A stretch of DNA of 64,000 nucleotides from Halobacteriales archaeon QS_1_69_70. GTDB taxonomy: Archaea; Halobacteriota; Halobacteria; Halobacteriales; Haloarculaceae. The notes under the pieces are model-generated. The model was not told where the DNA came from and searched no databases. It saw only the letters and a list, made by a program, of their open reading frames with translations. Where the stretch lies: contig PXRI01000008.1 of NCBI GenBank assembly GCA_003021005.1, forward strand, positions 1 through 64,000, given 5' to 3'. The translations under genes and the position numbers were made by a program. Of the stretch, positions 1-64,000 are shown in pieces; within the stretch, counting starts at the first letter, position 1; every line of letters begins with the position of its first letter.

Positions 1-23
1 CTGAGGCGGCTGATTTCGGTCAT
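1..23 (-). CDS. Transposase, first seven codons only
   Basis: ATG at 21-23 on the minus strand, then codons for T-E-I-S-R-L before the window ends. The position just inside the IS terminal repeat suggests the transposase start. Too short to confirm from sequence alone. Confidence 0.4.
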
Positions 24-98
24 TGGACACTCGAGATCACCGCCTCATTTTCCTAGTATCTTACCTTTCTAGTTACTGAACCTTATCTGAACAGTGCC
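1..98 (-). mobile_element. 5' end of an IS5-like (ISH) insertion sequence, cut by the window edge
   Basis: Read on the minus strand, position 98 starts with GGCACTGTTCAGATAAGG, which looks like a terminal inverted repeat. About 75 bases inside it an ATG at 21-23 opens a reading frame MTEISRL that runs off the window. This start resembles the N-terminus of haloarchaeal IS5-type transposases as I remember them. The same 16-base end, with small changes, bounds a 193-bp element at 49846-50038, which supports the assignment. The rest of the element lies to the left of the window. Confidence 0.6.
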
Positions 99-116
99 AC
101 GGCGGGTTCCGACGGG

Positions 117-123
117 CTTATAC
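117..123 (+). promoter_or_regulatory. TATA box of the AAA ATPase gene
   Basis: CTTATAC lies 26-32 bases before the ATG at 149, the usual spacing for a leaderless haloarchaeal transcript. The IS end at 98 stops only 18 bases upstream, so insertion may have replaced upstream regulatory sequence. Confidence 0.55.
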
Positions 124-148
124 CCGCTGGTCGGCAAGCGTTCGGGGA

Positions 149-1519
149 ATGAGCAGCCCCGAACTCGACGTCGTTGAGTTCCTGCTGACTGCGGCCATCT
201 ACACCGAGCACCGCGAGCTGGACGAACGGGACCTGCCGCCCCGCTACCGCCGCGTCTTCTGGGACGAGGGCGAGGTCGAGCGGCCGCTGACCACGACGAC
301 CTCGACGGCCGCCGCCGCGACCGGCGTCGAGCGGCCCTGGGAGGCCATCTCGGGGCTGATGTTCACCGACCGCGACGAGTTTTCCGGCAAGATCGAGTTC
401 ACCGACCGGGAGATGGCCGAGTCCTGGCTCCTGGACCGCATCGCCGCCGAGGACGTCGCCAGCAATCCGACGCTGGCGTACGCGTTCGACGAGGAGTTCG
501 CCGAGGTCGTCTACGAGGAATCGCGGGAGCAGAACCGGCCGATTCACGCCGACCGGGTGTGGATCGACTCGCTGCTCGAGGAAATGTTCGACGAGGACGA
601 AGAGGAGATGCTCGACCTCGTCGAGGTTCGCGCCCCAGAGGAGATCGAGATGACGCTGGAGGATCTCGTGCTCACCACCGACCAGGAGGACGAGATCCAC
701 AAGATCGTCAAGGCCATCGAGCACCGCGACTACCTCGCCGAGATCGGGCTGCGGGAGATCGGGAAGCTCCTGTTCGTCGGCCCGCCGGGCACCGGGAAGA
801 CTTCGGTCGCCCGCGCGCTGGCCCAGGACCTCGAGTTGCCGTTCGTCGAGGTCAAGCTGTCGATGATCACCAGCCAGTACCTCGGCGAGACCGCCAAGAA
901 CGTCGACAAGACCTTCGAGGTCGCAAAGCGGCTCTCGCCGTGTATCCTGTTCATGGACGAGTTCGACTTCGTCGCCAAGACCCGCTCGTCGGACGAACAC
1001 GCCGCCATCAAGCGCGCCGTCAACACGCTGTTGAAGAGCATCGACGAGATCTCGCTCATCCAGGACGACGTGCTCCTCATCGGCGCGACGAACCACCCCG
1101 ACCACCTGGACGCGGCCGCCTGGCGCCGGTTCGACGAGATCGTGAACTTCCCGAAGCCCGACCACGGGATGCGGGCGGACATCCTCCGGATCGTCACCCG
1201 CCGGATGGACGTCGAGGAGTTCGACCCCGAGGCGCTCGCCGAGGCCACCGAGGGCCTGACCGGCAGCGACCTCCGGCTCGTCCTCCGGGAGGCCGTCCTC
1301 GACGCGCTCACCGAGAACCGGACGACGCTCGCCCAGTCGGACCTCGTCGACGCCATCGAGGATTTCGAGGAGCGGGACAACCTCAAGAACATGGACATGA
1401 TCGAGGGCGATGCCGACGCCCTCGTCGCGGGCGGGGGCGACGACGGAGTGGCCTCCGACGGCGGCGGGGAGGCGGCCTCGGACGGCGGCCACGACCACGG
1501 TCACGACCACGACGACTGA
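149..1519 (+). CDS. AAA family ATPase with His/Asp-rich tail
   Basis: A cytosolic ATPase of 456 residues with a single AAA domain in its C-terminal half. Walker A GPPGTGKTS is near residues 211-219, Walker B ILFMDE near 266-271, and an ATNH sensor-1-like stretch near 313-316. The N-terminal ~190 residues are acidic and lack a motif I recognise; they may bind substrate or partners. The last residues form a GGHDHGHDHDD tail after a Gly/Asp-rich linker, which could bind metal. The single AAA module resembles haloarchaeal Cdc48-like or FtsH-like ATPases but no protease domain is present. A leaderless start at 149 fits the TATA box. Its substrate is unknown. Confidence 0.85.
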   Translation: MSSPELDVVEFLLTAAIYTEHRELDERDLPPRYRRVFWDEGEVERPLTTTTSTAAAATGVERPWEAISGLMFTDRDEFSGKIEFTDREMAESWLLDRIAAEDVASNPTLAYAFDEEFAEVVYEESREQNRPIHADRVWIDSLLEEMFDEDEEEMLDLVEVRAPEEIEMTLEDLVLTTDQEDEIHKIVKAIEHRDYLAEIGLREIGKLLFVGPPGTGKTSVARALAQDLELPFVEVKLSMITSQYLGETAKNVDKTFEVAKRLSPCILFMDEFDFVAKTRSSDEHAAIKRAVNTLLKSIDEISLIQDDVLLIGATNHPDHLDAAAWRRFDEIVNFPKPDHGMRADILRIVTRRMDVEEFDPEALAEATEGLTGSDLRLVLREAVLDALTENRTTLAQSDLVDAIEDFEERDNLKNMDMIEGDADALVAGGGDDGVASDGGGEAASDGGHDHGHDHDD

Positions 1520-1617
1520 CCCGCTACCAGGGCGACGACCGGAGACGAACTAGTACCGCAGTCGGATGGCCGAATATTGGGGAGATACCCCGTCTGCGAC
1601 GTAAAAGACGGAAGCTG

Positions 1618-2028
1618 TTAGCGCTCGGGTCGCAAAGCGGTCTCGTACCGTTTGATCTCGTCGGGCTTCTCCACGTTGTCGTAGATCTCTCGGAGGGTAT
1701 CCTGCGCTCGGAGGAGCTTGTGTTCGTCGAGGAACTGCCGACCGCTCTCGCTGAGTCCGTAGAATTTGTATGGCAGGTCGTTTTGCCGACGGTCCTCGGG
1801 CAGGAGAACTTCCTCGACGATACCGACATCGACGAGTTGCTGGAGGTGCTGACGGATCGTCGTCCGGCTCTTGCTCGGGTTGACGTAATCGAGTTCCTTC
1901 AGCGTCACTAATCCCGATGGATGGCCGAGGATGTCCTGGAGGAGCGCGAACCGTGTCTCCTGGGTGACAACGGTGAGCCGTTCCCGAACGGACTCCAGGT
2001 CGCTCGGCGTGTGATTGGAGGTACTCAT
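1618..2028 (-). CDS. Winged-helix transcriptional regulator
   Basis: A 136-residue protein starting MSTSNHTPSD; an ATG five codons upstream (2043) is also possible. Residues about 15-85 look like a winged helix of the ArsR/MarR type: a predicted recognition helix around SKSRTTIRQHLQQLVDVGIV, followed by a wing with EDRRQND. The C-terminal part is helical and charged and could be a dimerisation segment. It lies tail-to-tail with the AAA ATPase gene and head-to-tail after the large surface-protein gene. Its target and ligand cannot be inferred. Confidence 0.8.
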   Translation of the reverse strand: MSTSNHTPSDLESVRERLTVVTQETRFALLQDILGHPSGLVTLKELDYVNPSKSRTTIRQHLQQLVDVGIVEEVLLPEDRRQNDLPYKFYGLSESGRQFLDEHKLLRAQDTLREIYDNVEKPDEIKRYETALRPER

Positions 2029-2278
2029 TACACCACAGTTCATGTAGTGCGTGCAAGAGCGTTACGCTCACAGACGAATCGGGATTGATACTTTTACGAG
2101 GTGAGCGACTGGACGAGGAACGTGAACCCGGGTGGCAGCGGAAAGAAAACCCACACCGCGATTGAAACGAGAATCCGTCCATCGTGGCGGGTCTGAAACC
2201 ATCCCAGCGGAGAGGGAGAATCGGTATGATACCAGAACCAAACAGCCGTGAGTTTGCTCGACGCGAGCCGCGACGCCC

Positions 2279-5200
2279 TCAGCCCGGCCCGTCCCGCCGC
2301 CGTAGCACGTAGCCCGCGACACAGAGCGCCGCCAGCGCGAGGCCGGCGCCGAAGCCGGGACCGTCACCGTCGGTCGGCGTGTCGCCGTCGCCGGTGACCG
2401 TCCCGCCGGGCTCGACGGTCAGGGTCTCGAGGTCGGTCGAGCCGACCGAGAGGTCGTACTCGCCGGCCGACTCCGGGGTGAACGCGAGCGTCACGGTTCT
2501 GGTCTCGTTGCCCTCGAGTTCGACCGTCGCCGTGTCGAGGGCCTCGCCATCGCGGGTCACCCGGACGGTCTCCTCGGTCGCGGTCCGGCCGCGGTTGGTC
2601 ACGGTGGCGGTAACGACGGCCGTCTCGCCCGACTCGATCGTGGTCTCCTCCAGGCTGGCGTTCGTCACCGCCGTCCTCGGGGCACCGGTGCCCAGCGCGA
2701 GCATCGACACCGCGGACATCTCGCTCTCGTAGCGGTGGTACCCCTCGACGGTGTCGAGGGACGTCGTCTGCATGGCAACCCACTCGCCATCGTCGACCTG
2801 CCGGTAGAGGGTCACGTTCCCGGGATCGACGCCGCGTTCCTCGAGGTACGCCCGGCGGATGCTGAACCGGAAGGTCGCCCCGTCGACCTCCCCGTCGGCG
2901 AGCGTGGTGTTGATACGGACGTAGCCAGCCGCGACCGTGTCGGTCCCGGACTCGAAGGAGTCGGCGGCCGACCGAACCGCTTCGGCGTCCTCCGGGGGGT
3001 CCGTCCGTCCGGACTCGGGGTCGACCGCCATCAGCGTCCTGCTGGGGGTCAGGTCGTCCGTGTACGTCCGGACGGTTAGCTCGTAGTCGTCGCTGGTGTT
3101 GGTCTCGACGACCAGCAGGTCCGGCAGGATGTCCTCGACCGGCTCGTCGTCCTCGTCGGCGAGCACGGTTTCGTTCTCCGGGGCGTTGCTGTCCACCGAG
3201 GTCCCGCTCCGTCGGACGACGGCCTCGGTCTGGTTGACCCGGAGCGTCTGGCTTGGCTCGGGGTTCGAGACGTTGACGAACGCCGCCGGCGGCCGGTCCG
3301 TCGCCGCGGCGTCCGGGGAGACGCTCCGGGCGTCGACGATCGTCTCCTCGCGGGCCGACTCCGAGCCCCCGCCGTCGCCGAACCCGTCCTCGAACCGATC
3401 GTACCAGAACGTGTCCACGGTCGTGGTGCCCGTCTGGCCGGCGGCGCCGTCGTTCCCGGCGGCGTCCTCGGCCGTCTCGAGCGTCGCAGTGTACTCGCCG
3501 TCGGTGTCGGCATCGTAGGTGGCCGTGTAGGTCCCGTTGTCCTCGGTGAAATTCGCCTCGGTCAACGTGGCGTTCTCTGGCCCGGTGACGTCGACACTGA
3601 TGTTCTCGAGTTGTTCGTCGCTGTCGATGGTGACCGAGACGTTCTGGTCGTCCTGGCCGGTGACGGTGAACGACTCGTTCGGAACCGTCGGTGCGACGGT
3701 GTCGACGGTGAAGTCGACGGCTTCCGGTCGGACGTTGCCGGCGGCGTCTTCGGCGTAGACAGTGACGTTGTGGTCACCGTCGGCGAGGCCTGACAGCGTG
3801 GCGTTGGGGGTGAACGACTCGTTGGCGCCGCCGTCGAGGCTGTAGGTCCAGTTGGCGACCGACTCGTCGGCGGTCACGTCGAGCGGCACCTCGCTGGCGT
3901 CGTAGGATTCGCCGTCGGTCGGCTCCGCGACGGTCACGGCCGGCGCGGTCGTGTCGACGGTAGTATTGTCGGACTGGCCGGCGGCGCCGTCGTTCCCGGC
4001 GGCATCCTCGGCCGTCTCGAGAGTGGCGATGTAGTCGCCGTCGCTGTTCCCGTCGTAGGTCGCGGAGTAGGTACCGCCGCTCTCGACGAAGTCCGCCTCG
4101 GTCAGCGTCGCATCCTCCGGCCCGGCGAGGTCGACGCTGACGTTCGACAGGTCCTCGTCGCTATCGAAGCTGACCGAGACGTTCTGTCCCTCGGGATTCG
4201 ACGCGGTGAAGGAGTCATTAGAGATAGTCGGCGCTGTCGTGTCGACGGTAGTGTTGTCGGACTGGCCGGCGGCGCCGTCGTTCCCGGCGGCGTCCTCGGC
4301 CGTCTCGAGCGTCGCAGTGTACTCGCCGTCGCTGTTGCCGTCGTAGGTCGCGGAGTAGGTACCGCCGCTCTGGACGAAATCCGCCTCGGTCAGGGTGGCG
4401 CTCTCGGGACCGCTGAGATCGACACTGATGTTCGATAAGTCCTCGTCGCTATCGAAGCTGACCGAGACGTTCTGTCCCTCGGGATTCGACGCCGTAAAGG
4501 AATCGCTAGCGATGGTTGGCGCAATCGTGTCGACGGTGGTGGTGTCAGACTGGCCGGCAGCACCGTCGTTCCCGGCGGCATCCTCGGCCGTCTCGAGCGT
4601 CGCAGTATAATTGCCCTCACTGTTGCCGTCGTAGGTCGCGGAGTAGGTACCGCCACTCTCGACGAAGTCGGCCTCGGTCAGCGTCGCATCCTCCGGCCCG
4701 GCGAGGTCGACGCTGATGTTCGATAAGTCCTCATCGCTATCGAAGCTGACCGAGACGTTCTGTCCCTCGGGATTCGACGCGGTAAAGGAATCACTCGAGA
4801 TGGTCGGCGCAGTCGTGTCGACGGTGGTGCCGTCCGACTGGCCGGCGGCACCGTCGTTCCCAGCCGTATCCTCGGCCGTCTCGAGGGTGGCGGTGTAGTC
4901 GCCGTCGCTGTTCGCCTCGTAGGTCGCGGAGTAGGTGCCGCCGCTCTCGACGAAGTCCGCCTCGGTCAAGGTGGCAGTCTCGGGACCGCTGAGGTCCACA
5001 CTGATGGTCTCGAGCTGTTCGTCGCTGTCGAAGCTAACGGAGACGTTCTGTCCGTCGGGGTTCGACGCATTGAAGCCCGAGATCGACGGCGCCGTGGTGT
5101 CGACGGTGGTGGTATCCGACTGACCGGCGGCGCCGTCATTCCCGGCGGCATCCTCGGCCGTCTCGAGGGTGGCGGTGTAGTCGCCGTCGCTGTTGCCGTC

Positions 5201-7132
5201 GTACGTTGCAGTATAGGTGCCGCCGCTCTCGACGAAGTCCCCCTCGGTCAAGGTGGCGCTCTCGGGACCGCTGAGGTCGACGCTGACGTTCGAGAGGTCC
5301 TCGTCACTGTCGAAGCTAACGGAAACGTCCTGGCCGTCGGGGTTCGACGCATTGAAGCTCGATATCGACGGCGCAGTCGTGTCGACAGTCGTGCCGTCCG
5401 ACTGACCGGCGGCACCGTCGTTCCCGGCCGCATCCTCGCCCGTCTCGAGGGTGGCGGTGTAATCGCCGTCGCTGTTCCCGTCGTACGTGGCAGTGTAGGT
5501 ACCGCCGCTCTCGACGAAGTCCCCCTCGGTCAAGGTGGCGCTCTCGGGACCACTGAGATCGACGCTGACGTTCGAGAGGTCCTCGTCACTGTCGAAACTA
5601 ACGGAGACGTTCTGTCCGTCGGGGTTCGACGCATTGAAGCTCGATATCGACGGGGACGTGGTGTCGACGGTGAAACTGGCGCTCGCGGTGCCGACCCCGC
5701 TGCTGGTTTCCGCGTAGACGGTGACGTCGTGCTGGCCGTCGGCGAGGCCGGACAGCGTCGTGTTCAGCGTCCGGGTGCCGTTGGCGCCCGTGGCCGTCTG
5801 GTTGGCACCGCCGTCGACACTGTAGTACCAGTCGCTCGTCTCGTCGGCGCTGGCATCGAGCGGGACGTCGCTACTGGTGTAGTTCTCGCCGTCGACCGGC
5901 CGGTCGACGGTCACGCTCGGCCCCGGCGTGTAGTCCGCGGCAGTCGCGTCGAGACGGGTCGCCACCCCGGTTCCGGACAGGCCCTGCGTGTCGCTCACCG
6001 CGATCCCGCTGCCGCCCGGCGTGTACTCGGCACTGGTACCGCCGGTCGTCAGGTAGTAGATGGAGCCGGTGTTCGCGTTCCGATGCATGATCTCGAGACT
6101 GCCGTCGCCCGTGACGTCGGCTGCGGCGACGGGGGCCTTGCTCGCCGCCTGGTAGTTGCTGTCCGGCCGGTAGAAGTCACCGTTCGAGTCGATCAGTGCG
6201 GGGACGTTGCTCCCGTCGACCGCGGAGACCCGGTTCATCCCGTCGCCGCTGTAGTCGGCCAGCGGACCGAGACCGATGCCGTTGTTGCTGCCGTAGTTCG
6301 AGGTGCCGGTGTCCCCGACGTTGCCGCTGTCCTCGACCCACTTTATCTGCTCGGAACTCCCCCTGAACACGGTTTCGTCGGTGCCGTCGTTGGTGAAGTC
6401 ACCGTGACCGAGTGCGCCCTTGGTCTCTTCCCCGCCGTAGATCAGCTGGGGTGACCCGCCCGGCTCCACCCTGTAGAGGAAGTTGCCGTCGTTCTGGTTC
6501 GAGTACAGCACGGCGAGGGTTCCGTCGTCGTCGACGTCACCGATGGCGATGGTTCTCGATGCCGGGTCCTGCTTGGTGGCGCCGGCGGCGAGCGTCGTCG
6601 CGGTCGCACCGGAAACGGCCGGAATGAGGATGATGTCGCCGTTGTCGTTCACCGCGGTGACGTCGAGCGTGCCGTCCTGATCCATGTCCGCGACCGGACC
6701 GATGATGTTCGCCCTGACGCCGGTGTCGACGGTGTTGCCGTCGTCGTCGACCAGCTGGACGGGCCCGCCCGCAGTTTCGGTGTACGCCAGAGCGGGCGCG
6801 CTGATGTTGCCACTGCTCTGGGCGGCAACCGGCCCGGCGGCTGCCACGAGAACCAGCACGCCCAGGAGTCCGACGACGCTTACCAGCGCGAGGCGGCCGG
6901 CCAGTCCCGTACACCGTTCGCCCCCGTCGGCATTGGACGCCTCCGCCGCTGGGGGCCCGGTTCGCTCACCACGCCGGCGGTCCGAGCCGACGTCCCGCCG
7001 CCCGGACCCGGGGTCAGCACCGGCGTCACGGTGAGGGCGTTCGGCACGTCCGGCGTGGACTCCTCCCGATACTCCGCCCGAATGTCGCAGAACTGATAGA
7101 CGCAGGCACATCTGAGTGCGGCCCGCTTCCAA
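2279..7132 (-). CDS. Large PGF-CTERM surface protein with FG-GAP-like and Ig-like repeats
   Basis: An exported surface protein of up to 1617 residues. A hydrophobic segment (ALVSVVGLLGVLVLVAAAG) ending in VAAQSS is near residues 82-105 and looks like a signal peptide. Next come Asp-rich FG-GAP/VCBS-like repeats (MDQDGTLDV, VDDDGTLAV), then two Ig-like modules of one type flanking seven near-identical ~94-residue modules with many N-x-S/T glycosylation sequons. A PGF-pre-PGF-like region and a DGPGFGAGLALAALCV tail followed by Arg residues predict cleavage and lipid attachment by archaeosortase ArtA. Starts at 7132 or 7111 leave an odd Arg-rich stretch of about 75 residues before the signal peptide; no nearer in-frame ATG or GTG is visible, so the 5' end may be misread or frameshifted. 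Confidence 0.85.
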   Translation of the reverse strand: MEAGRTQMCLRLSVLRHSGGVSGGVHAGRAERPHRDAGADPGSGRRDVGSDRRRGERTGPPAAEASNADGGERCTGLAGRLALVSVVGLLGVLVLVAAAGPVAAQSSGNISAPALAYTETAGGPVQLVDDDGNTVDTGVRANIIGPVADMDQDGTLDVTAVNDNGDIILIPAVSGATATTLAAGATKQDPASRTIAIGDVDDDGTLAVLYSNQNDGNFLYRVEPGGSPQLIYGGEETKGALGHGDFTNDGTDETVFRGSSEQIKWVEDSGNVGDTGTSNYGSNNGIGLGPLADYSGDGMNRVSAVDGSNVPALIDSNGDFYRPDSNYQAASKAPVAAADVTGDGSLEIMHRNANTGSIYYLTTGGTSAEYTPGGSGIAVSDTQGLSGTGVATRLDATAADYTPGPSVTVDRPVDGENYTSSDVPLDASADETSDWYYSVDGGANQTATGANGTRTLNTTLSGLADGQHDVTVYAETSSGVGTASASFTVDTTSPSISSFNASNPDGQNVSVSFDSDEDLSNVSVDLSGPESATLTEGDFVESGGTYTATYDGNSDGDYTATLETGEDAAGNDGAAGQSDGTTVDTTAPSISSFNASNPDGQDVSVSFDSDEDLSNVSVDLSGPESATLTEGDFVESGGTYTATYDGNSDGDYTATLETAEDAAGNDGAAGQSDTTTVDTTAPSISGFNASNPDGQNVSVSFDSDEQLETISVDLSGPETATLTEADFVESGGTYSATYEANSDGDYTATLETAEDTAGNDGAAGQSDGTTVDTTAPTISSDSFTASNPEGQNVSVSFDSDEDLSNISVDLAGPEDATLTEADFVESGGTYSATYDGNSEGNYTATLETAEDAAGNDGAAGQSDTTTVDTIAPTIASDSFTASNPEGQNVSVSFDSDEDLSNISVDLSGPESATLTEADFVQSGGTYSATYDGNSDGEYTATLETAEDAAGNDGAAGQSDNTTVDTTAPTISNDSFTASNPEGQNVSVSFDSDEDLSNVSVDLAGPEDATLTEADFVESGGTYSATYDGNSDGDYIATLETAEDAAGNDGAAGQSDNTTVDTTAPAVTVAEPTDGESYDASEVPLDVTADESVANWTYSLDGGANESFTPNATLSGLADGDHNVTVYAEDAAGNVRPEAVDFTVDTVAPTVPNESFTVTGQDDQNVSVTIDSDEQLENISVDVTGPENATLTEANFTEDNGTYTATYDADTDGEYTATLETAEDAAGNDGAAGQTGTTTVDTFWYDRFEDGFGDGGGSESAREETIVDARSVSPDAAATDRPPAAFVNVSNPEPSQTLRVNQTEAVVRRSGTSVDSNAPENETVLADEDDEPVEDILPDLLVVETNTSDDYELTVRTYTDDLTPSRTLMAVDPESGRTDPPEDAEAVRSAADSFESGTDTVAAGYVRINTTLADGEVDGATFRFSIRRAYLEERGVDPGNVTLYRQVDDGEWVAMQTTSLDTVEGYHRYESEMSAVSMLALGTGAPRTAVTNASLEETTIESGETAVVTATVTNRGRTATEETVRVTRDGEALDTATVELEGNETRTVTLAFTPESAGEYDLSVGSTDLETLTVEPGGTVTGDGDTPTDGDGPGFGAGLALAALCVAGYVLRRRDGPG
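3420..5680 (-). repeat. Seven tandem ~280-bp coding repeats (Ig-like modules)
   Basis: Within the surface-protein gene the segment encoding 'AGNDGAAGQ' recurs about every 280-290 bases. Six copies are nearly identical in protein sequence (ASNP[DE]GQ[ND]VSVSFDSDE) and the seventh, closest to the C-terminus, has diverged. The similarity at DNA level suggests recent duplication or gene conversion. Confidence 0.9.
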
Positions 7133-7297
7133 TCCAAAGGGTTTAACAGTACCGGAAGGACGGTGGTGTGGAACGAGTATACCATCGGGAGGAGTCGGAT
7201 ACCGGGGGCCCCTCCCCTGTCATCGATATGTAAAACCATGAGAGGATGGCAGAGGTCCGGTCGTTTATACGTCCCTCGGGGCCTTACCCCCAGGCAG

Positions 7298-7468
7298 TTA
7301 CTCCACGGCGCTCTCGGCGAGCCGCTCCAGATTCTCGCGGTGGCGGTGCGCGTGATAGTCGTCGCGAACGGCGTCCGCCGACGGCACGGGCACGTCGGGG
7401 GCGTCGTGCTCGTCGAGGAACGTGTCAAGATCGTCGAGGATGTCCTCGGGTTTCGACTGTTCGCTCAT
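7298..7468 (-). CDS. Small acidic protein, unknown function
   Basis: A 56-residue acidic protein, MSEQSKPEDILDDLDTFLD and onward, predicted mostly helical. The ATG at 7468 follows a CCTTTTTAT box 23-31 bases upstream, fitting a leaderless transcript. The acid-rich composition (many D/E) argues for a real haloarchaeal gene. No domain recognised. Confidence 0.65.
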   Translation of the reverse strand: MSEQSKPEDILDDLDTFLDEHDAPDVPVPSADAVRDDYHAHRHRENLERLAESAVE

Positions 7469-7490
7469 ACTTGTTAGACGGCGGTAAGAC

Positions 7491-7499
7491 ATAAAAAGG
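7491..7499 (-). promoter_or_regulatory. TATA-like box of the small acidic gene
   Basis: CCTTTTTAT on the minus strand, 23-31 bases before the ATG at 7468. Confidence 0.45.
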
Positions 7500-7524
7500 C
7501 GAGCGGTTGCACGAACAACACGAC

Positions 7525-7531
7525 CGTTTAT
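7525..7531 (+). promoter_or_regulatory. TATA-like box before a small ORF
   Basis: GTTTATA about 27-33 bases before the ATG at 7558, the spacing expected for leaderless transcription. Confidence 0.4.
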
Positions 7532-7557
7532 ACCGGGTGCCGCGGCAAACACCCCTC

Positions 7558-7743
7558 ATGGGTGAGCGAACGGGCGACCCTAACCAACCCAGCGACGGCA
7601 CCCCTGCCGACGAGCCTCACCAGCCTCTGCATCGTGCCGACGGCGGGGCCGCCGACCACGACACCACCGGCGAGTCCGACAGCTCGCCAGCTGACGACCG
7701 AACCTCATCCGGAATCGGGCGACCTCTCCCGGTCGTCCGGTGA
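7558..7743 (+). CDS. Possible small disordered acidic protein
   Basis: A 61-residue frame starting MGERTGDPNQPSDG, rich in D, G, S, T and P and probably disordered. The well-placed TATA-like box and the acidic composition favour a gene, and overlapping frames are less acidic. No known domain. It ends about 60 bases before the PhnP-like gene. Confidence 0.45.
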   Translation: MGERTGDPNQPSDGTPADEPHQPLHRADGGAADHDTTGESDSSPADDRTSSGIGRPLPVVR

Positions 7744-7803
7744 GAGGGCGGCGGCAGCCGGCGACCGAGGGGTTTAGGCCGCCGCCGGCCGACCGCGGAG
7801 CCG

Positions 7804-8628
7804 ATGGAGGTCACCCTGCTCGGCACCGGCGACACCACCGGGACGCCGACGCCGAACTGCGGGTGTGGCACCTGCCGCGAGGCGCGCGAGCGCGGCGTCG
7901 AGCGCTCCCGCTTTTCCGTCCACGTCCACGACGAGGCCTCCGGCGAGTCGTTGCTCGTCGACGCCAGCCCGGACTTCCGCCAGCAGTTCCTCGAGACCGA
8001 CGTCGCGCTGCCGGACGCGATCTGTGTCACCCACATCCACTTCGACCACCTCGACGGCCTCGGGAACGCCTACCGCTTGCTCGAGGACGTCCCGGTGTAC
8101 GCCCCCGACGAGACCGACCCCGCGACCGGCGAGTCCGTCGCCGAGACCGTTAGCCGGAAGTACGACTACCTCGACGCCGTCTCCGTCCGGCCGGTGTCGC
8201 CGTTCGACGCCGTCGATGTCTGCGGGTTCGAGGTCACCCTGGTGCCGGTCGAGCACCCGCCGCTCGTCTGTTACGGCGTCCGGATCGACGCGCCCGAGAC
8301 CGGCGCCACCCTGGCGCTGACCGGCGACACCAGCTACGGCATCCCGGACCGCTCGCGGGAGGTCCTCCGGGACGCGGACCTGCTTTTCGTCGACGGCATC
8401 GTGCCCGCGACCCACTGTGAGTACCACCCGCTCGGCGGCGCCCACCCGGACGACTCCGGCACCTACCGGACGTTCGGCACCAAGCACATGACCATCGAGG
8501 GCGCCCGCGAGATGGCCGCCGCCCTCGACCCGGCGGAGTACCGCATCGTCCACCTTTCCCACTACGTCCCGGCCGAGGACGCCTTCGACGACGACATGGC
8601 CGTGGACGGCGAGACGTTCAGTCTCTAA
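7804..8628 (+). CDS. MBL-fold metal-dependent hydrolase, PhnP-like
   Basis: A cytosolic metallo-beta-lactamase fold protein of 274 residues. The metal site THIHFDH covers residues 76-82, and an N-terminal cysteine set (C19, C21, C24 in TPNCGCGTC) matches the structural zinc site of the PhnP group, which hydrolyses cyclic phosphodiesters. Later metal-ligand positions are plausible at EHPP, TGDTSYG and HLSHY. The substrate here is unknown; PhnP-like proteins without a C-P lyase operon have various roles. A phnCDE transporter lies 18 kb away but is not linked to it. Confidence 0.85.
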   Translation: MEVTLLGTGDTTGTPTPNCGCGTCREARERGVERSRFSVHVHDEASGESLLVDASPDFRQQFLETDVALPDAICVTHIHFDHLDGLGNAYRLLEDVPVYAPDETDPATGESVAETVSRKYDYLDAVSVRPVSPFDAVDVCGFEVTLVPVEHPPLVCYGVRIDAPETGATLALTGDTSYGIPDRSREVLRDADLLFVDGIVPATHCEYHPLGGAHPDDSGTYRTFGTKHMTIEGAREMAAALDPAEYRIVHLSHYVPAEDAFDDDMAVDGETFSL

Positions 8629-8752
8629 CACCACCAGGGCGGCGATGGCGGAGCGACGTCGGGCCGGTACCACCGGCGTCATCGCTCCCGGTCGGCACGG
8701 GACGTTCCGGACGCCGCTGGCGGTCACCGCGTCGTTCCTGGGCCGGCGGCGG

Positions 8753-9628
8753 TCAGTCCGGGTCGCCCGTCGCGTACCGGTCCAGGCCGGCCTGGCGGCG
8801 GGCCGCGCCGGCTGGCGCCGGCTCCCAGGGCGAGCGAGCCGCTCGGACCGCCTCGGGGTCGGCCGGGGGCGGGTCCGCCGGCTCGTACCCGGCACACGCC
8901 TGGCCGCACTCGCGGGCGGGGTCGACGAGCCGGTTCTTCCAGTCGCAGTACGGGAGCGCGTCGTCGGGCTGGAAGGCCGGGCCGCCGGCGGCGGCGCGCC
9001 CGCAGTCGGGGAGGCCGTCCGGCCGCCACCCCTTGCCGTAGGCCCGTTCGGCGACGCGGCGGCGGAGCCGCGCCTTCTCGTCGGCGTCGACGGGCTCGAC
9101 GTCGACGCGGCCGGGACGCCGGTCACCGAGGGCGAGCCCCGGCACCTCGGTCGAAAGCGAGTCGGCCGCCCGGACCACCTCGACGTCGCCGGCCTCGGCG
9201 TCGAACCGCCAGACGCCCACGGGGTCCGGCAGGCGGTTCAGGTGGGCGCCGGTAACGTAGGAGCCGGTGACCAGCACGACCTCGTCGAACAGCGCGAGCG
9301 AGACGTCCGTCCGGAGCTGACACTGGAGGTCGCCGGCCCGGTCGAGGTCCGGCTTGTTCTCGAACGCCCGGAGGCCGCCGATCCAATCGGGGTAGCGGGC
9401 GGTCCGGCGGACGTACCGGCGGCCGTCGTGCCGCTCGACGGCGAAGAACCCGGCCTCGACGGCCGCGTCGAGGACCTCCCGGGCCCGCTCGGGGTGACAG
9501 TCGAGGGCGTCCCGCCAGTCGCGGGCGCGGCCGACGCCGACGTCGCTCTCGACGGCCGCCGGCGGGATGGTGTCGGGCGTGAGTTCGACGCGGGCGTCGA
9601 ACGCCGGGCCGGGCCGGACCTCCACCAC
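8753..9628 (-). CDS. DUF5787 family protein, 5' end uncertain
   Basis: A haloarchaeal protein of unknown function. It contains CxxxC-type cysteines near the C-terminus (YCDWKNRLVDP, ECGQACAGYEP) that could bind metal, and a central region RFDAEAGDVEVVRAAD. The start at 9628 lies inside the coding pattern: the same frame reads FELALCAALEADSDG upstream to about 9715, which is probably the true N-terminus, yet no ATG or GTG is seen in frame there. The sequence immediately upstream holds a decayed gene fragment, so the 5' end may have been lost in a rearrangement. Composition and G+C are like its neighbours. Confidence 0.7.
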   Translation of the reverse strand: MVEVRPGPAFDARVELTPDTIPPAAVESDVGVGRARDWRDALDCHPERAREVLDAAVEAGFFAVERHDGRRYVRRTARYPDWIGGLRAFENKPDLDRAGDLQCQLRTDVSLALFDEVVLVTGSYVTGAHLNRLPDPVGVWRFDAEAGDVEVVRAADSLSTEVPGLALGDRRPGRVDVEPVDADEKARLRRRVAERAYGKGWRPDGLPDCGRAAAGGPAFQPDDALPYCDWKNRLVDPARECGQACAGYEPADPPPADPEAVRAARSPWEPAPAGAARRQAGLDRYATGDPD

Positions 9629-9841
9629 GTCGAGGACCCGGCCGCGGGCGCCGAGCTGTCTGGCGATGACGCCGTCGCTGTCGGCCTCGAGGGCGGCACA
9701 CAGCGCCAGCTCGAACCGGACGGTCGGCCGCCGGTGGCTCGCCGGCGTCCGTGCGGCACGTGGTCGGACCGGTCGCTTCCTCCTCCGGAGTCGACCCGCG
9801 TCGAGGACCTCCCGGGCGGCCCGTCGGTGATTCCCGAGGCG

Positions 9842-10440
9842 GCAAGACCGTCACCGGTGCGGTCCTCGCGTGGGGTGACATCTACGTCGTCGACGAAATC
9901 GCGATCCTCGACTCTACGTCCGACACGGACAGCGTCCTGCAGGACGTCCGCGAGATGGGTGCCGACATCTACCAGCGGCAGCCGAGCACGTTCGTGCGTG
10001 CCCACGAACTCGCGATGGTTGCGGAGACCTACCACGAAGAGGGTGACAACGACCCCGTCCATGCGCTGTTGCCGAGTCACGCCGGACCAACCGCGTGTTC
10101 TTCGTCGGCACCCTCATCGTGACCGAAGACGTCAGCCGCGACGGGAACGACCCCTACGTGAAAGCCGAGATCGTCGGGCCGACGGGGATGTTCTACCTCT
10201 ACGCCGGCCAGTACCAAGTCGACGCCAAAGCGTTCATCCAGGACGCCGACACGCCGGCCTACGTCCCGTCACCGGGAAGCCGACAACGTTCGAGACCGAC
10301 GACGGCGACACGCTCGTCCGCGTGGCGCCCGAACGGCTGTCGACGGTGGCCCGCGAGGACCGCGACCGCTGAGTCGTCGACGCCGCCCGCCACATCCACC
10401 GGCGCCTCGCGGTCGCCCAGGCCGGCGACGTCACACCGAC
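9842..10440 (+). pseudogene. Decayed gene for RPA-associated protein (COG3390-like)
   Basis: Three reading frames together resemble the haloarchaeal RPA-associated OB-fold protein, a partner of single-strand DNA binding proteins. Frame one gives YHEEGDNDPVHALLPSHAG; a shift near 10085-10091 leads to NRVFFVGTLIVTEDV and PTGMFYLYAGQYQ; a second shift near 10265 leads to VTGKPTTFETDDGDTLVRV. After REDRDR a TGA at 10370-10372 stands where the family has Trp, and the frame then continues VVDAARHIHRRLAVAQ. Two shifts and one stop make it a pseudogene. What precedes YHEEGD is less certain. Confidence 0.65.
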
Positions 10441-10577
10441 GCGCTCGCTATCGCCACCGCCGCGGCGCTCCGCGTTGCCACACCGCAGCCGTCCGAATCT
10501 GGCAGGTTACTTGCGTATGGTGCGGAAATGCACACCGGCCGAGAGGAAGGGGAGCGATACGGATTCGAAGCCCGGCG

Positions 10578-10925
10578 CTATGGGCGAATCATCCCGTCGA
10601 TCGCATCCGCAATGAGTTCTAACCCGTCACACGTTAGCTCGCCAGACGGGAGCGTATCTCGAATCGCCGAGAGTGGAATCGTGTAGATCGCCCAGGGCAT
10701 GACGTAACTCGTCTTCCGTAACTCCACGTCGTCAACGTACTCGTGCGGAAGTTGTGTGACGTTGTGCGAGTAATCGTTCTGTGTACTGAGGCACACGATC
10801 GTCGCTTCTTGCTCGACATACGGTCGGTCAACGTCAGAAATCACGATCACCGGTCGTGGATTCGTATGTGCACCGGTCGGATCCTGCGCGAACACCAGAC
10901 TGCCTTGTGGGTAGTAATACGGCAT
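10578..10925 (-). CDS. PemK/MazF-like toxin
   Basis: A 115-residue protein with the MazF/PemK pattern: N-terminal GSLVFAQDP, then NPRPVIVISDVDRPY (the conserved R-P-x-V-x-I strand) and CLST. MazF-like proteins are ribonucleases that cut mRNA when released from the antitoxin. It lies 27 bases downstream of an HTH gene in the same direction, a layout of HTH-antitoxin plus MazF-like toxin pairs in haloarchaea. The start ATG is clear. Activity is inferred from family only. Confidence 0.75.
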   Translation of the reverse strand: MPYYYPQGSLVFAQDPTGAHTNPRPVIVISDVDRPYVEQEATIVCLSTQNDYSHNVTQLPHEYVDDVELRKTSYVMPWAIYTIPLSAIRDTLPSGELTCDGLELIADAIDGMIRP

Positions 10926-10952
10926 GCGTGAGAGTTTGTTAACGAGTGCGGG

Positions 10953-11402
10953 TTACGCCTCGTCGTCGTCAGCCGTGATCCACTCGTCCGGCGCTGGTTC
11001 CTCCCGCGGCGTCTCGCGTTCTTGTCGGTCGTCGCTCGGAATTTCAGTTCTCGCGCTCGTCCCGGTTTGCTCCACGTCATCCGGCTCGATCCCGGCTTCA
11101 GAGTGCCGAGACAGCATCGTGTCGAGTGAGATGAGGCTTTGGGCGAACCGTCGGAGGTCCTCGCGGTGCTCGAGGCCGTGGTAGAGGCCGTCGCTCGTTT
11201 TTCCAATGCGTCCCTCATCGTGCAGTCGGGAGAGCGTGCCGGAGACGGTTCCGCGTGGCAGGTCGAGTTCGTCTCGGAGTTCGGCGGGTGTGAATCCGAG
11301 ATTCGTGTCGTGGTACAGTAGCTTGATGATCTTGGCTTTGTTCGTCTCTGGCCGGATCGTGATCGGGTCGTCAGGGTCGTGTTTGCGGAGATCGATCGGC
11401 AT
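10953..11402 (-). CDS. HTH protein, likely antitoxin and autoregulator
   Basis: A 149-residue protein. Residues about 18-75 form a MarR-like winged helix (FTPAELRDELDLPRGTVSGT as the HTH, then RLHDEGRIGKTSDGLYH). The C-terminal half is acidic and low in complexity, as expected for a flexible part that could wrap a toxin. It precedes the MazF-like gene by 27 bases, so they are probably one operon. A 25-nt motif upstream (11429-11453) recurs before the MntA-HepT pair. Confidence 0.75.
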   Translation of the reverse strand: MPIDLRKHDPDDPITIRPETNKAKIIKLLYHDTNLGFTPAELRDELDLPRGTVSGTLSRLHDEGRIGKTSDGLYHGLEHREDLRRFAQSLISLDTMLSRHSEAGIEPDDVEQTGTSARTEIPSDDRQERETPREEPAPDEWITADDDEA

Positions 11403-11428
11403 CGTGGATGTATCCGATTGTACTCATC

Positions 11429-11453
11429 TGTAGCGCATAAACCTGCCGGTGAC
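11429..11453 (+). repeat. 25-nt motif shared with the MntA-HepT upstream region
   Basis: TGTAGCGCATAAACCTGCCG followed by GTGAC. The same 25 bases with two changes are at 60927-60951. Both lie just upstream of toxin-antitoxin genes, but the orientation relative to the genes differs. Confidence 0.6.
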
Positions 11454-11622
11454 CATAGACAACGATATGTCTGGCTCATCCGCGGAGTCCTGGGCCTCGT
11501 TGCGGCAGCAACGGGGAGTCCCCCTTCGAGAAGGCAAATCACACGCATTGTAGGCAGTCTGCTACGAAGCAGAATGGCTGTTATGCTCATCTATAGACAG
11601 CATTCTTTTCAACCTCATTAGA

Positions 11623-12024
11623 TTGACATCCTCCCCGCCCTGAAGGGCGAGGATTCCCACCGCCAGCGCCACACAGCGGGCGGCTGCGTTGAGAGTTCGA
11701 GGTTTGCACACCGACGAGGTGCAGGCCATGCCAAGTGGCCGTTACTCCTATCCTCGACACGGCCGGTCCCGTCGTTTCCTCGGGGCTTCGGGCGTGCATC
11801 GGCGGATTCGGAGGTACCTGCTTGTTTTGCGTCGGTACCCGCCCTATTCCGACGGGAGACCGTCGAAACTCGGTTGGGAGGTCCGATACTGTCCGATTGT
11901 CCCGACCAGGGCGCGGACGTGCCGCGTCGGATATATAAAGCAATGCGTGGAACGCACCTAAGGCCTCGCCTCACACTGAAAGTAGACGATGATGGCCATG
12001 CATCCCCGCCCTCAAGCGCGGGGC
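11623..12024 (-). mobile_element. Remnant of an IS200/IS605-type element without transposase
   Basis: At 11628-11654 there is a hairpin (ATCCTC, GCCCT, loop GA, AGGGC, GAGGAT) that on the minus strand matches the right end I know from haloarchaeal TnpB elements (ending GAGGATGTCAA). At 12004-12023 a second hairpin CCCCGC/GCGGGG could be the other subterminal palindrome. No tnpA or tnpB reading frame remains between them. This resembles the small palindrome-associated elements (PATEs) of haloarchaea; the exact borders are uncertain. Confidence 0.45.
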
Positions 12025-12138
12025 TTTCTCGCCTGCAATCGCGTAAACCGGATATTCAGTGTATCTGGGTAGTGATCGGGGCATCTTCGCTTTGAGGGGC
12101 GGCCGCCCCTATCGAATGGGCCCGGGAATCATTACTGC

Positions 12139-12410
12139 ATGGGTGGACGGCTGGTGTACACGCTCGATGGCGACGTGCTGGACACACCACCACCGTCACC
12201 GGGGAGGCCGACATCACGACAGTCGATTTCGGCGAGATGGCCTTCGCGGTCGAGCGAGCCCTCTGCGAGAAACAGGACGTCAGCGTCCACCAGAGCGTCG
12301 ACAATCGGCTTGAGGAACTCGAGGCCACTCGTGACGATGTTTACTCGGATGTGACCGACTCAGACGCGAGGGGTTCCGAAATTAGGCAAGTTCGAATTCC
12401 TGCCAGCTAA
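12139..12410 (+). pseudogene. Frameshifted gene fragment, unknown
   Basis: An ATG at 12139 starts GGRLVYTLDGDVLD, then coding character continues in another frame from about 12180: TTTVTGEADITTVDFGEM, then MAFAVERALCEKQDVSVHQS (ATG at 12237) to a TAA at 12408. The last 57 codons are acidic and haloarchaeal in style. A single shift would join the two parts. I do not recognise the family. It could also be just a 57-residue gene from 12237. Confidence 0.35.
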
Positions 12411-12621
12411 GAGAGGGGCTGACCGGTATTCCGTTGCTGTTTTTTGAATCCCCGAGAGTGGTACGAGGGTGACCATCCCCGCGATGTACCGATGAACGGG
12501 AATACCCGACCCACCCCTGTATATCGAAGTCCAGGTTAAGAAGCGCTCGGGAATCGTTCCGATGATTCCGTAGAATACTCGGCTTCCGCATCGACGGCCG
12601 AGCCATCGGTCTGAACCTCCG

Positions 12622-13749
12622 TCACCACAGCGTCGCTTCGTCGAGGGCGAGGTCGGCGATCCAGTCGCCGGCCGCGTCCTCGTCCTCGATCCCGCGGAGC
12701 GTGAGGGTGACGGCGGAGCCGTCGTCGTCGACGGCGATGGTGCCGCCGACGTCGGTGACGGCCCAGTGGACCATCCAGAGGCCCAGCCCCTGCCCGTGGG
12801 ACAGCTGGGATTCCTCGCGGCCGCGCAGTATCTCCCGTTCGGCCTGCGGGAGCCCCGGTCCGTCGTCGGTGACGGTGACGGTGACGTGGTCGTCGCCGTC
12901 GCGGTCGACGTCGAACGTGACGGTCGGAGCCGGGCCGGCGTACCGGAGCGCGTTGTCGCCGAGTTCGTAGAGTGCCCGCCGGAGGTGGACGGTGCCCAGC
13001 GTCCGCGCTTCCGCGGGCGCCGAGACGTCGACGGTCCCGGGCGGGCCCTCGACCCGGAGGTCCACGGCGACGGCCTCCACCATCGACACGACGTCGCGCG
13101 GCTCCGGCGGCGTCCGGTCGGTCAGAAGCGAGACGAGTTCCCGTGCTTCCTCCCCGAGGTCGACGAGGTCGCTCGCCGTCCGGACGACGACGTCGGCCCG
13201 CTCGCTGGGTTCGGCGTCCACCTCCTCGGCGAGCGAGCGCGCGTGCCCCCGGATGACGTTCAGGTCGTTCCGGAGGTTGTGCCGGAGGACGCGGTTGAGC
13301 GTCGCCAGGAGCTTGTCCCGGTTCTGTAGCTTCCGGGTGTACTCCTGGACCGTCAGTTCGGTCTCGACCACCCGGCCGACGACTTCGACGAACCCGAGTT
13401 CCTCGTCCGTGAAGCCGGGCGACCGGGCGGCCTCGTCGACGAAGCAGATCGTCCCGTAGGGTTCGCCGCCGACGCTGAGGGCGGTCCCGACGTAGCAGTC
13501 CAGCTCGTGGGTGACGTAGGCCGGGTCGTCGGCCCACCCCTCGTTCGGGGCGTCGGCGACCGCGAGGGGCGTCTCCTGGCGGTGGACGCCCAGGTCCGGG
13601 TAGGTCCGCTTGAGGTGGGCGTTCGCCACGTCGAGGTAGTCGACGCCCACGCCGATGATGCCCGACAGCGTCTCCGAGAGCGTCAAGTCGTCGTCGTTCT
13701 GGAGCCGATAGATCCGCTGGCGGTACCGCTGGCTGTCGCGGTCAGTCAC
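12622..13749 (-). CDS. GAF-domain sensor histidine kinase
   Basis: A soluble 375-residue kinase without membrane segments. Residues about 15-135 form a GAF-like sensor domain (SVGGEPYGTICFVDE). The phosphoacceptor motif LRHNLRND places His at 157, and the catalytic domain has N-box ELGDNALRY (Asn266), DDGPGLP (295-301) and GQGLGLWMV (319-327). It probably senses a small ligand or redox state and phosphorylates a response regulator, but none is adjacent. It stands alone between a mobile-element remnant and a repeat array. Confidence 0.9.
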   Translation of the reverse strand: MTDRDSQRYRQRIYRLQNDDDLTLSETLSGIIGVGVDYLDVANAHLKRTYPDLGVHRQETPLAVADAPNEGWADDPAYVTHELDCYVGTALSVGGEPYGTICFVDEAARSPGFTDEELGFVEVVGRVVETELTVQEYTRKLQNRDKLLATLNRVLRHNLRNDLNVIRGHARSLAEEVDAEPSERADVVVRTASDLVDLGEEARELVSLLTDRTPPEPRDVVSMVEAVAVDLRVEGPPGTVDVSAPAEARTLGTVHLRRALYELGDNALRYAGPAPTVTFDVDRDGDDHVTVTVTDDGPGLPQAEREILRGREESQLSHGQGLGLWMVHWAVTDVGGTIAVDDDGSAVTLTLRGIEDEDAAGDWIADLALDEATLW

Positions 13750-14294
13750 GGGACGCCACCCAACAGAGCGGTCCCTCCGGTCATGCCTGCGGAACCGAGG
13801 GGGTCCTCCGGTATTACTCTAGGGGCTATTTCGAGCGTGCAAGGTGTCTGTGGGGTGGAACCAGGGTGGTAACGGCCGGGACGGGGCCGGGCGCCGAATC
13901 AAGGCGATGAAGCCCGAGCCGCACTCGGGCGCCGAACCACCACGAGGAAGCCCGGCCCGCACTCAACCGCCGAACCATCGAGACAATCCGAGCCACACCC
14001 GACCGCCGACCCACGACGAGACAGCCCGAGCCACACCCGACCGCCGAACCACCACGAGGAGGCCCGGCCCGCACTCGACCGCCGACCCACGACGAGACAG
14101 CCCGAGCCACACCCGAACGCCGACCCACGACGAGACAGCCCGAGCCACACCCGAACGCCGAACCATGACGAAGAAGCCCAGGCCGCAGTCGAGCGCCGAA
14201 CGGAGGCGGCCGCGAACGGGGCGTATCGGCCCGCCGCCACGGATGAAACGGAAGCGTTTTCACCCGGACGGGAGGAGATACACGTCATTACTCC
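13750..14294. other. Intergenic region dominated by a repeat array
   Basis: 545 bases between the kinase start and the aIF2-gamma start, which diverge. It contains the 38-bp array described separately. Reading frames across it are Arg/Pro/His-rich and not haloarchaeal-like, so they are taken as non-coding. Confidence 0.7.
13912..14215. repeat. 38-bp tandem repeat array, about eight copies
   Basis: Units begin at about 13912, 13950, 13986, 14024, 14062, 14100, 14138 and 14176: spacing 38 bases with one unit of 36. A typical unit starts GCCCGAGCCACACCCGACCG and continues through CCGACCCACGACGAGACA. Units differ at several positions, and two variant types (GCCCGAGCC and GCCCGGCCC) are interspersed. 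Confidence 0.9.
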
Positions 14295-15521
14295 ATGACG
14301 GCAGACCACCCACAACCGGAGGTGAACATCGGCCTGGTGGGCCACGTCGACCACGGGAAGACCACCCTGGTCCAGGCACTGTCCGGTGAGTGGACCGACC
14401 AGCACTCCGAGGAGATGAAACGCGGCATCTCCATCCGACTCGGGTACGCCGACGCGACCTTCCGGGAGTGCCCGGAGCTGGAGGCGCCGGACCGGTACAC
14501 CGTCGACGAGGAGTGTCCCGACGGCTCCGGGAGCGAGCACCGCCGGACGGTGTCGTTCGTGGACGCGCCGGGCCACGAGACGCTGATGGCGACGATGCTG
14601 TCCGGCGCGGCGATCATGGACGGCGCGGTGCTCGTCGTCGGCGCCGACGAGCCCGTGCCGCAGGCCCAGACCGAAGAGCACCTGATGGCGCTGGATAGCA
14701 TCGGCATCGACAGCATCGTCGTCGCCCAGAACAAGGTGGACCTGGTCGACCGCGAGCAGGCGATGGCGAACTACGAGGAGATCAAGGCGTTCGTGGAGGG
14801 CACGGTCGCGGAGGGCGCCCCGATCGTCCCGACCTCGGCCCAGCAGGCGGTCAACGTCGACCTCCTGATCGAGGAGGTCGAATCGGAGATCCCGACGCCA
14901 GACCGGGACCCCGACGCCGACGCCCGCCTCCGGGTCGCCCGGTCGTTCGACATCAACCGGCCGGGCGCGACGTGGGAGGAACTCACCGGCGGCGTGCTCG
15001 GCGGGTCGCTGTCGCGGGGCCGGCTCGCCGAGGGCGAGGAGATCCGGATCAAGCCGGGCCGCGAGATCGAGGAGGGCGGCGAGGCCGAGTACCGGCCCGT
15101 CGAGGCCACCGTCCGGTCGCTGCAGGCCGGCGGCGAGTTCGTCGAGGAGGTCGGGCCAGGCGGGCTGCTCGGCGTCGGCACCGGCCTCGACCCCGCGCTC
15201 ACCAAGGGCGACGCGCTGGCCGGCCAGGTCGCCGGCCCGCCGGGCAGCCTCCCGCCGACCCACGAGGCGTTCACCATGGACGTCGAGCTGTTCGACCGGA
15301 TCGTCGGCGAGGGCGACGTCGAGCCCATCTCGACCGGCGAGCCGCTCATGTTGACCGTCGGCACCGCCACCACGGTCGGGGCGGTCACGAGCGCCCGGGA
15401 GGGCGACTGCGAGGTCGAGCTGAAGCGCCCGGTCTGTGCGGAGCCCGAGGCGAAGATCGCGATCAACCGCCGCGTCGGCGCCCGGTGGCGGCTCATCGGC
15501 GTCGGCTCCCTGCGGGGATGA
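14295..15521 (+). CDS. eif2g: Translation initiation factor aIF2 subunit gamma
   Basis: The GTP-binding subunit of archaeal initiation factor 2, which delivers initiator Met-tRNA to the small ribosomal subunit. G1 GHVDHGKTT is at residues 16-24, G3 DAPGH at 90-94, G4 NKVD at 146-149 and a G5-like SAQ at 181-183, followed by two beta-barrel domains. At 408 residues it has full family length. A Cys-x-Cys knuckle is weak here: the region corresponding to the zinc ribbon reads [20 protein letters not shown]. It starts an operon with a PIN protein (ATGA overlap), Rpo7 and Spt4. Confidence 0.97.
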
Positions 15522-15892
15522 CCGTCGTGCTCGACGCCAACGCGCTCATGGCGCCGGTCGAGGTCGGGGTCCGCACCTTCGAGGAACTCGACCGGCTGCT
15601 CGGCGACCACCGCGCCGTCGTGCCGGCCGCCGTCGTCGCGGAACTCGAGTCGCTGGCCGGGGGCGCCGGCGAGGCGGGGACGGCCGCGAGCGTCGCGCTG
15701 GATCTGGTCGACCGGGAGTGTGCGGTGGTCGAGCACGACGCCGCGGCGGCCGACGAGGCGGTGCTGGAGGTGGGGCGCGAGGTCGATCACGCCGTCACGA
15801 GCGACGGGCCGCTCTGCGAGCGGCTCCTGGCGGCGGACGTTCCCGTAATACGTTTACGGGGCCGAACCAATTTCGAGATAACCGAGCCATAG
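15518..15892 (+). CDS. PIN-domain nuclease-like protein (Fcf1-like)
   Basis: A 124-residue PIN domain. It begins [13 protein letters not shown] with the first catalytic Asp, has E at [10 protein letters not shown], and [11 protein letters not shown] supplies later acids. The start overlaps the aIF2-gamma stop as ATGA. A stand-alone PIN protein in this position, between aIF2-gamma and RNA polymerase subunits, is conserved in archaea and points to RNA metabolism (rRNA or tRNA processing) rather than a toxin-antitoxin role. No antitoxin gene is adjacent. Confidence 0.85.
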
Positions 15893-15893
15893 C

Positions 15894-16463
15894 ATGTACA
15901 AACGGGTACGACTCACTGACACGGTCGAGGTGCCCCCGCGGCACCTGGCGGAGGTGTCGCCGGACCTCGTCGCGCGCCTGCTGCAGGACAAGCTCGAGGG
16001 ACGGATGGACGAGGAGGTCGGGAGCGTCGTCACCGTGACGGCGGTCCACGACGTGGGGGACGGGGCGGTCCTGCCGAACCGGCCCGGCGTCTACTACGAG
16101 GCGGAGTTCGACGCCGTCACCTTCGACCCCCAGATGCAGGAGGTCGTCGACGGCGAGGTCGTCGAGGTCGTCAACTTCGGCGCCTTCGTCGGCATCGGTC
16201 CCGTCGACGGGCTGCTCCACGTCTCCCAGATCTCCGACGAGTATCTGGCCTACGACGAGGAGAACCAGCAGCTCGCCTCCCGGGACTCGAACCGCGTGCT
16301 GAGCGTCGGCGACGCCGTCCGCGCCCGCATCGTCACCAAGAGCATCGACGAGCGGAACCCCCGCGACTCCAAGATCGGCCTGACCGCCAAACAGCCCGGG
16401 CTCGGCAAGCACGGCTGGCTCGCCGAGGATCGGAAGCGCCGCGAGGCGCAGGCGGGTGATTAG
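15894..16463 (+). CDS. rpo7: DNA-directed RNA polymerase subunit Rpo7 (RpoE')
   Basis: Subunit of the polymerase stalk that, with Rpo4, binds nascent RNA and assists open-complex formation. The N-terminal RNP-like domain (MYKRVRLTDTVEVPP) is followed by an S1 RNA-binding domain (GEVVEVVNFGAFVGIGPVDG, residues about 82-165). Length of 189 residues is normal. It lies two bases after the PIN stop and abuts the spt4 start, so translation coupling is likely. Confidence 0.97.
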   Translation: MYKRVRLTDTVEVPPRHLAEVSPDLVARLLQDKLEGRMDEEVGSVVTVTAVHDVGDGAVLPNRPGVYYEAEFDAVTFDPQMQEVVDGEVVEVVNFGAFVGIGPVDGLLHVSQISDEYLAYDEENQQLASRDSNRVLSVGDAVRARIVTKSIDERNPRDSKIGLTAKQPGLGKHGWLAEDRKRREAQAGD

Positions 16464-16661
16464 ATGGCCGACCGGCTGGTGTGTCGCGACTGCCACCGCG
16501 TGCTGGAGGTCGACGACGGCGCGCAGTGCCCGGCCTGCGGGTCGAACTCCCTGACCGAGGACTGGGCCGGCTACGTCGTCATCGCCCACCCCACGGACAG
16601 CGCCATCGCCGAGGAGATGGAGGTCGACGAGCCCGGCCGGTACGCGCTGAAGGTCCGGTGA
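16464..16661 (+). CDS. spt4: Transcription elongation factor Spt4 (RpoE'')
   Basis: A 65-residue zinc-ribbon protein, partner of Spt5 in the processivity factor that bridges the RNA polymerase clamp. Two cysteine pairs are visible: CRDCH and CPACG. The start ATG follows the rpo7 stop with no gap. Confidence 0.96.
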   Translation: MADRLVCRDCHRVLEVDDGAQCPACGSNSLTEDWAGYVVIAHPTDSAIAEEMEVDEPGRYALKVR

Positions 16662-16662
16662 G

Positions 16663-17202
16663 ATGGCCGACGTCGTCGTCGCACTGCCCGAGGCCCTCCG
16701 CGGCGAGCTGAAGGAGCCGCTCGGGGCGGTCTACACCGACGCCGACGCGCTGCTTTCGGCCGCCGGTCGGCCGATCGTCGCGGTGGGGGACGTCGTCACC
16801 GCTCACCTGGTCGGTGCCGGGGTCCACCCCGCCGTCGCGGTGGTCGACGGCCGGACCGAACGCGGGGCGGTCGACCCCGAGGTCGCCGCCGCCATCGAGG
16901 GGTTCGACCGCCGCATCGCGGTCGAGAACCCGGCGGCGACGCTGTCCGCCGACCTGCTGGCCGCACTTTCCGACGCCGTCGACCGGCCCGGCAGCGTGCT
17001 CGTCCGCGTCGACGGCGAGGAGGACCTGGCCGCCCTCCCCGCCGTCCTCGTCGCGCCGGACGGCGCCGCGGTCGTCTACGGCCAGCCGGGCGATGGGATG
17101 GTGCTCGTCACCGTCGACGAGGCCCGACGTGACCGGTGTCGCGACCTGCTCGCGGCAATGGACGGCGACGCCGACCGGCTCTCGGCTATCCTCGAGCGCT
17201 GA
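16663..17202 (+). CDS. GTP-dependent dephospho-CoA kinase
   Basis: Archaeal enzyme (formerly DUF359/COG1909) that phosphorylates dephospho-CoA with GTP, the last step in coenzyme A synthesis. The 179-residue protein has the family pattern: PLGAVYTDADAL, VAVGDVVTAHLVGAGVHP, VVDGRTERGAV and GQPGDGMVLVTVDE. It is the fifth gene of the aIF2-gamma/rpo7/spt4 operon, one base after the spt4 stop, a common arrangement in archaea. Confidence 0.93.
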   Translation: MADVVVALPEALRGELKEPLGAVYTDADALLSAAGRPIVAVGDVVTAHLVGAGVHPAVAVVDGRTERGAVDPEVAAAIEGFDRRIAVENPAATLSADLLAALSDAVDRPGSVLVRVDGEEDLAALPAVLVAPDGAAVVYGQPGDGMVLVTVDEARRDRCRDLLAAMDGDADRLSAILER

Positions 17203-17219
17203 CGACGTCCGGGCCACCG

Positions 17220-17435
17220 GTGGAGCGCGTCGAGCCCGATGGCGACCGCAAGCGGGTCCGGTTCGCCGAGCCCGCCGGCAGCTCGACGACCTACCAGTAC
17301 TTCCTCGAGGCGCCGGCGGGCGCCGGGGAGACGAACTATTACGAGTTCGGCCCGGCCGCGATACGGATCAAAGGCGAGTGGCAGCCGGTTAGCGGGACCG
17401 GCGGCGACGCGGTCGCCGGCGGCGCCGAGACCTGA
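17220..17435 (+). CDS. Small conserved-looking protein, unknown function
   Basis: A 71-residue protein from a GTG at 17220, 17 bases after the kinase stop and in the same direction. Reads VERVEPDGDRKRVRFAEPAG, then SSTTYQYFLEAP and NYYEFGPAAIRIKG, probably a small beta-rich fold. Its last codons lie inside a 21-bp sequence that is repeated 391 bases downstream, so an insertion has occurred exactly at its 3' end without changing the product. No domain recognised. Confidence 0.6.
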   Translation: MERVEPDGDRKRVRFAEPAGSSTTYQYFLEAPAGAGETNYYEFGPAAIRIKGEWQPVSGTGGDAVAGGAET

Positions 17436-17831
17436 CGCGGCTGCGCGACCGTCAGTCTCGACCCCGGCGAGACGTATCGCGGGGTACATCCTCGACCAGG
17501 CCCGCGGATGCTTTGGTTGAGTAAGGGTTTTTTAATATCGGGGATTCAGGCCGTAATATGGGCTTGAGACTCCGGGGTGAGGAAATACATGCCGCGTTTA
17601 TATACACGTTCGGCGCCACGATCGTATTCTTATTCGTGTTTGATGTGCACGAGGCATACCTCGATCCGCTCGTCGCCGACGGCTCGTTTATCGTTAGTAC
17701 GCTGGTCGAGACTGTCATCATCGTCGTGAGTGTCTACATATGGTCTGTTGTCGCCGGGAATGCGTACAATTCGGGGCGTCTTCGTAACGCTGGGCGGTGG
17801 ATGAAATCGCCGGCGCCGAGACCTGACGCGG
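17420..17831. repeat. 390-bp insertion bounded by 21-bp direct repeats
   Basis: CGGCGCCGAGACCTGACGCG plus G occurs at 17420-17440 and again, identically, at 17811-17831. The left copy contains the 3' end of the preceding gene. The segment between is much richer in A+T than its surroundings and carries its own promoter-like T-rich stretch and a small membrane-protein frame. Deleting one repeat and the interior would join the unknown gene directly to the S24e leader, so this looks like acquired DNA. Confidence 0.75.
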
Positions 17832-18001
17832 TCGGACCGGCGGCTTCGAAATCCTTTTCACTGCCTGCAGGGAATCTCCGGCCAACGAACCATGGACGTC
17901 GAAATCATCGACGAGGAGGAGAATCCAATGTTGCACCGGACGGACGTCCGGTTCCAGCTCACCCACGAGGAGGCGACGCCCTCGCGGCTGTCGGTGCGTG
18001 A
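17558..18001 (+). CDS. Small membrane protein inside the insertion, 3' end uncertain
   Basis: The first ~80 residues are credible: MGLRLRGEEIHAAFIYTFGA, then two hydrophobic segments (ATIVFLFVFDV and TLVETVIIVVSVYIWSVV). Codon use is AT-richer than its neighbours. After about residue 84 the frame enters the repeat and then overlaps the S24e gene out of frame for 110 bases, where the protein becomes Arg/Pro-rich. The native 3' end was probably lost when the segment inserted. Not recognised. Confidence 0.45.
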   Translation: MGLRLRGEEIHAAFIYTFGATIVFLFVFDVHEAYLDPLVADGSFIVSTLVETVIIVVSVYIWSVVAGNAYNSGRLRNAGRWMKSPAPRPDAVGPAASKSFSLPAGNLRPTNHGRRNHRRGGESNVAPDGRPVPAHPRGGDALAAVGA

Positions 18002-18221
18002 CTCGCTCGCCGCGAAGGTCAACAAGGACGCCGGCGAGGTCGTGGTGCACAGCCTCGACACCAAATACGGGATGCGGAAAACCGTCGGGTACGCGAAGGT
18101 CTACGAGGACAGCGAGGCCGCCGAGGACGTCGAGCAGGAGCACATGCTCGAGCGGAACAAGATCACCGCCGAGGCCGAGGCGGACGACGGCGAGGCCGAC
18201 GCCGACGCAGAGGAGGCGTGA
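17892..18221 (+). CDS. rps24e: 30S ribosomal protein S24e
   Basis: Small-subunit ribosomal protein of 109 residues. The family core is clear: MDVEIIDEEENPMLHRTDVR, SVRDSLAAKVNKDAGEVVV, and KYGMRKTVGYAKVYED. The C-terminal acidic tail (EAEADDGEADADAEEA) is a halophilic extension. The stop overlaps the S27ae start as TGATG, so they are coupled. Confidence 0.97.
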   Translation: MDVEIIDEEENPMLHRTDVRFQLTHEEATPSRLSVRDSLAAKVNKDAGEVVVHSLDTKYGMRKTVGYAKVYEDSEAAEDVEQEHMLERNKITAEAEADDGEADADAEEA

Positions 18222-18355
18222 TGGCGCGCTACGAGTTCTACGAGGAGGACGGCTCGACCGACCGCGAGGAGTGTCCACACTGCGGTGACACGTTCATGGG
18301 GCATTACGGCGACCGCCGGCATTGCGGCAAGTGCGGGCACACCGAGTTCGAGTAG
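18221..18355 (+). CDS. rps27ae: 30S ribosomal protein S27ae
   Basis: A 44-residue zinc-ribbon ribosomal protein with ECPHCGDTFM and HCGKCGHTEFE as the two cysteine pairs. Start overlaps the rps24e stop by one base. The S24e-S27ae-Kae1 order is usual in Euryarchaeota. Confidence 0.97.
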   Translation: MARYEFYEEDGSTDREECPHCGDTFMGHYGDRRHCGKCGHTEFE

Positions 18356-18358
18356 GCC

Positions 18359-19972
18359 GTGACCCGGGTGCTCGGCATCGAGGGGACCGCCTGGTGCGCC
18401 AGCGCGGCCGTCTTCGACGCCAACACCGACGACGTCCTCATCGAGTCCGACGGCTACGCGCCCGACAGCGGCGGGATCCACCCGCGGGAGGCCGCCGAAC
18501 ACATGCGCGAGGCTGTCCCGACCGTCGTCGAGGCGGTCCTCGACCGGGTCGACGAGGAGTACGGCGACCCCGCCGAGGCGCTGGACGCCGTCGCGTTCTC
18601 CCGCGGGCCGGGCCTTGGCCCGTGTCTCCGCATCGCCGGCACGGCCGCCCGGGCGCTCGCGGGGGCGCTCGAGCTGCCGCTGGTCGGGGTCAACCACATG
18701 GTCGCCCACCTCGAGGTCGGCCGGCACCGCGCGGGGTTCGACGCGCCGGTCTGTCTGAATGCCTCCGGCGCGAACGCCCACGTGCTCGGCTACCGCGACG
18801 GCCGCTACCGCGTGCTCGGGGAGACGATGGACACCGGCGTGGGCAACGCCATCGACAAGTTCGCCCGCCACGCCGGCTGGAGCCACCCCGGCGGCCCGGA
18901 GGTCGAACGCCGCGCCCGCGAGGGCGAGTACGTGGAGCTGCCGTACGTCGTCAAGGGGATGGACTTCTCCTTCGCCGGCATCACGTCGGCGGCCGAACAG
19001 GCCCTCGACGAGGGGACGCCGGTCGCGGACGTCTGCCGGGGGCTCGAGGAGACCGTCTTCGCGATGCTCGCTGAGGTCAGCGAGCGGGCGCTGTCGTTGA
19101 CCGGCGCCGACGAACTCGTCCTCTGCGGCGGCGTCGGCCAGAACGACCGCCTCCGCGACATGCTTGCGACGATGTGCGAGGCGCGCGGCGCCCAGTTCTA
19201 CGCCCCGGAGCCGCGATTCCTCCGGGACAACGCCGGCATGATCGCGGTGCTGGGCGCGGCGATGTACGCGGCGGGCGACACCGTCCCCGTCGAGGACTCG
19301 CGCGTCCGGCCGGCGTTCCGGCCCGACCAGGTGCCGGTGACCTGGGACGCCGGCACGCCGGTCGCCGGGCCGGCCGCCGAGACGGATCGGGTCCGGGGCG
19401 CCGAAGCGGTCGTGGAGCTCGACCCGCCCGACGCCGTCACCAAGCGACGGGTGCGGAAGGCCTACCGGCACGCCGACCTCGACGAGCGCCTCCGGCGCCG
19501 CCGGACGCGCACGGAGGCCCGGCTCACCAGCGAGGCCCGGCGGCTCGGCGTCCCGACGCCGCTCGTCCGCGACGTCGACCCGCCGGAGGGTCGACTCATC
19601 CTCGAGCACGTCGGCGGAGCGGACCTCCGGACGGCGCTGTCCGAATCGCGGGTGCGCGCCGTCGGCCAGCACCTCGCGCGGTGTCACGCGGGCGGCTTCG
19701 TCCACGGCGATCCGACGCCCCGGAACGTCCGGGTCGGGGACGCTGGCAACGACCACGAGCGGATCTACCTCATCGACTTCGGGCTCGGCTATTACACCGA
19801 CGACGTCGAGGACCACGCTATGGACCTCCACATCTTCGAGGGTGCCCTCGGCGGCACGGCCGACGACGCTGCACCCCTCGTCGAGGCCTTCGAGGACGCC
19901 TACGCGACGGCGGGCGACGACCGGGTCATACGGCAGTTGCGGGAGATCGAGGGCCGCGGCCGGTACCAGTGA
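18359..19972 (+). CDS. Kae1-Bud32 fusion, tRNA threonylcarbamoyladenosine synthase and kinase
   Basis: Bifunctional KEOPS component that makes t6A37 in ANN-decoding tRNAs. Residues 1 to about 325 are the Kae1 ASKHA domain with metal-binding H113 and H117 (HMVAH) and the phosphate loops (GIEGTA, GGVGQND). Residues about 345-537 are the Bud32 atypical kinase with HGDPTPRNVRV (catalytic Asp) and IDFGLGYYTDD (metal-binding Asp). The start is a GTG three bases after the rps27ae stop. Fusion of the two is normal in many Euryarchaeota. Confidence 0.96.
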   Translation: MTRVLGIEGTAWCASAAVFDANTDDVLIESDGYAPDSGGIHPREAAEHMREAVPTVVEAVLDRVDEEYGDPAEALDAVAFSRGPGLGPCLRIAGTAARALAGALELPLVGVNHMVAHLEVGRHRAGFDAPVCLNASGANAHVLGYRDGRYRVLGETMDTGVGNAIDKFARHAGWSHPGGPEVERRAREGEYVELPYVVKGMDFSFAGITSAAEQALDEGTPVADVCRGLEETVFAMLAEVSERALSLTGADELVLCGGVGQNDRLRDMLATMCEARGAQFYAPEPRFLRDNAGMIAVLGAAMYAAGDTVPVEDSRVRPAFRPDQVPVTWDAGTPVAGPAAETDRVRGAEAVVELDPPDAVTKRRVRKAYRHADLDERLRRRRTRTEARLTSEARRLGVPTPLVRDVDPPEGRLILEHVGGADLRTALSESRVRAVGQHLARCHAGGFVHGDPTPRNVRVGDAGNDHERIYLIDFGLGYYTDDVEDHAMDLHIFEGALGGTADDAAPLVEAFEDAYATAGDDRVIRQLREIEGRGRYQ

Positions 19973-20606
19973 TCGGGGCGAGGCGATGTCGGCACTGTCC
20001 GCCGTCGCCGGTATGGATGGCGGTCTCCGACAGCCTCGGGTAGCGACGGTCCCGGCGCCGGCCGAGGGCGTTCGTCGTCTTCGACACGCGCGCGGTCGAC
20101 CTGCGGGAGACCGCGGTTGGAGCGAGCGGGAGGCGCAAGGCGCGACCCGGGCGGCACGAGCGAAGCGAGTGCCGCCGAATGTGCGAACGGCGTCCTCGCG
20201 AGTGAAGCGAGCGAGGGCTCGGCAGAGCGACGCTCTGCCGGCGAACCGAGTGAACCGTGAGCAAGGGAGCGCCTCGGACAGGCGAGCGGGGAGCGATAGC
20301 GACGCGCGAGCATGGAGCGGAGCGACCGACGACACGCGAGCCGCGAGGCCGACCGTAGGGAGGCCTCGGAACGAGCGAGCGGGAGGAGGGAGGCGCGAGC
20401 GGAGCGAGCGCCTCCGAATGGCGAGCGGGGAGCGAAGCGACCCGCGAGCAGCGACCAGCGGGAGCGACGACACGCGAGCCGCGAGGCCGACCGCAGGGAG
20501 GCCTCGGAACGAGCGAGCGGCGAAGCCGCGAGCCGGTCCGCCGACCCGAAGCCGACTCCCGGACGCGGGCCGTGCCTATAAGTCCCGCCGCGCCCAACGG
20601 GCGGGT
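19973..20606. other. 634-base intergenic region with GC-rich interspersed repeats
   Basis: No credible coding frame: all frames are Arg/Ser/Ala-rich rather than acidic. It is built of GAGCGAGCG-type tracts and includes a 56-bp direct repeat described separately. The last bases upstream of 20607 hold the DUF5808 promoter area (TATAAGTCCC at 20577). Confidence 0.7.
20327..20520. repeat. 56-bp direct repeat pair of the GGCCGACCG family
   Basis: The 56-base block starting CGACGACACGCGAGCCGCGA and ending GAGCGAGCGG is at 20327-20382 and 20465-20520 with one difference in the part compared. Its core GGCCGACCGNAGGGAGGCC is a near palindrome that also occurs near 33960 and 38770-38840. Confidence 0.75.
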
Positions 20607-20813
20607 ATGCCCGACAAGCCGCAGTCCGGCACGCTGTTCGGCGTCCCGTACAACTTCCAGAAGCCGTCGCTCGGCCGCATGGTGTCCTCCTACTGGCAAC
20701 CCGACGAAGGGATGCTCGTGAAGAAACCGTTCGGGGTCGGCTACACGCTGAACCTCGCCAACTGGCGATCGTGGGTCGTCCTCGGCATCGCCGCCGCGCT
20801 CTTCTACGACTAA
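20607..20813 (+). CDS. DUF5808 family membrane protein
   Basis: A 68-residue haloarchaeal protein with the DUF5808 pattern: SGTLFGVPYNFQKPSLGRM, SYWQPDEGMLVKKPFGVGYT and a C-terminal hydrophobic stretch WVVLGIAAALFY. Function is unknown; a small membrane-associated protein is likely. It is alone between a repeat region and serS. Confidence 0.85.
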   Translation: MPDKPQSGTLFGVPYNFQKPSLGRMVSSYWQPDEGMLVKKPFGVGYTLNLANWRSWVVLGIAAALFYD

Positions 20814-20966
20814 GGGGCCGACGACCAGTCAGGCGTCCCGACGGGCGATCGGTGGAGAAACCGAGGCGAGCGGCGGCGCCTCCCCCAACAGCGAACGCCG
20901 ACCCCAGGGAGCTCCGTTTCCACGGTACCGACACGACTTTGCGGGGCCGAAGCGAACCGCCGACAG

Positions 20967-22340
20967 ATGCTATCGAGGCAGTTCGTCCGCGAGCACCCCG
21001 ATGAGGTCCGTCGGGCCCTCGAGGTGAAGGGCGTCGAGGTGGATGTAGACCGGATCCTGGAGGTGGACGAGGCGTGGCGGGAGCTGAAGGCGGAGGGCGA
21101 CGACCTCCGGCACCGGCGCAACGAGGTCTCCAGCCGGATCGGCGAGCTGAAGCGCGAGGGCGACGAGGAGGCCGCCGAGGACGCCATCGAGCGCTCCCAG
21201 GAGCTCAAATCGGAGCTCGAGGCCGTCGAAACCCGGGCCGACGAACTCGAAGGGGAGCTGGAGGAGCGACTCCTGGAACTGCCGAACGTGCCCCACCCGG
21301 AGGCGCCGGTCGGCGACGACGAGTCGGACAACGTCGAGGTCGACCGCTGGGGGTTCGACGACCGCCGCGGGCTCCCCGAGGAGGTCGTCCCACATTACGA
21401 CCTCGGGGAGGACCTCGAGATCCTGGACTTCGAGCGCGGCGCGAAGGTCGCAGGCGGCGGGTTCTACGTCGCCAAGGGCGCCGGCGCCCGGCTGGAGCAC
21501 GCGCTGGTCCAGTTCATGCTGGATCTGCACCGGGGGGCCCACGGGTACACCGACGTGTTCCCGCCGATCCCGGTCGACTCGGCGTCGATGCGGGGGACCG
21601 GCCAGCTCCCGAAGTTCGTCGAGGACGCCTACCGGCTCGGCGGCGCGAACGACGAGCCGTACGACGACGAGGACCTCTGGCTGCTCCCGACCGCCGAGGT
21701 CCCGGTGACGAACCTGTACCGGGACGAGATCCTGCTGGACGAGGACCTCCCGATCAAGCACCAGGCGTACACCCCGAACTTCCGGCGGGAGGCCGGCGAA
21801 CACGGGACCGAGACCCGCGGCATCGTGCGGGTCCACCAGTTCAACAAGGTCGAGCTGGTGAACTTCGTCAGGCCCGAGGACAGCTCCGACCGCCTGGAGG
21901 GGCTCCTCGGCGAGGCGACGGCGGTCCTCGAGCGACTCGGGCTCCCCTACCGGGTCCTGGAGATGTGCACGGGTGACATGGGCTTTTCGCAGGCGAGGAA
22001 GTACGACGTCGAGGTGTGGGCGCCGGCCGACGATACGCCCGAGGGCCCCGCTGCCGGCGGCCGGTGGCTCGAGGTCTCCTCGGTGTCGAACTTCGAGGCC
22101 TTCCAGGCGCGGCGGGCGGGCATCCGGTACCGGCCCGAGCGCCACGAGTCGGCGGCGTATCTCCACACGCTGAACGGATCGGGCGTCGCCATCCCCCGGG
22201 TCGTCGTCGCCATCATGGAGTATTACCAGCACGACGACGGCACGGTCGAGGTCCCGGCGCCGCTCCGGCCCTACATGGGCGGTCTCGACCGGATCGAGGG
22301 CGGCGAGCCCGTCGGCGAGTCGGCCGTCGGCGATGGGTAG
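20967..22340 (+). CDS. serS: Seryl-tRNA synthetase
   Basis: Class II synthetase that charges tRNA-Ser. The N-terminal ~110 residues form the tRNA-binding coiled coil (charged heptads around LKAEGDDLRHRRNEVSSRIG). The catalytic core shows motif 2 NFRREAG and motif 3 around LNGSGVAIPRVVVAIMEYYQ. At 457 residues it is the bacterial-type length, as in other haloarchaea, not the rare methanogen type. Confidence 0.97.
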   Translation: MLSRQFVREHPDEVRRALEVKGVEVDVDRILEVDEAWRELKAEGDDLRHRRNEVSSRIGELKREGDEEAAEDAIERSQELKSELEAVETRADELEGELEERLLELPNVPHPEAPVGDDESDNVEVDRWGFDDRRGLPEEVVPHYDLGEDLEILDFERGAKVAGGGFYVAKGAGARLEHALVQFMLDLHRGAHGYTDVFPPIPVDSASMRGTGQLPKFVEDAYRLGGANDEPYDDEDLWLLPTAEVPVTNLYRDEILLDEDLPIKHQAYTPNFRREAGEHGTETRGIVRVHQFNKVELVNFVRPEDSSDRLEGLLGEATAVLERLGLPYRVLEMCTGDMGFSQARKYDVEVWAPADDTPEGPAAGGRWLEVSSVSNFEAFQARRAGIRYRPERHESAAYLHTLNGSGVAIPRVVVAIMEYYQHDDGTVEVPAPLRPYMGGLDRIEGGEPVGESAVGDG

Positions 22341-22445
22341 GCCCGCACCGAGGGCCGGACGGACGAGGCCGCGGAGTCACCCGCCCCTGCCCCGGAGAAC
22401 CGCGTTCGTCGAGCCACTTTTGCCCGCCGGCGGGCAAGCGACGGC

Positions 22446-22943
22446 GTGGAGCTCCACGTCCGCTACGAGGGCGACGACGACCCCGAGAAGTGCTCGGCCC
22501 GGAAGCTCGCCCGGTTCGACCTGGCCGCGCTGCACCGGTCTGTCCGGGCGACGCCGCCGGGCCTGGTGCTCGACCCCCACGCCGAGCGAGCGCTGTCGCC
22601 CGCGGACGACGCGCCCGGCGACCGACTCCTCGCGCTGGACTGCTCGTGGGAGACCGCCGACGCGGAGGCCTTCGCGCTTGCGGGTCCCCATCGGGCGCTG
22701 CCGTTTCTCGTCGCCGGCAACCCGGTGAGCTACGGCGCACCGTTCCGGCTGTCGACGGTCGAAGCCTTCGCCGGCGCCCTCCGCATCCTCGGTCACCGCG
22801 AGCATGCCGAGCGCGTCCTGGGGAAGTTCACCTGGGGCCACACGTTCCTCGAGTTGAACGCGGAGCCGCTCGACCGGTACGCGGCGTGTGCGGACGCCGA
22901 CGAGGTCCTCGCGGTCCAGGCGGAGTACCTCGATGCGGAGTGA
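22446..22943 (+). CDS. Tsr3-like rRNA aminocarboxypropyltransferase
   Basis: A 165-residue SPOUT-like enzyme (DUF367) that transfers the 3-amino-3-carboxypropyl group of SAM to a hypermodified pseudouridine in small-subunit rRNA. Family signatures: [40 protein letters not shown] and [15 protein letters not shown] start at 22446 gives the right N-terminus. Confidence 0.93.
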
Positions 22944-22944
22944 G

Positions 22945-23034
22945 GATCCATCGAGGACTGGCGATCCGTTGACCACGGACGATCCATTGATCACGGACGA
23001 TCCATTGACCACGGACGATCAGTTGGTCTTGAAC
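22945..23034. repeat. Five 18-bp tandem repeats between convergent genes
   Basis: Units start at 22945, 22963, 22981, 22999 and 23017. The middle three are close to GATCCATTGACCACGGAC and the outer two are degenerate. The array fills the gap between the tsr3 and enolase-like stop codons. Confidence 0.85.
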
Positions 23035-23062
23035 ATACCCCCGCCGCCTAACGTTGTCCTCG

Positions 23063-24100
23063 TCACCAACGATAGCCCGTGGGAGCCGACGGCGGGCCGA
23101 GCGGGCTCGTCGGAAGCTCGTCGGGAAGATCAGCTGCGTTGTAGCCGCCGGGCGCGATGTCGTTCGGGCCGTTCGAGTAGAACAGCGACGACAGCGCCTG
23201 GATCTGGCCGCGGCCCACGCCGAGTTCGAACTGGCCGCCGCCGTACATGCTGATGTCGTTTGTCTCACAGTACGCGATCGTCTCGAGGAGTGACTCGACG
23301 GTCCCGAACCGGGAGGGTTTGATGTTGAGCCACGCCGGCTCGAACGGCCGCTCGTGGACGCTCGCCAGGCCGGTGATCGGCGCGTCCCAGGCGATGCGGT
23401 CCCGGGCCGGCTCGAGGACCGGTCGGGTCGCGTCCGTCCAGGCCGGGTCCTCGATGACCGCGTCCGGGAACGCCTCGAGGACGCGTCGGTAGAGGGCCGG
23501 GTCGACGGAGCCGTCCACCGAAGTGCCCTCGTACTGGCCCTTCAGGTCCAGGACGCGGACGCCCCCGCGGTCGGCGATCGCCTCGACGAGGGCGTCGTCC
23601 CAGTCGTCGGTCGGATCCAGTTTGAACTCCGCCTCCGGGTGGACCGCCCGGAGGTCGTCGAGCCGGGTCGCCGACTCCAGCCGGGTGCTGACGACGAACC
23701 GGACCGGGTCGTAGGACCGACCGAGCGCACTCGCCAGGTCGGTGTCGGCCTGCCGGAGCGTCAGGTCCAGGGCGGCGCTCTCGAGGCCCCAGCGGCGGTA
23801 GTGGCGGTCGTGCTCGCGGGTCGCCGGCGCCGGGAACAGATCCAGGTCGTCGAGACGGCTCGAGAACGACGCCACCGTGTATTCGCCGACGAGGTCCAGG
23901 CCGCCGTCGCCGTAGGCGTCCTGGAACCGTCGCTGGTCGTCGGCGTCGTACCCCACGTCCTCCCCCCGGCCCGTCTCGCCCTCGCCGGACAACCCGATCG
24001 CCGTCGAGACGCGCGTGAAGTCACTGGAGGTCTCCAGCGTCCCGGCCGTCAGCGCATAATCCTCCACGACGAGCGGGAGGTCGGCCACCCGGTCGTACAT
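23063..24100 (-). CDS. Enolase-superfamily protein (mandelate racemase/OSBS-like)
   Basis: 345 residues from ATG at 24100. The barrel shows the expected series of strand ends: [10 protein letters not shown] with a Lys, RVLDLKGQY with Asp/Lys, VIEDPAW with the metal-binding Glu-Asp, and LNIKPSRFG near the end. This pattern is of the enolase superfamily (muconate cycloisomerase, o-succinylbenzoate synthase, dipeptide epimerase), though some ligands are not in canonical form. The reaction cannot be named. No menaquinone or sugar-acid genes are adjacent. An in-frame start at 24157 would add 19 residues and is less likely. Confidence 0.75.
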
Positions 24101-24171
24101 ACCGGGCGGTGGTCGGGCCGTCCCATAAGCCGAACGGTAAGTGTTATCCGACGGCACCGCCTCGCCCCGGT

Positions 24172-24321
24172 ATGGCCAGGTTCGACGAGGCGGAGGCCCG
24201 CACCCTCGAGAAGATGATCTGCATGCGCTGCAACGCCCGGAACCCGGAGCGGGCCGACCACTGTCGGAAGTGCGGCTACGGGAAGCTCCGGCCGAAGGCG
24301 AAGGACCGCCGCGCGGCCTGA
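24172..24321 (+). CDS. rpl40e: 50S ribosomal protein L40e
   Basis: A 49-residue zinc-binding ribosomal protein: [20 protein letters not shown] gives two Cys pairs, followed by a basic [10 protein letters not shown] tail. The ATG lies 72 bases from the divergent enolase-like start, with a GTAAGTGTTAT promoter-like stretch between them. Confidence 0.95.
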
Positions 24322-24469
24322 AACCGGTCGCCTCCTCCTGACAACCGGTCGTTTCGACCCACCAGCCACGTCGCCGTCCGGTTCGATCCCGTCAGTACCT
24401 TCACGGCGGTCGCCGGCGTCGTCGGGTGATGCACGACCTGGTCCGTCCAGCAGGAGATGGGGTCGTCGT

Positions 24470-24657
24470 CCAACCGTCGAGGTCGATGTGGACAACGGCC
24501 GCGAGGTGCATGCGGGCCCCCACCTGGAGGCGGCCATCGGCGAGCTGGTGGAGAACGCCCTCGTCCACGGCGGCGACCGGCCAGAGGTCGGCATCGAGAC
24601 CGACGCGTCGGCCACCCGGGTCGAACTGCTCGGCTCCGACGACGGCCCGGGCCTGAC
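24470..24657 (+). pseudogene. Histidine-kinase ATPase domain fragment
   Basis: The frame reads PTVEVDVDNGREVHAGPHLE, then IGELVENALVHGG (N-box) and SDDGPGL (G1 box). This is the start of a HATPase_c domain with no upstream sensor or H-box and no downstream G2 box: the adjacent MBL gene, on the other strand, ends where it stops. It is a remnant of a kinase gene. Confidence 0.6.
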
Positions 24658-25269
24658 TCACTCCTCGGGGTACTTCGGCTCCCGCCGTTCGGCGCGCTCT
24701 AGAGCCGTCTCCACAACGTCGCGGACGTCGCCGTGGAAGGCGTCGCCGTGGCCGGCGTACATGTGCTCGACGCCGTCGGGCATCCGCTCGAGAAGCGTCT
24801 CGATGCTCTCGATGAGGACCGCCCGGGACTGGCCGGCCATGTCGGTCCGGCCGAAGCTGCCGTCGTCGAAGGCGCCGTCGTCGTGGACGACGACGTCGCC
24901 GCTGAACAGCGTCGTCTCCGAGACCAGTGAGACGTGGTCGTCGGCGTGGCCGGGTGTGTGGACGACGTCGAAGGCCTCGTCGCCGGCGAACACCTGGTCG
25001 CCGTCCTCGAGTTCGTGGGTCCGACGGGGGTGGTCGCCGTGGGCGTACAGCGGGGCGTCGAAGGCGGAAAGCACCGCGTCGAGGCTGCCGACGTGGTCGC
25101 CGTGCTGGTGGGTGAGCACGACGGCGTCGAGGGTGGCGGTCCGGGACTCGATGGCGCCGACGACTTCGTCCGTCGCGCCCGCGTCGACGAGCACGGTCCG
25201 GTCGCCCTCCAGGAGGAAGGCGTTACAGGTGAACGACTCGGCCCCGGCGGTGACGGTGGTGACGTCCAT
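24658..25269 (-). CDS. MBL-fold hydrolase (glyoxalase II-like)
   Basis: A 203-residue metallo-beta-lactamase fold protein. THQHGDH covers residues 53-59 (ligands H54, H56, D58, H59), later ligands are in HTPGHADDH and SGDVVVH, and the C-terminal AGHGDAFHG gives the last His. The size and motifs match glyoxalase II-like thioesterases, but the substrate is not determined. ATG at 25269 gives the canonical N-terminus MDVTTVTAG; a longer upstream frame is not acidic. Confidence 0.88.
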   Translation of the reverse strand: MDVTTVTAGAESFTCNAFLLEGDRTVLVDAGATDEVVGAIESRTATLDAVVLTHQHGDHVGSLDAVLSAFDAPLYAHGDHPRRTHELEDGDQVFAGDEAFDVVHTPGHADDHVSLVSETTLFSGDVVVHDDGAFDDGSFGRTDMAGQSRAVLIESIETLLERMPDGVEHMYAGHGDAFHGDVRDVVETALERAERREPKYPEE

Positions 25270-25461
25270 GGCGGCGGCTGGGCGGCCGGCACCTTCACGC
25301 TGGCGGGACCGCCAATGCGGCACCCCCGTCGGAGGCTGCCGCGAGTCCCGGTTCGGGCCGGGCCGCAACCGCACCGTGGACGGTCGTGCTGGTACAGACG
25401 TAGGTGGCCCAACGACGCGGCGTGGCGTTTAAGTCCATGCGGAACCCAACCCCCTGTGGTC

Positions 25462-25635
25462 ATGGGATTCGGGAGCTACGACGAGTCCGAACAGGACAAC
25501 CTGGAACTCGATACCGACTTCGAGGCGGGTGAGCGCTCGCGGCCCGCCGCCCACGACGGGGACCTCGAGTTCGAGTACGCCGAGGCCTCGAGCGAGGACC
25601 TCCTCGAGACGCTGGAGGAGATCCAGGGGCAGTGA
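25462..25635 (+). CDS. DUF5786 family protein
   Basis: A 57-residue acidic haloarchaeal protein starting MGFGSYDESEQDNLELDTDF, the signature of DUF5786, with a C-terminal helix SSEDLLETLEEIQ. Function unknown. Its stop overlaps the GTG start of the DUF99 gene, so the two are coupled. Confidence 0.85.
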   Translation: MGFGSYDESEQDNLELDTDFEAGERSRPAAHDGDLEFEYAEASSEDLLETLEEIQGQ

Positions 25636-26201
25636 AGCCGGGGCGCCGCGCCCTCGGCGTGGCGGAGTCCTACCGCGGCACCGACGACGAGGAGACACGA
25701 AGCACCCTCGCCGGCGCGGTCGTCCGGGTCGACCGGACGGTCGACGACCTCGTGTTCGCCGAGTGTACGGTGGGCGGCACGGACGCGACCGACGCCATCG
25801 TCGACGCCTGGCATCGCCTCGACCGCGAGGACGTCTCCTGGCTCGTCCTCTCCGGGGTCGCGCCGGCCTGGTACAACGTGGTCGACGTCGACCGCCTCGC
25901 CGGCGCCGTCGACCGACCCGTCATCGCCGTCACGTACGAGGACAGCGACGGCCTCGCCGACGTCATCGCGGACGCCTTCGACCCGCCGGCCCGCGGCGAG
26001 CGGCTCGCGACCTACGAGGCGCTCCCGGAGCGACGACGCCTCGAAGAGGTCGGCGACGGCCCGCTGTTTGTCCGCAGCACCGGCATCGAGCCGGACGAGG
26101 CCGACCGGGTCCTCGAGGCGTTCACCCACGAGCGCCGGCCGGAACCCGTCCGGGTGGCCAAGCGGGCGGCCAGGGCCGCCGACGACTTCCGGCGGGGTTA
26201 A
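25632..26201 (+). CDS. DUF99 family protein
   Basis: A 189-residue archaeal protein of the UPF0215/DUF99 family. Characteristic parts are RALGVAESYRG, LVFAECTVGGTDATDAIV, WLVLSGVAPAWYNVVDVDRL and RPVIAVTYEDSDGL. Some members resemble endonuclease V-like folds and a nucleic-acid role has been suggested, but function is open. Starts at GTG 25632, overlapping the DUF5786 stop. A uracil-DNA glycosylase gene follows 24 bases later. Confidence 0.85.
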   Translation: MKPGRRALGVAESYRGTDDEETRSTLAGAVVRVDRTVDDLVFAECTVGGTDATDAIVDAWHRLDREDVSWLVLSGVAPAWYNVVDVDRLAGAVDRPVIAVTYEDSDGLADVIADAFDPPARGERLATYEALPERRRLEEVGDGPLFVRSTGIEPDEADRVLEAFTHERRPEPVRVAKRAARAADDFRRG

Positions 26202-26225
26202 CTCGCCGGGGGTCGATCGCCGGGT

Positions 26226-26810
26226 ATGGACGAGGGCCTGGAGGTCCGCGCGTGCACGCGGTGTCCGGCGCTGTGTGCGGCCCGGAGTCGTATCGTCAAC
26301 GGCGTCGGGCCCGCCGACGCCGACCTCTGTTTCGTCGGGGAGGCCCCGGGCGCCGAGGAGGACGCCGAGGGCGAGCCGTTCGTCGGCCGCTCCGGGGAGG
26401 TCCTCGACGCGGCACTCCGCGACCGCGGGCTCGCGCGTCGGGACGTCCGGATCACCAACTGCGTGCGGTGTCGCCCGCCGGACAACCGGGACCCGACGGT
26501 CGAGGAACTCGAAAACTGCCGGGGGTACCTCGCCGCCGAGCTGGCCGCGGTCGACCCCGAGGTCGTCGTCGCGCTCGGGAAGGTGCCCGCCGAGCACCTC
26601 CTCGAGCGGTCCGTCGCCGTCACAGCCGAGGCGGGGACGCTGCACGACGCGCGGCTCGGCGACCGGACGCACCGCGTGCTGGTTTGTGTCCACCCGGCGG
26701 CGACGCTGTACGATCCCGGCCAGGGGGAGACGCTCGGGGCGGCCCTCGATGAGGCGGTCGCGCTAGTCGACGCGGCGGGCGGCGGGCAGTCGCGGCTGGG
26801 GGAGTTCTGA
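26226..26810 (+). CDS. udg: Uracil-DNA glycosylase, family 4 (Fe-S)
   Basis: Removes uracil from DNA to start base-excision repair. The four iron-sulfur cysteines are at residues 10, 13, 82 and 98 (ACTRC, RCRPPDN, ENC). GEAPGAEED near 39-47 is the catalytic-site motif of this family and HPAA near residue 157 corresponds to the uracil-binding His region. Length of 194 residues is typical. It is co-directional with the DUF99 gene, with 24 bases between them. Confidence 0.94.
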   Translation: MDEGLEVRACTRCPALCAARSRIVNGVGPADADLCFVGEAPGAEEDAEGEPFVGRSGEVLDAALRDRGLARRDVRITNCVRCRPPDNRDPTVEELENCRGYLAAELAAVDPEVVVALGKVPAEHLLERSVAVTAEAGTLHDARLGDRTHRVLVCVHPAATLYDPGQGETLGAALDEAVALVDAAGGGQSRLGEF

Positions 26811-26818
26811 CCGCGCGG

Positions 26819-27835
26819 CTACGAGTCGTCGGACGTGTGCTCGCGCTCGGGGTTGACGCCGAGCCACCGACGGTAGTCGCCCAGGCCACGGAGCACGTCG
26901 ACTAACCCGCGGCCCCCGTGGTCGCCGGGCCGCAGGCGGGCGCGGAGCCGCGAGGAGATCAGTTCCACCGAGACGACGATGAAAAACACCATCACGATGC
27001 CGGCGGCCATCTGTTGGTACGCGCGGACGCCCTGCATGCTGTCGATGTAAAAGCCGATGCCGCCCGCACCGACGATCCCGAGCCCGATCGCGATCCGGAC
27101 GTTGATCTCGAGGATGTACAGCGTCCAGGCGATGAACGATCGGGACACCTGGCTCAACATCCCGAAGGAGATGACCTGCGAGCGCGCGGCGCCGGTCGAC
27201 CCGATCGCTTCGATCGGGCCCTCCTCGATCTCCTCGAGTTCGTCGGTGAACAGCCGGCCCAGGTTGCCGATCGTGTCCGTCCCGACCGCGAGCACGGCCC
27301 CGCTGGGGTTGATGCCCACGAGCGGCGCGTAGATGAACACCCAGACGAGCGCCGGGATCGACCGGATGGCGCTCATCGTCCCCCGGAACAGGAAGTTCAG
27401 GGGGAACGGGGTGACCCGCTCGCTGCCCAAGATCCCGAAGCTGAGCGCCAGCGGGAACCCGATGACGGTCCCCAGGAAGCCGAGCAACAGCGTGACGAAG
27501 GAGGTTCGCACGAGGCTGGTCCGCTGGGAGGCAAACGAGTCGACGAAGGCGTCGGCGAAGTTCGCGAAGCTGGCGATCACCGCGTCGAACCCGGTGATCT
27601 CGTTGTCCTTGGAGTACAGGGTGAAGTCCACGAAGTCGACGGGGAAAAATCCGTTCAGGAACGTCGCCCCGCCGCTCAGGTTGATCAGAAGCGACCGCCA
27701 CTCGAACCGGATGAACTGGAGGCCGTAGTAGGTGACCACCCCGACGAGGACCACGAACAGCACGGTCGCTATCCGTCGGATCGTCCGGGAGCGTTCGATC
27801 GTCGCGAGTTTGTCGTCGATGCTGGACGGACTCAC
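26819..27835 (-). CDS. phnE: Phosphonate-type ABC transporter permease
   Basis: Membrane permease of 338 residues with six or so hydrophobic spans and the conserved cytoplasmic loop around EAIGSTGAARSQVISFGMLS (EAA-like). Its GTG start overlaps the phnC stop as GTGA, so translation is coupled. Together with PhnC and PhnD it forms an importer for phosphonates, phosphite or phosphate esters; the ligand cannot be chosen from sequence. No C-P lyase genes are present here. Confidence 0.92.
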   Translation of the reverse strand: MSPSSIDDKLATIERSRTIRRIATVLFVVLVGVVTYYGLQFIRFEWRSLLINLSGGATFLNGFFPVDFVDFTLYSKDNEITGFDAVIASFANFADAFVDSFASQRTSLVRTSFVTLLLGFLGTVIGFPLALSFGILGSERVTPFPLNFLFRGTMSAIRSIPALVWVFIYAPLVGINPSGAVLAVGTDTIGNLGRLFTDELEEIEEGPIEAIGSTGAARSQVISFGMLSQVSRSFIAWTLYILEINVRIAIGLGIVGAGGIGFYIDSMQGVRAYQQMAAGIVMVFFIVVSVELISSRLRARLRPGDHGGRGLVDVLRGLGDYRRWLGVNPEREHTSDDS

Positions 27836-28653
27836 GTCGGCTCACCGCCCTCGGTGGTGGCGTCCGGCGGCCCACGTTCGCCGGTCGTGTCGGGGTCGGG
27901 CTGGGCCGGGCTCGCCGACCGGTCGGTCGGCTCGCCGCCGTAGTAGATCTCGTCGACGACCTCCATCGTCAGGGCGTCCTCGTCGCCGTCGAAGGTGACC
28001 TCCCCGTCCCTGATGCCCACGAACCGGTCGCCGAACTCCCGGGCGATGTTCACCTGGTGGAGGCTGGTGACGGTGGTCAGGTTCCGGGCGTCGGCGGCGC
28101 GCTTCAGGTAGGCCATCACCTCCCGTGCCGCCTTCGGATCGAGGCTGGACACCGGTTCGTCCGCCAACAGCAGGTCGGGCGCCTGGACCAACGCCCGCGC
28201 GATGCCGACCCGCTGCTTCTGGCCGCCGCTCATCGAGCCGGCGCGCTGGGTCGCCGCCTCCAGTAGCCCGACGGTGTCGAGGGCCTCGAGGGCGTCCCGT
28301 TTGGTCTCGTTGTCGTACGCGGTGCAAATGCTCCGGAGCGTGCCGGTCCGCCCGAGCGCCCCGGTCAGGGCGTTCCGGTAGGCCGACATGCTCTCGATGA
28401 GGTAGTGCATCTGGAACACCATCCCGACCGTCTCGCCGGAGCGCTCGCGGGGGTTCGCCCCGGCGACCCTCACCGTGCCCTCCGTGGGTGGCGTGAGGCC
28501 GTTCAGGACGCGGAGCAACGTCGACTTTCCGGCACCCGATGGGCCCAACAGGACGACGAACTCGCCTGGCTCGATCGCGAGCGAGACGTCCCGGAGGGCG
28601 ACGGTGTCGTCCCCGTACTCCTTCCGCACGTCGGCCAGTTCGACGGCAGTCAT
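27832..28653 (-). CDS. phnC: Phosphonate-type ABC transporter ATP-binding protein
   Basis: ATPase of the importer, 273 residues from ATG at 28653. Walker A GPSGAGKST, Q-loop VFQMHYL, signature MSGGQKQR, Walker B LLLADEPVSSLD and a switch His in TSLHQVN are all present. A 40-residue Pro/Asp/Gly-rich acidic tail is an addition to the family core. Overlaps phnE and follows phnD by 70 bases. Confidence 0.95.
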   Translation of the reverse strand: MTAVELADVRKEYGDDTVALRDVSLAIEPGEFVVLLGPSGAGKSTLLRVLNGLTPPTEGTVRVAGANPRERSGETVGMVFQMHYLIESMSAYRNALTGALGRTGTLRSICTAYDNETKRDALEALDTVGLLEAATQRAGSMSGGQKQRVGIARALVQAPDLLLADEPVSSLDPKAAREVMAYLKRAADARNLTTVTSLHQVNIAREFGDRFVGIRDGEVTFDGDEDALTMEVVDEIYYGGEPTDRSASPAQPDPDTTGERGPPDATTEGGEPT

Positions 28654-28723
28654 CTCGTGAGATCCGTTGTGGAGAAGTTGCGCCCGGGGTTTCAATACCG
28701 TGGCGGTTCGTGCCCGCCGCCGG

Positions 28724-29665
28724 TCAGTTCGACTCGAAGACGCCCGTCCCGACGCCGAGTTCCGTCGCGACGTCGACGACGCTCTGGTACTTGCCGACGT
28801 CGGCCGCGCGAACGTCGTCGAACCAGAGGTCGTCGTCCGTGCCTTCCTCGCCGTCGGCGCCCCAGTAGATCTCCTGTGGGGCGTCGACGAACGCCTGCTG
28901 GAGGGTCTCCGTGCGGTCGTCGCTCAGCTCGGGGCTGACGACGATGGGTGCACGCGGCAGGCCGGTGGACTCCGCGAGCGTCCGTGCGTCCTCTTCGAAC
29001 TCCTCCGGGCTCGGGCCGGCGCCGGTGTCGCGGACGAACCCGCCCATCCCGGCGGCCTCGACCTGGCCCTGGACGAGCTGCTCGTAGGCACTCACGTGGC
29101 CCCCGGCGAAGACGGCGTCGAAGGCGGCCTCCGATCCGTTGCCCTCGGGGAGGTTCCCGATCTCGACGCCCGCCTGGCTGATGTTGTACAGCGGGTACAG
29201 GGCGCCGCTCGTCGACAGCGGGTCCGAGAAGGCGACCGATTTGCCCTCGATATCGGCGACCTCCTCGATATTGCTATCGGTCCGGACGGCGATGATGCTT
29301 TTGTACGTCCAGGTGCCGTAGCCCTTTCGCTGGAGGATGATCTCGGCGCTGTCGTCGTTCACGCCGAGGGCAGCCGCGAGGGGCCCGGTCTCGGCGACGT
29401 CGGTCGTCCCCGAGCCGAGTGCCTCGATGACCGCGCTGTAGTTGTCCGCGAGGTTCATCTTCGTGGTCCGGTCGAACTCCTCGGAGAGGAACTCCCGGAC
29501 CGGCGAGTACTGTACCTCGAGGTCCTCCTGTGGGACGCTCGGCGACACGTTGAAGTCGATCTCGCCGTCGTTGAACGGTTCGCCCCCGAGGCCGAGACAG
29601 CCGGCCATCGCCACCGTAGACCCCACGACTCCCGCCGTCTCCAGGAAGGTACGACGCCGTGTCAT
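28724..29665 (-). CDS. phnD: Phosphonate-type ABC transporter substrate-binding protein
   Basis: A lipoprotein of 313 residues. The N-terminus TRRRTFLETAGVVGSTVAMA followed by GC is a Tat signal with a lipobox, so the protein is exported folded and anchored at the outer face of the membrane. The PhnD-like fold is seen in NLADNYSAVIEALGSGTTDV, SIIAVRTDSNI, GKSVAFSDPLSTSG and AFDAVFAGGHVSAYEQ. A TATATA sequence at 29719-29724 lies about 55 bases upstream of the start and probably drives the phnDCE operon. Confidence 0.93.
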   Translation of the reverse strand: MTRRRTFLETAGVVGSTVAMAGCLGLGGEPFNDGEIDFNVSPSVPQEDLEVQYSPVREFLSEEFDRTTKMNLADNYSAVIEALGSGTTDVAETGPLAAALGVNDDSAEIILQRKGYGTWTYKSIIAVRTDSNIEEVADIEGKSVAFSDPLSTSGALYPLYNISQAGVEIGNLPEGNGSEAAFDAVFAGGHVSAYEQLVQGQVEAAGMGGFVRDTGAGPSPEEFEEDARTLAESTGLPRAPIVVSPELSDDRTETLQQAFVDAPQEIYWGADGEEGTDDDLWFDDVRAADVGKYQSVVDVATELGVGTGVFESN

Positions 29666-29873
29666 ACGTTACGTGGGAGGGGTCTCGGAAGACCCATCTA
29701 AAACTTTCCACTCGCGGGTATATAGTACTCTGTTTCACAGGGGTCCGATCGGGTGACGCCCCGAAATCCGCCACACCCCGGTAAATCTTCCGCCGGGGAA
29801 CCTCTTGCTCCGTCGGAGTGTCGTCCCCGGCAGGAACGGAAAGCGATTTGCCGACCCGCCGCGAATCGACTGT

Positions 29874-30560
29874 GTGCCGAGCGAGCCACCGATCGCCGTC
29901 GTCGACTACGGCCTCGGGAACCTCCGCAGCGTCACCCGCGGTCTCGAACGGGCTGGCGCCGACGTCACGCTGACCGACGACCCAGGGGCACTCGACGACG
30001 CAGACGGCGTCGTCCTGCCCGGCGTCGGCGCCTTCAGCGAGGGCATGGAGAACGCCGGGCCGTTCCGCGGGGCCCTGACCGACGCCGCCGCCGAGGGCCG
30101 GCCGGTGTTCGGCATCTGCCTCGGGATGCAGATGCTGTTGACCGGAAGCGAGGAGGCGGACCACGTCGGCGAGGGCGACGTCGAGGGACTGGACCTCGTC
30201 CCCGGCCGGAACGTCCGGTTCGACGAGGACCTGACGGTCCCGCACATGGGGTGGAACGAACTCGACGTCGAACGCGACCACCCCATCGTCGCTGGCGTCG
30301 ACGGCGGGCCCTCCCAGACCTCCCGAGCGAACGGAGCCGGCGGCTCCGTCGACGGCGAGTACGCCTACTTCGTCCACTCCTACTACGCCCGGCCCGACAA
30401 CGAGACCGCCGTCGTCACGACCACCGACTACGGCGCCGACTTCCCGTCAATCGTCGCGAGCGAAGCGGGCAACGTCTTCGGCACGCAGTTCCACCCGGAG
30501 AAATCGGGCGAGACCGGCCTGCAGATCCTGCGGAACTTCGTCGACTACTGTCGGCAGTGA
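29874..30560 (+). CDS. hisH: Imidazole glycerol phosphate synthase subunit HisH
   Basis: Glutamine amidotransferase subunit that feeds ammonia to HisF in histidine synthesis. GTG at 29874 gives the expected N-terminus VPSEPPIAVVDYGLGNLRSV. The catalytic Cys is residue 82 (GICLGMQML) and the His-Glu pair is H207 and E209 (FHPEKSG). An insertion GPSQTSRANGAGGSVDG near residues 144-160 is unusual and may be a surface loop; it does not disturb the active site. No hisF is adjacent. Confidence 0.94.
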   Translation: MPSEPPIAVVDYGLGNLRSVTRGLERAGADVTLTDDPGALDDADGVVLPGVGAFSEGMENAGPFRGALTDAAAEGRPVFGICLGMQMLLTGSEEADHVGEGDVEGLDLVPGRNVRFDEDLTVPHMGWNELDVERDHPIVAGVDGGPSQTSRANGAGGSVDGEYAYFVHSYYARPDNETAVVTTTDYGADFPSIVASEAGNVFGTQFHPEKSGETGLQILRNFVDYCRQ

Positions 30561-30745
30561 CCGGCAGGCCTGCACGACCGGAGCGGTGTGACGACGAGGA
30601 CTGCCCGGAGGTCTATCCGCCGACCGGACGAGGGAGCTTGCCGACGGAGGAGGGTGCTGCGAGCGATCGGAGCCGGTGGCCCGGGACGACATAGCCGTCG
30701 CTGATCGGCCGGCGTCGGGAGCCGTCCGCGGCCGACGCGCGCCGG

Positions 30746-30844
30746 TCAGTCGGTTCGGTCCACGTCGCTGCCGTCCTCGTCGTCGCCGTCGGGCGGGTCG
30801 GCGAAGTCGTGGTGGACGAGTTCCTCGGTGAGGTGGGTGGTCAT
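30746..30844 (-). CDS. Possible 32-residue acidic peptide
   Basis: MTTHLTEELVHHDFADPPDG followed by DDEDGSDVDRTD and a stop. The acidic composition is haloarchaeal and a GTTTATAAC box lies about 35 bases upstream on the same strand. Too short for homology; could be a regulatory or leader peptide. Confidence 0.45.
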   Translation of the reverse strand: MTTHLTEELVHHDFADPPDGDDEDGSDVDRTD

Positions 30845-30876
30845 GGTGTGTCGTGGGGTACCATACACCATCGTTC

Positions 30877-30885
30877 GTTATAAAC
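30877..30885 (-). promoter_or_regulatory. TATA-like box of the 32-residue frame
   Basis: GTTTATAAC read on the minus strand, placed to give a transcript starting about 10 bases before the ATG at 30844. Confidence 0.4.
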
Positions 30886-30968
30886 ATTACTGAAGGAGCA
30901 ACGGTTCGCAAGAAAACCGCCGTGGTGCCCCCGATCAGCGAAGAGAAATGGGCCCGGCCTTATCTCTC

Positions 30969-31070
30969 CGCACAACCGACCGACGCGAGTACGGTCGGTT
31001 GTGCGAAACCTCTTACAACGCTGTAAGAGGTATTACTTCCACCCGGTATCTCTGACACCCATGTCAGAGG
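30969..31070. other. Three successive perfect hairpins
   Basis: Hairpin 1: CGCACAACCGACCG pairs with CGGTCGGTTGTGCG (14 bp, loop 9, 30969-31005). Hairpin 2: CCTCTTACA pairs with TGTAAGAGG (9 bp, loop 4, 31009-31030). Hairpin 3: CTCTGACA pairs with TGTCAGAG (8 bp, loop 4, 31050-31069). The three stems differ in sequence, so this is not a tandem repeat. The region from 30845 to 31227 has no other credible gene. Confidence 0.85.
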
Positions 31071-31227
31071 TTTCGAGAGAGTGCCGGTTTGTCGAACAAC
31101 CCTGAAAAGCTAACGGTCGTTGCAATCCGACGAGATCTACAACGCCGCGGAACCTCGGCCTCAAGCCGCAGCAGCCGCCGGATGGCGTCACGCCATCGTA
31201 TTGGCCCGGCTACGGCGATAGGCAGCG

Positions 31228-31671
31228 GTGACCGATCCGGACGACTTCACGAAGTACTTACCCGCGTCGGCGACCAGCGTAGAGTCAATGATTGAGAGCG
31301 CTGACGAGTCGGCCTACCAAGAGGCCCCTCCAGAGCCGGATGTTGACGCTATCCCGTCGCTGACGGCCATCGTGCCGGCATACGAGGGCCTGCTCAATAT
31401 GGCGACACGGCGGCTAGACGGCCCGGTACAGACGCGGGTCCGAACTTGGGAAGACGGCGAATTCGAAATCCGCGTATATCACGGGTACGGGCCGCATCCG
31501 CAGCGGCCGGACACGGGGTATCACCACGTCCTGCGATACCACAGCCGCGACGATAGCGTCGTAGAGGGGCTCGTGGCGGTAGAGGTTGAAACGTCGGAGA
31601 AAACACTGATTTACTGCACGATCATAGATGCCGATGGCGTCTGCGTTGACGCCGGTCGCAGCCCCCAATAA
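31228..31671 (+). CDS. Orphan hypothetical protein
   Basis: A 147-residue acidic protein from a GTG start: MTDPDDFTKYLPASATSVES and onward, with a C-terminal alpha/beta-like part (FEIRVYHGYGPHP, VLRYHSRDDS, LVAVEVETSEKTLIYCTI). The acid-rich composition supports a real gene. Codon use is less GC-biased than in the flanking chromosome, and it sits with hairpins and gene fragments, suggesting a plasmid- or virus-derived patch. No family recognised. Confidence 0.55.
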   Translation: MTDPDDFTKYLPASATSVESMIESADESAYQEAPPEPDVDAIPSLTAIVPAYEGLLNMATRRLDGPVQTRVRTWEDGEFEIRVYHGYGPHPQRPDTGYHHVLRYHSRDDSVVEGLVAVEVETSEKTLIYCTIIDADGVCVDAGRSPQ

Positions 31672-31694
31672 ATTGAGAGACTGTTGGGGGGCGA

Positions 31695-31866
31695 CTATTT
31701 CACCCGTTTTGCCGTCCCCGGCCGCTTGCAGCGCTCGCAGATCCGTTTGAGGGCGGTGCCTGTCTCGGCGTCTGCGGGCTCGCGTGCCTCGTACTACCCG
31801 CGCCGCACCGGCGACTTCGGGTCGGCCGGCAGCCACTGCAGCCCACCGCACTGTCGTCGGAGCGGC
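31695..31866 (-). pseudogene. Decayed fragment with a CxxC motif
   Basis: On the minus strand one frame reads RRQCGGLQWLPADPKSPVRR then G, a TAG, and YEAREPADAETGTALKRICE then RCKRPGTAKRVK and a stop. The sequence on both sides of the TAG has coding style, so this is probably a gene with a nonsense change (TAG where a Trp or Gln codon might have been). Upstream there is another TAG, so only a C-terminal part is left. Confidence 0.35.
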
Positions 31867-31923
31867 TAACGGGCGGTTCTTGCGGCCGCTCGCAGGGACC
31901 TGGACCCGGTGATACCGCTGGTT

Positions 31924-32376
31924 TCAGACGTCGAGGTCGAACTGCTCGTGCTCGACGACAGGGTTCAGGACCACCGAGGTGTTCGATTCGTTGATGTCGG
32001 GGTCGGTGAGCAGTTCCTTGATCTGGTCGTTCATGTGGTCCGTGTCGGCGAACTTCCCGATGGCGACGATGTCGTGGTCGCCGGTGACCTCGTACACCGA
32101 CGTCATGTGGGTCTGGTCGCCGAGACGGTCGGTGATCTCCGGGAGGGCGCTGCCCTCGACCTTCAGCTGGATGATCGCGGTTACGTCGTAGCCGAGCCGC
32201 CCGTAGTTCACCTCGGGGACGTACCCCCGGATGATGCCCTGCTCCTCGAGGTCGGTGATGTGGTTCGAGACGGTGGTCACCGAGACGTCGAGGTCCTCCC
32301 CGAGCGAGCGGAGCGAGGCGCGGCCGTCCGAAAGGAGCGCGTTCACCAGTCGGCGGTCGAGATTTTCGTACGTCAT
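31924..32376 (-). CDS. lrp: Lrp/AsnC family regulator
   Basis: A 150-residue Lrp-type regulator: N-terminal HTH ([20 protein letters not shown], then [18 protein letters not shown]) and a C-terminal ligand-binding RAM domain ([28 protein letters not shown]). Divergent from glnA with 127 bases between them, the arrangement in which haloarchaeal Lrp controls glutamine synthetase. It probably binds a palindrome in the shared intergenic region. Confidence 0.94.
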
Positions 32377-32443
32377 TGCGTCCCGATACCGGCCCCAGGG
32401 TTTAGAACTTTACGAATATACAGTTCTCTTCGGAGAGGAGGGA

Positions 32444-32457
32444 GATTTGCGCAAATC
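32444..32457. promoter_or_regulatory. 14-bp palindrome between lrp and glnA, candidate operator
   Basis: GATTTGCGCAAATC is a perfect palindrome 46 bases before the glnA start. Its position and symmetry suit a dimeric regulator such as Lrp. Binding is inferred. Confidence 0.5.
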
Positions 32458-32503
32458 AGTAACGCTTTAGTAGCAGGACTCATCGTTTCCGGCGTCGAGA
32501 AAG

Positions 32504-33877
32504 ATGACGAACAACAACGTCGCCACCGACGGTGGCCTCTCCCCGGAAGCACAGCGCGTCCTCGAGGAGATCGACGAGCGGTACGTCGACTTCCTGCGGC
32601 TCCAGTTCACGGACATCCTGGGCACGGTGAAGAACGTCTCGGTGCCGGCCGACCAGGCCGAGAAGGCCTTCACGGAAGGCATCTACTTCGACGGCTCCTC
32701 CATCGAGGGGTTCGTCCGCATCCAGGAGTCCGACATGCGGCTCATGCCCGACCCGACCACGTTCGCCGTGCTGCCGTGGCGCGAGAGCGAGGAGGCCGCC
32801 TCCGCCCGGATGATCAGTGACGTCTACGACACCACTACGGGGGAACCGTTCGAGGGCGACCCGCGACAGGTGCTCAAGCGGGCGCTCGACCGCGCCCACG
32901 AGATGGGCTACACCGTCAACGCCGCACCGGAGCCCGAGTTCTTCCTGTTCCAGGAGGACGACGAGGGCCGCGCCACCACCACGCCGAGCGACCACGGCGG
33001 CTACTTCGACCTCGCCCCGAAGGACCTCGCCAGCGACGTCCGCCGGGACATCATCTACGGACTCGAGGAGATGGGCTTCGAGATCGAGGCCAGCCACCAC
33101 GAGGTCGCCCGCGGCCAACACGAGATCAACTTCGAGTACGAGGACATGCTGTCGACCGCCGACAACGTCTCGACGTTCCGGACGGTCGTCCGCGCCATCG
33201 CGGCCCAGCACGACCTCCACGCCACGTTCATGCCCAAGCCCATCCCGAAGATCAACGGCTCCGGGATGCACACCCACCTCTCGCTTTTCACCGAGGGCGG
33301 CGACAACGCGTTCCACGACGGCGCCGACGAGTTCGACCTCTCGGAGACCGCAAAGCAGTTCCTCGGCGGCGTCCTCGAACACGCCCCCGCCATCACTGCC
33401 ATCACGAACCCGAACGTCAACTCCTACAAACGGCTCGTCCCCGGCTACGAGGCCCCGGTGTACGTCGCGTGGTCCGACCGGAACCGCTCGGCGCTGATCC
33501 GCAAGCCGGCCGCGCGCGTCCCGGCCGCCAGCCGCATCGAGGCGCGGTTCCCCGACCCGTCGTGTAACCCCTACCTCGCCTTCGCCGTCCTGCTGCAGGC
33601 CGGCCTCGACGGCATCGAGAAGGGCCTGGCGGCCCCGGAACCCATCCGCGAGAACATCTACGAGTTCGACGAGGCGACCCGCGAGGAGTACGGGATCGAG
33701 ACGCTGCCGGCCAACCTCGGCGGCGCCCTCGACGCCCTCGAGGACGACCCCGTCATCTACGACGCCCTCGGCGACCACGTCGGCGAGACGTTCGTCGAGG
33801 CCAAGCGACAGGAGCACACCGAGTACCGCGTCGACGTCTCCCAGTGGGAACTCGACCGGTACCTCGAGACCTTCTGA
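32504..33877 (+). CDS. glnA: Glutamine synthetase, type I
   Basis: Makes glutamine from glutamate, ammonia and ATP; central ammonium assimilation enzyme. The 457-residue protein has the expected motifs: [19 protein letters not shown] (metal Glu), the Glu and NFEYEDML stretch, [12 protein letters not shown] (ATP/Glu binding), [19 protein letters not shown] and the [15 protein letters not shown] core. The tail has no Tyr adenylylation site of the enterobacterial kind. It pairs with the divergent Lrp gene and, 9.6 kb away, with an Amt-PII gene. Confidence 0.97.
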
Positions 33878-33883
33878 GACCCA

Positions 33884-33890
33884 CTTTTTA
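33884..33890 (+). terminator. T-tract terminator of glnA
   Basis: CTTTTTA shortly after the glnA TGA, an oligo-T tract of the kind that ends haloarchaeal transcripts. Confidence 0.4.
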
Positions 33891-33894
33891 CTCC

Positions 33895-34025
33895 TTCGGG
33901 CTTCCTCGCTCGCGGCTCGCGGATCGCTTCGCTCACCGCTCACTCATCCCGCGGCCTCCCTCCGGTCGGCCGCGCGGCTCGCGTGTCGTCCCTCCCTGCG
34001 GTCGGTCCTCCCGCTCGCTCCTAAA
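33895..34025. repeat. GC-rich repeat tract, reverse orientation of the GGCCGACCG family
   Basis: CGCTCGCGG/CTCGCGGATCGCTTCGCTCA tracts with GGCCTCCCTCCGGTCGGCC at about 33951-33970, the inverse of the blocks at 20341-20370 and 38770-38840. No coding frame is credible here. Confidence 0.7.
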
Positions 34026-34153
34026 CTTGGGGAAAAACCACCGCCGCCGACGCGCTCTCTCCGTTCGCGCGTCGCCGGGGATTGCGTTGTGCCAAAACTG
34101 CACGAGGGCTCTCACCGGACAGAGAACGACCGGGATCCGGCGGATTCTGACCC

Positions 34154-34255
34154 TCACTCGGTGTCCATGGCGTGGCTCCTGTCGGCGGGCTCCTCAGTCG
34201 GATCGCGGACCAAGAGCACGCCGTTGGTGGAGCTGACGGTGATTCTGTCAGTCAC
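34154..34255 (-). CDS. Possible 33-residue frame, unknown
   Basis: From a GTG at 34255: VTDRITVSSTNGVLLVRDPT then EEPADRSHAMDTE and a stop. It has haloarchaeal composition but is very short; the frame is open further upstream with basic residues. It may be the tail of a decayed gene. Confidence 0.3.
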   Translation of the reverse strand: MTDRITVSSTNGVLLVRDPTEEPADRSHAMDTE

Positions 34256-34355
34256 GACGGTCCCGGGGAGGCGGACCCGCTCGACGTTCCGGCGGCCCCG
34301 GGTGTTGTGCAGCCGGCGGGGACGTCCTCGGGTCGATCACCGACGGAGCACCGGC

Positions 34356-35249
34356 TCACAACCGCCGCGCGAGCGCCTCCCCGGCTACCGGGGACGCCAC
34401 CACGCCCGCCAGCACGACCGCCATCGCCGGCGCGGAGAGGTGGGCGGCCGGTTCGAGGACGTACACGGCGGCGAACAGGCCGCCGAAGGCGGCGCCGACG
34501 GCGACGGACGCGGTGCCGCCGCGACGCGTGGCCGGGGCCCGTTCGACGGCCTCGCCGGCGACGGTCCAGGCGAGGAAGGCTCCGAGGGCTGCCCCGAGGG
34601 CGCTCATCGTCTCGAAGCCGACGCCGCCGACGACGGGTCCGAGCAGGGCGAGGACGAGCGCGGCGGCGAACGCCCGGGTCGGCGCGTCGCCACGGCGGGC
34701 CGCGGCGTGGACGACGGCGAGGTAGGCGGCGCCGACCGCCACGCCGGCGACGACGTCGACGAGGTAGTGGACGCCGAGGGCGACGCGGGTGAGCGCCACG
34801 AGGGCGACGACCGCCGCCGCGGTCGCGTGGGCCTTGCGAGTCCCGACCAGGAGCGCGAGGCCCCCGTAGACGACCGCGACGGCGGTCGCGTGGCCGCTCG
34901 GGAAGCCGAAGCCGGTGCCGGTGGCGGCGCCGGCGAACGGCGGCGCCAGGAGCGACGGGAGCCACTCCACCGTCGGGGCGGCGGCCGCGTCGGGGGGCCG
35001 CGGGAGGGCCAGCCAGGTCTTGAGCGTCGTGACCAAGGCGTTCGCGCCGAGGCCGAGGCCGACCAGGTAGGCGGCCCGCCGCCGGTCCAGCGCGATCGGG
35101 CCGGGCAGGGCGTCGCCGAACCAGTACAGGCCGCCGACGAGGCCGAAGAGGAACCAGACGTCGCCGAGTTGGGTGGCGACGGCGGCCGCGACGACCACGG
35201 CGTCCGGCAGCGCCGCGGCCACGCCGGGCCCGCCGAGGCCCCGACTCAT
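34356..35249 (-). CDS. PAP2 family membrane phosphatase
   Basis: Integral membrane lipid or undecaprenyl-type phosphatase, 297 residues. The tripartite active site is complete: K77 with R84-P85 (KTWLALPRP), PSGH at 117-120, and R155 with H161 and D165 (TRVALGVHYLVD). About eight hydrophobic segments. Its ATG overlaps the stop of the upstream YihY gene, placing it third in an operon with two YihY proteins; a role in lipid carriers or polar lipid turnover is plausible. Confidence 0.9.
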   Translation of the reverse strand: MSRGLGGPGVAAALPDAVVVAAAVATQLGDVWFLFGLVGGLYWFGDALPGPIALDRRRAAYLVGLGLGANALVTTLKTWLALPRPPDAAAAPTVEWLPSLLAPPFAGAATGTGFGFPSGHATAVAVVYGGLALLVGTRKAHATAAAVVALVALTRVALGVHYLVDVVAGVAVGAAYLAVVHAAARRGDAPTRAFAAALVLALLGPVVGGVGFETMSALGAALGAFLAWTVAGEAVERAPATRRGGTASVAVGAAFGGLFAAVYVLEPAAHLSAPAMAVVLAGVVASPVAGEALARRL

Positions 35250-36490
35250 CGGTCCCGGAGGCGGTCACGCAGCCGGACGGGGACGCCGGCGACGGTCGTG
35301 GCGGCGCCGACGACGACCATCAGGGCGTACAGGCCGAGCGTCGACAGCCAGACGACGACCATCGCGAGGACGGCCCAGCCGCCCGACAGCGAGACGAAGG
35401 CACCGAGCGTCATGAGGGTCCCGTACAGGAGCACGACGTAGGGACCCCAGCCGCCCGCCCTGCCGCGACGGACCCGTCTGCGGACGTACCGCTTTAGGTC
35501 GGTCTCTATCTCCTCGCGGTGGACGGTCCGCTCCTCGACGCGGCGTTCGAACCGCTCGAGTTCCGCCTGGAGGGCCGCCAGCCGTTCGCGGAGCTGTTCG
35601 TCGGAGGGGTCCTCGGGGGGCACGATCCCATCGAGGACGGCGGACGGTTCGGGCGTCGGGGCGTCGCGCTGGGCGAACCCGGTCTCGGCCGCGGCGCGGC
35701 CGGCCAGGATGGCGTTCAGCACGGCGCCCAGGAGGAGGACGAGGGCGCCGACGTAGAGGAACGTCACCAAGAGGAGCAGGCCGCCGAGGACGCCGTAGGT
35801 CTCGTAGCTGGCCGCGGTCGCGGCGTAGACGCGGAAGCCGGTCTGGAGCAGCGTCCACCCGACGGCGGCGAAGACGGCGCCCGGCACGGCCTCCCGGAGC
35901 GCCACGTGGCCGCCCGGCAGGAGGTAGTACAGCGGCAGGAACGTGGCGGTGAGGCCGGCGACGAGGCCGACGGTGCCGGCGACGGCGATGACGGCCTCGC
36001 CCCGGAGCGCCGCCGGCCGGGCGACGCCGGCGACCACGGCCCCGACGACGACGGTGGCCGTGGCGCCCAGGCCGACGGCGCCGAGCGCGGCCGACCCGTT
36101 CCGGAGCTGCTCGCCGAAGGAGTCGGGGCCGGGGCGGCCGTACACCGCGGAGAAGGCGACGTCGAGCCCGCGGAAGAGCTTGAGCGCCGACCACAGGAGC
36201 ACGACCAGCCCGACCAGGGTGAGGCCGCCGGCGGCGGCGCCGGTGACCGCCTCGAGGACGAGCGTGCCGGCCGCCTCGCCGAGCGACCCGGCGGCCCGAT
36301 CGACGAGGGTTTCGACGGTGCCGGGGTCGCCGAGGGCCGCGGCGGCGGCGAGTGCGAGTAACAGCAGGGGGAGCAGGGAGACGAGCGCGTAGAACGCGAG
36401 GCCGGCGGCGATGAAGGTGATGCGGTCGGACCGGGCGCCGTTGACGACGCCACGGGTGACCGTCGCCGCCCGCAGGAGGTGCCCGTTCAC
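35246..36490 (-). CDS. YihY/BrkB family membrane protein with C-terminal extension
   Basis: 414 residues from a GTG at 36490. The N-terminal ~285 residues are the YihY domain of about six membrane spans (ITFIAAGLAFYALVSLLPLL, the LWSALKLFRGLDVAFSAVYG motif, ETYGVLGGLLLLVTFLYVGA). A charged helical segment (residues about 300-345, ELERFERRVEERTVHREEIE) links to two more hydrophobic spans, an extension not in the neighbouring paralogue. Function of YihY proteins is not settled. Second gene of the operon, 22 bases after the first YihY gene. Confidence 0.88.
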   Translation of the reverse strand: MNGHLLRAATVTRGVVNGARSDRITFIAAGLAFYALVSLLPLLLLALAAAAALGDPGTVETLVDRAAGSLGEAAGTLVLEAVTGAAAGGLTLVGLVVLLWSALKLFRGLDVAFSAVYGRPGPDSFGEQLRNGSAALGAVGLGATATVVVGAVVAGVARPAALRGEAVIAVAGTVGLVAGLTATFLPLYYLLPGGHVALREAVPGAVFAAVGWTLLQTGFRVYAATAASYETYGVLGGLLLLVTFLYVGALVLLLGAVLNAILAGRAAAETGFAQRDAPTPEPSAVLDGIVPPEDPSDEQLRERLAALQAELERFERRVEERTVHREEIETDLKRYVRRRVRRGRAGGWGPYVVLLYGTLMTLGAFVSLSGGWAVLAMVVVWLSTLGLYALMVVVGAATTVAGVPVRLRDRLRDR

Positions 36491-36512
36491 GCTCCGGGGT
36501 AGTGCCCGAGTC

Positions 36513-37337
36513 CTACATATAATCGGTGGGAACCCACTCGTCGTCGGGGTCCACGCGGCCGCCGAGGACGGCGTTCCAGGCCGCGCCCGAAAGCATGGCG
36601 AGCGCGCCGAGGTACAGCCACGTGGACACGAGGAGGAGGGCGCCGAGCGCGCCGTAGGTGCCGGCGTTTGCGACCCCGGCGTACGCCCGAAACGCGACGC
36701 TGGCGACGGCCCAGGCGGCGGCCGCGAGCGCGGTGCCGGGCAGCACCTCGCGGAGGGTGACGTCCGGGGTGGGGAAGACGTAGAACATCGGGAGGAAGAC
36801 GGCGACGAGGGCCACGAGCAGAACGACCGGCGCCAGCACGGTGGCGAGGAGGCCGGTCGAGCTGAACCACACGCCGACGGCGCAGAACAGCGCAAGGGCG
36901 GCCGTATTGGTGGCGAACACGACCGCGGCGTTCCGAAACCGCGAGAGGATCGACGCCGACTTGCGTTCCCCGTAGACGGCGGTGAACGCGCGGTCGGAAC
37001 TCCGGTAAAGCCGCAGGGTGCCCCACAGGAGCAGGGTGACGGCGACGACCGTGCTGGGCAGCCGCGGGTCGGTGCCGAGGACCGCCTCGGCGGCGGGTCG
37101 GCCGAGGTCGTCACCGAGGACCGTCACAGTGGCGTCGGTCACCCGCTCGTCCCACGCGCCGCCGCCCAGCCTCGACAGGAGGGCGATGCCGAGGAAGGCA
37201 AAGGGCACGAGCGAGGAGATGCCGAAGTACGCGAGGCTGGCGGCGAGCATCGTCACCTGGCCGCGGCGCGTGACGGCGACCACGTCGTGGACCGTCTCCT
37301 CGAGTGACACGGCCGTGGCTTCTGGCCGGTCCGACAT
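36513..37337 (-). CDS. YihY/BrkB family membrane protein
   Basis: 274 residues from ATG at 37337. Same fold as the next gene: TMLAASLAYFGISSLVPFAF, LWGTLRLYRSSDRAFTAVYG, TYGALGALLLVSTWLYLGAL. First gene of a three-gene operon (YihY, YihY, PAP2). The two YihY proteins are clearly paralogous but quite diverged, so the duplication is old. Confidence 0.88.
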   Translation of the reverse strand: MSDRPEATAVSLEETVHDVVAVTRRGQVTMLAASLAYFGISSLVPFAFLGIALLSRLGGGAWDERVTDATVTVLGDDLGRPAAEAVLGTDPRLPSTVVAVTLLLWGTLRLYRSSDRAFTAVYGERKSASILSRFRNAAVVFATNTAALALFCAVGVWFSSTGLLATVLAPVVLLVALVAVFLPMFYVFPTPDVTLREVLPGTALAAAAWAVASVAFRAYAGVANAGTYGALGALLLVSTWLYLGALAMLSGAAWNAVLGGRVDPDDEWVPTDYM

Positions 37338-37427
37338 AAGCGCCTCGTCACGCGACCAGGGGGCCGGGACGCTGGCCTCCAACCTGACCGGCCGCGGTGG
37401 GCCGCCGAGGACCGCGGGCGGGACGCC

Positions 37428-38528
37428 CTACAGCACGGCGTCGCGGATGGCGGCCACGCCGGCGTCGGTCTTGAACGTCGTGCCGCCGTAGTGGGTCCGG
37501 GAGGCGTCGTGGCCGGCGGCCCGCAGGGCGTCGAGGAACTCCGCCATCGCGGGGCTTGGCTCGCCCCACCGCTTGTACAGCCGGTGCTGGTCGTAGTGGG
37601 TGGGTTCGTCGAGTTCGGCGGCGACGGTCGACAGGAGGTCGCGGCTCTCGGCGGCGGTCCCGGCGCCGTCGGGGACGGCCTCGCGGACCCGCTCGACGAA
37701 CGCGGCGTCGTGGGCGGGCCCGAGCCAGATCGGACCGGCCGTCCAAGTCGACTGTCCGCAGTGGGGGCACTCCTCGACGGGGTCCGCGATCAGCGTCGCC
37801 TCGTGGCGGCGCCAGAGACACCGCTGGCAGTGGTCGAGGTAGCCGAGCCGGTCGAGCTGGCCGTCGGCCGCCCGGGCGCCGGACTCGAGCCGGAGGTACG
37901 TGCGGACGTAGTGGCTGGAGACGTGGCTCAGGACGGGGCGGGCGGCGACGTCGTACCGGGCGGCGGCCCGGACCAGGGCCGACAGGAGCACCCGGAGCCC
38001 CATCTCGGCGTGGAACTCGGTGTTCCGGGGGACGGCGCCGTAGTGGCGGACGCCGCTCTCGAAGTGGGCACCACACAACGGGGCGGTGTCGGTCGCCGTC
38101 ACACAGAGGTACCGGCCCGCGCTCCGGACCGCGGCGTCGACGTATGGGACCGGCGTCCCGAAGGGGTCCAGGTCGACCACGTCGTGCCCGTGTTCGTGCA
38201 TGTGCGCGCTGGCGTCCCGGTGGTGGACCTCGCCGTCGAGGCCGTTGGACTCGAGGTTCCGTCGCGCGAGGTCGACGGCGTCGGGGTCGACGTCGCAGGC
38301 GGCGACGTCGTAGCCGGCGTCGGCGGCCCGCACGGCCCGGACGCCGCTGGCGGTCATCGCGTCCAGGTAGGTGTCACACTCGTCGTCGACGGCCCGGAGC
38401 ACGCCGACGGTGATGTCCCGGTTCAGCTCCTGGACCGGGTTGTAGAACACGCCCTCGCCGCTGCCCTCGCTGGCGCCGTGGCGCGTTTCGGGGACCTCGA
38501 TGGAGAGCCCGCCCTCCTCGACCTGCAT
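37428..38528 (-). CDS. trm1: tRNA (guanine-26-N2)-dimethyltransferase Trm1
   Basis: SAM-dependent enzyme that forms dimethylguanosine at tRNA position 26. Starts [17 protein letters not shown]-binding region [20 protein letters not shown], catalytic-type [15 protein letters not shown], and a C-terminal zinc-binding part ([14 protein letters not shown]). 366 residues, normal length. ATG at 38528; sequence upstream is non-coding. Confidence 0.95.
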
Positions 38529-38971
38529 ACCCGGCGTTGACCGGGCGGGGCGAAAAGCGACTCGCCTGCGGGGTGACCCCAGGAGTACTGTTAGCCGGTG
38601 CGAGCATCGGCGCGAGCGAAGCGAGCGCCGTTCACCGACGGCGGGGCGAGCGTATCGCTCGCCGAGCCGTCGGCCTTTTTCATCGACGTTTTTCAAGGAG
38701 TGGGTTGCGGGCCTAAGGCCCGCAACCGGATGTCGTGGCGGCTTCGCGGCCACGCGGTTCCCGCAGCGAGCGGCGCGAGGCCGACCGGAGGGAGGCCTCG
38801 AAAGGAGCGAGCGGTGAGCGGGAGGCCGACCGGAGGGAGGCCTCCGTCAGTGCGAGCGGCGACCTAAGGGAGCCGCGAGCCGCCGGGAGGCCGCGAGCCG
38901 CGAGCGAGGAAACCCGACGCAGAAAAAGGTCGGGGCGAAGCGTTTTGCCCGATGGCGCTCAACTCGACGCC
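38529..38971. other. 443-base intergenic repeat region
   Basis: Divergent space between trm1 and the SWIM gene. It contains GC-rich GAGCGAAGCGAGCG tracts, a long hairpin at 38703-38727, and two copies of the GAGGCCGACCGGAGGGAGGCC block at about 38768-38788 and 38822-38842. No coding frame looks haloarchaeal. Confidence 0.7.
38703..38727. terminator. 11-bp perfect hairpin
   Basis: GGTTGCGGGCC and GGCCCGCAACC flank a TAA loop. It lies in the divergent region upstream of trm1, so it does not terminate an annotated gene; it may be part of the repeat family or an uncharacterised RNA element. Confidence 0.5.
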
Positions 38972-39319
38972 GTGACCGCGGTCGAGGAGTGGGCGGCGAT
39001 GCTTGCGGCGGCCGACGAGCTGACAAGCGAGGCCGCCGACGCCATCATCGCGACCCACGGCGATCGCGGGGTCCGCGCCATCGAGGCGGTCGGCGAGCGG
39101 CGAGTCAAGGAGTACAGGGACTTCACGGTCGTCGTCGGCCACTCCGAGGAATACGTCGTCGAGAACGGGGTCTGCGAGTGCGAGGACGCCCGCTACAACC
39201 TGGACCCTGAGGATCCGACGGACCTCTGCTGGCACGTCATCGCCGCGAAGGTCGCCCGGCGGATCGGCGCCGTCGACCACCACGACATGTGGTACTCGGA
39301 GGTCCGGGAGTTCCTCTGA
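38972..39319 (+). CDS. SWIM zinc-finger protein
   Basis: 115 residues from a GTG at 38972. The zinc motif is C-x-C-x(n)-C-x-H: CECEDARYNLDPEDPTDLCW followed by H. SWIM domains bind DNA or proteins and are found in several small haloarchaeal proteins of unknown role. The N-terminal half (EEWAAMLAAADELTSEAADA) is helical. Start chosen because sequence before it lies in the repeat region and is Arg-rich. Confidence 0.8.
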   Translation: MTAVEEWAAMLAAADELTSEAADAIIATHGDRGVRAIEAVGERRVKEYRDFTVVVGHSEEYVVENGVCECEDARYNLDPEDPTDLCWHVIAAKVARRIGAVDHHDMWYSEVREFL

Positions 39320-39925
39320 GCCGCCACTGCACGTCGACTCGTGGGTATCGACGATGAATCGTCGGGATGGACCCAATGAACGAAACACCTGAAATGTCCT
39401 CGACCGGCTCTCCGACGCCAACACTTACGCTACTTCCACTTCCGAAGCCCTCGACCGGCTCGACCACAACAGGACCCACACCACTACCCACTCCGAAGCC
39501 CTCGACCGGCTCGACCGCCGCTCGCGGGGGCTCGCGGCGGTCGACGCACGCACGCCACGCCGACCGGTCAACCTCCTGGTGGACTGAAAGGGCGAGGCCG
39601 GGTGGCGGTCGCTGTGAGGGCCCTATCCGAGCGAACGCACGTGAGCGAGGATATCCCTCACAGCGTGGTCCGCCAGCCGGCCGAGGGCTTTCGAGGTGGT
39701 GGCGGTCTGGATGGTATCGTGTCCGGGTGTGTTTCGTTAGCCGGCCGAGGGCTTTCGAGGTGGTGGCGGTCTGGATGGTATCGTGTCCGGGTATGGGCGC
39801 TAGCCGGCCGAGGGCTTTCCAGGCGGTGGCGGTCCGGGTGGTATCGTGTCCGGGTCTGTTCGCGAGCCAGCCGAGGGCTTTCCAGGCGGTGGCGGTCCGG
39901 GTGGTATCGTGTCCGCATTGGGCCT
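39320..39925. other. 606-base intergenic region with two minisatellites
   Basis: Between the SWIM gene stop and the DedA gene stop, which converge. Contains a 51-bp and a 63-bp repeat array, described separately. Frames across it are poor in acidic residues (for example RTRYHPDRHRLESPRP repeated) and are treated as non-coding. Confidence 0.7.
39390..39520. repeat. 51-bp imperfect tandem repeat, three copies
   Basis: CTCGACCGGCTC starts at 39399, 39450 and 39501, exactly 51 bases apart. The last two copies share CCGAAGCCCTCGACCGGCTC and the following GACC; the first is more degenerate. Confidence 0.75.
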
Positions 39926-39927
39926 TT
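39675..39927. repeat. ~63-bp tandem repeat, four copies
   Basis: Copies start at 39675, 39739, 39802 and 39865. A conserved core of about 53 bases (AGCCGGCCGAGGGCTTTCGA and on to GGTATCGTGTCCG) alternates with about 10 bases that differ in every copy. Copies one and two form one sub-type and three and four another. The last copy runs into the 3' end of the DedA gene. Confidence 0.9.
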
Positions 39928-40561
39928 ACATCAGGCCGAGTTCCCCGCCGAGGTACAGCGCGACCGCGGCGAGCCACGTCTGGAACAGGAGCGTCCCGAG
40001 CGCCGACAGCACGACGAACGTCCGGTCGTCCATCTCGGCGAGGCCGGCCGGCACGGTGAGCATCCCGCGGGTGAACAGAAGCGCGTTGGAGACGGGGACC
40101 GCGAGCGGGCCCCACCGCGCGAACCAGGCGTCGAACCGCTCCAGCCGGGACTCGGAGATCCGGAACCACGAATGGGCGAGGAGGTACTCGCGACCGGCGC
40201 GCTTTGCGACCGTGAACAGCGCGAACTGGCCGACGGTGGCGCCGACCACGGCGACGGCGATGACGGCGGCGACGCCGGCGTGGTCGGCGGGCCCGTCGGC
40301 CAACAGGGTGACGCCGGCCGGCACCAGCGCCTCGCTCGGCGCGAAGTACAGGAGCATCGCGCCCTCGAGGACGAGGACGAGAAACAGCGCGCCGAGGCCG
40401 TAGGTGTCCAGGAGGTGCCGGGCGTCGCCGGGGTCGGCGAACAGATAGAGGTACACGCCGGCGAGCAGACAGGCGACAGTCACGCCGCCGGCCAGATAGA
40501 CGACGTACCGCTCGAAGAACGCCTGCAGGCGGTCCATCGCGGTGTCCGTGCCGACTGCCAT
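39926..40561 (-). CDS. DedA/VTT-domain membrane protein
   Basis: 211 residues from ATG at 40561 (an internal ATG at 40537 is also possible). About five or six hydrophobic segments. The VTT core shows GAMLLYFAPSEALVPAGVTL, then VGATVGQFALFTVAKRAGRE and FTRGMLTVPAGLAEMD. DedA proteins are involved in lipid-carrier or phospholipid flipping and membrane homeostasis. Its 3' end touches the 63-bp repeat array. Confidence 0.85.
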   Translation of the reverse strand: MAVGTDTAMDRLQAFFERYVVYLAGGVTVACLLAGVYLYLFADPGDARHLLDTYGLGALFLVLVLEGAMLLYFAPSEALVPAGVTLLADGPADHAGVAAVIAVAVVGATVGQFALFTVAKRAGREYLLAHSWFRISESRLERFDAWFARWGPLAVPVSNALLFTRGMLTVPAGLAEMDDRTFVVLSALGTLLFQTWLAAVALYLGGELGLM

Positions 40562-40734
40562 CCGTGTGGCCCCATCCGGGGACGGCCGGTATAGGCGTTG
40601 TGTCACGCCAGCCAGGCCGCGACGGCCGGACACGACCACGCCACCGGCCGCCGTGACGCGGTGCGGCGCCCGGGGCTCCGTGATCGCTGCGTTGAAGCGA
40701 CGCGTCTTTGCCGGCGGCGGCCCGAGACGGGGGT

Positions 40735-41673
40735 ATGGACCCCGCGTACCGTCCCCGGCGACTCCGGTCGGACGGCGTCCGGCCGCTGGTCAGCGAGACC
40801 GACTTGACGGCGGCGGACCTCGTCGCGCCGGTGTTCGTCGACGCGACGGCCGACGAGCGCCTCCCCATCGAGTCGATGCCCGGCCACGAGCGGGTCCCCG
40901 TCGAGGACAGCGTCGCGCGGGTCCGCGAGATACAGGAGACGGGCGTCGAGGCGGTTCTGCTGTTCGGCATCCCCGCCTCGAAGGACCCCGAGGGCTCGCG
41001 GGCGTGGGCCGACGACGGGGTCATCCAGCGCGCCGTCGCCCGCATCGCCGAGCGGACCGACGCCTACGTCGTCACCGACGTCTGCATGTGTGAGTACACC
41101 GACCACGGCCACTGCGGCCTGCTCGAAGAGGATGCCCGCAGCGACCCTTACATGACGGTCGACAACGACGCCACGCTGGACGCCCTCCAGCGGATCGCCG
41201 TCTCCCACGTCGATGCCGGCGCGGACATGGTGGCTCCGTCGGGGATGATGGACGGGATGGTCGCGGCCATCCGGGCGGCGCTCGACGCGGCCGGTTTCGA
41301 GTCCCTGCCGGTGATGTCCTACGCCGCGAAGTACGAGTCGGCCTTCTACGGGCCGTTCCGGGACGCCGCGGACGGTGCGCCGGCGTTCGGCGACCGCCGG
41401 CACTACCAGATGGACCCCGCGAACGCGCGCGAGGCCGCCCGCGAGGTCCGTCTCGACGCCGAGCAGGGCGCCGACGTCCTGATGGTCAAGCCGGCGCTGC
41501 CGTACCTCGACGTCGTGAGCGCGGTCCGCCGGGCGTTCGACCATCCGGTCGCCGCCTACAACGTCTCCGGCGAGTACGCGATGGTCCACGCCGCCGCCGA
41601 CAACGGCTGGCTGGATCGCCGAGGACCTGGCCGACCGCCTGTAAACTACCCCACCCTACTCCCTCGGCACTGA
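40735..41673 (+). CDS. hemB: Delta-aminolevulinic acid dehydratase with damaged C-terminus
   Basis: Condenses two 5-aminolevulinate molecules to porphobilinogen in haem synthesis. Zinc cysteines (DVCMCEYTDHGHCG) and both active-site lysines (SYAAKYESAFY, VLMVKPALPYLD) are present. After NGWLD the frame reads RRGPGRPPVNYPTLLPRH and stops. In the +1 frame the sequence IAEDLADRL then TAA appears, which is the normal HemB ending (tyF/W-AEDLADRL). So about 30 residues around the conserved RAGAD-ILTY segment are deleted with a frameshift near 41611-41616. It may be inactive unless another copy exists. A TnpB element begins right after that TAA. Confidence 0.85.
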   Translation: MDPAYRPRRLRSDGVRPLVSETDLTAADLVAPVFVDATADERLPIESMPGHERVPVEDSVARVREIQETGVEAVLLFGIPASKDPEGSRAWADDGVIQRAVARIAERTDAYVVTDVCMCEYTDHGHCGLLEEDARSDPYMTVDNDATLDALQRIAVSHVDAGADMVAPSGMMDGMVAAIRAALDAAGFESLPVMSYAAKYESAFYGPFRDAADGAPAFGDRRHYQMDPANAREAAREVRLDAEQGADVLMVKPALPYLDVVSAVRRAFDHPVAAYNVSGEYAMVHAAADNGWLDRRGPGRPPVNYPTLLPRH

Positions 41674-41699
41674 CGCGCCTCGGTTCGTTGAGGGTGGGG
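41649..41699 (-). ncRNA. Likely right-end segment of the TnpB guide (omega/re) RNA
   Basis: TnpB works with an RNA from the 3' part of its gene and the element's right end, with the guide taken from flanking DNA. Here the right-end stem (9 bp, loop 33) lies downstream of tnpB on its strand. The predicted guide would be the complement of about 41620-41644, i.e. the end of hemB. Inferred from the family; no transcript evidence. Confidence 0.45.
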
Positions 41700-41721
41700 C
41701 TTTGATGTGGACTCCCGGCGA

Positions 41722-42966
41722 TCACGTCCCAGCAATCCGCTGGAACCCGTCGCCGTTCAACATCCCACCAGGTATACGCACGTCTACTGGTGCGTCTCCG
41801 CCCCCCGACGTGGGCGAGGACCGGAGTCTGTGTGTCTGCTTCCGAGCGTACCGGAGCGCGATGTTCTTCGCGCCATTGTAATCCGCGTTCACTTCGTAGC
41901 CGCACTTCTGGCAACAGAAGTTTTCTCCGTGGCGGTTCTCCTCGTGGGTGAAGCCACAGTCTGTCCGCGAACAGCGGGTTGACGTGTGGTTCGGCTCGAC
42001 TTGTTCCACGGAGACGCCCCGTTCGGCGGCCTTGTAGGAGACGTACTCGAACAGGCGTCGAAACGCCCAGACGTGGTGCCACTGGGCCTGTGGGAGCCGC
42101 TCACGGATGTCCGTCAACTCCTCGAACACGACCACGTCACAGCCGGTATCGAGAGCTTCCGTGACAATCTCGTTCCCTATCGTGTGAAGGTACTGCTTCC
42201 GCCACGCTTCTTCCCGCCTCCCGAGACGTTGGATAGCGTTGTGCGCGGCCTGCGTCCCCTTCTGCTGCATCTCCTCACGCCGCTTCTCGAGCTCGCGGCA
42301 CCAGTGGTCGTACTCGTCTCCCTGCCAGAACGTACCGGTCGAGGAGACCGCGAGACTGTTCACCCCGAGGTCGATACCGAGGACCGTCTGGTGCCCGGCA
42401 TCTTCCGAAACCTCGGATGAATCACTGGCGTACCGCCGCGTCGAGATGTGCAGGTAGAAGTCGTCGTCCGTCGGGTCGTATCGAAGTGTACTCTCGCGGA
42501 ACTCGTAGTCCTCCGAAAGGACATACTGCTCGTATGGGGTCGGGCTGTCCGAGGGGAGAACAAACGATGGTTCGATCCGGCCGTCGACCGTTGCCAGCGA
42601 TACCTTCCGCCGGTAGAAGGTGCCACTCCGTGGGTCGTAGTCCATCGTCTCGGAGGTGAATGTCGGCCGGGAGACGCGCTGGCCCTTCTTCCAACGTTCG
42701 GCGCACGCCTTGACGGCTTCGACCGCACGTTTGATGGCGGCTTGGACGAGTTGCGCCTGTAACTCGGTTTCCTCGCGGAGATCGGCGTACAGGGCGTCTC
42801 GGACCTGCCGCTTGTTCGTCTTGCACTTGGTGAACGAGTCGTCGTTCCAGCAGAACGCGGCGGTTCGGTTCGCGCAGTGTAGGTACTGCTCGGCTGTCCG
42901 GTGGAGTGCGTCCCGCTGGTCGTCGGAAACATCAAGTTTCACGACGGCCGTACGGCGCATCTCCAT
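41722..42966 (-). CDS. tnpB: RNA-guided endonuclease TnpB
   Basis: Full-length 414-residue TnpB. RuvC acids are D199 (GIDLGVN), E282 (FEEL) and D362 (ADYNGAKN); zinc-finger cysteines are C332, C337, C352 and C355 (RCSRTDC, CQKCGYEVNADYNGA). All catalytic residues are intact, so it may be an active nuclease that cuts the empty donor site and favours retention of the element. The start ATG at 42966 has a second in-frame ATG two codons later. No tnpA is nearby. Confidence 0.93.
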   Translation of the reverse strand: MEMRRTAVVKLDVSDDQRDALHRTAEQYLHCANRTAAFCWNDDSFTKCKTNKRQVRDALYADLREETELQAQLVQAAIKRAVEAVKACAERWKKGQRVSRPTFTSETMDYDPRSGTFYRRKVSLATVDGRIEPSFVLPSDSPTPYEQYVLSEDYEFRESTLRYDPTDDDFYLHISTRRYASDSSEVSEDAGHQTVLGIDLGVNSLAVSSTGTFWQGDEYDHWCRELEKRREEMQQKGTQAAHNAIQRLGRREEAWRKQYLHTIGNEIVTEALDTGCDVVVFEELTDIRERLPQAQWHHVWAFRRLFEYVSYKAAERGVSVEQVEPNHTSTRCSRTDCGFTHEENRHGENFCCQKCGYEVNADYNGAKNIALRYARKQTHRLRSSPTSGGGDAPVDVRIPGGMLNGDGFQRIAGT

Positions 42967-43510
42967 ACTTCAGACAGAACCGGACGGTACTTAATACATC
43001 CGGGAGTCGGACGGTCATCGTGCGTGGGTGGTGGCGAGCCATGTCGGATTCCTCTCCGGCCTGCTCGCTCACTCCGTTCGCTCCTTGAGGCCGGAGGCTC
43101 TATCTTGGATTAGCTGAGGCTGCCTCGGGCCGGCCCCGCCCGACCCCGCCGATCCCGCCAGAGGCGCCACCCGCCGGTCCCGCCGGGCCACCCGGTTTCC
43201 GTGGCCCGCGGGCGAGGTCAATGCCGCCGAACCGCGCCCGAGACCCCGGATCGGCGGTCGACGAACGTCCAGCGATACCTTCGAAATCCCTGCATATCTG
43301 GACGGTTTACGACCTTATACTGTTAGTATCCTACCGTAGAACGAACGATCGTTCAGGAATCAGAGATTTTTTTGGTATTCTCCAACACAGGGATTTATGT
43401 GGCGGTGTTCCATGACGCTCTTACGTGTCTCGGAAGACGAACATTGACGAATCGGTGGAAAAGCTGTACGAACATTCAACGATGAACCCCTGGGGTGTGG
43501 AGGCCCGGAG
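42967..43510. other. Intergenic region between TnpB element and amt
   Basis: 544 bases. Left part: element end and a GC-rich tract (CTCGCTCACTCCGTTCGCTCC) of the chromosome's interspersed type. Right part, from about 43280, is AT-rich and holds a 12-bp palindrome (43343-43354) and a TTTATG box near 43392. No credible gene. Confidence 0.65.
43343..43354. promoter_or_regulatory. 12-bp palindrome upstream of amt
   Basis: GAACGATCGTTC is a perfect palindrome about 155 bases before the Amt start, in an AT-rich block. A candidate operator only. Confidence 0.3.
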
Positions 43511-45175
43511 ATGGTAGTGGCCGCGCCCTTGCAGGTCGACGCGGCGACGGTCGCCGAGGCGGTGAACTTCACCTGGATCCTCGTCGTGTCGTTCCTGATC
43601 TTCTTCATGCACGCCGGCTTCGCGATGCTCGAGGCCGGCCAGGTCCGGTCGAAGAACGTCGCAAACCAGCTGACGAAGAACCTGCTCACCTGGAGCGTCG
43701 GCGTGGTCGCGTTCTTCCTCGTCGGCGCCGGCGTGAGCAGCCTCGTCGGCGGCGGTGGCTTCGCCTGGACCGCCGGAAACGACCCCGCCTCGTGGGCGGA
43801 CGGGTGGCTCTACGGGGCTGTCTTCGCCATGACCGCCGCCACGATCGTCTCCGGGGCGGTCGCCGGCCGTGCGAAACTGCGCGCGTACGTCGGCTACACG
43901 GTCTGTCTCGCAGCCGTGATCTACCCCGTCGTCACTGGGATCACCTGGGCCGGTGGGTACCTCGGCTTCCAGGACTTCGCCGGCGGCATGATCGTCCACG
44001 GCATGGGCGGCATCGCCGGCCTGACGGCCGCCGCCGTCCTCGGGCCGCGGATGGACCGGTACAACGAGGACGGCAGCGCCAACGTGATCCCCGGCCACTC
44101 GATGACGTTCGCCGTCCTGGGAACGCTCGTCCTGGCGTTCGGCTGGTACGGGTTCAACGTCGGGACCGCCGCCATCTTCACGGGCTCCGAAACGACGGTG
44201 TTCAACGGTGACGTGCTCGGCCGCGTCGCACTGACAACCACGCTCGCGATGGCGATGGGCGCCGTGGGCGCCGGCGGCGTCTCGCTCCTGAAGACCGGCA
44301 AGGTGGACACCCTCTACGTCGCGAACGGCCTGCTCGCGGGCCTCGTGGGCATCACCGCCATCCCGAACGTCGCCGCCTGGTGGGGCGCGCTCGTCGTCGG
44401 CGCCCTCGCCGGCGCTCAGCTGCCCGTCGTGTTCACGTTCGTCGAACGCACCCTGAAGATCGACGACGTCTGTGCGGTATTCCCCGTCCACGGGAGCGCC
44501 GGCGTGCTCGGCGCGCTCGCGTACCCGTTCGTCTCGCCGTCCGTACTCTCGGGCGGATCCGGTGCGGTCATCGACGCCTTTATCACCCAGGCCATCGGGG
44601 TCGCTGCGATAGCCGGGTGGACGATCTTCATGACCGGGCTCGTGTTCTTCATCTTCAAGCTGGCCGGCCAGGCCCGCGTCGCCCCCGGCCACGAGCAGGC
44701 GGGCCTCGACGTATCCGAGCACGGCGTCGACACGTACCCCGAGTTCGGCGGCCGCGACCCGCTGGCGACCGACGGTGGCTACCGCGAGACCGACGGCATC
44801 GTCCGGCCCGACGGCGGGCGCGCGAACGACGGGGGTATCAAGCTGGTGATGGCGTTCATCCGGCCGGACAAGCTCTCCGACGTCAAGGAGGGCCTCGCCG
44901 AGGTCGGCGCGCCGTCGCTATCGGTGACGAACGTCTCCGGCCGCGGCAGCCAGCCGGCGAAGACCGGCCAGTGGCGCGGCGAGGAGTACAGCGTCGACCT
45001 CCACCAGAAGGTCAAAGTCGAGTGCGTCGTCGCCGACATCCCCGCTACCGACGTCGCGGAAGCGATCCGGGAGACCGGCAAGACCGGCGACCCGGGCGAC
45101 GGCAAGGTCTTCATCCTGCCCGTCGAGGACGCCTACCAGATCCGGACCGGCGAGGGCGGCCGCAGCGCGGTCTGA
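43511..45175 (+). CDS. Ammonium transporter fused to a PII domain
   Basis: 554 residues. The first ~410 are an Amt channel of about 11 spans: start [20 protein letters not shown] (no 'TALV' signal variant), then [20 protein letters not shown] (pore His), [20 protein letters not shown] and [12 protein letters not shown] (second pore His region). A ~30-residue linker leads to a PII domain (residues about 441-554): [21 protein letters not shown]-loop [20 protein letters not shown], and [20 protein letters not shown]. The usual uridylylated Tyr of the T-loop (E-Y-R-G) is Trp here (QWRG). The fused PII would gate its own channel. Confidence 0.93.
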
Positions 45176-45224
45176 CGGCGACGCCGGGATTGCGTGCCGG
45201 TCGCGGGCCGCCCTCGCTGGGGGT

Positions 45225-45485
45225 CTATTCGCCGGCGGATGGCGACGGCTGGTCGGCCGACCGTCGCGCGGCCGAACGCGTCCAGGCGACGTAGCCGAAG
45301 ACCGCCACGACCAGAAGCACCGCACCGACGTCGGTAGCGGTGAGGGTAGCGCCGTCGACCATCCCGCGGGCGGCGATGTATTCCTCGACGGTCCGGACGC
45401 GGCCACGGACGGCGAGCACGCCGACCTCGCTGACGCCAACCACGGTCAACGCCGTGACCGCACGAACGAGCGTGGCGGCGACCAT
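45225..45485 (-). CDS. Small membrane protein, SSF-like N-terminus
   Basis: 86 residues with two hydrophobic segments. The stretch GRVRTVEEYIAARG between them resembles the region after the first helix of haloarchaeal sodium:solute symporters (RVRSVEDFITAR). A complete symporter is about 500 residues, so this may be a fragment or a small protein built from it. It directly follows the tenA genes on the same strand (one base gap to the tenA2 stop). Confidence 0.55.
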   Translation of the reverse strand: MVAATLVRAVTALTVVGVSEVGVLAVRGRVRTVEEYIAARGMVDGATLTATDVGAVLLVVAVFGYVAWTRSAARRSADQPSPSAGE

Positions 45486-46108
45486 CTACGCCACCTCCCC
45501 GTCGGTGTAAGCCGCGTCGAAGAACGCCACCTCGAGGTCGACGGTCCGGCGGAACAGCCGCCGGACGCGAGCCTCCCGGCGCGCCGACAGCTCCGGGCCG
45601 ACGGCGTCGAGCTGGCCGCGGAGCCACGCGACGAACTCGACGAACGGCGGCACCGCGTGGAGGTCGATCCACTCCGCGTAGGGATCCGGGAGGTCGGCGC
45701 CGGCGCTCGGCGGCGCGGTGTCGGAGTCGCCGTGGGTCTCGGCGACCGCCGTGGCCCAGGACTCGTAGATCCACTCGGCGGGGACGAGGACCGCGAGCGT
45801 CTCCGCGTACCCGCCCTGGCGGGCGGCCCGGCCGAGCAGGTCGACGAACGCCTCTTGGCCGCCACGTCGGGGGCCTGGCCGACGGCGTAGCCGAACGTGC
45901 TCACCAGCGCGTCGACGAACGCGTAGTCTTGGACGAGGTAGTCGGCGAAGGCGTCCGGGTCCAGCGTGCCGGCGCCGAGGTCCCGCGTGAACGGGTGGGC
46001 GACGGCGTCGGTCCAGGCCGGTTCCGTCCGGGCCCGGAGCCACGCGGTGAACCGTGGGTCCGTCCGGCCGGCGGCGTAGTCGGCGTACCGCTCGGGGACG
46101 TCGGTCAC
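45486..46108 (-). pseudogene. tenA-like gene (Glu-type) with one-base deletion
   Basis: Two frames make one TenA family protein. Frame one: VTDVPERYADYAAGRTDPRF to GQAPDVAAK; frame two: EAFVDLLGRAARQGGYAETL to FFDAAYTDGEVA. Adding one G to AAGAGGCG (giving AAGGAGGCG) near 45854 restores the reading frame exactly. Where TenA has the catalytic Cys, this protein has Ala/Glu (VLVPAEWIYESW), as in the TenA_E group. Start GTG at 46108 overlaps the upstream tenA stop as GTGA. Either a pseudogene or a base-calling error. Confidence 0.75.
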
Positions 46109-46764
46109 ATGCCCCACCCCTCTTGGGTGTAGGCCATCTCCCAGAACCGGTACTCGAGTTTCGCGCTGCGGAGGAACGCGGCCTCCATCGCGTCGTGCTG
46201 GCCGGGGTAGGCCTCGCCGCAGCGGTCGACGAACTCCCGGGTCCAGGCGGTCGCCTCGCGGAACTCCTCGCCCGTGTAGGTCTCGATGAACGGCGTGTAA
46301 CGGTGTTCGCCGTCGGCGATGTCCGCCATGTGGGCGGCGACGTCGTGGTAGCCCTGCATGCAGGGGTAGAGTGCGGCGGCGATCTCGGCAATGGAGCCCT
46401 CGTAGGCGGTCCGCACGAGGAAGTTCGTGTAGGCCACGCAGGTCGGGGCCTTCTCGACGCGCTCGAGGTCGGCCTCGTCGATGCCGTAGTCGGCCGCAAA
46501 GGAGCGGTGCAGGTCCATCTCCTCGTCGAGCACCTGGTGGGCGACCCCCAGCAGGTGGGTCATCGTCGACTCGTCGTCGGCCTTCACGCCGGCGAGCGCG
46601 AACAGGCGGGCGTAGTCCAGCAGGTACCGGTAGTCCTGCTCGACCCAGTGCCGGAACGCCGCCTCGTCGAGGCTGCCGGCGGCCAGTTCCCGGACGAACG
46701 GGTGCTCGAACTGGGCCGTCCAGACGTCGTCGCCGATCTCGAGGAGTCGGTCGCTGAACGCCAT
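46105..46764 (-). CDS. tenA: TenA family aminopyrimidine aminohydrolase (thiaminase II)
   Basis: 219 residues. Hydrolyses the amino group of the degraded thiamine pyrimidine to regenerate hydroxymethylpyrimidine. The catalytic Cys135 (ALYPCMQGYHDV) and Glu204 (KLEYRFWEMAY) match the positions in the well studied bacterial enzyme. It overlaps the second tenA gene by GTGA. A TATA box 27-33 bases before the ATG is overlapped upstream by a palindrome that may be an operator. Confidence 0.94.
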   Translation of the reverse strand: MAFSDRLLEIGDDVWTAQFEHPFVRELAAGSLDEAAFRHWVEQDYRYLLDYARLFALAGVKADDESTMTHLLGVAHQVLDEEMDLHRSFAADYGIDEADLERVEKAPTCVAYTNFLVRTAYEGSIAEIAAALYPCMQGYHDVAAHMADIADGEHRYTPFIETYTGEEFREATAWTREFVDRCGEAYPGQHDAMEAAFLRSAKLEYRFWEMAYTQEGWGM

Positions 46765-46789
46765 CGCCGGGTCGTCTCGGCCCGGCGAC

Positions 46790-46810
46790 TTATAACCAAC
46801 TAATATTAGT
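46790..46810 (-). promoter_or_regulatory. tenA promoter with a 12-bp palindrome
   Basis: On the minus strand ACTAATATTAGT (46799-46810, perfect palindrome) is directly followed by TGGTTATAAG, the TATA box. ATG follows after about 26 bases, so the transcript is probably leaderless. A repressor or activator bound at the palindrome would sit at the BRE. Haloarchaeal thiamine genes are controlled by a DNA-binding regulator, so this is a candidate site. Confidence 0.5.
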
Positions 46811-47024
46811 GGGTGGTATCCCGCGAGTGTGACAAGCGGGACGGCCGTCGGCGACCGGCCCGGCGGCTCGACGAGTGATCGACGCGGCAGGCGGTCGCGG
46901 GCAGGACCAGCGCGAACTCAGCGGCGGTACGCAACCCGGCCCGCCACGGCAGAGGCCTCCCCTGCCTGGCTCCATCCAGTCGGTCCACCGCCAGACATAA
47001 CCTGCGCCGCCGAGACCCCGGCCC

Positions 47025-47927
47025 ATGGCGACGCGTACCGGATCGGGCGGTCTCGGCTTCCTCGACCGGCTGAAGACCGGCTGGACGCTGACCAAAGACA
47101 GCCTCGGCGTGATACGCGACCATCCGAAACTCCTCGCGTTCCCGCTTCTGGCCGGGGTCTCGAGCATCGTCTTCCTCCTGTTATTTTTCGTTCCGCTGGT
47201 GCTTTCGGATGCGATCGGCGGCGGACTCGAGTACGTCGTCCTCTTCGCCCTGTACTTCGCCACGACCTTCCTCAGCACCTACTTCTCGGCGGCGCTCGTC
47301 CACGCGGCCAACGAGGCGTTCCACGGCCGCGAGCCCCGACTCCGCGACAGCACGCACGCGGTGTCCGGCAGTCTCGGCCCCATCCTCGTCTGGTCTGTCA
47401 TCTCCGCGACGGTCAGCGTCATCTTCAGGATCCTCGAGAACTCCGACAACCCCGCCGCCGCCGTCCTCCGGTCGCTTTTCACCATCGGATGGGCGATCCT
47501 GACGTTCTTCATCGTGCCCGTCATCGTCTTCGAGGACGTCACGGCGACCTCGATGTTCGAATGGAGCGGCGAGACGTTCAGGGACACGTGGGGCGAGACC
47601 CTCGGGGCCGGCTTCGGCATCACCGCCATCGTGATCGGCATCGGCCTCGTGCTCGTCGTGGGCGCGATCGCGGTCTCGGTCCCCGTCGGGGCGGTACTGC
47701 CGGGCGCCGGCATCATCCTCGCGGTGGTCCTCGTCGCCGTCGCGCTGGTATTCACGTTCCTGCTCAGCCAGACCATCTGGGGGATCGCGAAGACGGCGCT
47801 GTACCTCTACGCCGTCGAGGGAGCCACCCCCGAGCAGTTCGAGAACTTCGACTTCCGGACCCTCGGCGGCCGGGCCGAACAGCGCGCGTCGCCGGGATCG
47901 GGGCCGGACCGTCGGGCTGGCGACTGA
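47025..47927 (+). CDS. DUF6159 family membrane protein
   Basis: 300 residues with about six hydrophobic segments and the DUF6159 pattern: RLKTGWTLTKDSLGVIRDHP, LLAFPLLAGVSSIVFLLLFF, STYFSAALVHAANEAF, and GIAKTALYLYAVEGATPEQF. Function unknown; likely a cytoplasmic-membrane protein. Divergent from tenA. Its Arg-rich end after FRTLGG (RAEQRASPGSGPDRRAGD) runs into a repeat region. Confidence 0.85.
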   Translation: MATRTGSGGLGFLDRLKTGWTLTKDSLGVIRDHPKLLAFPLLAGVSSIVFLLLFFVPLVLSDAIGGGLEYVVLFALYFATTFLSTYFSAALVHAANEAFHGREPRLRDSTHAVSGSLGPILVWSVISATVSVIFRILENSDNPAAAVLRSLFTIGWAILTFFIVPVIVFEDVTATSMFEWSGETFRDTWGETLGAGFGITAIVIGIGLVLVVGAIAVSVPVGAVLPGAGIILAVVLVAVALVFTFLLSQTIWGIAKTALYLYAVEGATPEQFENFDFRTLGGRAEQRASPGSGPDRRAGD

Positions 47928-47969
47928 CCACAGCGGGGACCCGGCGGCCGCGGACCCACCGGTCGGCCT

Positions 47970-48102
47970 ACCGGCCGGCCACGGACTGTACCCTCTCGGG
48001 CTGGCCGGCGCACTCGGCCGGGTACGGATGGCGATCTCTTCGAGTCGGCCAGCCCATCCGGCCGGGGACGGACGGTAACCTCTTTCGGGTCGGGCGGCCT
48101 AC
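47970..48102. repeat. ~44-bp imperfect tandem repeat, three copies
   Basis: Blocks with CGGCCGG..ACGGA and CTCT.TCGGGT.GG recur with the ACGGA at 47981, 48024 and 48068. They fill the gap between the DUF6159 stop and the hemL start. Confidence 0.6.
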
Positions 48103-48110
48103 CGGCGGGC

Positions 48111-49451
48111 ATGAACCGCGACGCCTCCCGCTCGCTGTACGACCGGGCGCTGTCGGTGCTGCCCGGCGGGGTCAACTCCTCGGTGCGGGCCGCGCCGCAG
48201 CCGTACCCGACGTTCGTCGAGCGCGGCGAGGCCGGCCACGTCGTCGACGCCGACGGCAACCGGTACGTCGACTGGATCCAGGGACTCGGCCCGCTGCTTT
48301 TCGGCCACGACATCCCGGAGCCGGTCCAGGCGGCGATCCACTCGCACGCCGCCGACGGCCCGATGTACGGGATGCCCTCGGAGGTCGAGGTCGAGCACGC
48401 CGAGTTCGTGTGCCGGCACGTCCCGGGCGTCGAGATGCTCCGCTTTGTCAACAGCGGCACGGAGGCGACGGTGTCGGCCTGCCGGCTCGCCCGCGCCGTC
48501 ACCGACCGGGACAAGATCGTCGTCATGCGCGGCGGTTACCACGGCGCCCAGGAGACCACGCTGGTTGAGGGCGACCGCGACGCCCCGGAGCCGTCCAGTC
48601 CCGGCATCCCGGCGGCCTTCGCCGCCGAGACCGTTCCCGTCCGGTTCAACGACGAGGCGGCCGCCCGGGCGGCGTTCCGCGAGCACGGCGAGGACATCGC
48701 CGCCGTCCTCGTCGAACCGATCCAGGCGAACATGGGCATCGTCCACCCCGCCGAGGGCTACCACGAGACGCTCCGCGAGCTCACCGCCGACCACGGCGCG
48801 CTGTTGATCTTCGACGAGGTCATCACCGGCTTCCGGGTCGGCGGACTCCAGTGCGCCCAGGGCCGCTTCGACGTCGACCCCGACCTCACGACGTTCGGAA
48901 AGATCATTGGCGGCGGCTTCCCGGTCGGCGCCGTCGGCGGCAAGACGGCATACGTCGAACAGTTCACCCCCGCCGGCGACGTCTTCCAGGCCGGAACGTT
49001 CTCCGGGCACCCGGTCACGATGGCGGCGGGCTTAGAGACGCTGAAGTACTGCGCCGAGGCGGACGTCTACGACCACGTCGACGACCTCGGCCGACGGCTC
49101 AGGGCCGGCCTCGCGGACATCGTGGCCGACCAGGCGCCCGAGTACACCGTCGTCGGCACCGACTCGCTGTTCAAGGTGCTCTTCACCCGCGGGGACTCGC
49201 CACCGCAGGGCGACGCCTGCACGGACGGCTGCCGGCAGGAGCCCGCCTGCGACCGGTACGGCGGCTGCCCGCGGGCCGGTGTCGACGTGGAGGCCGCCCA
49301 GACGGCGCGATACGCGCGGCTGTTCCGGCCCGCGATGCTGGAGGCGGGCATCCTCGTCTCCCAGAACCAATTCGAGGCGAACTTCGTCTCCCACGGCCAC
49401 ACCGAGGCCGACGTCGAGGAAACCCTCGAGGCCTACGACGAGGCCCTCTAA
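48111..49451 (+). CDS. hemL: Glutamate-1-semialdehyde 2,1-aminomutase
   Basis: PLP enzyme that makes 5-aminolevulinate for haem and cobamide synthesis; HemB, 7 kb upstream, uses its product. The PLP lysine is K264 (TFGKIIGGG); other motifs are [35 protein letters not shown] and DEVITGFR. A Cys-rich insertion near residues 368-388 ([18 protein letters not shown]) with four spaced cysteines is not in the standard family and may bind metal. 446 residues. Confidence 0.95.
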
Positions 49452-49541
49452 CGGGACGACTCGTCGTCGCCGCGGAGATTCGGCGCCGGTGGCAATGTGG
49501 CTCCGCACGGTCGACGGAGCGTCCGTGAAAACGGCGTCCGC

Positions 49542-49796
49542 TCAGGCCTCGGCGGCGTACGTCTCCTCGAGATACTCGACGATGTCGTCGGACTCGTCCA
49601 TGCCGTCGACGCCGTGGTCCTCGTCCACGATGACGGGAACGCCGGTCTGGCCGCTGACCTCCTTCACCTCGGTCCGCTCGGCGGGTGTGCTCGGGACCTC
49701 GACGCTGTCGTACTCGAGGCCCAGTTGCTCGAGCGTGTCGGTCACTTTCGCACAGTACGGACAGCCGGGGAGTTCGTAGAGCGTGATATCTGCCAT
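49542..49796 (-). CDS. Glutaredoxin-like protein
   Basis: 84 residues with a CPYC active site (C12, C15), cis-Pro in GVPVIVD, and the usual alternating beta-alpha pattern (MADITLYELPGCPYC). Dithiol glutaredoxin; in haloarchaea it may use gamma-glutamylcysteine. ATG at 49796. Converges with hemL. Confidence 0.9.
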   Translation of the reverse strand: MADITLYELPGCPYCAKVTDTLEQLGLEYDSVEVPSTPAERTEVKEVSGQTGVPVIVDEDHGVDGMDESDDIVEYLEETYAAEA

Positions 49797-49837
49797 CACA
49801 CGTCCGTACCGTTTCGGCCCTAAAGAGCGCGACGGTC

Positions 49838-50046
49838 CTCTGTCCGGCAGTGTTCAGATAATACTCCGAGTTATTTGGTTCGTCTACCGAAGCCCCCTCC
49901 CGCTCGCCGGTGTACGCTCGCTGCGCTCCTCGCTTCGCTGCGGTGCTTGCGTCGCCTATACCGGCGAGCGGTCGGCCCCTTCGGAATTCCCGCCCGAGGT
50001 CGGTTGTGCCGGCCAGCTTCGCTTATCTGAATAGTGCCCTCTGTCC
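49838..50046. mobile_element. 193-bp MITE with 8-bp target-site duplication
   Basis: Element 49846-50038 ends in imperfect inverted repeats GGCAGTGTTCAGATAA and TTATCTGAATAGTGCC (14 of 16 match when inverted). It is bordered on both sides by CTCTGTCC (49838-49845 and 50039-50046), a perfect 8-bp duplication. No transposase frame. The ends match the IS end at 83-98, so it is probably moved by that IS family. Confidence 0.9.
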
Positions 50047-50133
50047 GACGAGAGCACGACCGCGAAAGCCCTACGGCGATCGCCGCGGCCTGGGGCTCGC
50101 CGGGGACGAGCGCGTCCACGCCCGTGGCTGCGG

Positions 50134-51564
50134 TCACTCGCCGGTCCCGAGCCGAGTGCGGATGGCGTCGGCGATCGCGTTGCGGCGGCTGACGGCCTCG
50201 TAGCCGCCCCACCCGAGCCCCAATACGGCGCCGAGGACGAACGCCAGGAACGCCCACGAGGTCATCCAGACCGGCCTGAGCCAGGGCTCGACGTGGGCAT
50301 ATCGCTTCGCGACGGACGCGGCGGTCGACTGCAGCGGCGTGCCGGCGCCCAGGTCCGCGATGGCGTCGGCGACGGTGTAGCGGGCCGCCGGCGAATCGTC
50401 GGCGCCGCCGGCGACCGCGTAGCTACCGGTCGTGCCGTGGTCGGCCATCGTCGGCCCGTCGCTGCCCGGGGCGCCGCGCTCGGCCTCGTACGGCGCCCAC
50501 GCCGCGAAGAACTCCCAGACGACCTCGCCCTCCGGCGTGATCTCGACCACGCGGTGGTTCAGGGTGTCCGTCACGAGGGTGTTCCCGTTCGGCAGCCGGT
50601 CGGCGTCCCGCGGCCAGTTGAACCCGCGGACGCTCCAGGCCCTGTTCCACTCGCACTCGCCCGGCGGCGTGCCGGCGCCGAGCCGCGGGTCCGCGTCCCC
50701 GCAGTCGCGAACGTACTCGACGACGCGGTCGTTCTCGCTGTCCGCGACGAGGATAACGGGGGTGCCGTCGTCGCGCTCGAGGTAGTCGGGGTTGTGCTGC
50801 TCGTACAGCGTGTCGTGGTCGTCGTCGGCGCCGAGCCGCATCACGATGTCGTCGGTCCGGCGGTCGACGACGATGACCTGATCGAAGTTGCGCGGCGAGG
50901 CGAGCACGTACCGGTCGCCCTCGCCGACGAATTCGGCGTCGTTGACGTGGGTCCAGTCCTCGTCGAACCCGCCGTCGGTGTCGTTCGGGTAGTGCTCGCG
51001 GAACCGCCACGTCCACTCGACGGTGTCGGACGTCGTGTTCGTGACGAACAGGCGGTCCTCCGGGACCCCGTTCTCGGTGGCGCGCATCCGGGCGACCAGC
51101 AGGCGGTCCTCGGCGAGCCGACTGGTGCTGTGGGTGTCACGGAGGCCGGGGAAGGCGGTACTGTGGACCACCTCGTCGGCCGCCGGATCGTAGACGAAGG
51201 CGACGGTGCCGTCGGGGTTGGTCGAGGTGACGGCGAGCCGGCCGTCGCCGAACGGCTCGATCTCGTAGAACCAGCCGGCGCCGACCTCGTCGCCCTCGAA
51301 CAGCCACGCGAGTTCGGCGTCGCCGTCGGCCGCGACGAGCCGTGCGGGTTTCTTGGGCTGGCCGTAGCCGGCGAAGTGAAAGCCCTGGATGCTGACGTAG
51401 GTCCGCTCGTCGGCCGGCGACGCGACGGTCCCGGGGCCGAGGTCCACCTCCGCGGGGTCGACGGCGGCCGCGGCGGCCGGCGCAAGTAGTGCTGAGATCA
51501 CGACCGCGGCCAGGATCCGTGCGGTCGTCCCACGTGTGTACTCGGCGAGGAGTGGGACGTCCAT
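50134..51564 (-). CDS. Arylsulfotransferase (ASST)-like membrane-anchored protein
   Basis: 476 residues from ATG at 51564. A signal-like hydrophobic stretch (ARILAAVVISALLAPAAAAA) is followed by an exported beta-propeller of about 370 residues with ASST-type blades (DWTHVNDAEFVGEGDRYVLA, EQHNPDYLERDDGTPVILVA, RDADRLPNGNTLVTDTLNHR) and a C-terminal membrane helix (WAFLAFVLGAVLGLGW) that keeps it on the cell surface. Classical ASST enzymes transfer sulfate between phenols; the haloarchaeal members are uncharacterised, so the reaction is open. Confidence 0.85.
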   Translation of the reverse strand: MDVPLLAEYTRGTTARILAAVVISALLAPAAAAAVDPAEVDLGPGTVASPADERTYVSIQGFHFAGYGQPKKPARLVAADGDAELAWLFEGDEVGAGWFYEIEPFGDGRLAVTSTNPDGTVAFVYDPAADEVVHSTAFPGLRDTHSTSRLAEDRLLVARMRATENGVPEDRLFVTNTTSDTVEWTWRFREHYPNDTDGGFDEDWTHVNDAEFVGEGDRYVLASPRNFDQVIVVDRRTDDIVMRLGADDDHDTLYEQHNPDYLERDDGTPVILVADSENDRVVEYVRDCGDADPRLGAGTPPGECEWNRAWSVRGFNWPRDADRLPNGNTLVTDTLNHRVVEITPEGEVVWEFFAAWAPYEAERGAPGSDGPTMADHGTTGSYAVAGGADDSPAARYTVADAIADLGAGTPLQSTAASVAKRYAHVEPWLRPVWMTSWAFLAFVLGAVLGLGWGGYEAVSRRNAIADAIRTRLGTGE

Positions 51565-51686
51565 ACCCTGCCTGGGGCCCGAGGGGTGTGAAGGCGTTAC
51601 GGTTCCGACGGCCGGCGGCCGTGCCGCCGCCTGCCGGTCACGCTGCAGGCGGAGGACGGTCGAACCTCGACATCGAGAACCGGCGG

Positions 51687-53123
51687 TCAGACGAGGGTGT
51701 TCGTCCGGACGAAGTAGTAGGCGACGACGAGGCCCGCCAGCACCCACTGGCCCGGGTGGACCTCGTCGAACTCGCCACGGGCGGCCTTCACGACGGGATA
51801 GGACACCAGGCCGGCGGCGATGCCGGCCGCGATGGAGGTCGTAAGCGGCATCGCGAGGATCGTCAGCCCGCCCGGGACGGCGTGGTCCGTGCGGGTCCAG
51901 TCGATGTCCGTGATGGTCCGGAGCATGAAGATGGCGACCACGAGGAACGCGACGTACGGCGCGAATGACGGGATGGCCGACAGCAAGGGGACGACGGCGA
52001 GCGCGAGCAGGAACAGGCCGGCGACGACGAGTGCGGTCAGGCCCGTCCGGCCGCCCTCCTCCACGCCGGTCGAGGACTCGATGTAGGAGGTGACAGTCGA
52101 GGTGCCCAACAGTGCGCCGACGGTGGTCCCGACCGCGTCGGCCAGAAGCGGCCGGTCCATCTCCGGGAGTTCGCCGGTCTCGTCCAGCAGGTCGGCCGCC
52201 TGCCCCAGGCCCGTGAGGGTGCCGGCGGTGTCGAAGAAGTCCACGAAGAAGAAGGTGAACACGACCATGGCGAAGGTGACCGCCTCCACGCCGGCCAGGC
52301 CGTCGAGGAAGGCGCCGGCGATGGGCGTGACGTCGTAGGCGACGAGGCCGTAGGCGACCTGGTCGACGCCGGGGGCGAGCTGGACGAATCCTGCGTCGAG
52401 GAACGCCTGACCCTCCGGGAGGTCCTCGACGGGGAAGGGGCTCGCCCCCAGGGCGCCGGCGGCGTAGCCGCCCGCGCTGGTGAGGAGGATGCCGATGACG
52501 ATCGAGCCGCGGACGTCGGCGGCGTACAGTCCGAACGTGACGAGGACGCCGGCGACCGAGAGGATGGCGACGGGGTCGCTCGCCAGCACCGGGCTCAGCG
52601 TGACGCCCGCGCCGAGCGTGTTCGTGACGACGCGCATGTTCTGGAGGCCGATCAGCGCGAGGAACAGCCCGATCCCGGCGCCGACGCCGAACTTCACCGG
52701 CTCGGGGAAGAGGTTGATGACGTACTCGCGGGCGCCGACCACCGTCAGTGCGACGAAGACGACGCCCTCGACGAACACCGCCGCGAGGGCGACCTGCCAG
52801 GGCACGCCGATGACCGTCACGACCACGACGAAAAAGGCGTTCAGCCCCATCCCGGGCGCCAGCGCGAACGGGAGGTCCGCGTACAGCGCCATCACCAGCG
52901 TCGCGGTCACGGCGGCGAGGATGGTGACGACCGCGAGCATCTGGAAGGTCCGGGCGGGGTCGACCCCGGCCGGCGTGATGGCCTCGCTGAGGATGGCCGG
53001 GTTGACGACGATGATGTACGACATCGCCAGGAACGTCGTGAGGCCGGCGAGCAGTTCCGTCCGGAGGTCCGACCCGCGCGCCTCCAGATCGAAGTACAAC
53101 GAGACCGAATTACGCACGCTCAT
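51687..53123 (-). CDS. NCS2 family purine permease (AzgA/PbuG-like)
   Basis: 478 residues, about 12-14 membrane spans. Family start FDLEARGSDLRTELLAGLTT, FLAMSYIIVVNPAILSEA, LAPGMGLNAFFVVVV (substrate strand), FFFVDFFDTAGTLTGLGQ and GTSTVTSYIESSTGVEEGGR are the hallmark blocks of the adenine/guanine/hypoxanthine group. It is upstream of, and oriented away from, no nearby operon member; the PRTase-type regulator that precedes it may control it. Confidence 0.93.
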   Translation of the reverse strand: MSVRNSVSLYFDLEARGSDLRTELLAGLTTFLAMSYIIVVNPAILSEAITPAGVDPARTFQMLAVVTILAAVTATLVMALYADLPFALAPGMGLNAFFVVVVTVIGVPWQVALAAVFVEGVVFVALTVVGAREYVINLFPEPVKFGVGAGIGLFLALIGLQNMRVVTNTLGAGVTLSPVLASDPVAILSVAGVLVTFGLYAADVRGSIVIGILLTSAGGYAAGALGASPFPVEDLPEGQAFLDAGFVQLAPGVDQVAYGLVAYDVTPIAGAFLDGLAGVEAVTFAMVVFTFFFVDFFDTAGTLTGLGQAADLLDETGELPEMDRPLLADAVGTTVGALLGTSTVTSYIESSTGVEEGGRTGLTALVVAGLFLLALAVVPLLSAIPSFAPYVAFLVVAIFMLRTITDIDWTRTDHAVPGGLTILAMPLTTSIAAGIAAGLVSYPVVKAARGEFDEVHPGQWVLAGLVVAYYFVRTNTLV

Positions 53124-53229
53124 GTGCCACGTTCGGGCGTGCCACGGGAGCGATGCTTAAGCGTTGCCGTTGCCATCCGCGCCGTCCAGTCACGAAGGGG
53201 GCTACCGGAGCGGTGTGAGCGGGCCCGTG

Positions 53230-53325
53230 GACCGTCACGACCGGTGGACGAGGGGGTCTCGCCGGGTGGACGAGTGAGTCACCCGGGTGGACGCGCGGAT
53301 CACTCCCGGTGGACCAGCGCGTCCA
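53230..53325. repeat. ~29-bp imperfect repeats at the end of the PRTase gene
   Basis: On the minus strand GTCCACC occurs about four times at 26-36-base spacing, the first as part of the last codons of the PRTase gene (DALVHRE). The later copies lie outside the gene, so the repeats look like slippage at its 3' end. Confidence 0.5.
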
Positions 53326-54013
53326 CGGGGGCGTCGGTGCTCGCGCGGGCGCGGTCGATGCCCTCGTCGCCGACGGCGATGAGCGCGAAGACGCCGACGA
53401 CCTCCCCGCCGGCCGACCCCGCGACGTCCAACAGGAGTTCCTGGGTCTCCCCGGAGCGGACGAGGTCGTCGACGACGAGCACGGCCTCGCCGGCACCGAC
53501 GGCGTCGGCGGGGAGGAAGTAGTCGATCTCGATGCCGGAGGCGAGCCGCTTTCGGGCCTCGATGAACTCCTCGACGGCCGTCTCCCGGGACTGCTTGGCG
53601 TAGACACAGCGCGCCCCGAAGTACCGCGCCATGGCCGCGGCCAGGGTGATGCCGTCGGTCGCCGCGGTCAGCACCACGTCGGGCGGGTCGGCGTCCAGCA
53701 GCCCGGCGGCGACGGGCGGCACGAGCGACAGGAGCGAGAGGTCGACGACGACGCCGGTGTTGTCGACGTAGCCCTCCTCGTCGACCGCGATGCGGGCGTC
53801 GACCTCCGCTGCGAGAAGCTCCGCCCCGAGGTCCTCGACGACGCCGCGGGCGCGGTCCTCGCTCGGGAGCACGTGGCCGTTGACGTACCGGTTGAGGTCG
53901 CCGGCGGGGAGCCCTGTCTCGGCCGAAAGCTCCTCGTAGGTCCGCGTCTCCTTCAGCGTCCGGAGGACGTCGACCGCGCGCAGCTGGAGGGCGGCCTTCG
54001 TCGAGCGGTCCAT
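53300..54013 (-). CDS. HTH-phosphoribosyltransferase family regulator
   Basis: 237 residues from ATG at 54013. N-terminal helix-turn-helix (RTYEELSAETGLPAGDLNRY then VNGHVLP) joined to a PRTase fold with the PRPP loop AVLVVDDLVRSGETQ. This layout, like bacterial PurR, suggests a purine-responsive DNA-binding protein rather than a salvage enzyme, though activity cannot be excluded. It lies between an NCS2 permease gene and pyrE on the same strand, which fits regulation of nucleobase metabolism. Confidence 0.82.
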   Translation of the reverse strand: MDRSTKAALQLRAVDVLRTLKETRTYEELSAETGLPAGDLNRYVNGHVLPSEDRARGVVEDLGAELLAAEVDARIAVDEEGYVDNTGVVVDLSLLSLVPPVAAGLLDADPPDVVLTAATDGITLAAAMARYFGARCVYAKQSRETAVEEFIEARKRLASGIEIDYFLPADAVGAGEAVLVVDDLVRSGETQELLLDVAGSAGGEVVGVFALIAVGDEGIDRARASTDAPVDALVHRE

Positions 54014-54127
54014 GGCCCAACCGCGACACCACACGTGCATGAACACTTCGGTATCTGAAGGCGGGTCGATGGCCACGCACGTGGCCATCGACCGGGGGAT
54101 CACAGCCGGGCCGCCCGGTGCTGGACG

Positions 54128-54664
54128 CTACTCTCGGTCGGCGAGCAGCTCGGACGCAGTCTCCAGCGCCTCCAGTTCGACGTCGTGGTCGGCGAGGTGC
54201 TCGCGGGCGCCCTCCTCCCGGTCCACCACGACCAGAACGCGATCGACGACCGCGCCGGCCGCCCGGAGCGCCTCGACGGCGTCGACCGCACTCTGCCCGG
54301 TCGTCGCGACATCCTCCAGGACGACGACCGCCTCGCCGGCGTCGAGCTCGCCCTCGATCCGGTTGCCGGTGCCGTACTCCTTGGCCCGCTTGCGGACGAT
54401 GACGTACGGCGCCCCGACGTCGACGGCGGTGACGGCGACGAGCGGGACCGCACCGAGGGCGACACCGGCGAGCCGCGGCGGGTCCCCGGCCGCCCCGAGG
54501 CGGTCGGCGAACGCCCCGGCGATCAGCTCGAGACAGGCCGGGTCGGTCTCGAAGCGGTACTTGTCGACGTAGTACCCGGAGGTGCCGCCGTGGGAGAGGT
54601 CGAACTCCCCGAACTCGACCGCCTCGGCGGCCCGGAGTGCGTCGAGGAGGTCCTGGTCGGCCAT
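54128..54664 (-). CDS. pyrE: Orotate phosphoribosyltransferase
   Basis: Converts orotate and PRPP to OMP in pyrimidine synthesis. 178 residues with the PRPP motif [15 protein letters not shown], the substrate loop [15 protein letters not shown] and a typical start [23 protein letters not shown] at 54664. Followed, 114 bases downstream, by the PRTase-type regulator. Confidence 0.95.
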
Positions 54665-54741
54665 ACCGGCGACTCGGCACACCGGGTGAAAAGCGGCGCG
54701 GAATCGGCGGGCGGGGGCGACGACTGCGGGCGCGCCGGGGC

Positions 54742-55875
54742 CTACCGCTCGTCGACCGGCGGCACCGACCGCTCGTCGGGGCCGACGTACCTGGAGCGGG
54801 GCCGGATGAGCCGGTTGTCGTCGTACTGCTCGAGCACGTGGGCGATCCAGCCGCCGACGCGGCTCATCGCGAAGATGGGGGTGTAGACGTCGACGGGAAC
54901 GTCCATCTGGTAGTACGTGGAGGCGGAGTAGAAGTCGACGTTCGGCGCCAGGCCCTTCTCGGCGACGAGGAACCCCTCGATGTCCCGCGAGTACTCGTAC
55001 CACTTCAGGTCGCCGGCCTCGCCGAGGGCCCTGGACTTCTCGCCGAGGATCTCCGCCCGGGGGTCCTTGACGTCGTAGACCCGGTGGCCGAAGCCGGGGA
55101 CGCGGCGGCCCTCGGCGAGGGCGTCCTCGACCCACTGGCGGGCCGCTTTCTCCGAGGCGTCGACCTCCCGGAGCAGCTCCATGACGTCCTGGTTGGCGCC
55201 GCCGTGGAGGCTGCCGGAGAGGGCGCCGATTGCCGACGTGACCGCCGCGTGCAGGTCCGCGAGCGTCGAGGCGGTGACCTTCGCCGCGAACGTCGAGGCG
55301 TTCAGCCCGTGGTCGGCGTGGAGCACGAGCGCCATGTCGAACGTCTCCGCGAGCACCTCGTCCGGCTCCTCGGCATTGAGCATGTATAGGAAGTTCTCCG
55401 CGTGGCCCAACTCCTCGCGGGGCGCGACGGGGTCGTTCCCGTTCCGGCGCCGCGCGAACGCCGCCAGCGCAGTCGGGACCTTCGCGGTAATCCGGCGGCC
55501 CTTCCGGAGGTTCACGGTTTCGTCGGTCGGGTCCTGACCAACGTCGGGGTCGGTGGCCGACAGCGTCGAGACGACGGTGCGCAGCGCCGCCATCGGGTCC
55601 GCGTCGGCCTCGGCGAGGTCCCGGACGAGCCGATGGACGTCCGCCTCGAGGGACCGGTCGTCGGCCATCGCGGCCGCAAACTGCTCGAGCTCGTGGGCGT
55701 CGGGTAGCTCGCCGTGCCACAGGAGGTAGACGACCTCCTCGAAGGAGGCGGTCCGGGCGAGCTCCTCGATGGGGTAGCCCCGGTAGATCAGCCTGCCCGC
55801 CTCGCCGTCGATGAAGCTGAGCTCCGACTCGGCGACCAGGACGCCCTCCAGGCCTTTCTCGAGCTCGTCGGACAT
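54742..55875 (-). CDS. citZ: Citrate synthase
   Basis: Condenses acetyl-CoA and oxaloacetate at the entry of the TCA cycle. 377 residues, the archaeal/Gram-positive short type. Active-site motifs: [15 protein letters not shown] (His), [17 protein letters not shown] (His), [15 protein letters not shown] (His/Arg) and [11 protein letters not shown] (catalytic Asp). Its upstream region holds the TAGCGTATG start context only. Confidence 0.96.
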
Positions 55876-56192
55876 ACGCTACGCCTTCCCGTGGACGGGA
55901 GAAAAGGGTTACCGTTCGGGCGAGCCCGCAGCGTGGGCGACCACAGCGCCGGTCCCGGATACCGTGCCCACGAGCACCGGCAGGTACCGCGCCGTCGTCC
56001 GGACGGTGCCCGCGTTCCCGGCGGCGGCCGCCGCGCCCGGACGGTCCGGAGCACCCGCGAACACGCCTCTCGGTTCGCCCGCCCGACACAAAGCCATGCG
56101 TATCCCGGCCCTGCGCGGAATCCCCCGCCGAGAGACGGAAAAGCCGGCACGTATCAGTAGGCCTAAGACCGCCCGGCGGTCGAGTGGTGGTA
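55876..56192. other. Intergenic region, divergent genes
   Basis: 317 bases between citrate synthase and the deacylase gene. A 62-codon frame on the minus strand (55909-56097) is Ala/Gly/Arg-rich and not convincing. No repeat or hairpin of note seen; both promoters should lie here. Confidence 0.6.
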
Positions 56193-57149
56193 ATGACGTC
56201 CCTCGGTTCGGCGACGGCCGCCCCCGGCGAGACGGACACGGGGCGGCTGTCGGTCGGCGAGGCCCGCGACGGCTCCGAGGTCGGGCTGCCGGTGGCGGTC
56301 GTCAACGGCGACCGGGGCGGGAAGACCCTCTACGTGCAGGCCGTCTCGGACGGCGACGAGCTCAACGGCCTCGGGGTGGTCCGCCGGCTCGTCCCGCAGC
56401 TCGACCCGGCGGACCTGGCGGGCGAACTGCTCGTCGTCGGCATCGTGAACCCCTACGGGTTCCAGGTCGGCGAGCACCGCAACCCCATCGACGACACGAA
56501 GCTCAACCGGGCATACCCCGGTGACGAGGCGGGCACCACCTCCGAGCGCATCGCCGCGGCGACATTCGAGGCCGCCACCCGCGCCGACCTCATCCTCGAC
56601 CTCCACCAGGGGTCGACCTCCTGTATGATCGACGAGACCCGCGTCCGCTGTGGCCCCCGCCACCGCCTCCACGATGACTGTCTCGACCTCGCCCGGGCGT
56701 TTGGCTGCGGGTACGTCCTCGACAAGAAGGGCCCCGACGGCCAGCTGGCCCGCGCCGCCCCGGACGAGGGCATCCCCACAATCGACCCCGAACTCGGCGG
56801 CTCCGTCGGCTGGGACGAGCCGTCCATCCGGACCGGCCTGACCGGCACGTTCAACGTCCTCCACCGGTACGGGTTCCTCGAGGGGGAGGTCGAGGTCGTG
56901 CCCCAGACCCGCGCGAGCGACTTCGAGCAGTACGGCGCGGCCGCCGGCGGGCTGGTCGACTACACCGTCGAACTGGGCGAGGAGGTCACCGAGGGCGACG
57001 TCCTCTTTTCGGTCACCGACCCGTTCGGCGAGGTCAGGGCGGAGGTGACCGCCGACGCCGACGGCATCCTCTGGCGCCACCGGCGTCTGCCCCAGGTGGC
57101 CACCGGCGAGTACGTCTGCTCGCTCGGGACCGACGTCGACACCGTCTGA
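56193..57149 (+). CDS. Succinylglutamate desuccinylase/aspartoacylase family protein
   Basis: 318 residues of the M14-like AstE/aspartoacylase family, zinc-dependent deacylases that act on N-acyl amino acids or related amides. Zinc-site candidates: the region [20 protein letters not shown] (the family HGDE-like loop is altered here), and [26 protein letters not shown] is the substrate-binding Arg region. A C-terminal beta-rich lobe ([20 protein letters not shown]) is present. The altered first zinc motif makes the catalytic status uncertain. Confidence 0.82.
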
Positions 57150-57310
57150 CGGGCGAGAGTTTATCCCGGGTGGGGCGGCCAGACCCTCCGTGACCTGAGC
57201 GCCGCCGGCGGCCGGTCGAGGCCGACGTGTGGGGCGCCGCCGCCGGCACTCGACGCCCCGCCTGCTCGCCACACCGAAATCACCAGGGGACCGTCCCGCC
57301 AAGCCACGGT

Positions 57311-58378
57311 ATGGACCTCCGGTGTCCGGCCTGCGACCGCACGTTCCCCGACCGCTGGCGGTGTACCTGCGGTGGCCCGCTGGAGTTCGCCGAGCGACCG
57401 CGACCGGCGAGCGAGACACCGGACGTCGATCCCCGCGAGGGAATCTGGGCCTTCCGGTCGTTCCTCCCGGTCGCGCGGCACGTCTCCCTCGGGGAGGGGT
57501 ACACCCCGCTGGTCGACGGTCCTGACCCCGCGACGGCGTTCAAGCTGGAGTACGTCCTCCCGACGGGGTCGTTCAAGGACCGCGGCGCCGCCACCACCCT
57601 CTCGCGGGCCGTCGCGGTCGGCGCCGACCGCGTGCTGGAAGACTCCTCCGGCAACGCCGGGGCGGCCATCGCCGCCTACGCCGCCCGCGCCGGGCTCCCC
57701 GCGAGGATCTACGTCCCGGCCGACGCGAAACCGTCGAAACTGGAGGCGACACGGCGGGCCGGCGCCGACGTCGTTCGCGTCGACGGAACGCGCGGCGACG
57801 TCACGGACGTCTGCGTCGACGCCGTCGAAGCCGGCGAGGGCTGGTACGCCAGCCACGCCTGGAACCCGGCCTTTCTCGCCGGCACCGCGACGATGGCTTA
57901 CGAGGTCGCCCACCAGCGGGACTGGACGGTTCCGGACGCCCTCGTCCTCCCGGTCGGCCACGGCACCCTCTTGCTCGGGGCGTACCGGGGGTTCCGGGCG
58001 CTCGAGGCCGCCGGCTGGACCGACCGGACGCCGCGGCTCCTCGCCGCCCAGGCCGCCGGCAACGCCCCGATCGTCAACACACTGCACGGCTCCCGTGCGG
58101 CGGCCGGCGAGAACGACGTGGCCGACGGGATCCGGATCCACGACCCCGTCCGCGAGACGACGATCCTCGAGGCGATCGAGGCCACCGACGGCGACGCCAT
58201 CGCGCTCCCGTCGGCGGCCGTCCGCACGGCACGCGACCGCCTCCACGGCCAAGGGTTCTACGTGGAATCGACGGCCGCCGTCGCGCCCGCGGCGCTCGAA
58301 GCCTACCGGGACCGCGGCCTCGTCGATGCCGACGACGACGTCGTCGTTCCCCTGACGGGCACCGGTCTGAAGGAGTAG
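57311..58378 (+). CDS. Threonine synthase-like PLP enzyme
   Basis: 355 residues, fold type II PLP enzyme. N-terminal zinc ribbon (C5, C8, C18, C20: CPAC, CTCGG) is as in archaeal threonine synthases. PLP lysine K89 (PTGSFKDRGA), phosphate-binding SSGNAGAAIAAYAARAG, and a Gly-rich loop VLPVGHGTLLLG follow. It may be threonine synthase or a paralogue such as cysteate synthase or another beta-lyase. Converges with tiaS. Confidence 0.82.
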   Translation: MDLRCPACDRTFPDRWRCTCGGPLEFAERPRPASETPDVDPREGIWAFRSFLPVARHVSLGEGYTPLVDGPDPATAFKLEYVLPTGSFKDRGAATTLSRAVAVGADRVLEDSSGNAGAAIAAYAARAGLPARIYVPADAKPSKLEATRRAGADVVRVDGTRGDVTDVCVDAVEAGEGWYASHAWNPAFLAGTATMAYEVAHQRDWTVPDALVLPVGHGTLLLGAYRGFRALEAAGWTDRTPRLLAAQAAGNAPIVNTLHGSRAAAGENDVADGIRIHDPVRETTILEAIEATDGDAIALPSAAVRTARDRLHGQGFYVESTAAVAPAALEAYRDRGLVDADDDVVVPLTGTGLKE

Positions 58379-58427
58379 CCACCCGGTTGACGACGGACCC
58401 GCGACAGCGTGGCACGGCAACGGCCCG

Positions 58428-59696
58428 TCACCGCTCGGGGTGGACCGGCGCGTCGAAGCCCCCGCGGACGAGCGGCTTGGCGACGTGCCGACGCGCCCGC
58501 GGTGGCACCTCGTACCAGCCGACCTGGAGGGTCCGCTCGAGCGGTCGCTGCACCCGTCCATCGGCTGCCGTCCCGCAGTCCCGACACCGGTAGCCCTGGC
58601 CGCTGCCGGCCGACTCCATCGTCCGTCCGCAGTCCGGACAGGTCGGCGTGACCGCCTCGACCCGGCACAGCCCCCTGACGGCGAACTTCTCGAGCTTCAA
58701 CGTCCCCGCGGCGACCTCCCCGCAGACGGTCACCTCGTCGCCGACGCGGAGCCGCCGGACGTGCTCTCTGAACCGCTTCGTCGGTTCGAAGGCGACACAC
58801 CGAATTCTGCTCGACCCATCGGCCAGTCCGAAGAACACGTGGCCCCCTTCGCGGCTGTCGGGCGACGACGCGACCGTCCCGTCCAGGCGGTAGGACCGCC
58901 CGTCCGCCGCGTTCGGGACATCACCATCGAGCAGATGGGCGTCCGTGCCCTGGTTCGTGAGGAACGTACGTGCGCGGTCGACCGCTTCGCCCTCGATGCG
59001 GGCCGCGGCGGCGCGGCATTCCGACGGGTCGTCGCCGCGGACGCCGTACAGTACCGGGCCCGGGGTCCGTGGCACGCAGACCGTCTCCCCGTTCCCCCGG
59101 TCGACGGTATCCCAGACCGACGGGTAGGCCGCGTCTGCGGCCGCGAACACCGAATCCCCGTCGACATCACGCGCCGTGCCCCACCGGTCCGGACTCCGGT
59201 AGGCGATGTGTTCGTAGGTCCACTCGTCGAAGGCCGCCCAGGCCCCGAGGGCCGCGAGCGCACCGATGACGCCTCGACCGTTCTTCCACGTCTCGAGGCG
59301 GTACGTAGCAGCCTCGGCTACACGTCGGGCGTTCTCCCTGGTGTGGTGGTCGGTGACGGCCACGCGCGAGAACTCGACGACCTGGTCGGGCACCGCTCCC
59401 GGCCGCCCGTCGCCCACGACGACCCCCGGGTTGGTACGGTCGTCGGCCGTCTCGGCGGCTGCCTCGACGACCTTGCTGGCGACGTCGGCGGCCGTCGACG
59501 CGTCGGCGTCCGTATGAACGGCGAGGGCCGCGTTGCCGCGGGTCTTGTACTCGACCGCCGGATTGCAGCGGACGAGGAGCACCCGCTCGACGGCCGCGCC
59601 GGCGGCCGCCAGCCGACGGGCGACCGAGTCCGCGACGTAGGTCGTACACATCCCCCGGTCGCGGGAGTCCGTGTCGTCGAGCCCGATGACGGTCAT
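58428..59696 (-). CDS. tiaS: tRNA(Ile2) 2-agmatinylcytidine synthetase TiaS
   Basis: Forms agmatidine at position 34 of tRNA-Ile2 so that it reads AUA; essential in archaea. 422 residues from ATG at 59696: MTVIGLDDTDSRDRGMCTTY, then GRGVIGALAALGAW, an OB-fold (RLDGTVASSPDSREGGHVFF) and a C-terminal zinc ribbon (TPTCPDCGRTMESAGSGQG then YRCRDCG). A longer start at 59822 would add 42 hydrophobic residues and is not supported by the family N-terminus. Confidence 0.93.
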   Translation of the reverse strand: MTVIGLDDTDSRDRGMCTTYVADSVARRLAAAGAAVERVLLVRCNPAVEYKTRGNAALAVHTDADASTAADVASKVVEAAAETADDRTNPGVVVGDGRPGAVPDQVVEFSRVAVTDHHTRENARRVAEAATYRLETWKNGRGVIGALAALGAWAAFDEWTYEHIAYRSPDRWGTARDVDGDSVFAAADAAYPSVWDTVDRGNGETVCVPRTPGPVLYGVRGDDPSECRAAAARIEGEAVDRARTFLTNQGTDAHLLDGDVPNAADGRSYRLDGTVASSPDSREGGHVFFGLADGSSRIRCVAFEPTKRFREHVRRLRVGDEVTVCGEVAAGTLKLEKFAVRGLCRVEAVTPTCPDCGRTMESAGSGQGYRCRDCGTAADGRVQRPLERTLQVGWYEVPPRARRHVAKPLVRGGFDAPVHPER

Positions 59697-59795
59697 GGCC
59701 GCCGGTAGTGGCAGGGGCACCAACGGCGTTACGGTCAGTAAAAAGGCAGCGGCCGGACGGCTACCGCAATCGCACGATGGCACCGGTGTGTGACG

Positions 59796-59826
59796 GGGAA
59801 ACACATATAACCAGGGAAACACCTAT
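59796..59826 (+). promoter_or_regulatory. Promoter with two GGGAAACAC direct repeats
   Basis: GGGAAACACATAT and GGGAAACACCTAT start 17 bases apart, just before the ATG at 59835. The first includes ATATAA, the likely TATA box. Repeats this close to the start of a regulator gene suggest self-control. The divergent tiaS start is 140 bases away. Confidence 0.5.
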
Positions 59827-59834
59827 GTAGCCCC

Positions 59835-60794
59835 ATGTCCCGGGCCGCGCTGGTCGGCAACGTCACGTCGATGCTCGCCGACGCCGGGTTCGCGGTGAGC
59901 GACCGGTGTGCGATCCGGCCGAAGAGCTTCGACATCGCCGCACGCCGCGGCGACGACGTGGTCCTCCTGAAGGTGCTGGCTAACGTCGACGCCTTCGACG
60001 GGTCAACCGGCGCCGAGATGCGGCGCCTCGGCGAGTACCTCGAGGCGACCCCCCTCGTCATCGGACTCCGGACGCGGAACGAGGACCTCAAACCGGGCGT
60101 AGTGTACTTTCGGCACGGCGTGCCGGTGCTGTCGCCGGACACCGCCCTGGACCTGTTCGTCGAGGCGGTCCCGCCGCTCATCTACGCCGCCCCGGGTGGG
60201 CTATACGTCAACGTCGACGGCGACCTGCTGGCCGAGGTCCGGTCGGACCGCGAGTGGTCCCTCGGGAAGCTGGCGAGCGAACTCGGCGTCTCCCGCCGCA
60301 CCGTCTCGAAGTACGAGGACGGCATGAGCGCAAGCGTCGACGTCGCCGCCGAGCTCGAGGAGATTTTCGACCGGCCGCTCGCGAGCCCGGTCAGCGTCTT
60401 CGACGGCGCCGAGGGGGTCCGGGACGACGTCGACGAGCCCGAGGAACCGGACGCCGACCCCGACGATGCCCACCTCATCACGATCCTGACCCGCGTCGGC
60501 TTCACCGTCCATCCGACGTCGCGGGCGCCGTTCGAGGCCATAAGCGAGGACCAGGAGGGCGATGGGAAGGTCCTCACCGGCCACTCGGAGTTCGATCGAA
60601 CCGCCGAAAAGCGCGCCCGGATCATGTCCTCCGTCGGCCACGTCACGCGGACCCGGTCGGTCTACGTCGTCGACAGCGCCCGCCGGGACTCCGTCGAGGC
60701 CACTGCACTCATCGAGCACGAGGAGGTAGCGGACCTCGACGACACCGACGACCTCGACGCCATAATCCGCGAACGGTCGGAAGCGGAAGCCTGA
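59835..60794 (+). CDS. COG1395-type HTH transcriptional regulator
   Basis: 319 residues. The N-terminal domain ([20 protein letters not shown] and the [15 protein letters not shown] strand) looks like a restriction-endonuclease-like fold; a central Xre HTH ([20 protein letters not shown]) lies near residues 139-160; a C-terminal acid-linked domain ([20 protein letters not shown]) follows. This matches the archaeal putative HTH regulator COG1395. Target unknown. The paired repeats before its start may be its own operator. Confidence 0.88.
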
Positions 60795-60926
60795 AAGGTC
60801 GCGGCTCGCTCCGACGGGGGGTCGGACCACTGTCACGGCGGTTGATCGAGGGCTCGGCCACCGACGCCAGCACCCGATGAACGACCCCCTCGGGTCCTGC
60901 CAGTTGACCACCACGCTACCCACGTT

Positions 60927-60951
60927 TGTAGCGCATGAACCTGCCAGTGAC
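60927..60951 (+). repeat. 25-nt motif shared with the MazF-like locus
   Basis: TGTAGCGCATGAACCTGCCA followed by GTGAC; two differences from 11429-11453. It lies 59 bases before the mntA start. Confidence 0.6.
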
Positions 60952-61009
60952 GCCTGTACTCCGGGCACCCCCTGTTCTTTTATATTGTCCGAGGGCTTGA
61001 TTTCTCCAA

Positions 61010-61498
61010 ATGAGATCTGCTGCGTCGACTGCTTTCGACCCCTCCCTCGAGCTTGATGCCCTCCAGGCTATCCTCCGGGAGCACCCGCTTAGGCTCGCGA
61101 TCCTCTTTGGCTCATATGCCACCGACACGACAGACACGACTGGCGATATCGATCTCGCAGTCGAATTTGACGAGCACCAGCCATCCGATCCCAGCTACAA
61201 CGACGTGTTCCTGGGGCTGAGTGCCGACCTCAGTGACGCCCTCGAGACGGATGCCGTGGATCTCCTGGATATCCATACGGTCTCGCCAGCACTGGCGGAA
61301 TCGATCTTCGAGCAGGGCGTCCTTCTCGTCGGTGAGGAAGTACACGCCACCGAGCTTCGCCGCCAGCTCACGACACCCGAGGCCGACCGGCAGTCGCCTC
61401 GCGACCGACTCGATGCGGCCCTGGCCAGAATCGACGACCATCTCGCCGACGATGACGGCGGGGCATCCGTTGTTGGCGATGCAGAGGACAACCGATGA
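61010..61498 (+). CDS. mntA: MntA-like nucleotidyltransferase antitoxin
   Basis: 162-residue minimal nucleotidyltransferase: the GSx10DxD signature is residues 34-48 (GSYATDTTDTTGDIDLAV). In the type VII pair, MntA adenylylates HepT and blocks its RNase activity. The stop overlaps the hepT ATG by four bases, so expression is coupled. A TTTTATAT box lies about 30 bases upstream. The long acidic tail (DHLADDDGGASVVGDAEDNR) is halophilic. Confidence 0.88.
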   Translation: MRSAASTAFDPSLELDALQAILREHPLRLAILFGSYATDTTDTTGDIDLAVEFDEHQPSDPSYNDVFLGLSADLSDALETDAVDLLDIHTVSPALAESIFEQGVLLVGEEVHATELRRQLTTPEADRQSPRDRLDAALARIDDHLADDDGGASVVGDAEDNR

Positions 61499-61953
61499 CG
61501 GACGAGGAACTACCGGGAGATCGCCTCAACCGGATTCTCACTGCTGTCGAAACCATCGACGAGAGTCTGGGCGTCCTCGCACGGAAGCAGCAGGTCGGTC
61601 GCGAGGACTACAAGGCGGACTCGGATACGCGTGATATCGTCGAGCGTCGGTTCCTGAAGATGACTGACGCAGCCATCGACATTGCCGAGGAACTCGTCAA
61701 ACACGAGCGCGCGCAGCCACCGGAGAGTAATCCGGCATCGATGCGCACGCTCGGTGAGATCGGAGTGCTCTCTGGGTCACTGCCCGAAGAGATGGCACAG
61801 GGCGCACGGTTCCGAAACGTGTTATCCCACACCTACGGGAACATTATCGATCATGACGTCGTGTACAATGCGCTGCAAGACCTCGAGCGCTATCGAGCCT
61901 TCGTGGAGGCCGTCCGGGACTACTTCGAGGCCACTGGCGCGTTTGAGGACTGA
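61495..61953 (+). CDS. hepT: HepT-like HEPN (DUF86) ribonuclease toxin
   Basis: 152-residue all-helical HEPN protein. The active motif R-x4-H is R107-NVLS-H112 (ARFRNVLSHTYGNI), followed by the Tyr that MntA modifies in characterised pairs (Y114). Length is standard. Paired with mntA; toxicity and antitoxin action are inferred from family. Confidence 0.88.
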   Translation: MTDEELPGDRLNRILTAVETIDESLGVLARKQQVGREDYKADSDTRDIVERRFLKMTDAAIDIAEELVKHERAQPPESNPASMRTLGEIGVLSGSLPEEMAQGARFRNVLSHTYGNIIDHDVVYNALQDLERYRAFVEAVRDYFEATGAFED

Positions 61954-61978
61954 CGCCTGCAGAGCCAGACGGATCGTC

Positions 61979-62314
61979 GTGTTGACGACGTTCGAGGTGA
62001 CCGCCTATCGGACGCTGTGGTTCGGCCTGCCGTACGACTCGGAGACGGTCGAACAGGGCGCGGCGGTCGGGAACGGCGCGCTTGCAAAGGTGCGGTGGTA
62101 CGAAGGCGAGCCGATTGGCGACGGTCACCTGCAGGGGCAGTTCGCGGCTCTCAAAGATGTCGTCGGCGACATGATCGACAAGGGCGTCTTCACGTCGTCA
62201 ACGGCAAGCCAGTACCTGAAATGGAAGCTCGCGGAGCGGGTCGGAGACCAGCAAGAGCTGCGCATTCCGACTGGTGGGTCTCCCTTCGAGAAGGCGAGTC
62301 TCCGTCAATCGTAG
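61979..62314 (+). CDS. Unknown protein after hepT, possibly truncated
   Basis: 111 residues from a GTG at 61979, 25 bases after hepT. It reads VLTTFEVTAYRTLWFGLPYD, then GAAVGNGALAKVRWYEGEPI and FTSSTASQYLKWKLAERVGD. Coding style is good but no family is recognised. It may be the C-terminal fragment of a longer protein, since it starts abruptly within a beta-like stretch. Confidence 0.5.
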   Translation: MLTTFEVTAYRTLWFGLPYDSETVEQGAAVGNGALAKVRWYEGEPIGDGHLQGQFAALKDVVGDMIDKGVFTSSTASQYLKWKLAERVGDQQELRIPTGGSPFEKASLRQS

Positions 62315-62479
62315 GCTATTTGCTATGACGCACAACGGTGTCATACTCCTCTTCACATAGACCAGATGCTCAGTGTCTGTATCTCTATCGCTCAATATGT
62401 TTATTACCATAACTGGCGTGATTCTTTGCTCAATTTCAACCCCCTAAAGCATATACGTTGAATAGTAGTATTGCGCAAT

Positions 62480-62836
62480 ATGGGCAAACGATTCGCTGAA
62501 CCGGGTTTTGACGTGCTTATCAGTTTTGCTACCGCATTAGCGTTTATGAATAATATGCTTGGTCTCTTTGTTGACCCATCCGCAGCAGTGATCATCAGCC
62601 TCGTACTCGTCATCGGGGCAACCGTCCTCATTCCTCGTGAAAAACGAATTATGGCCGGAATTATCGGCTCAATTGCTGTCGTAGTCGGCGGCGTAGTAAT
62701 TCCTCGATTTCTTGTCTTCACAGGGGTTGCTGATGAATTCGTGCTACTAATCGCTCTCAGTGGGTTTCTTCTCCTCCTATCGTTTGCCGCCCTTCGGATA
62801 ACAATTTTCAGGCAACGCACTACAAAACCTGCCTAA
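62480..62836 (+). CDS. Small membrane protein, AT-rich gene
   Basis: 118 residues with four hydrophobic segments (ISFATALAFMNNMLGLF, AAVIISLVLVIGATVLI, IMAGIIGSIAVVVGGVVI, FVLLIALSGFLLLLSFAAL). Codon use is far richer in A+T than most of the window, so it is probably recently acquired. ATG at 62480 is preceded by a TTG two codons upstream. No family recognised; it could be a small effector of a defence or toxin locus. Confidence 0.6.
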   Translation: MGKRFAEPGFDVLISFATALAFMNNMLGLFVDPSAAVIISLVLVIGATVLIPREKRIMAGIIGSIAVVVGGVVIPRFLVFTGVADEFVLLIALSGFLLLLSFAALRITIFRQRTTKPA

Positions 62837-63299
62837 TTCTTCGATTACTTCTCTGTACTGATCGATTCGAGAATCTTGAACACGGGTATTGGGACCCGTT
62901 TTCTGGCACTCTCAGCAGATGTTTTTCAGGGGCATAGAGGACCGAGCCCCTCTATAGGCTCGTGGTGTGATCCCCCAATAAGCAGCTGAATATCCATTCG
63001 ACGAGTGCGAGTTAGCTCACGACGCGATCCTCGGGACACACCCTTCGAAGACGTCCTGTTCACCTGCGAGACGGAAACCTCGGTGAACGTACTCACTGGC
63101 GAGACACCAGCACATTCGCAAACGACCGTCGAGCAGGCGATGGGGGTTCGCGGTGAGAATCGACACCGACACGCCACAGGTCGCGCTTCCGGCGTCGGTA
63201 GACCGTGCCCCGGACTTGTATAGATGTCCCCGGGGTCCCGTTCTCTAACGTCACCTCATCCACCGATAGATTTTTAGGATTCCGCGAAAATTGAAATAC
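62837..63299. other. Intergenic region with weak coding remnants
   Basis: 463 bases. A 72-codon frame at 63005-63223 (VRVSSRRDPRDTPFEDVLFT then CETETSVNVLTGETPAHSQT) has partial coding style but turns Arg/His-rich after about residue 48; it may be a remnant. A 7-bp inverted repeat ATAGAGG/CCTCTAT (62935-62956) is also present. Confidence 0.5.
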
Positions 63300-63820
63300 A
63301 TGGCAGAATCCGCTTTCGCACAGTCCCACCCCCTGGATACGATGCTGGCCGTCTCCGACGTGATTCGGAACGACCGGCTCGCCCAGCTCTTTAGCCGTGT
63401 CCTCGAACACGACGCTCCCACTGTTGAGGAACTGACCGAGGGTATCGAGAGTTCGACGACAACCGTCTACGAGGATGTCAAGTATCTCGTGGAAATTGGG
63501 CTTTTGGAGCGTGTCACGGAGACGCAGCCTCACCGCTATCGAGCGAGTCGCGTCGATATGACGATCCAGGCCGGCGGGGAGACCTACCAGATCACTCCGA
63601 CGCTCCTGGTCGCACTCCGGCGATCGAATACGCTCGAGCGTACACGCAGTCGGAAATGAACGCCCGGATCATGGCCCGTGAACAGGATATCCCTGTTCTC
63701 GAAGCCGAAACCATTCTCCAAGAACTCCAAGAAATCATTCTGGAGACCGAGCCCGATACCGATACGGGCCTCGATATCGAGGCGCTTGATGCCGCCGTCG
63801 ATGAACGACGGGACGCATAG
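63300..63820 (+). pseudogene. HTH (DUF7437-like) gene with an internal deletion
   Basis: First part, from ATG 63300: MAESAFAQSHPLDTMLAVSD, winged helix TVEELTEGIESSTTTVYEDV, then YQITPTLLVALRRSNTLERT and a stop. In the +2 frame the sequence continues IEYARAYTQSEMNARIMARE, then ILQELQEIILETEPDTDTGL to TAG at 63818. Both parts match what I know of one haloarchaeal HTH family, with the middle (the part between ALRR and IEYA) missing. A PIN gene follows at once, so this was probably its antitoxin. Confidence 0.6.
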
Positions 63821-63825
63821 TATCC

Positions 63826-64000
63826 GTGTCAGCGCACCTCTTCCCGTTTGTCGAGAGCCACATCATCGATGCGAACCTCTTTATCTGGTTCGAACGCCAC
63901 GACTCCGTCGACCTGCTTGAGCGGGCTGTCACCGATCAGAATGTCGTCCTCCTCCTTCCCACACGAGTATACGAAGAACTCACGCCCGACTCCTATCCCT
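63826..64000 (+). CDS. PIN-domain protein, cut by window edge
   Basis: From a GTG at 63826: VSAHLFPFVESHIIDANLFI then WFERHDSVDLLERAVTDQNV. IIDANLFIWFER has the first catalytic Asp of a PIN nuclease, and TRVYEEL the next conserved Glu. It starts five bases after the disrupted HTH gene, as toxins of PIN type usually follow their antitoxin gene. The 3' part lies outside. Confidence 0.7.
   Translation, partial: MSAHLFPFVESHIIDANLFIWFERHDSVDLLERAVTDQNVVLLLPTRVYEELTPDSYP

Follow-up and report, generated by a model that had tools for sequence, protein, structure and literature searches.

The three hairpins at positions 30969–31070 of the window, the 64,000-nucleotide stretch of a haloarchaeal chromosome that we analysed, are probably the right half of a replication-origin-like region, which would belong to an undescribed family of haloarchaeal viruses, phage-plasmids and plasmids and persist here as a relic fragment. 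The hairpins make up a piece of ∼130 bases, which in related elements forms part of an array of dyad-symmetric sites lying 3′ of a gene for a small coiled-coil protein. As judged from the sequences compared, this array is best read as a replication origin of the iteron type, used by a replicon family that would be undescribed. In the window, the chromosome most likely retains no more than a fragment of such an origin, an inactive relic of a past invader, whether virus or plasmid.

Three hairpins and one dyad motif

All three stems reported in a preliminary description of this DNA are present as strong, perfect hairpins. Hairpin 1 (30969–31005; arms 30969–30982 and 30992–31005) has a 14-bp perfect stem and a 9-nt loop, and corresponds to the variable hairpin that precedes dyad 2 and follows the GC box in related arrays. 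Hairpin 2, referred to here as dyad 2 (31008–31031; arms 31008–31017 and 31022–31031), reads ACCTCTTACA-ACGC-TGTAAGAGGT, with 10-bp arms and a loop of 4, and is a proposed protein-binding site. Hairpin 3, or dyad 3 (31050–31069; arms 31050–31057 and 31062–31069), reads CTCTGACA-CCCA-TGTCAGAG, with 8-bp arms and a loop of 4. The stem lengths originally given, 14, 9 and 8 bp, are correct for the outer two hairpins, but the middle stem extends to 10 bp. The GC box GGGCCCGGCC (30950–30959), just upstream, occurs in exact or variant form in most related arrays; neither it nor any of the hairpins is assigned a strand.

The hairpins are real and non-random. The region folds with a z-score of −6.3, and none of the shuffled sequences folded as well. 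When the 64-kb window was simulated 60 times with a first-order Markov model, three perfect stems of 8 bp or more never fell within 102 nt, confirming that the arrangement is too regular for chance, and a stem of 14 bp or more arose in one simulation. The description of the stems as three different sequences is accurate for hairpin 1, which is distinct, but hairpins 2 and 3 repeat one 16–20-bp dyad (CTCTTACA/TGTAAGAG) in diverged form, a shared motif that had been missed. Their consensus is CTCT[T/G]ACA-N4-TGT[A/C]AGAG, and together they form a composite inverted repeat in which 31004–31032 is 79% complementary to 31047–31075. When the dyad pattern was sought across the window with up to 2 mismatches, hairpins 2 and 3 were the only matches, against a chance expectation of 0.08. 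An Rfam scan of the hairpin region gave no family match at the gathering score, and a tRNA scan was empty.

A coiled-coil gene and its 3′ array

Window positions 30939–31029 (91 bp) are 96.7% identical to L008, a 43.9-kb haloarchaeal virus contig that encodes an integrase, an HNH endonuclease and a probable terminase small subunit, and ∼110 bp of the window are 83% identical (112 aligned columns) to a contig of Natronomonas sp. CBA1123 (G131). The window segment is therefore homologous at the nucleotide level to member arrays of the gene-and-dyad family. When 146 genomes of the taxonomic family were searched at the nucleotide level, the array turned up outside its own genome in G131 alone, the remaining matches being short (22–29 bp), and a scan of IMG/VR for the hairpin 1 pattern returned a single contig, L008, with dyad 2 beside hairpin 1. 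A scan of 392 genomes of the order found the CTTACRNCNNTGTAAGMG pattern in five: the genome under study, G131, G325, G381 and G250. It stands beside a coiled-coil gene in G131, G325 and G381 and is a lone single site in G250, and the window is the only clear case among the 392 genomes of an array that lacks its gene. A blastn search with 171 bp of hairpin DNA matched no plasmid or phage record. Several weaker candidates were set aside: the viral contigs L009/L010, L011 and L012/L013 contain a short dyad, are of low or mid GC and have nothing else in common with the array, and were treated as chance; a 29-bp match between window 31081–31109 and G126:C23 and a 19-bp match to viral contig L176 both lie in unrelated contexts.

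It had been proposed that the stems be sought in haloarchaeal viruses and plasmids, and the array is present there in L008, in the viral contigs L092/L093, in HCTV-2 and in a 58-kb Natronosalvus rutilus plasmid that carries phage genes. At these loci, as in G131, in the chromosomal contigs of G381 and G071 and in a 35-kb Halolamina pelagica contig (G325), it lies 3′ of a homologous coiled-coil gene. The array directly follows this gene in most cases, with one further small gene between them in N. rutilus, and in L008 and G131 it starts within about 40 bp of the stop codon. The L008 and G131 proteins are 45% identical, and family members are about 190–265 aa long; further, more distant copies are found on both plasmids and chromosomes. 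The HCTV-2 homologue, gp86, matches a family protein at 30% over 126 aa and has the dyad CGTAAC...GTTACG 3′ of its gene. This region of a Samsavirus (Saparoviridae) resembles the others in pairing a distant protein homologue with a 3′ dyad, but gp86 is annotated as a hypothetical protein, no integrase is annotated and the dyads have diverged.

The protein has a long coiled coil followed by a C-terminal domain of helices and β-strands that appears winged-helix-like in a predicted fold of modest confidence (pLDDT 69). A fold search with this model gave no significant structural match; domains 2–3 of RctB ranked second with an E-value of 0.17 and were not usable as evidence. Pfam and NCBIfam scans of the protein gave nothing above the curated cut-offs, and its PHROG matches are weak and fall mainly within the coiled coil. 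A distant coiled-coil branch (L106, L107, L112, L116, L121, L125 and L126) has another, ATCACAACNNGTGTGAT-like dyad about 170 bp past the stop codon, and may represent the same system acting at a different site. Among the proteins of the N. rutilus phage-plasmid is one that is DpdA-like (deoxypurine DNA modification; L157, 17179–18261).

Counting from the gene, the order of elements is dyad 1, a half-site (e.g. CGTAAGAGAA), an AT-rich stretch, a second half-site (CTCTTACA), the GC box (GGGCCCGGCCC or a variant across arrays), the variable hairpin and dyad 2, with dyad 3 following in some arrays. Each of the seven intact arrays (7/7) holds a 40-mer that is in the top 2.3% of its locus for AT content and that adjoins the half-site and GC box. 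The stem of hairpin 1 has the same sequence in L008 and a symmetric change in G131. In L092, HCTV-2 and the N. rutilus plasmid, and marginally in G325, the position between the GC box and dyad 2 is taken by a hairpin of different sequence; in G381 and G071 no hairpin there rises above shuffles (weak or absent).

The dyads themselves are of the TGTAAG type in most elements, GTAACA in N. rutilus, TTCAAACA in G071 and CTGACA in G471. Hairpin 3 of the window is of the CTGACA type, with CTGACA/TGTCAG also found beside the family protein in G471; it is a symmetric variant of dyad 2 and is homologous to dyad 3 of G131. Because the 17 dyads compared were picked by hand from the arrays, the percentage of paired positions is partly a product of construction, and the informative part is the joint change of letters on the two sides, for which the covariation score is 0.267 compared with 0.112 for shuffled dyads. 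None of 500 shuffles reaches 0.267, and registers slid out of alignment score at most 0.088. The stems have thus passed the check for compensatory change in relatives that had been suggested for them. The N. rutilus array (L054, NZ_CP100358.1, 6735–7200) has extra GTAACA/TGTTAC-type sites past dyad 2, more than other members.

The case for a replication origin

In intact members, the small protein encoded upstream of the array, with its coiled coil and winged-helix-like C-terminus, would presumably bind the TGTAAG-type dyads as a dimer or multimer. The bound dyads, with half-sites one helical turn apart, would sit at both ends of a region of ∼250 bp that also holds the AT-rich stretch, the GC box and the variable hairpin, and binding may promote strand opening and hence the start of replication. 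We place an origin first for several reasons. The gene–array unit is common to viruses, a phage-plasmid and integrated elements that have little else alike, and within it dyads are clustered together with an AT-rich stretch. Several members have Orc1/Cdc6 or ParA close by: Orc1/Cdc6 is near the array in G325, ParA is near it in G071, and one or both lie within ∼1–11 kb of several more distant family members. No Orc1/Cdc6 or RepH is annotated on the N. rutilus phage-plasmid, and none of the ten of its proteins that were tested, a limited sample, has a recognised initiator domain. Finally, the order of elements is like that of SNJ2, where a rep gene is followed by a downstream binding repeat and hairpin, as shown by mutation (PMC13107129). 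Against an origin, members adjoining Orc1/Cdc6 could rely on that protein as initiator, and GC skew placed no origin at the array in the N. rutilus plasmid; the model of the protein, of modest confidence and with no significantly similar structure, also weighs on this side. The earlier suggestions of a plasmid or viral replication feature and of binding sites are both supported by the conserved position of the array at the 3′ flank of a putative initiator or binding-protein gene in haloarchaeal viruses and plasmids. A packaging function, proposed alongside them, is disfavoured, as a terminase gene is near the array only in L008 among the loci examined.

Repeat-based origins are already known, and the gene with its dyad array would be a new variant. 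Theta-plasmid origins of the bacterial Rep/iteron class resemble the arrays described here in that binding sites recur, an AT-rich stretch is present and a small winged-helix-like protein is encoded next to them. The differences are that the sites here are dyads rather than direct iterons and are always 3′ of the gene, and that the protein has a coiled coil and no detectable homology to known Rep proteins. The SNJ2/Rep-Arvir system of betapleolipoviruses (PMC13107129) is similar in that the origin lies just 3′ of the rep gene, with an inverted-repeat binding site and a hairpin, and in its occurrence in haloarchaeal viruses and plasmids. However, the dyads are conserved and the hairpin sequence is variable in our family, the reverse of SNJ2, and the short protein has no PF25227 (DUF7845). 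This domain was absent from the L008 and G131 proteins in a Pfam scan and from the N. rutilus proteins tested, and we therefore rejected a Rep-Arvir (PF25227) rolling-circle origin. Haloarchaeal Orc1/Cdc6-ORB origins (PMC3528665) also have inverted repeats and an AT-rich stretch, and some members of the present family are near orc1/cdc6, but here the dyads are of the TGTAAG type, there is no G-string and the directly adjacent gene is not orc1/cdc6. An origin of this kind was rejected because no Orc1/Cdc6 ORF lies beside the window array and only some members have one near; no orc1/cdc6 is annotated in the N. rutilus plasmid or HCTV-2.

The features that favour an origin also have to be weighed against other functions of clustered dyads. 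The structured RNA proposed in the preliminary description, or an array of RNA processing or termination hairpins, would account for the very stable fold and for the compensatory changes in the dyads. The region has no Rfam family, however, and hairpin 1 changes completely between elements. Protein-binding DNA is likelier than RNA structure because half-sites also occur unpaired and the central ACA/TGT is kept as sequence, and the dyads are more likely to be DNA sites bound by a dimeric protein; we consider an RNA function highly improbable. A partition centromere, in which the coiled-coil protein would be the centromere-binding protein and the dyads parS-type sites, fits the position of clustered dyads next to a coiled-coil, DNA-binding-like protein and the proximity of ParA in G071, as well as the ParA-like genes found no more than several kb away in G325 and in plasmids of Halorubrum and Actinarchaeum. 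Yet the G071 ParA already has an adjacent small protein as its likely partner, ParA is not close in most loci, HCTV-2 (with no annotated integrase or ParA) has no obvious need for partition, and the AT-rich stretch and GC box are better suited to an origin, making partition unlikely. Control of transcription, of adjacent genes or of the coiled-coil gene by its own product, appears quite unlikely: dyads spaced by one helical turn are a typical operator arrangement, and the L008 array precedes a membrane-protein gene and the probable terminase small subunit gene, but the array is 3′ of its gene in all cases and never 5′, the downstream genes vary between elements and the ∼250-bp multi-part layout exceeds what operators need.

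A literature search limited to open-licence papers found no published description of the gene–array family. Conservation of the gene and array extends from HCTV-2 to plasmids and to integrated elements in several haloarchaeal families, and the pair, one small gene and the array downstream, is a testable candidate for the replication of haloarchaeal tailed viruses and phage-plasmids. Were this confirmed, vectors could draw on a new haloarchaeal replicon, and a group of proteins now listed as 'hypothetical' could be annotated. The copy in the window is of minor importance in itself, a fragment and the trace of a past infection or plasmid.

A fragment inserted in the chromosome

The genome under study (G000; 2.45 Mb in 44 contigs) is from the genus of Natronomonas sp. 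CBA1123. Its hairpins lie within an inserted segment, overlooked in the preliminary description, that is absent from the sister genome G126 and spans 30941–31806, with no strand assigned and an uncertain right end (31915 if the whole unaligned stretch is included). The window aligns to G126:C70 in two blocks, one running up to 30940 (94%) and the other starting at 31916 (98%), with colinear flanks and 28 bp between the blocks in G126. The left junction is at 30939–30941, with a possible 2-bp (CG) microhomology. Part of the 28-bp spacer resembles window 31808–31830, and the insertion is ∼0.87–0.97 kb long, or about 0.87 kb if 31808–31830 is counted as old sequence. A chimeric assembly is unlikely because both flanks match one colinear G126 locus.

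The start of the insertion coincides with the start of viral similarity, and the cut in the viral sequence falls between the second half-site and the GC box. The insertion contains the GC box, hairpin 1, dyads 2 and 3 and a 147-aa ORF (ORF147; 31228–31671, + strand). Dyad 1 and the AT-rich stretch are absent from the window, where the homologous segment begins just before the GC box, and no coiled-coil/winged-helix gene is present in the insertion, with 0 matches in the genome, which is 82% complete. The window array is a fragment rather than a full family member because it has no coiled-coil gene, and without dyad 1, the AT-rich stretch and the gene it should be dead as an origin. The array fragment and a plasmid-type ORF were presumably inserted into the chromosome at one point, with hisH on one side and lrp/glnA on the other. 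One observation runs counter to a relic: the window stems are still perfect, although a relic long out of use would have no need of this. The 96.7% identity to L008, however, would equally suit a recent insertion.

Intact dyads and near identity to a virus could instead mean that the window array is a functional chromosomal decoy, titrating the initiator of an incoming virus or plasmid in an incompatibility-type interference or serving a satellite, and its standing as the only gene-less array in the genomes scanned, apart from the lone site in G250, would suit such a role. It is nonetheless a single case with no sign of selection, two dyads may not suffice to titrate an initiator, and insertion of a mobile-DNA fragment is an ordinary event; we regard a decoy as very unlikely. 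The boldest combination, a novel initiation system of a small coiled-coil winged-helix protein and a 3′ dyad origin whose captured half titrates the initiator of its relatives as an interference element, deserves very little credence. An inactive origin fragment remains our preferred interpretation of the window copy.

ORF147 has no Pfam, NCBIfam or PHROG match, and its relatives are mostly on Haloarcula plasmids or accessory contigs, with up to 4 matches per genome. It was rejected as the partner gene of the array because its closest relative (G125, 76%) has no hairpins upstream. Outside the insertion, a very small ORF on the − strand (30746–30843; peptide start MTTHLTEELVHHDFADPPDG) adjoins a palindrome-bearing AT-rich stretch. 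G120 and G133 have a similar short peptide, MTNQLTEELVHWELADPP..., at the same place, and the product may, from this comparison, be a conserved small protein. Upstream of hisH, window 26819–29665 contains phosphonate-type ABC transporter genes, the substrate-binding protein being confirmed by Pfam.
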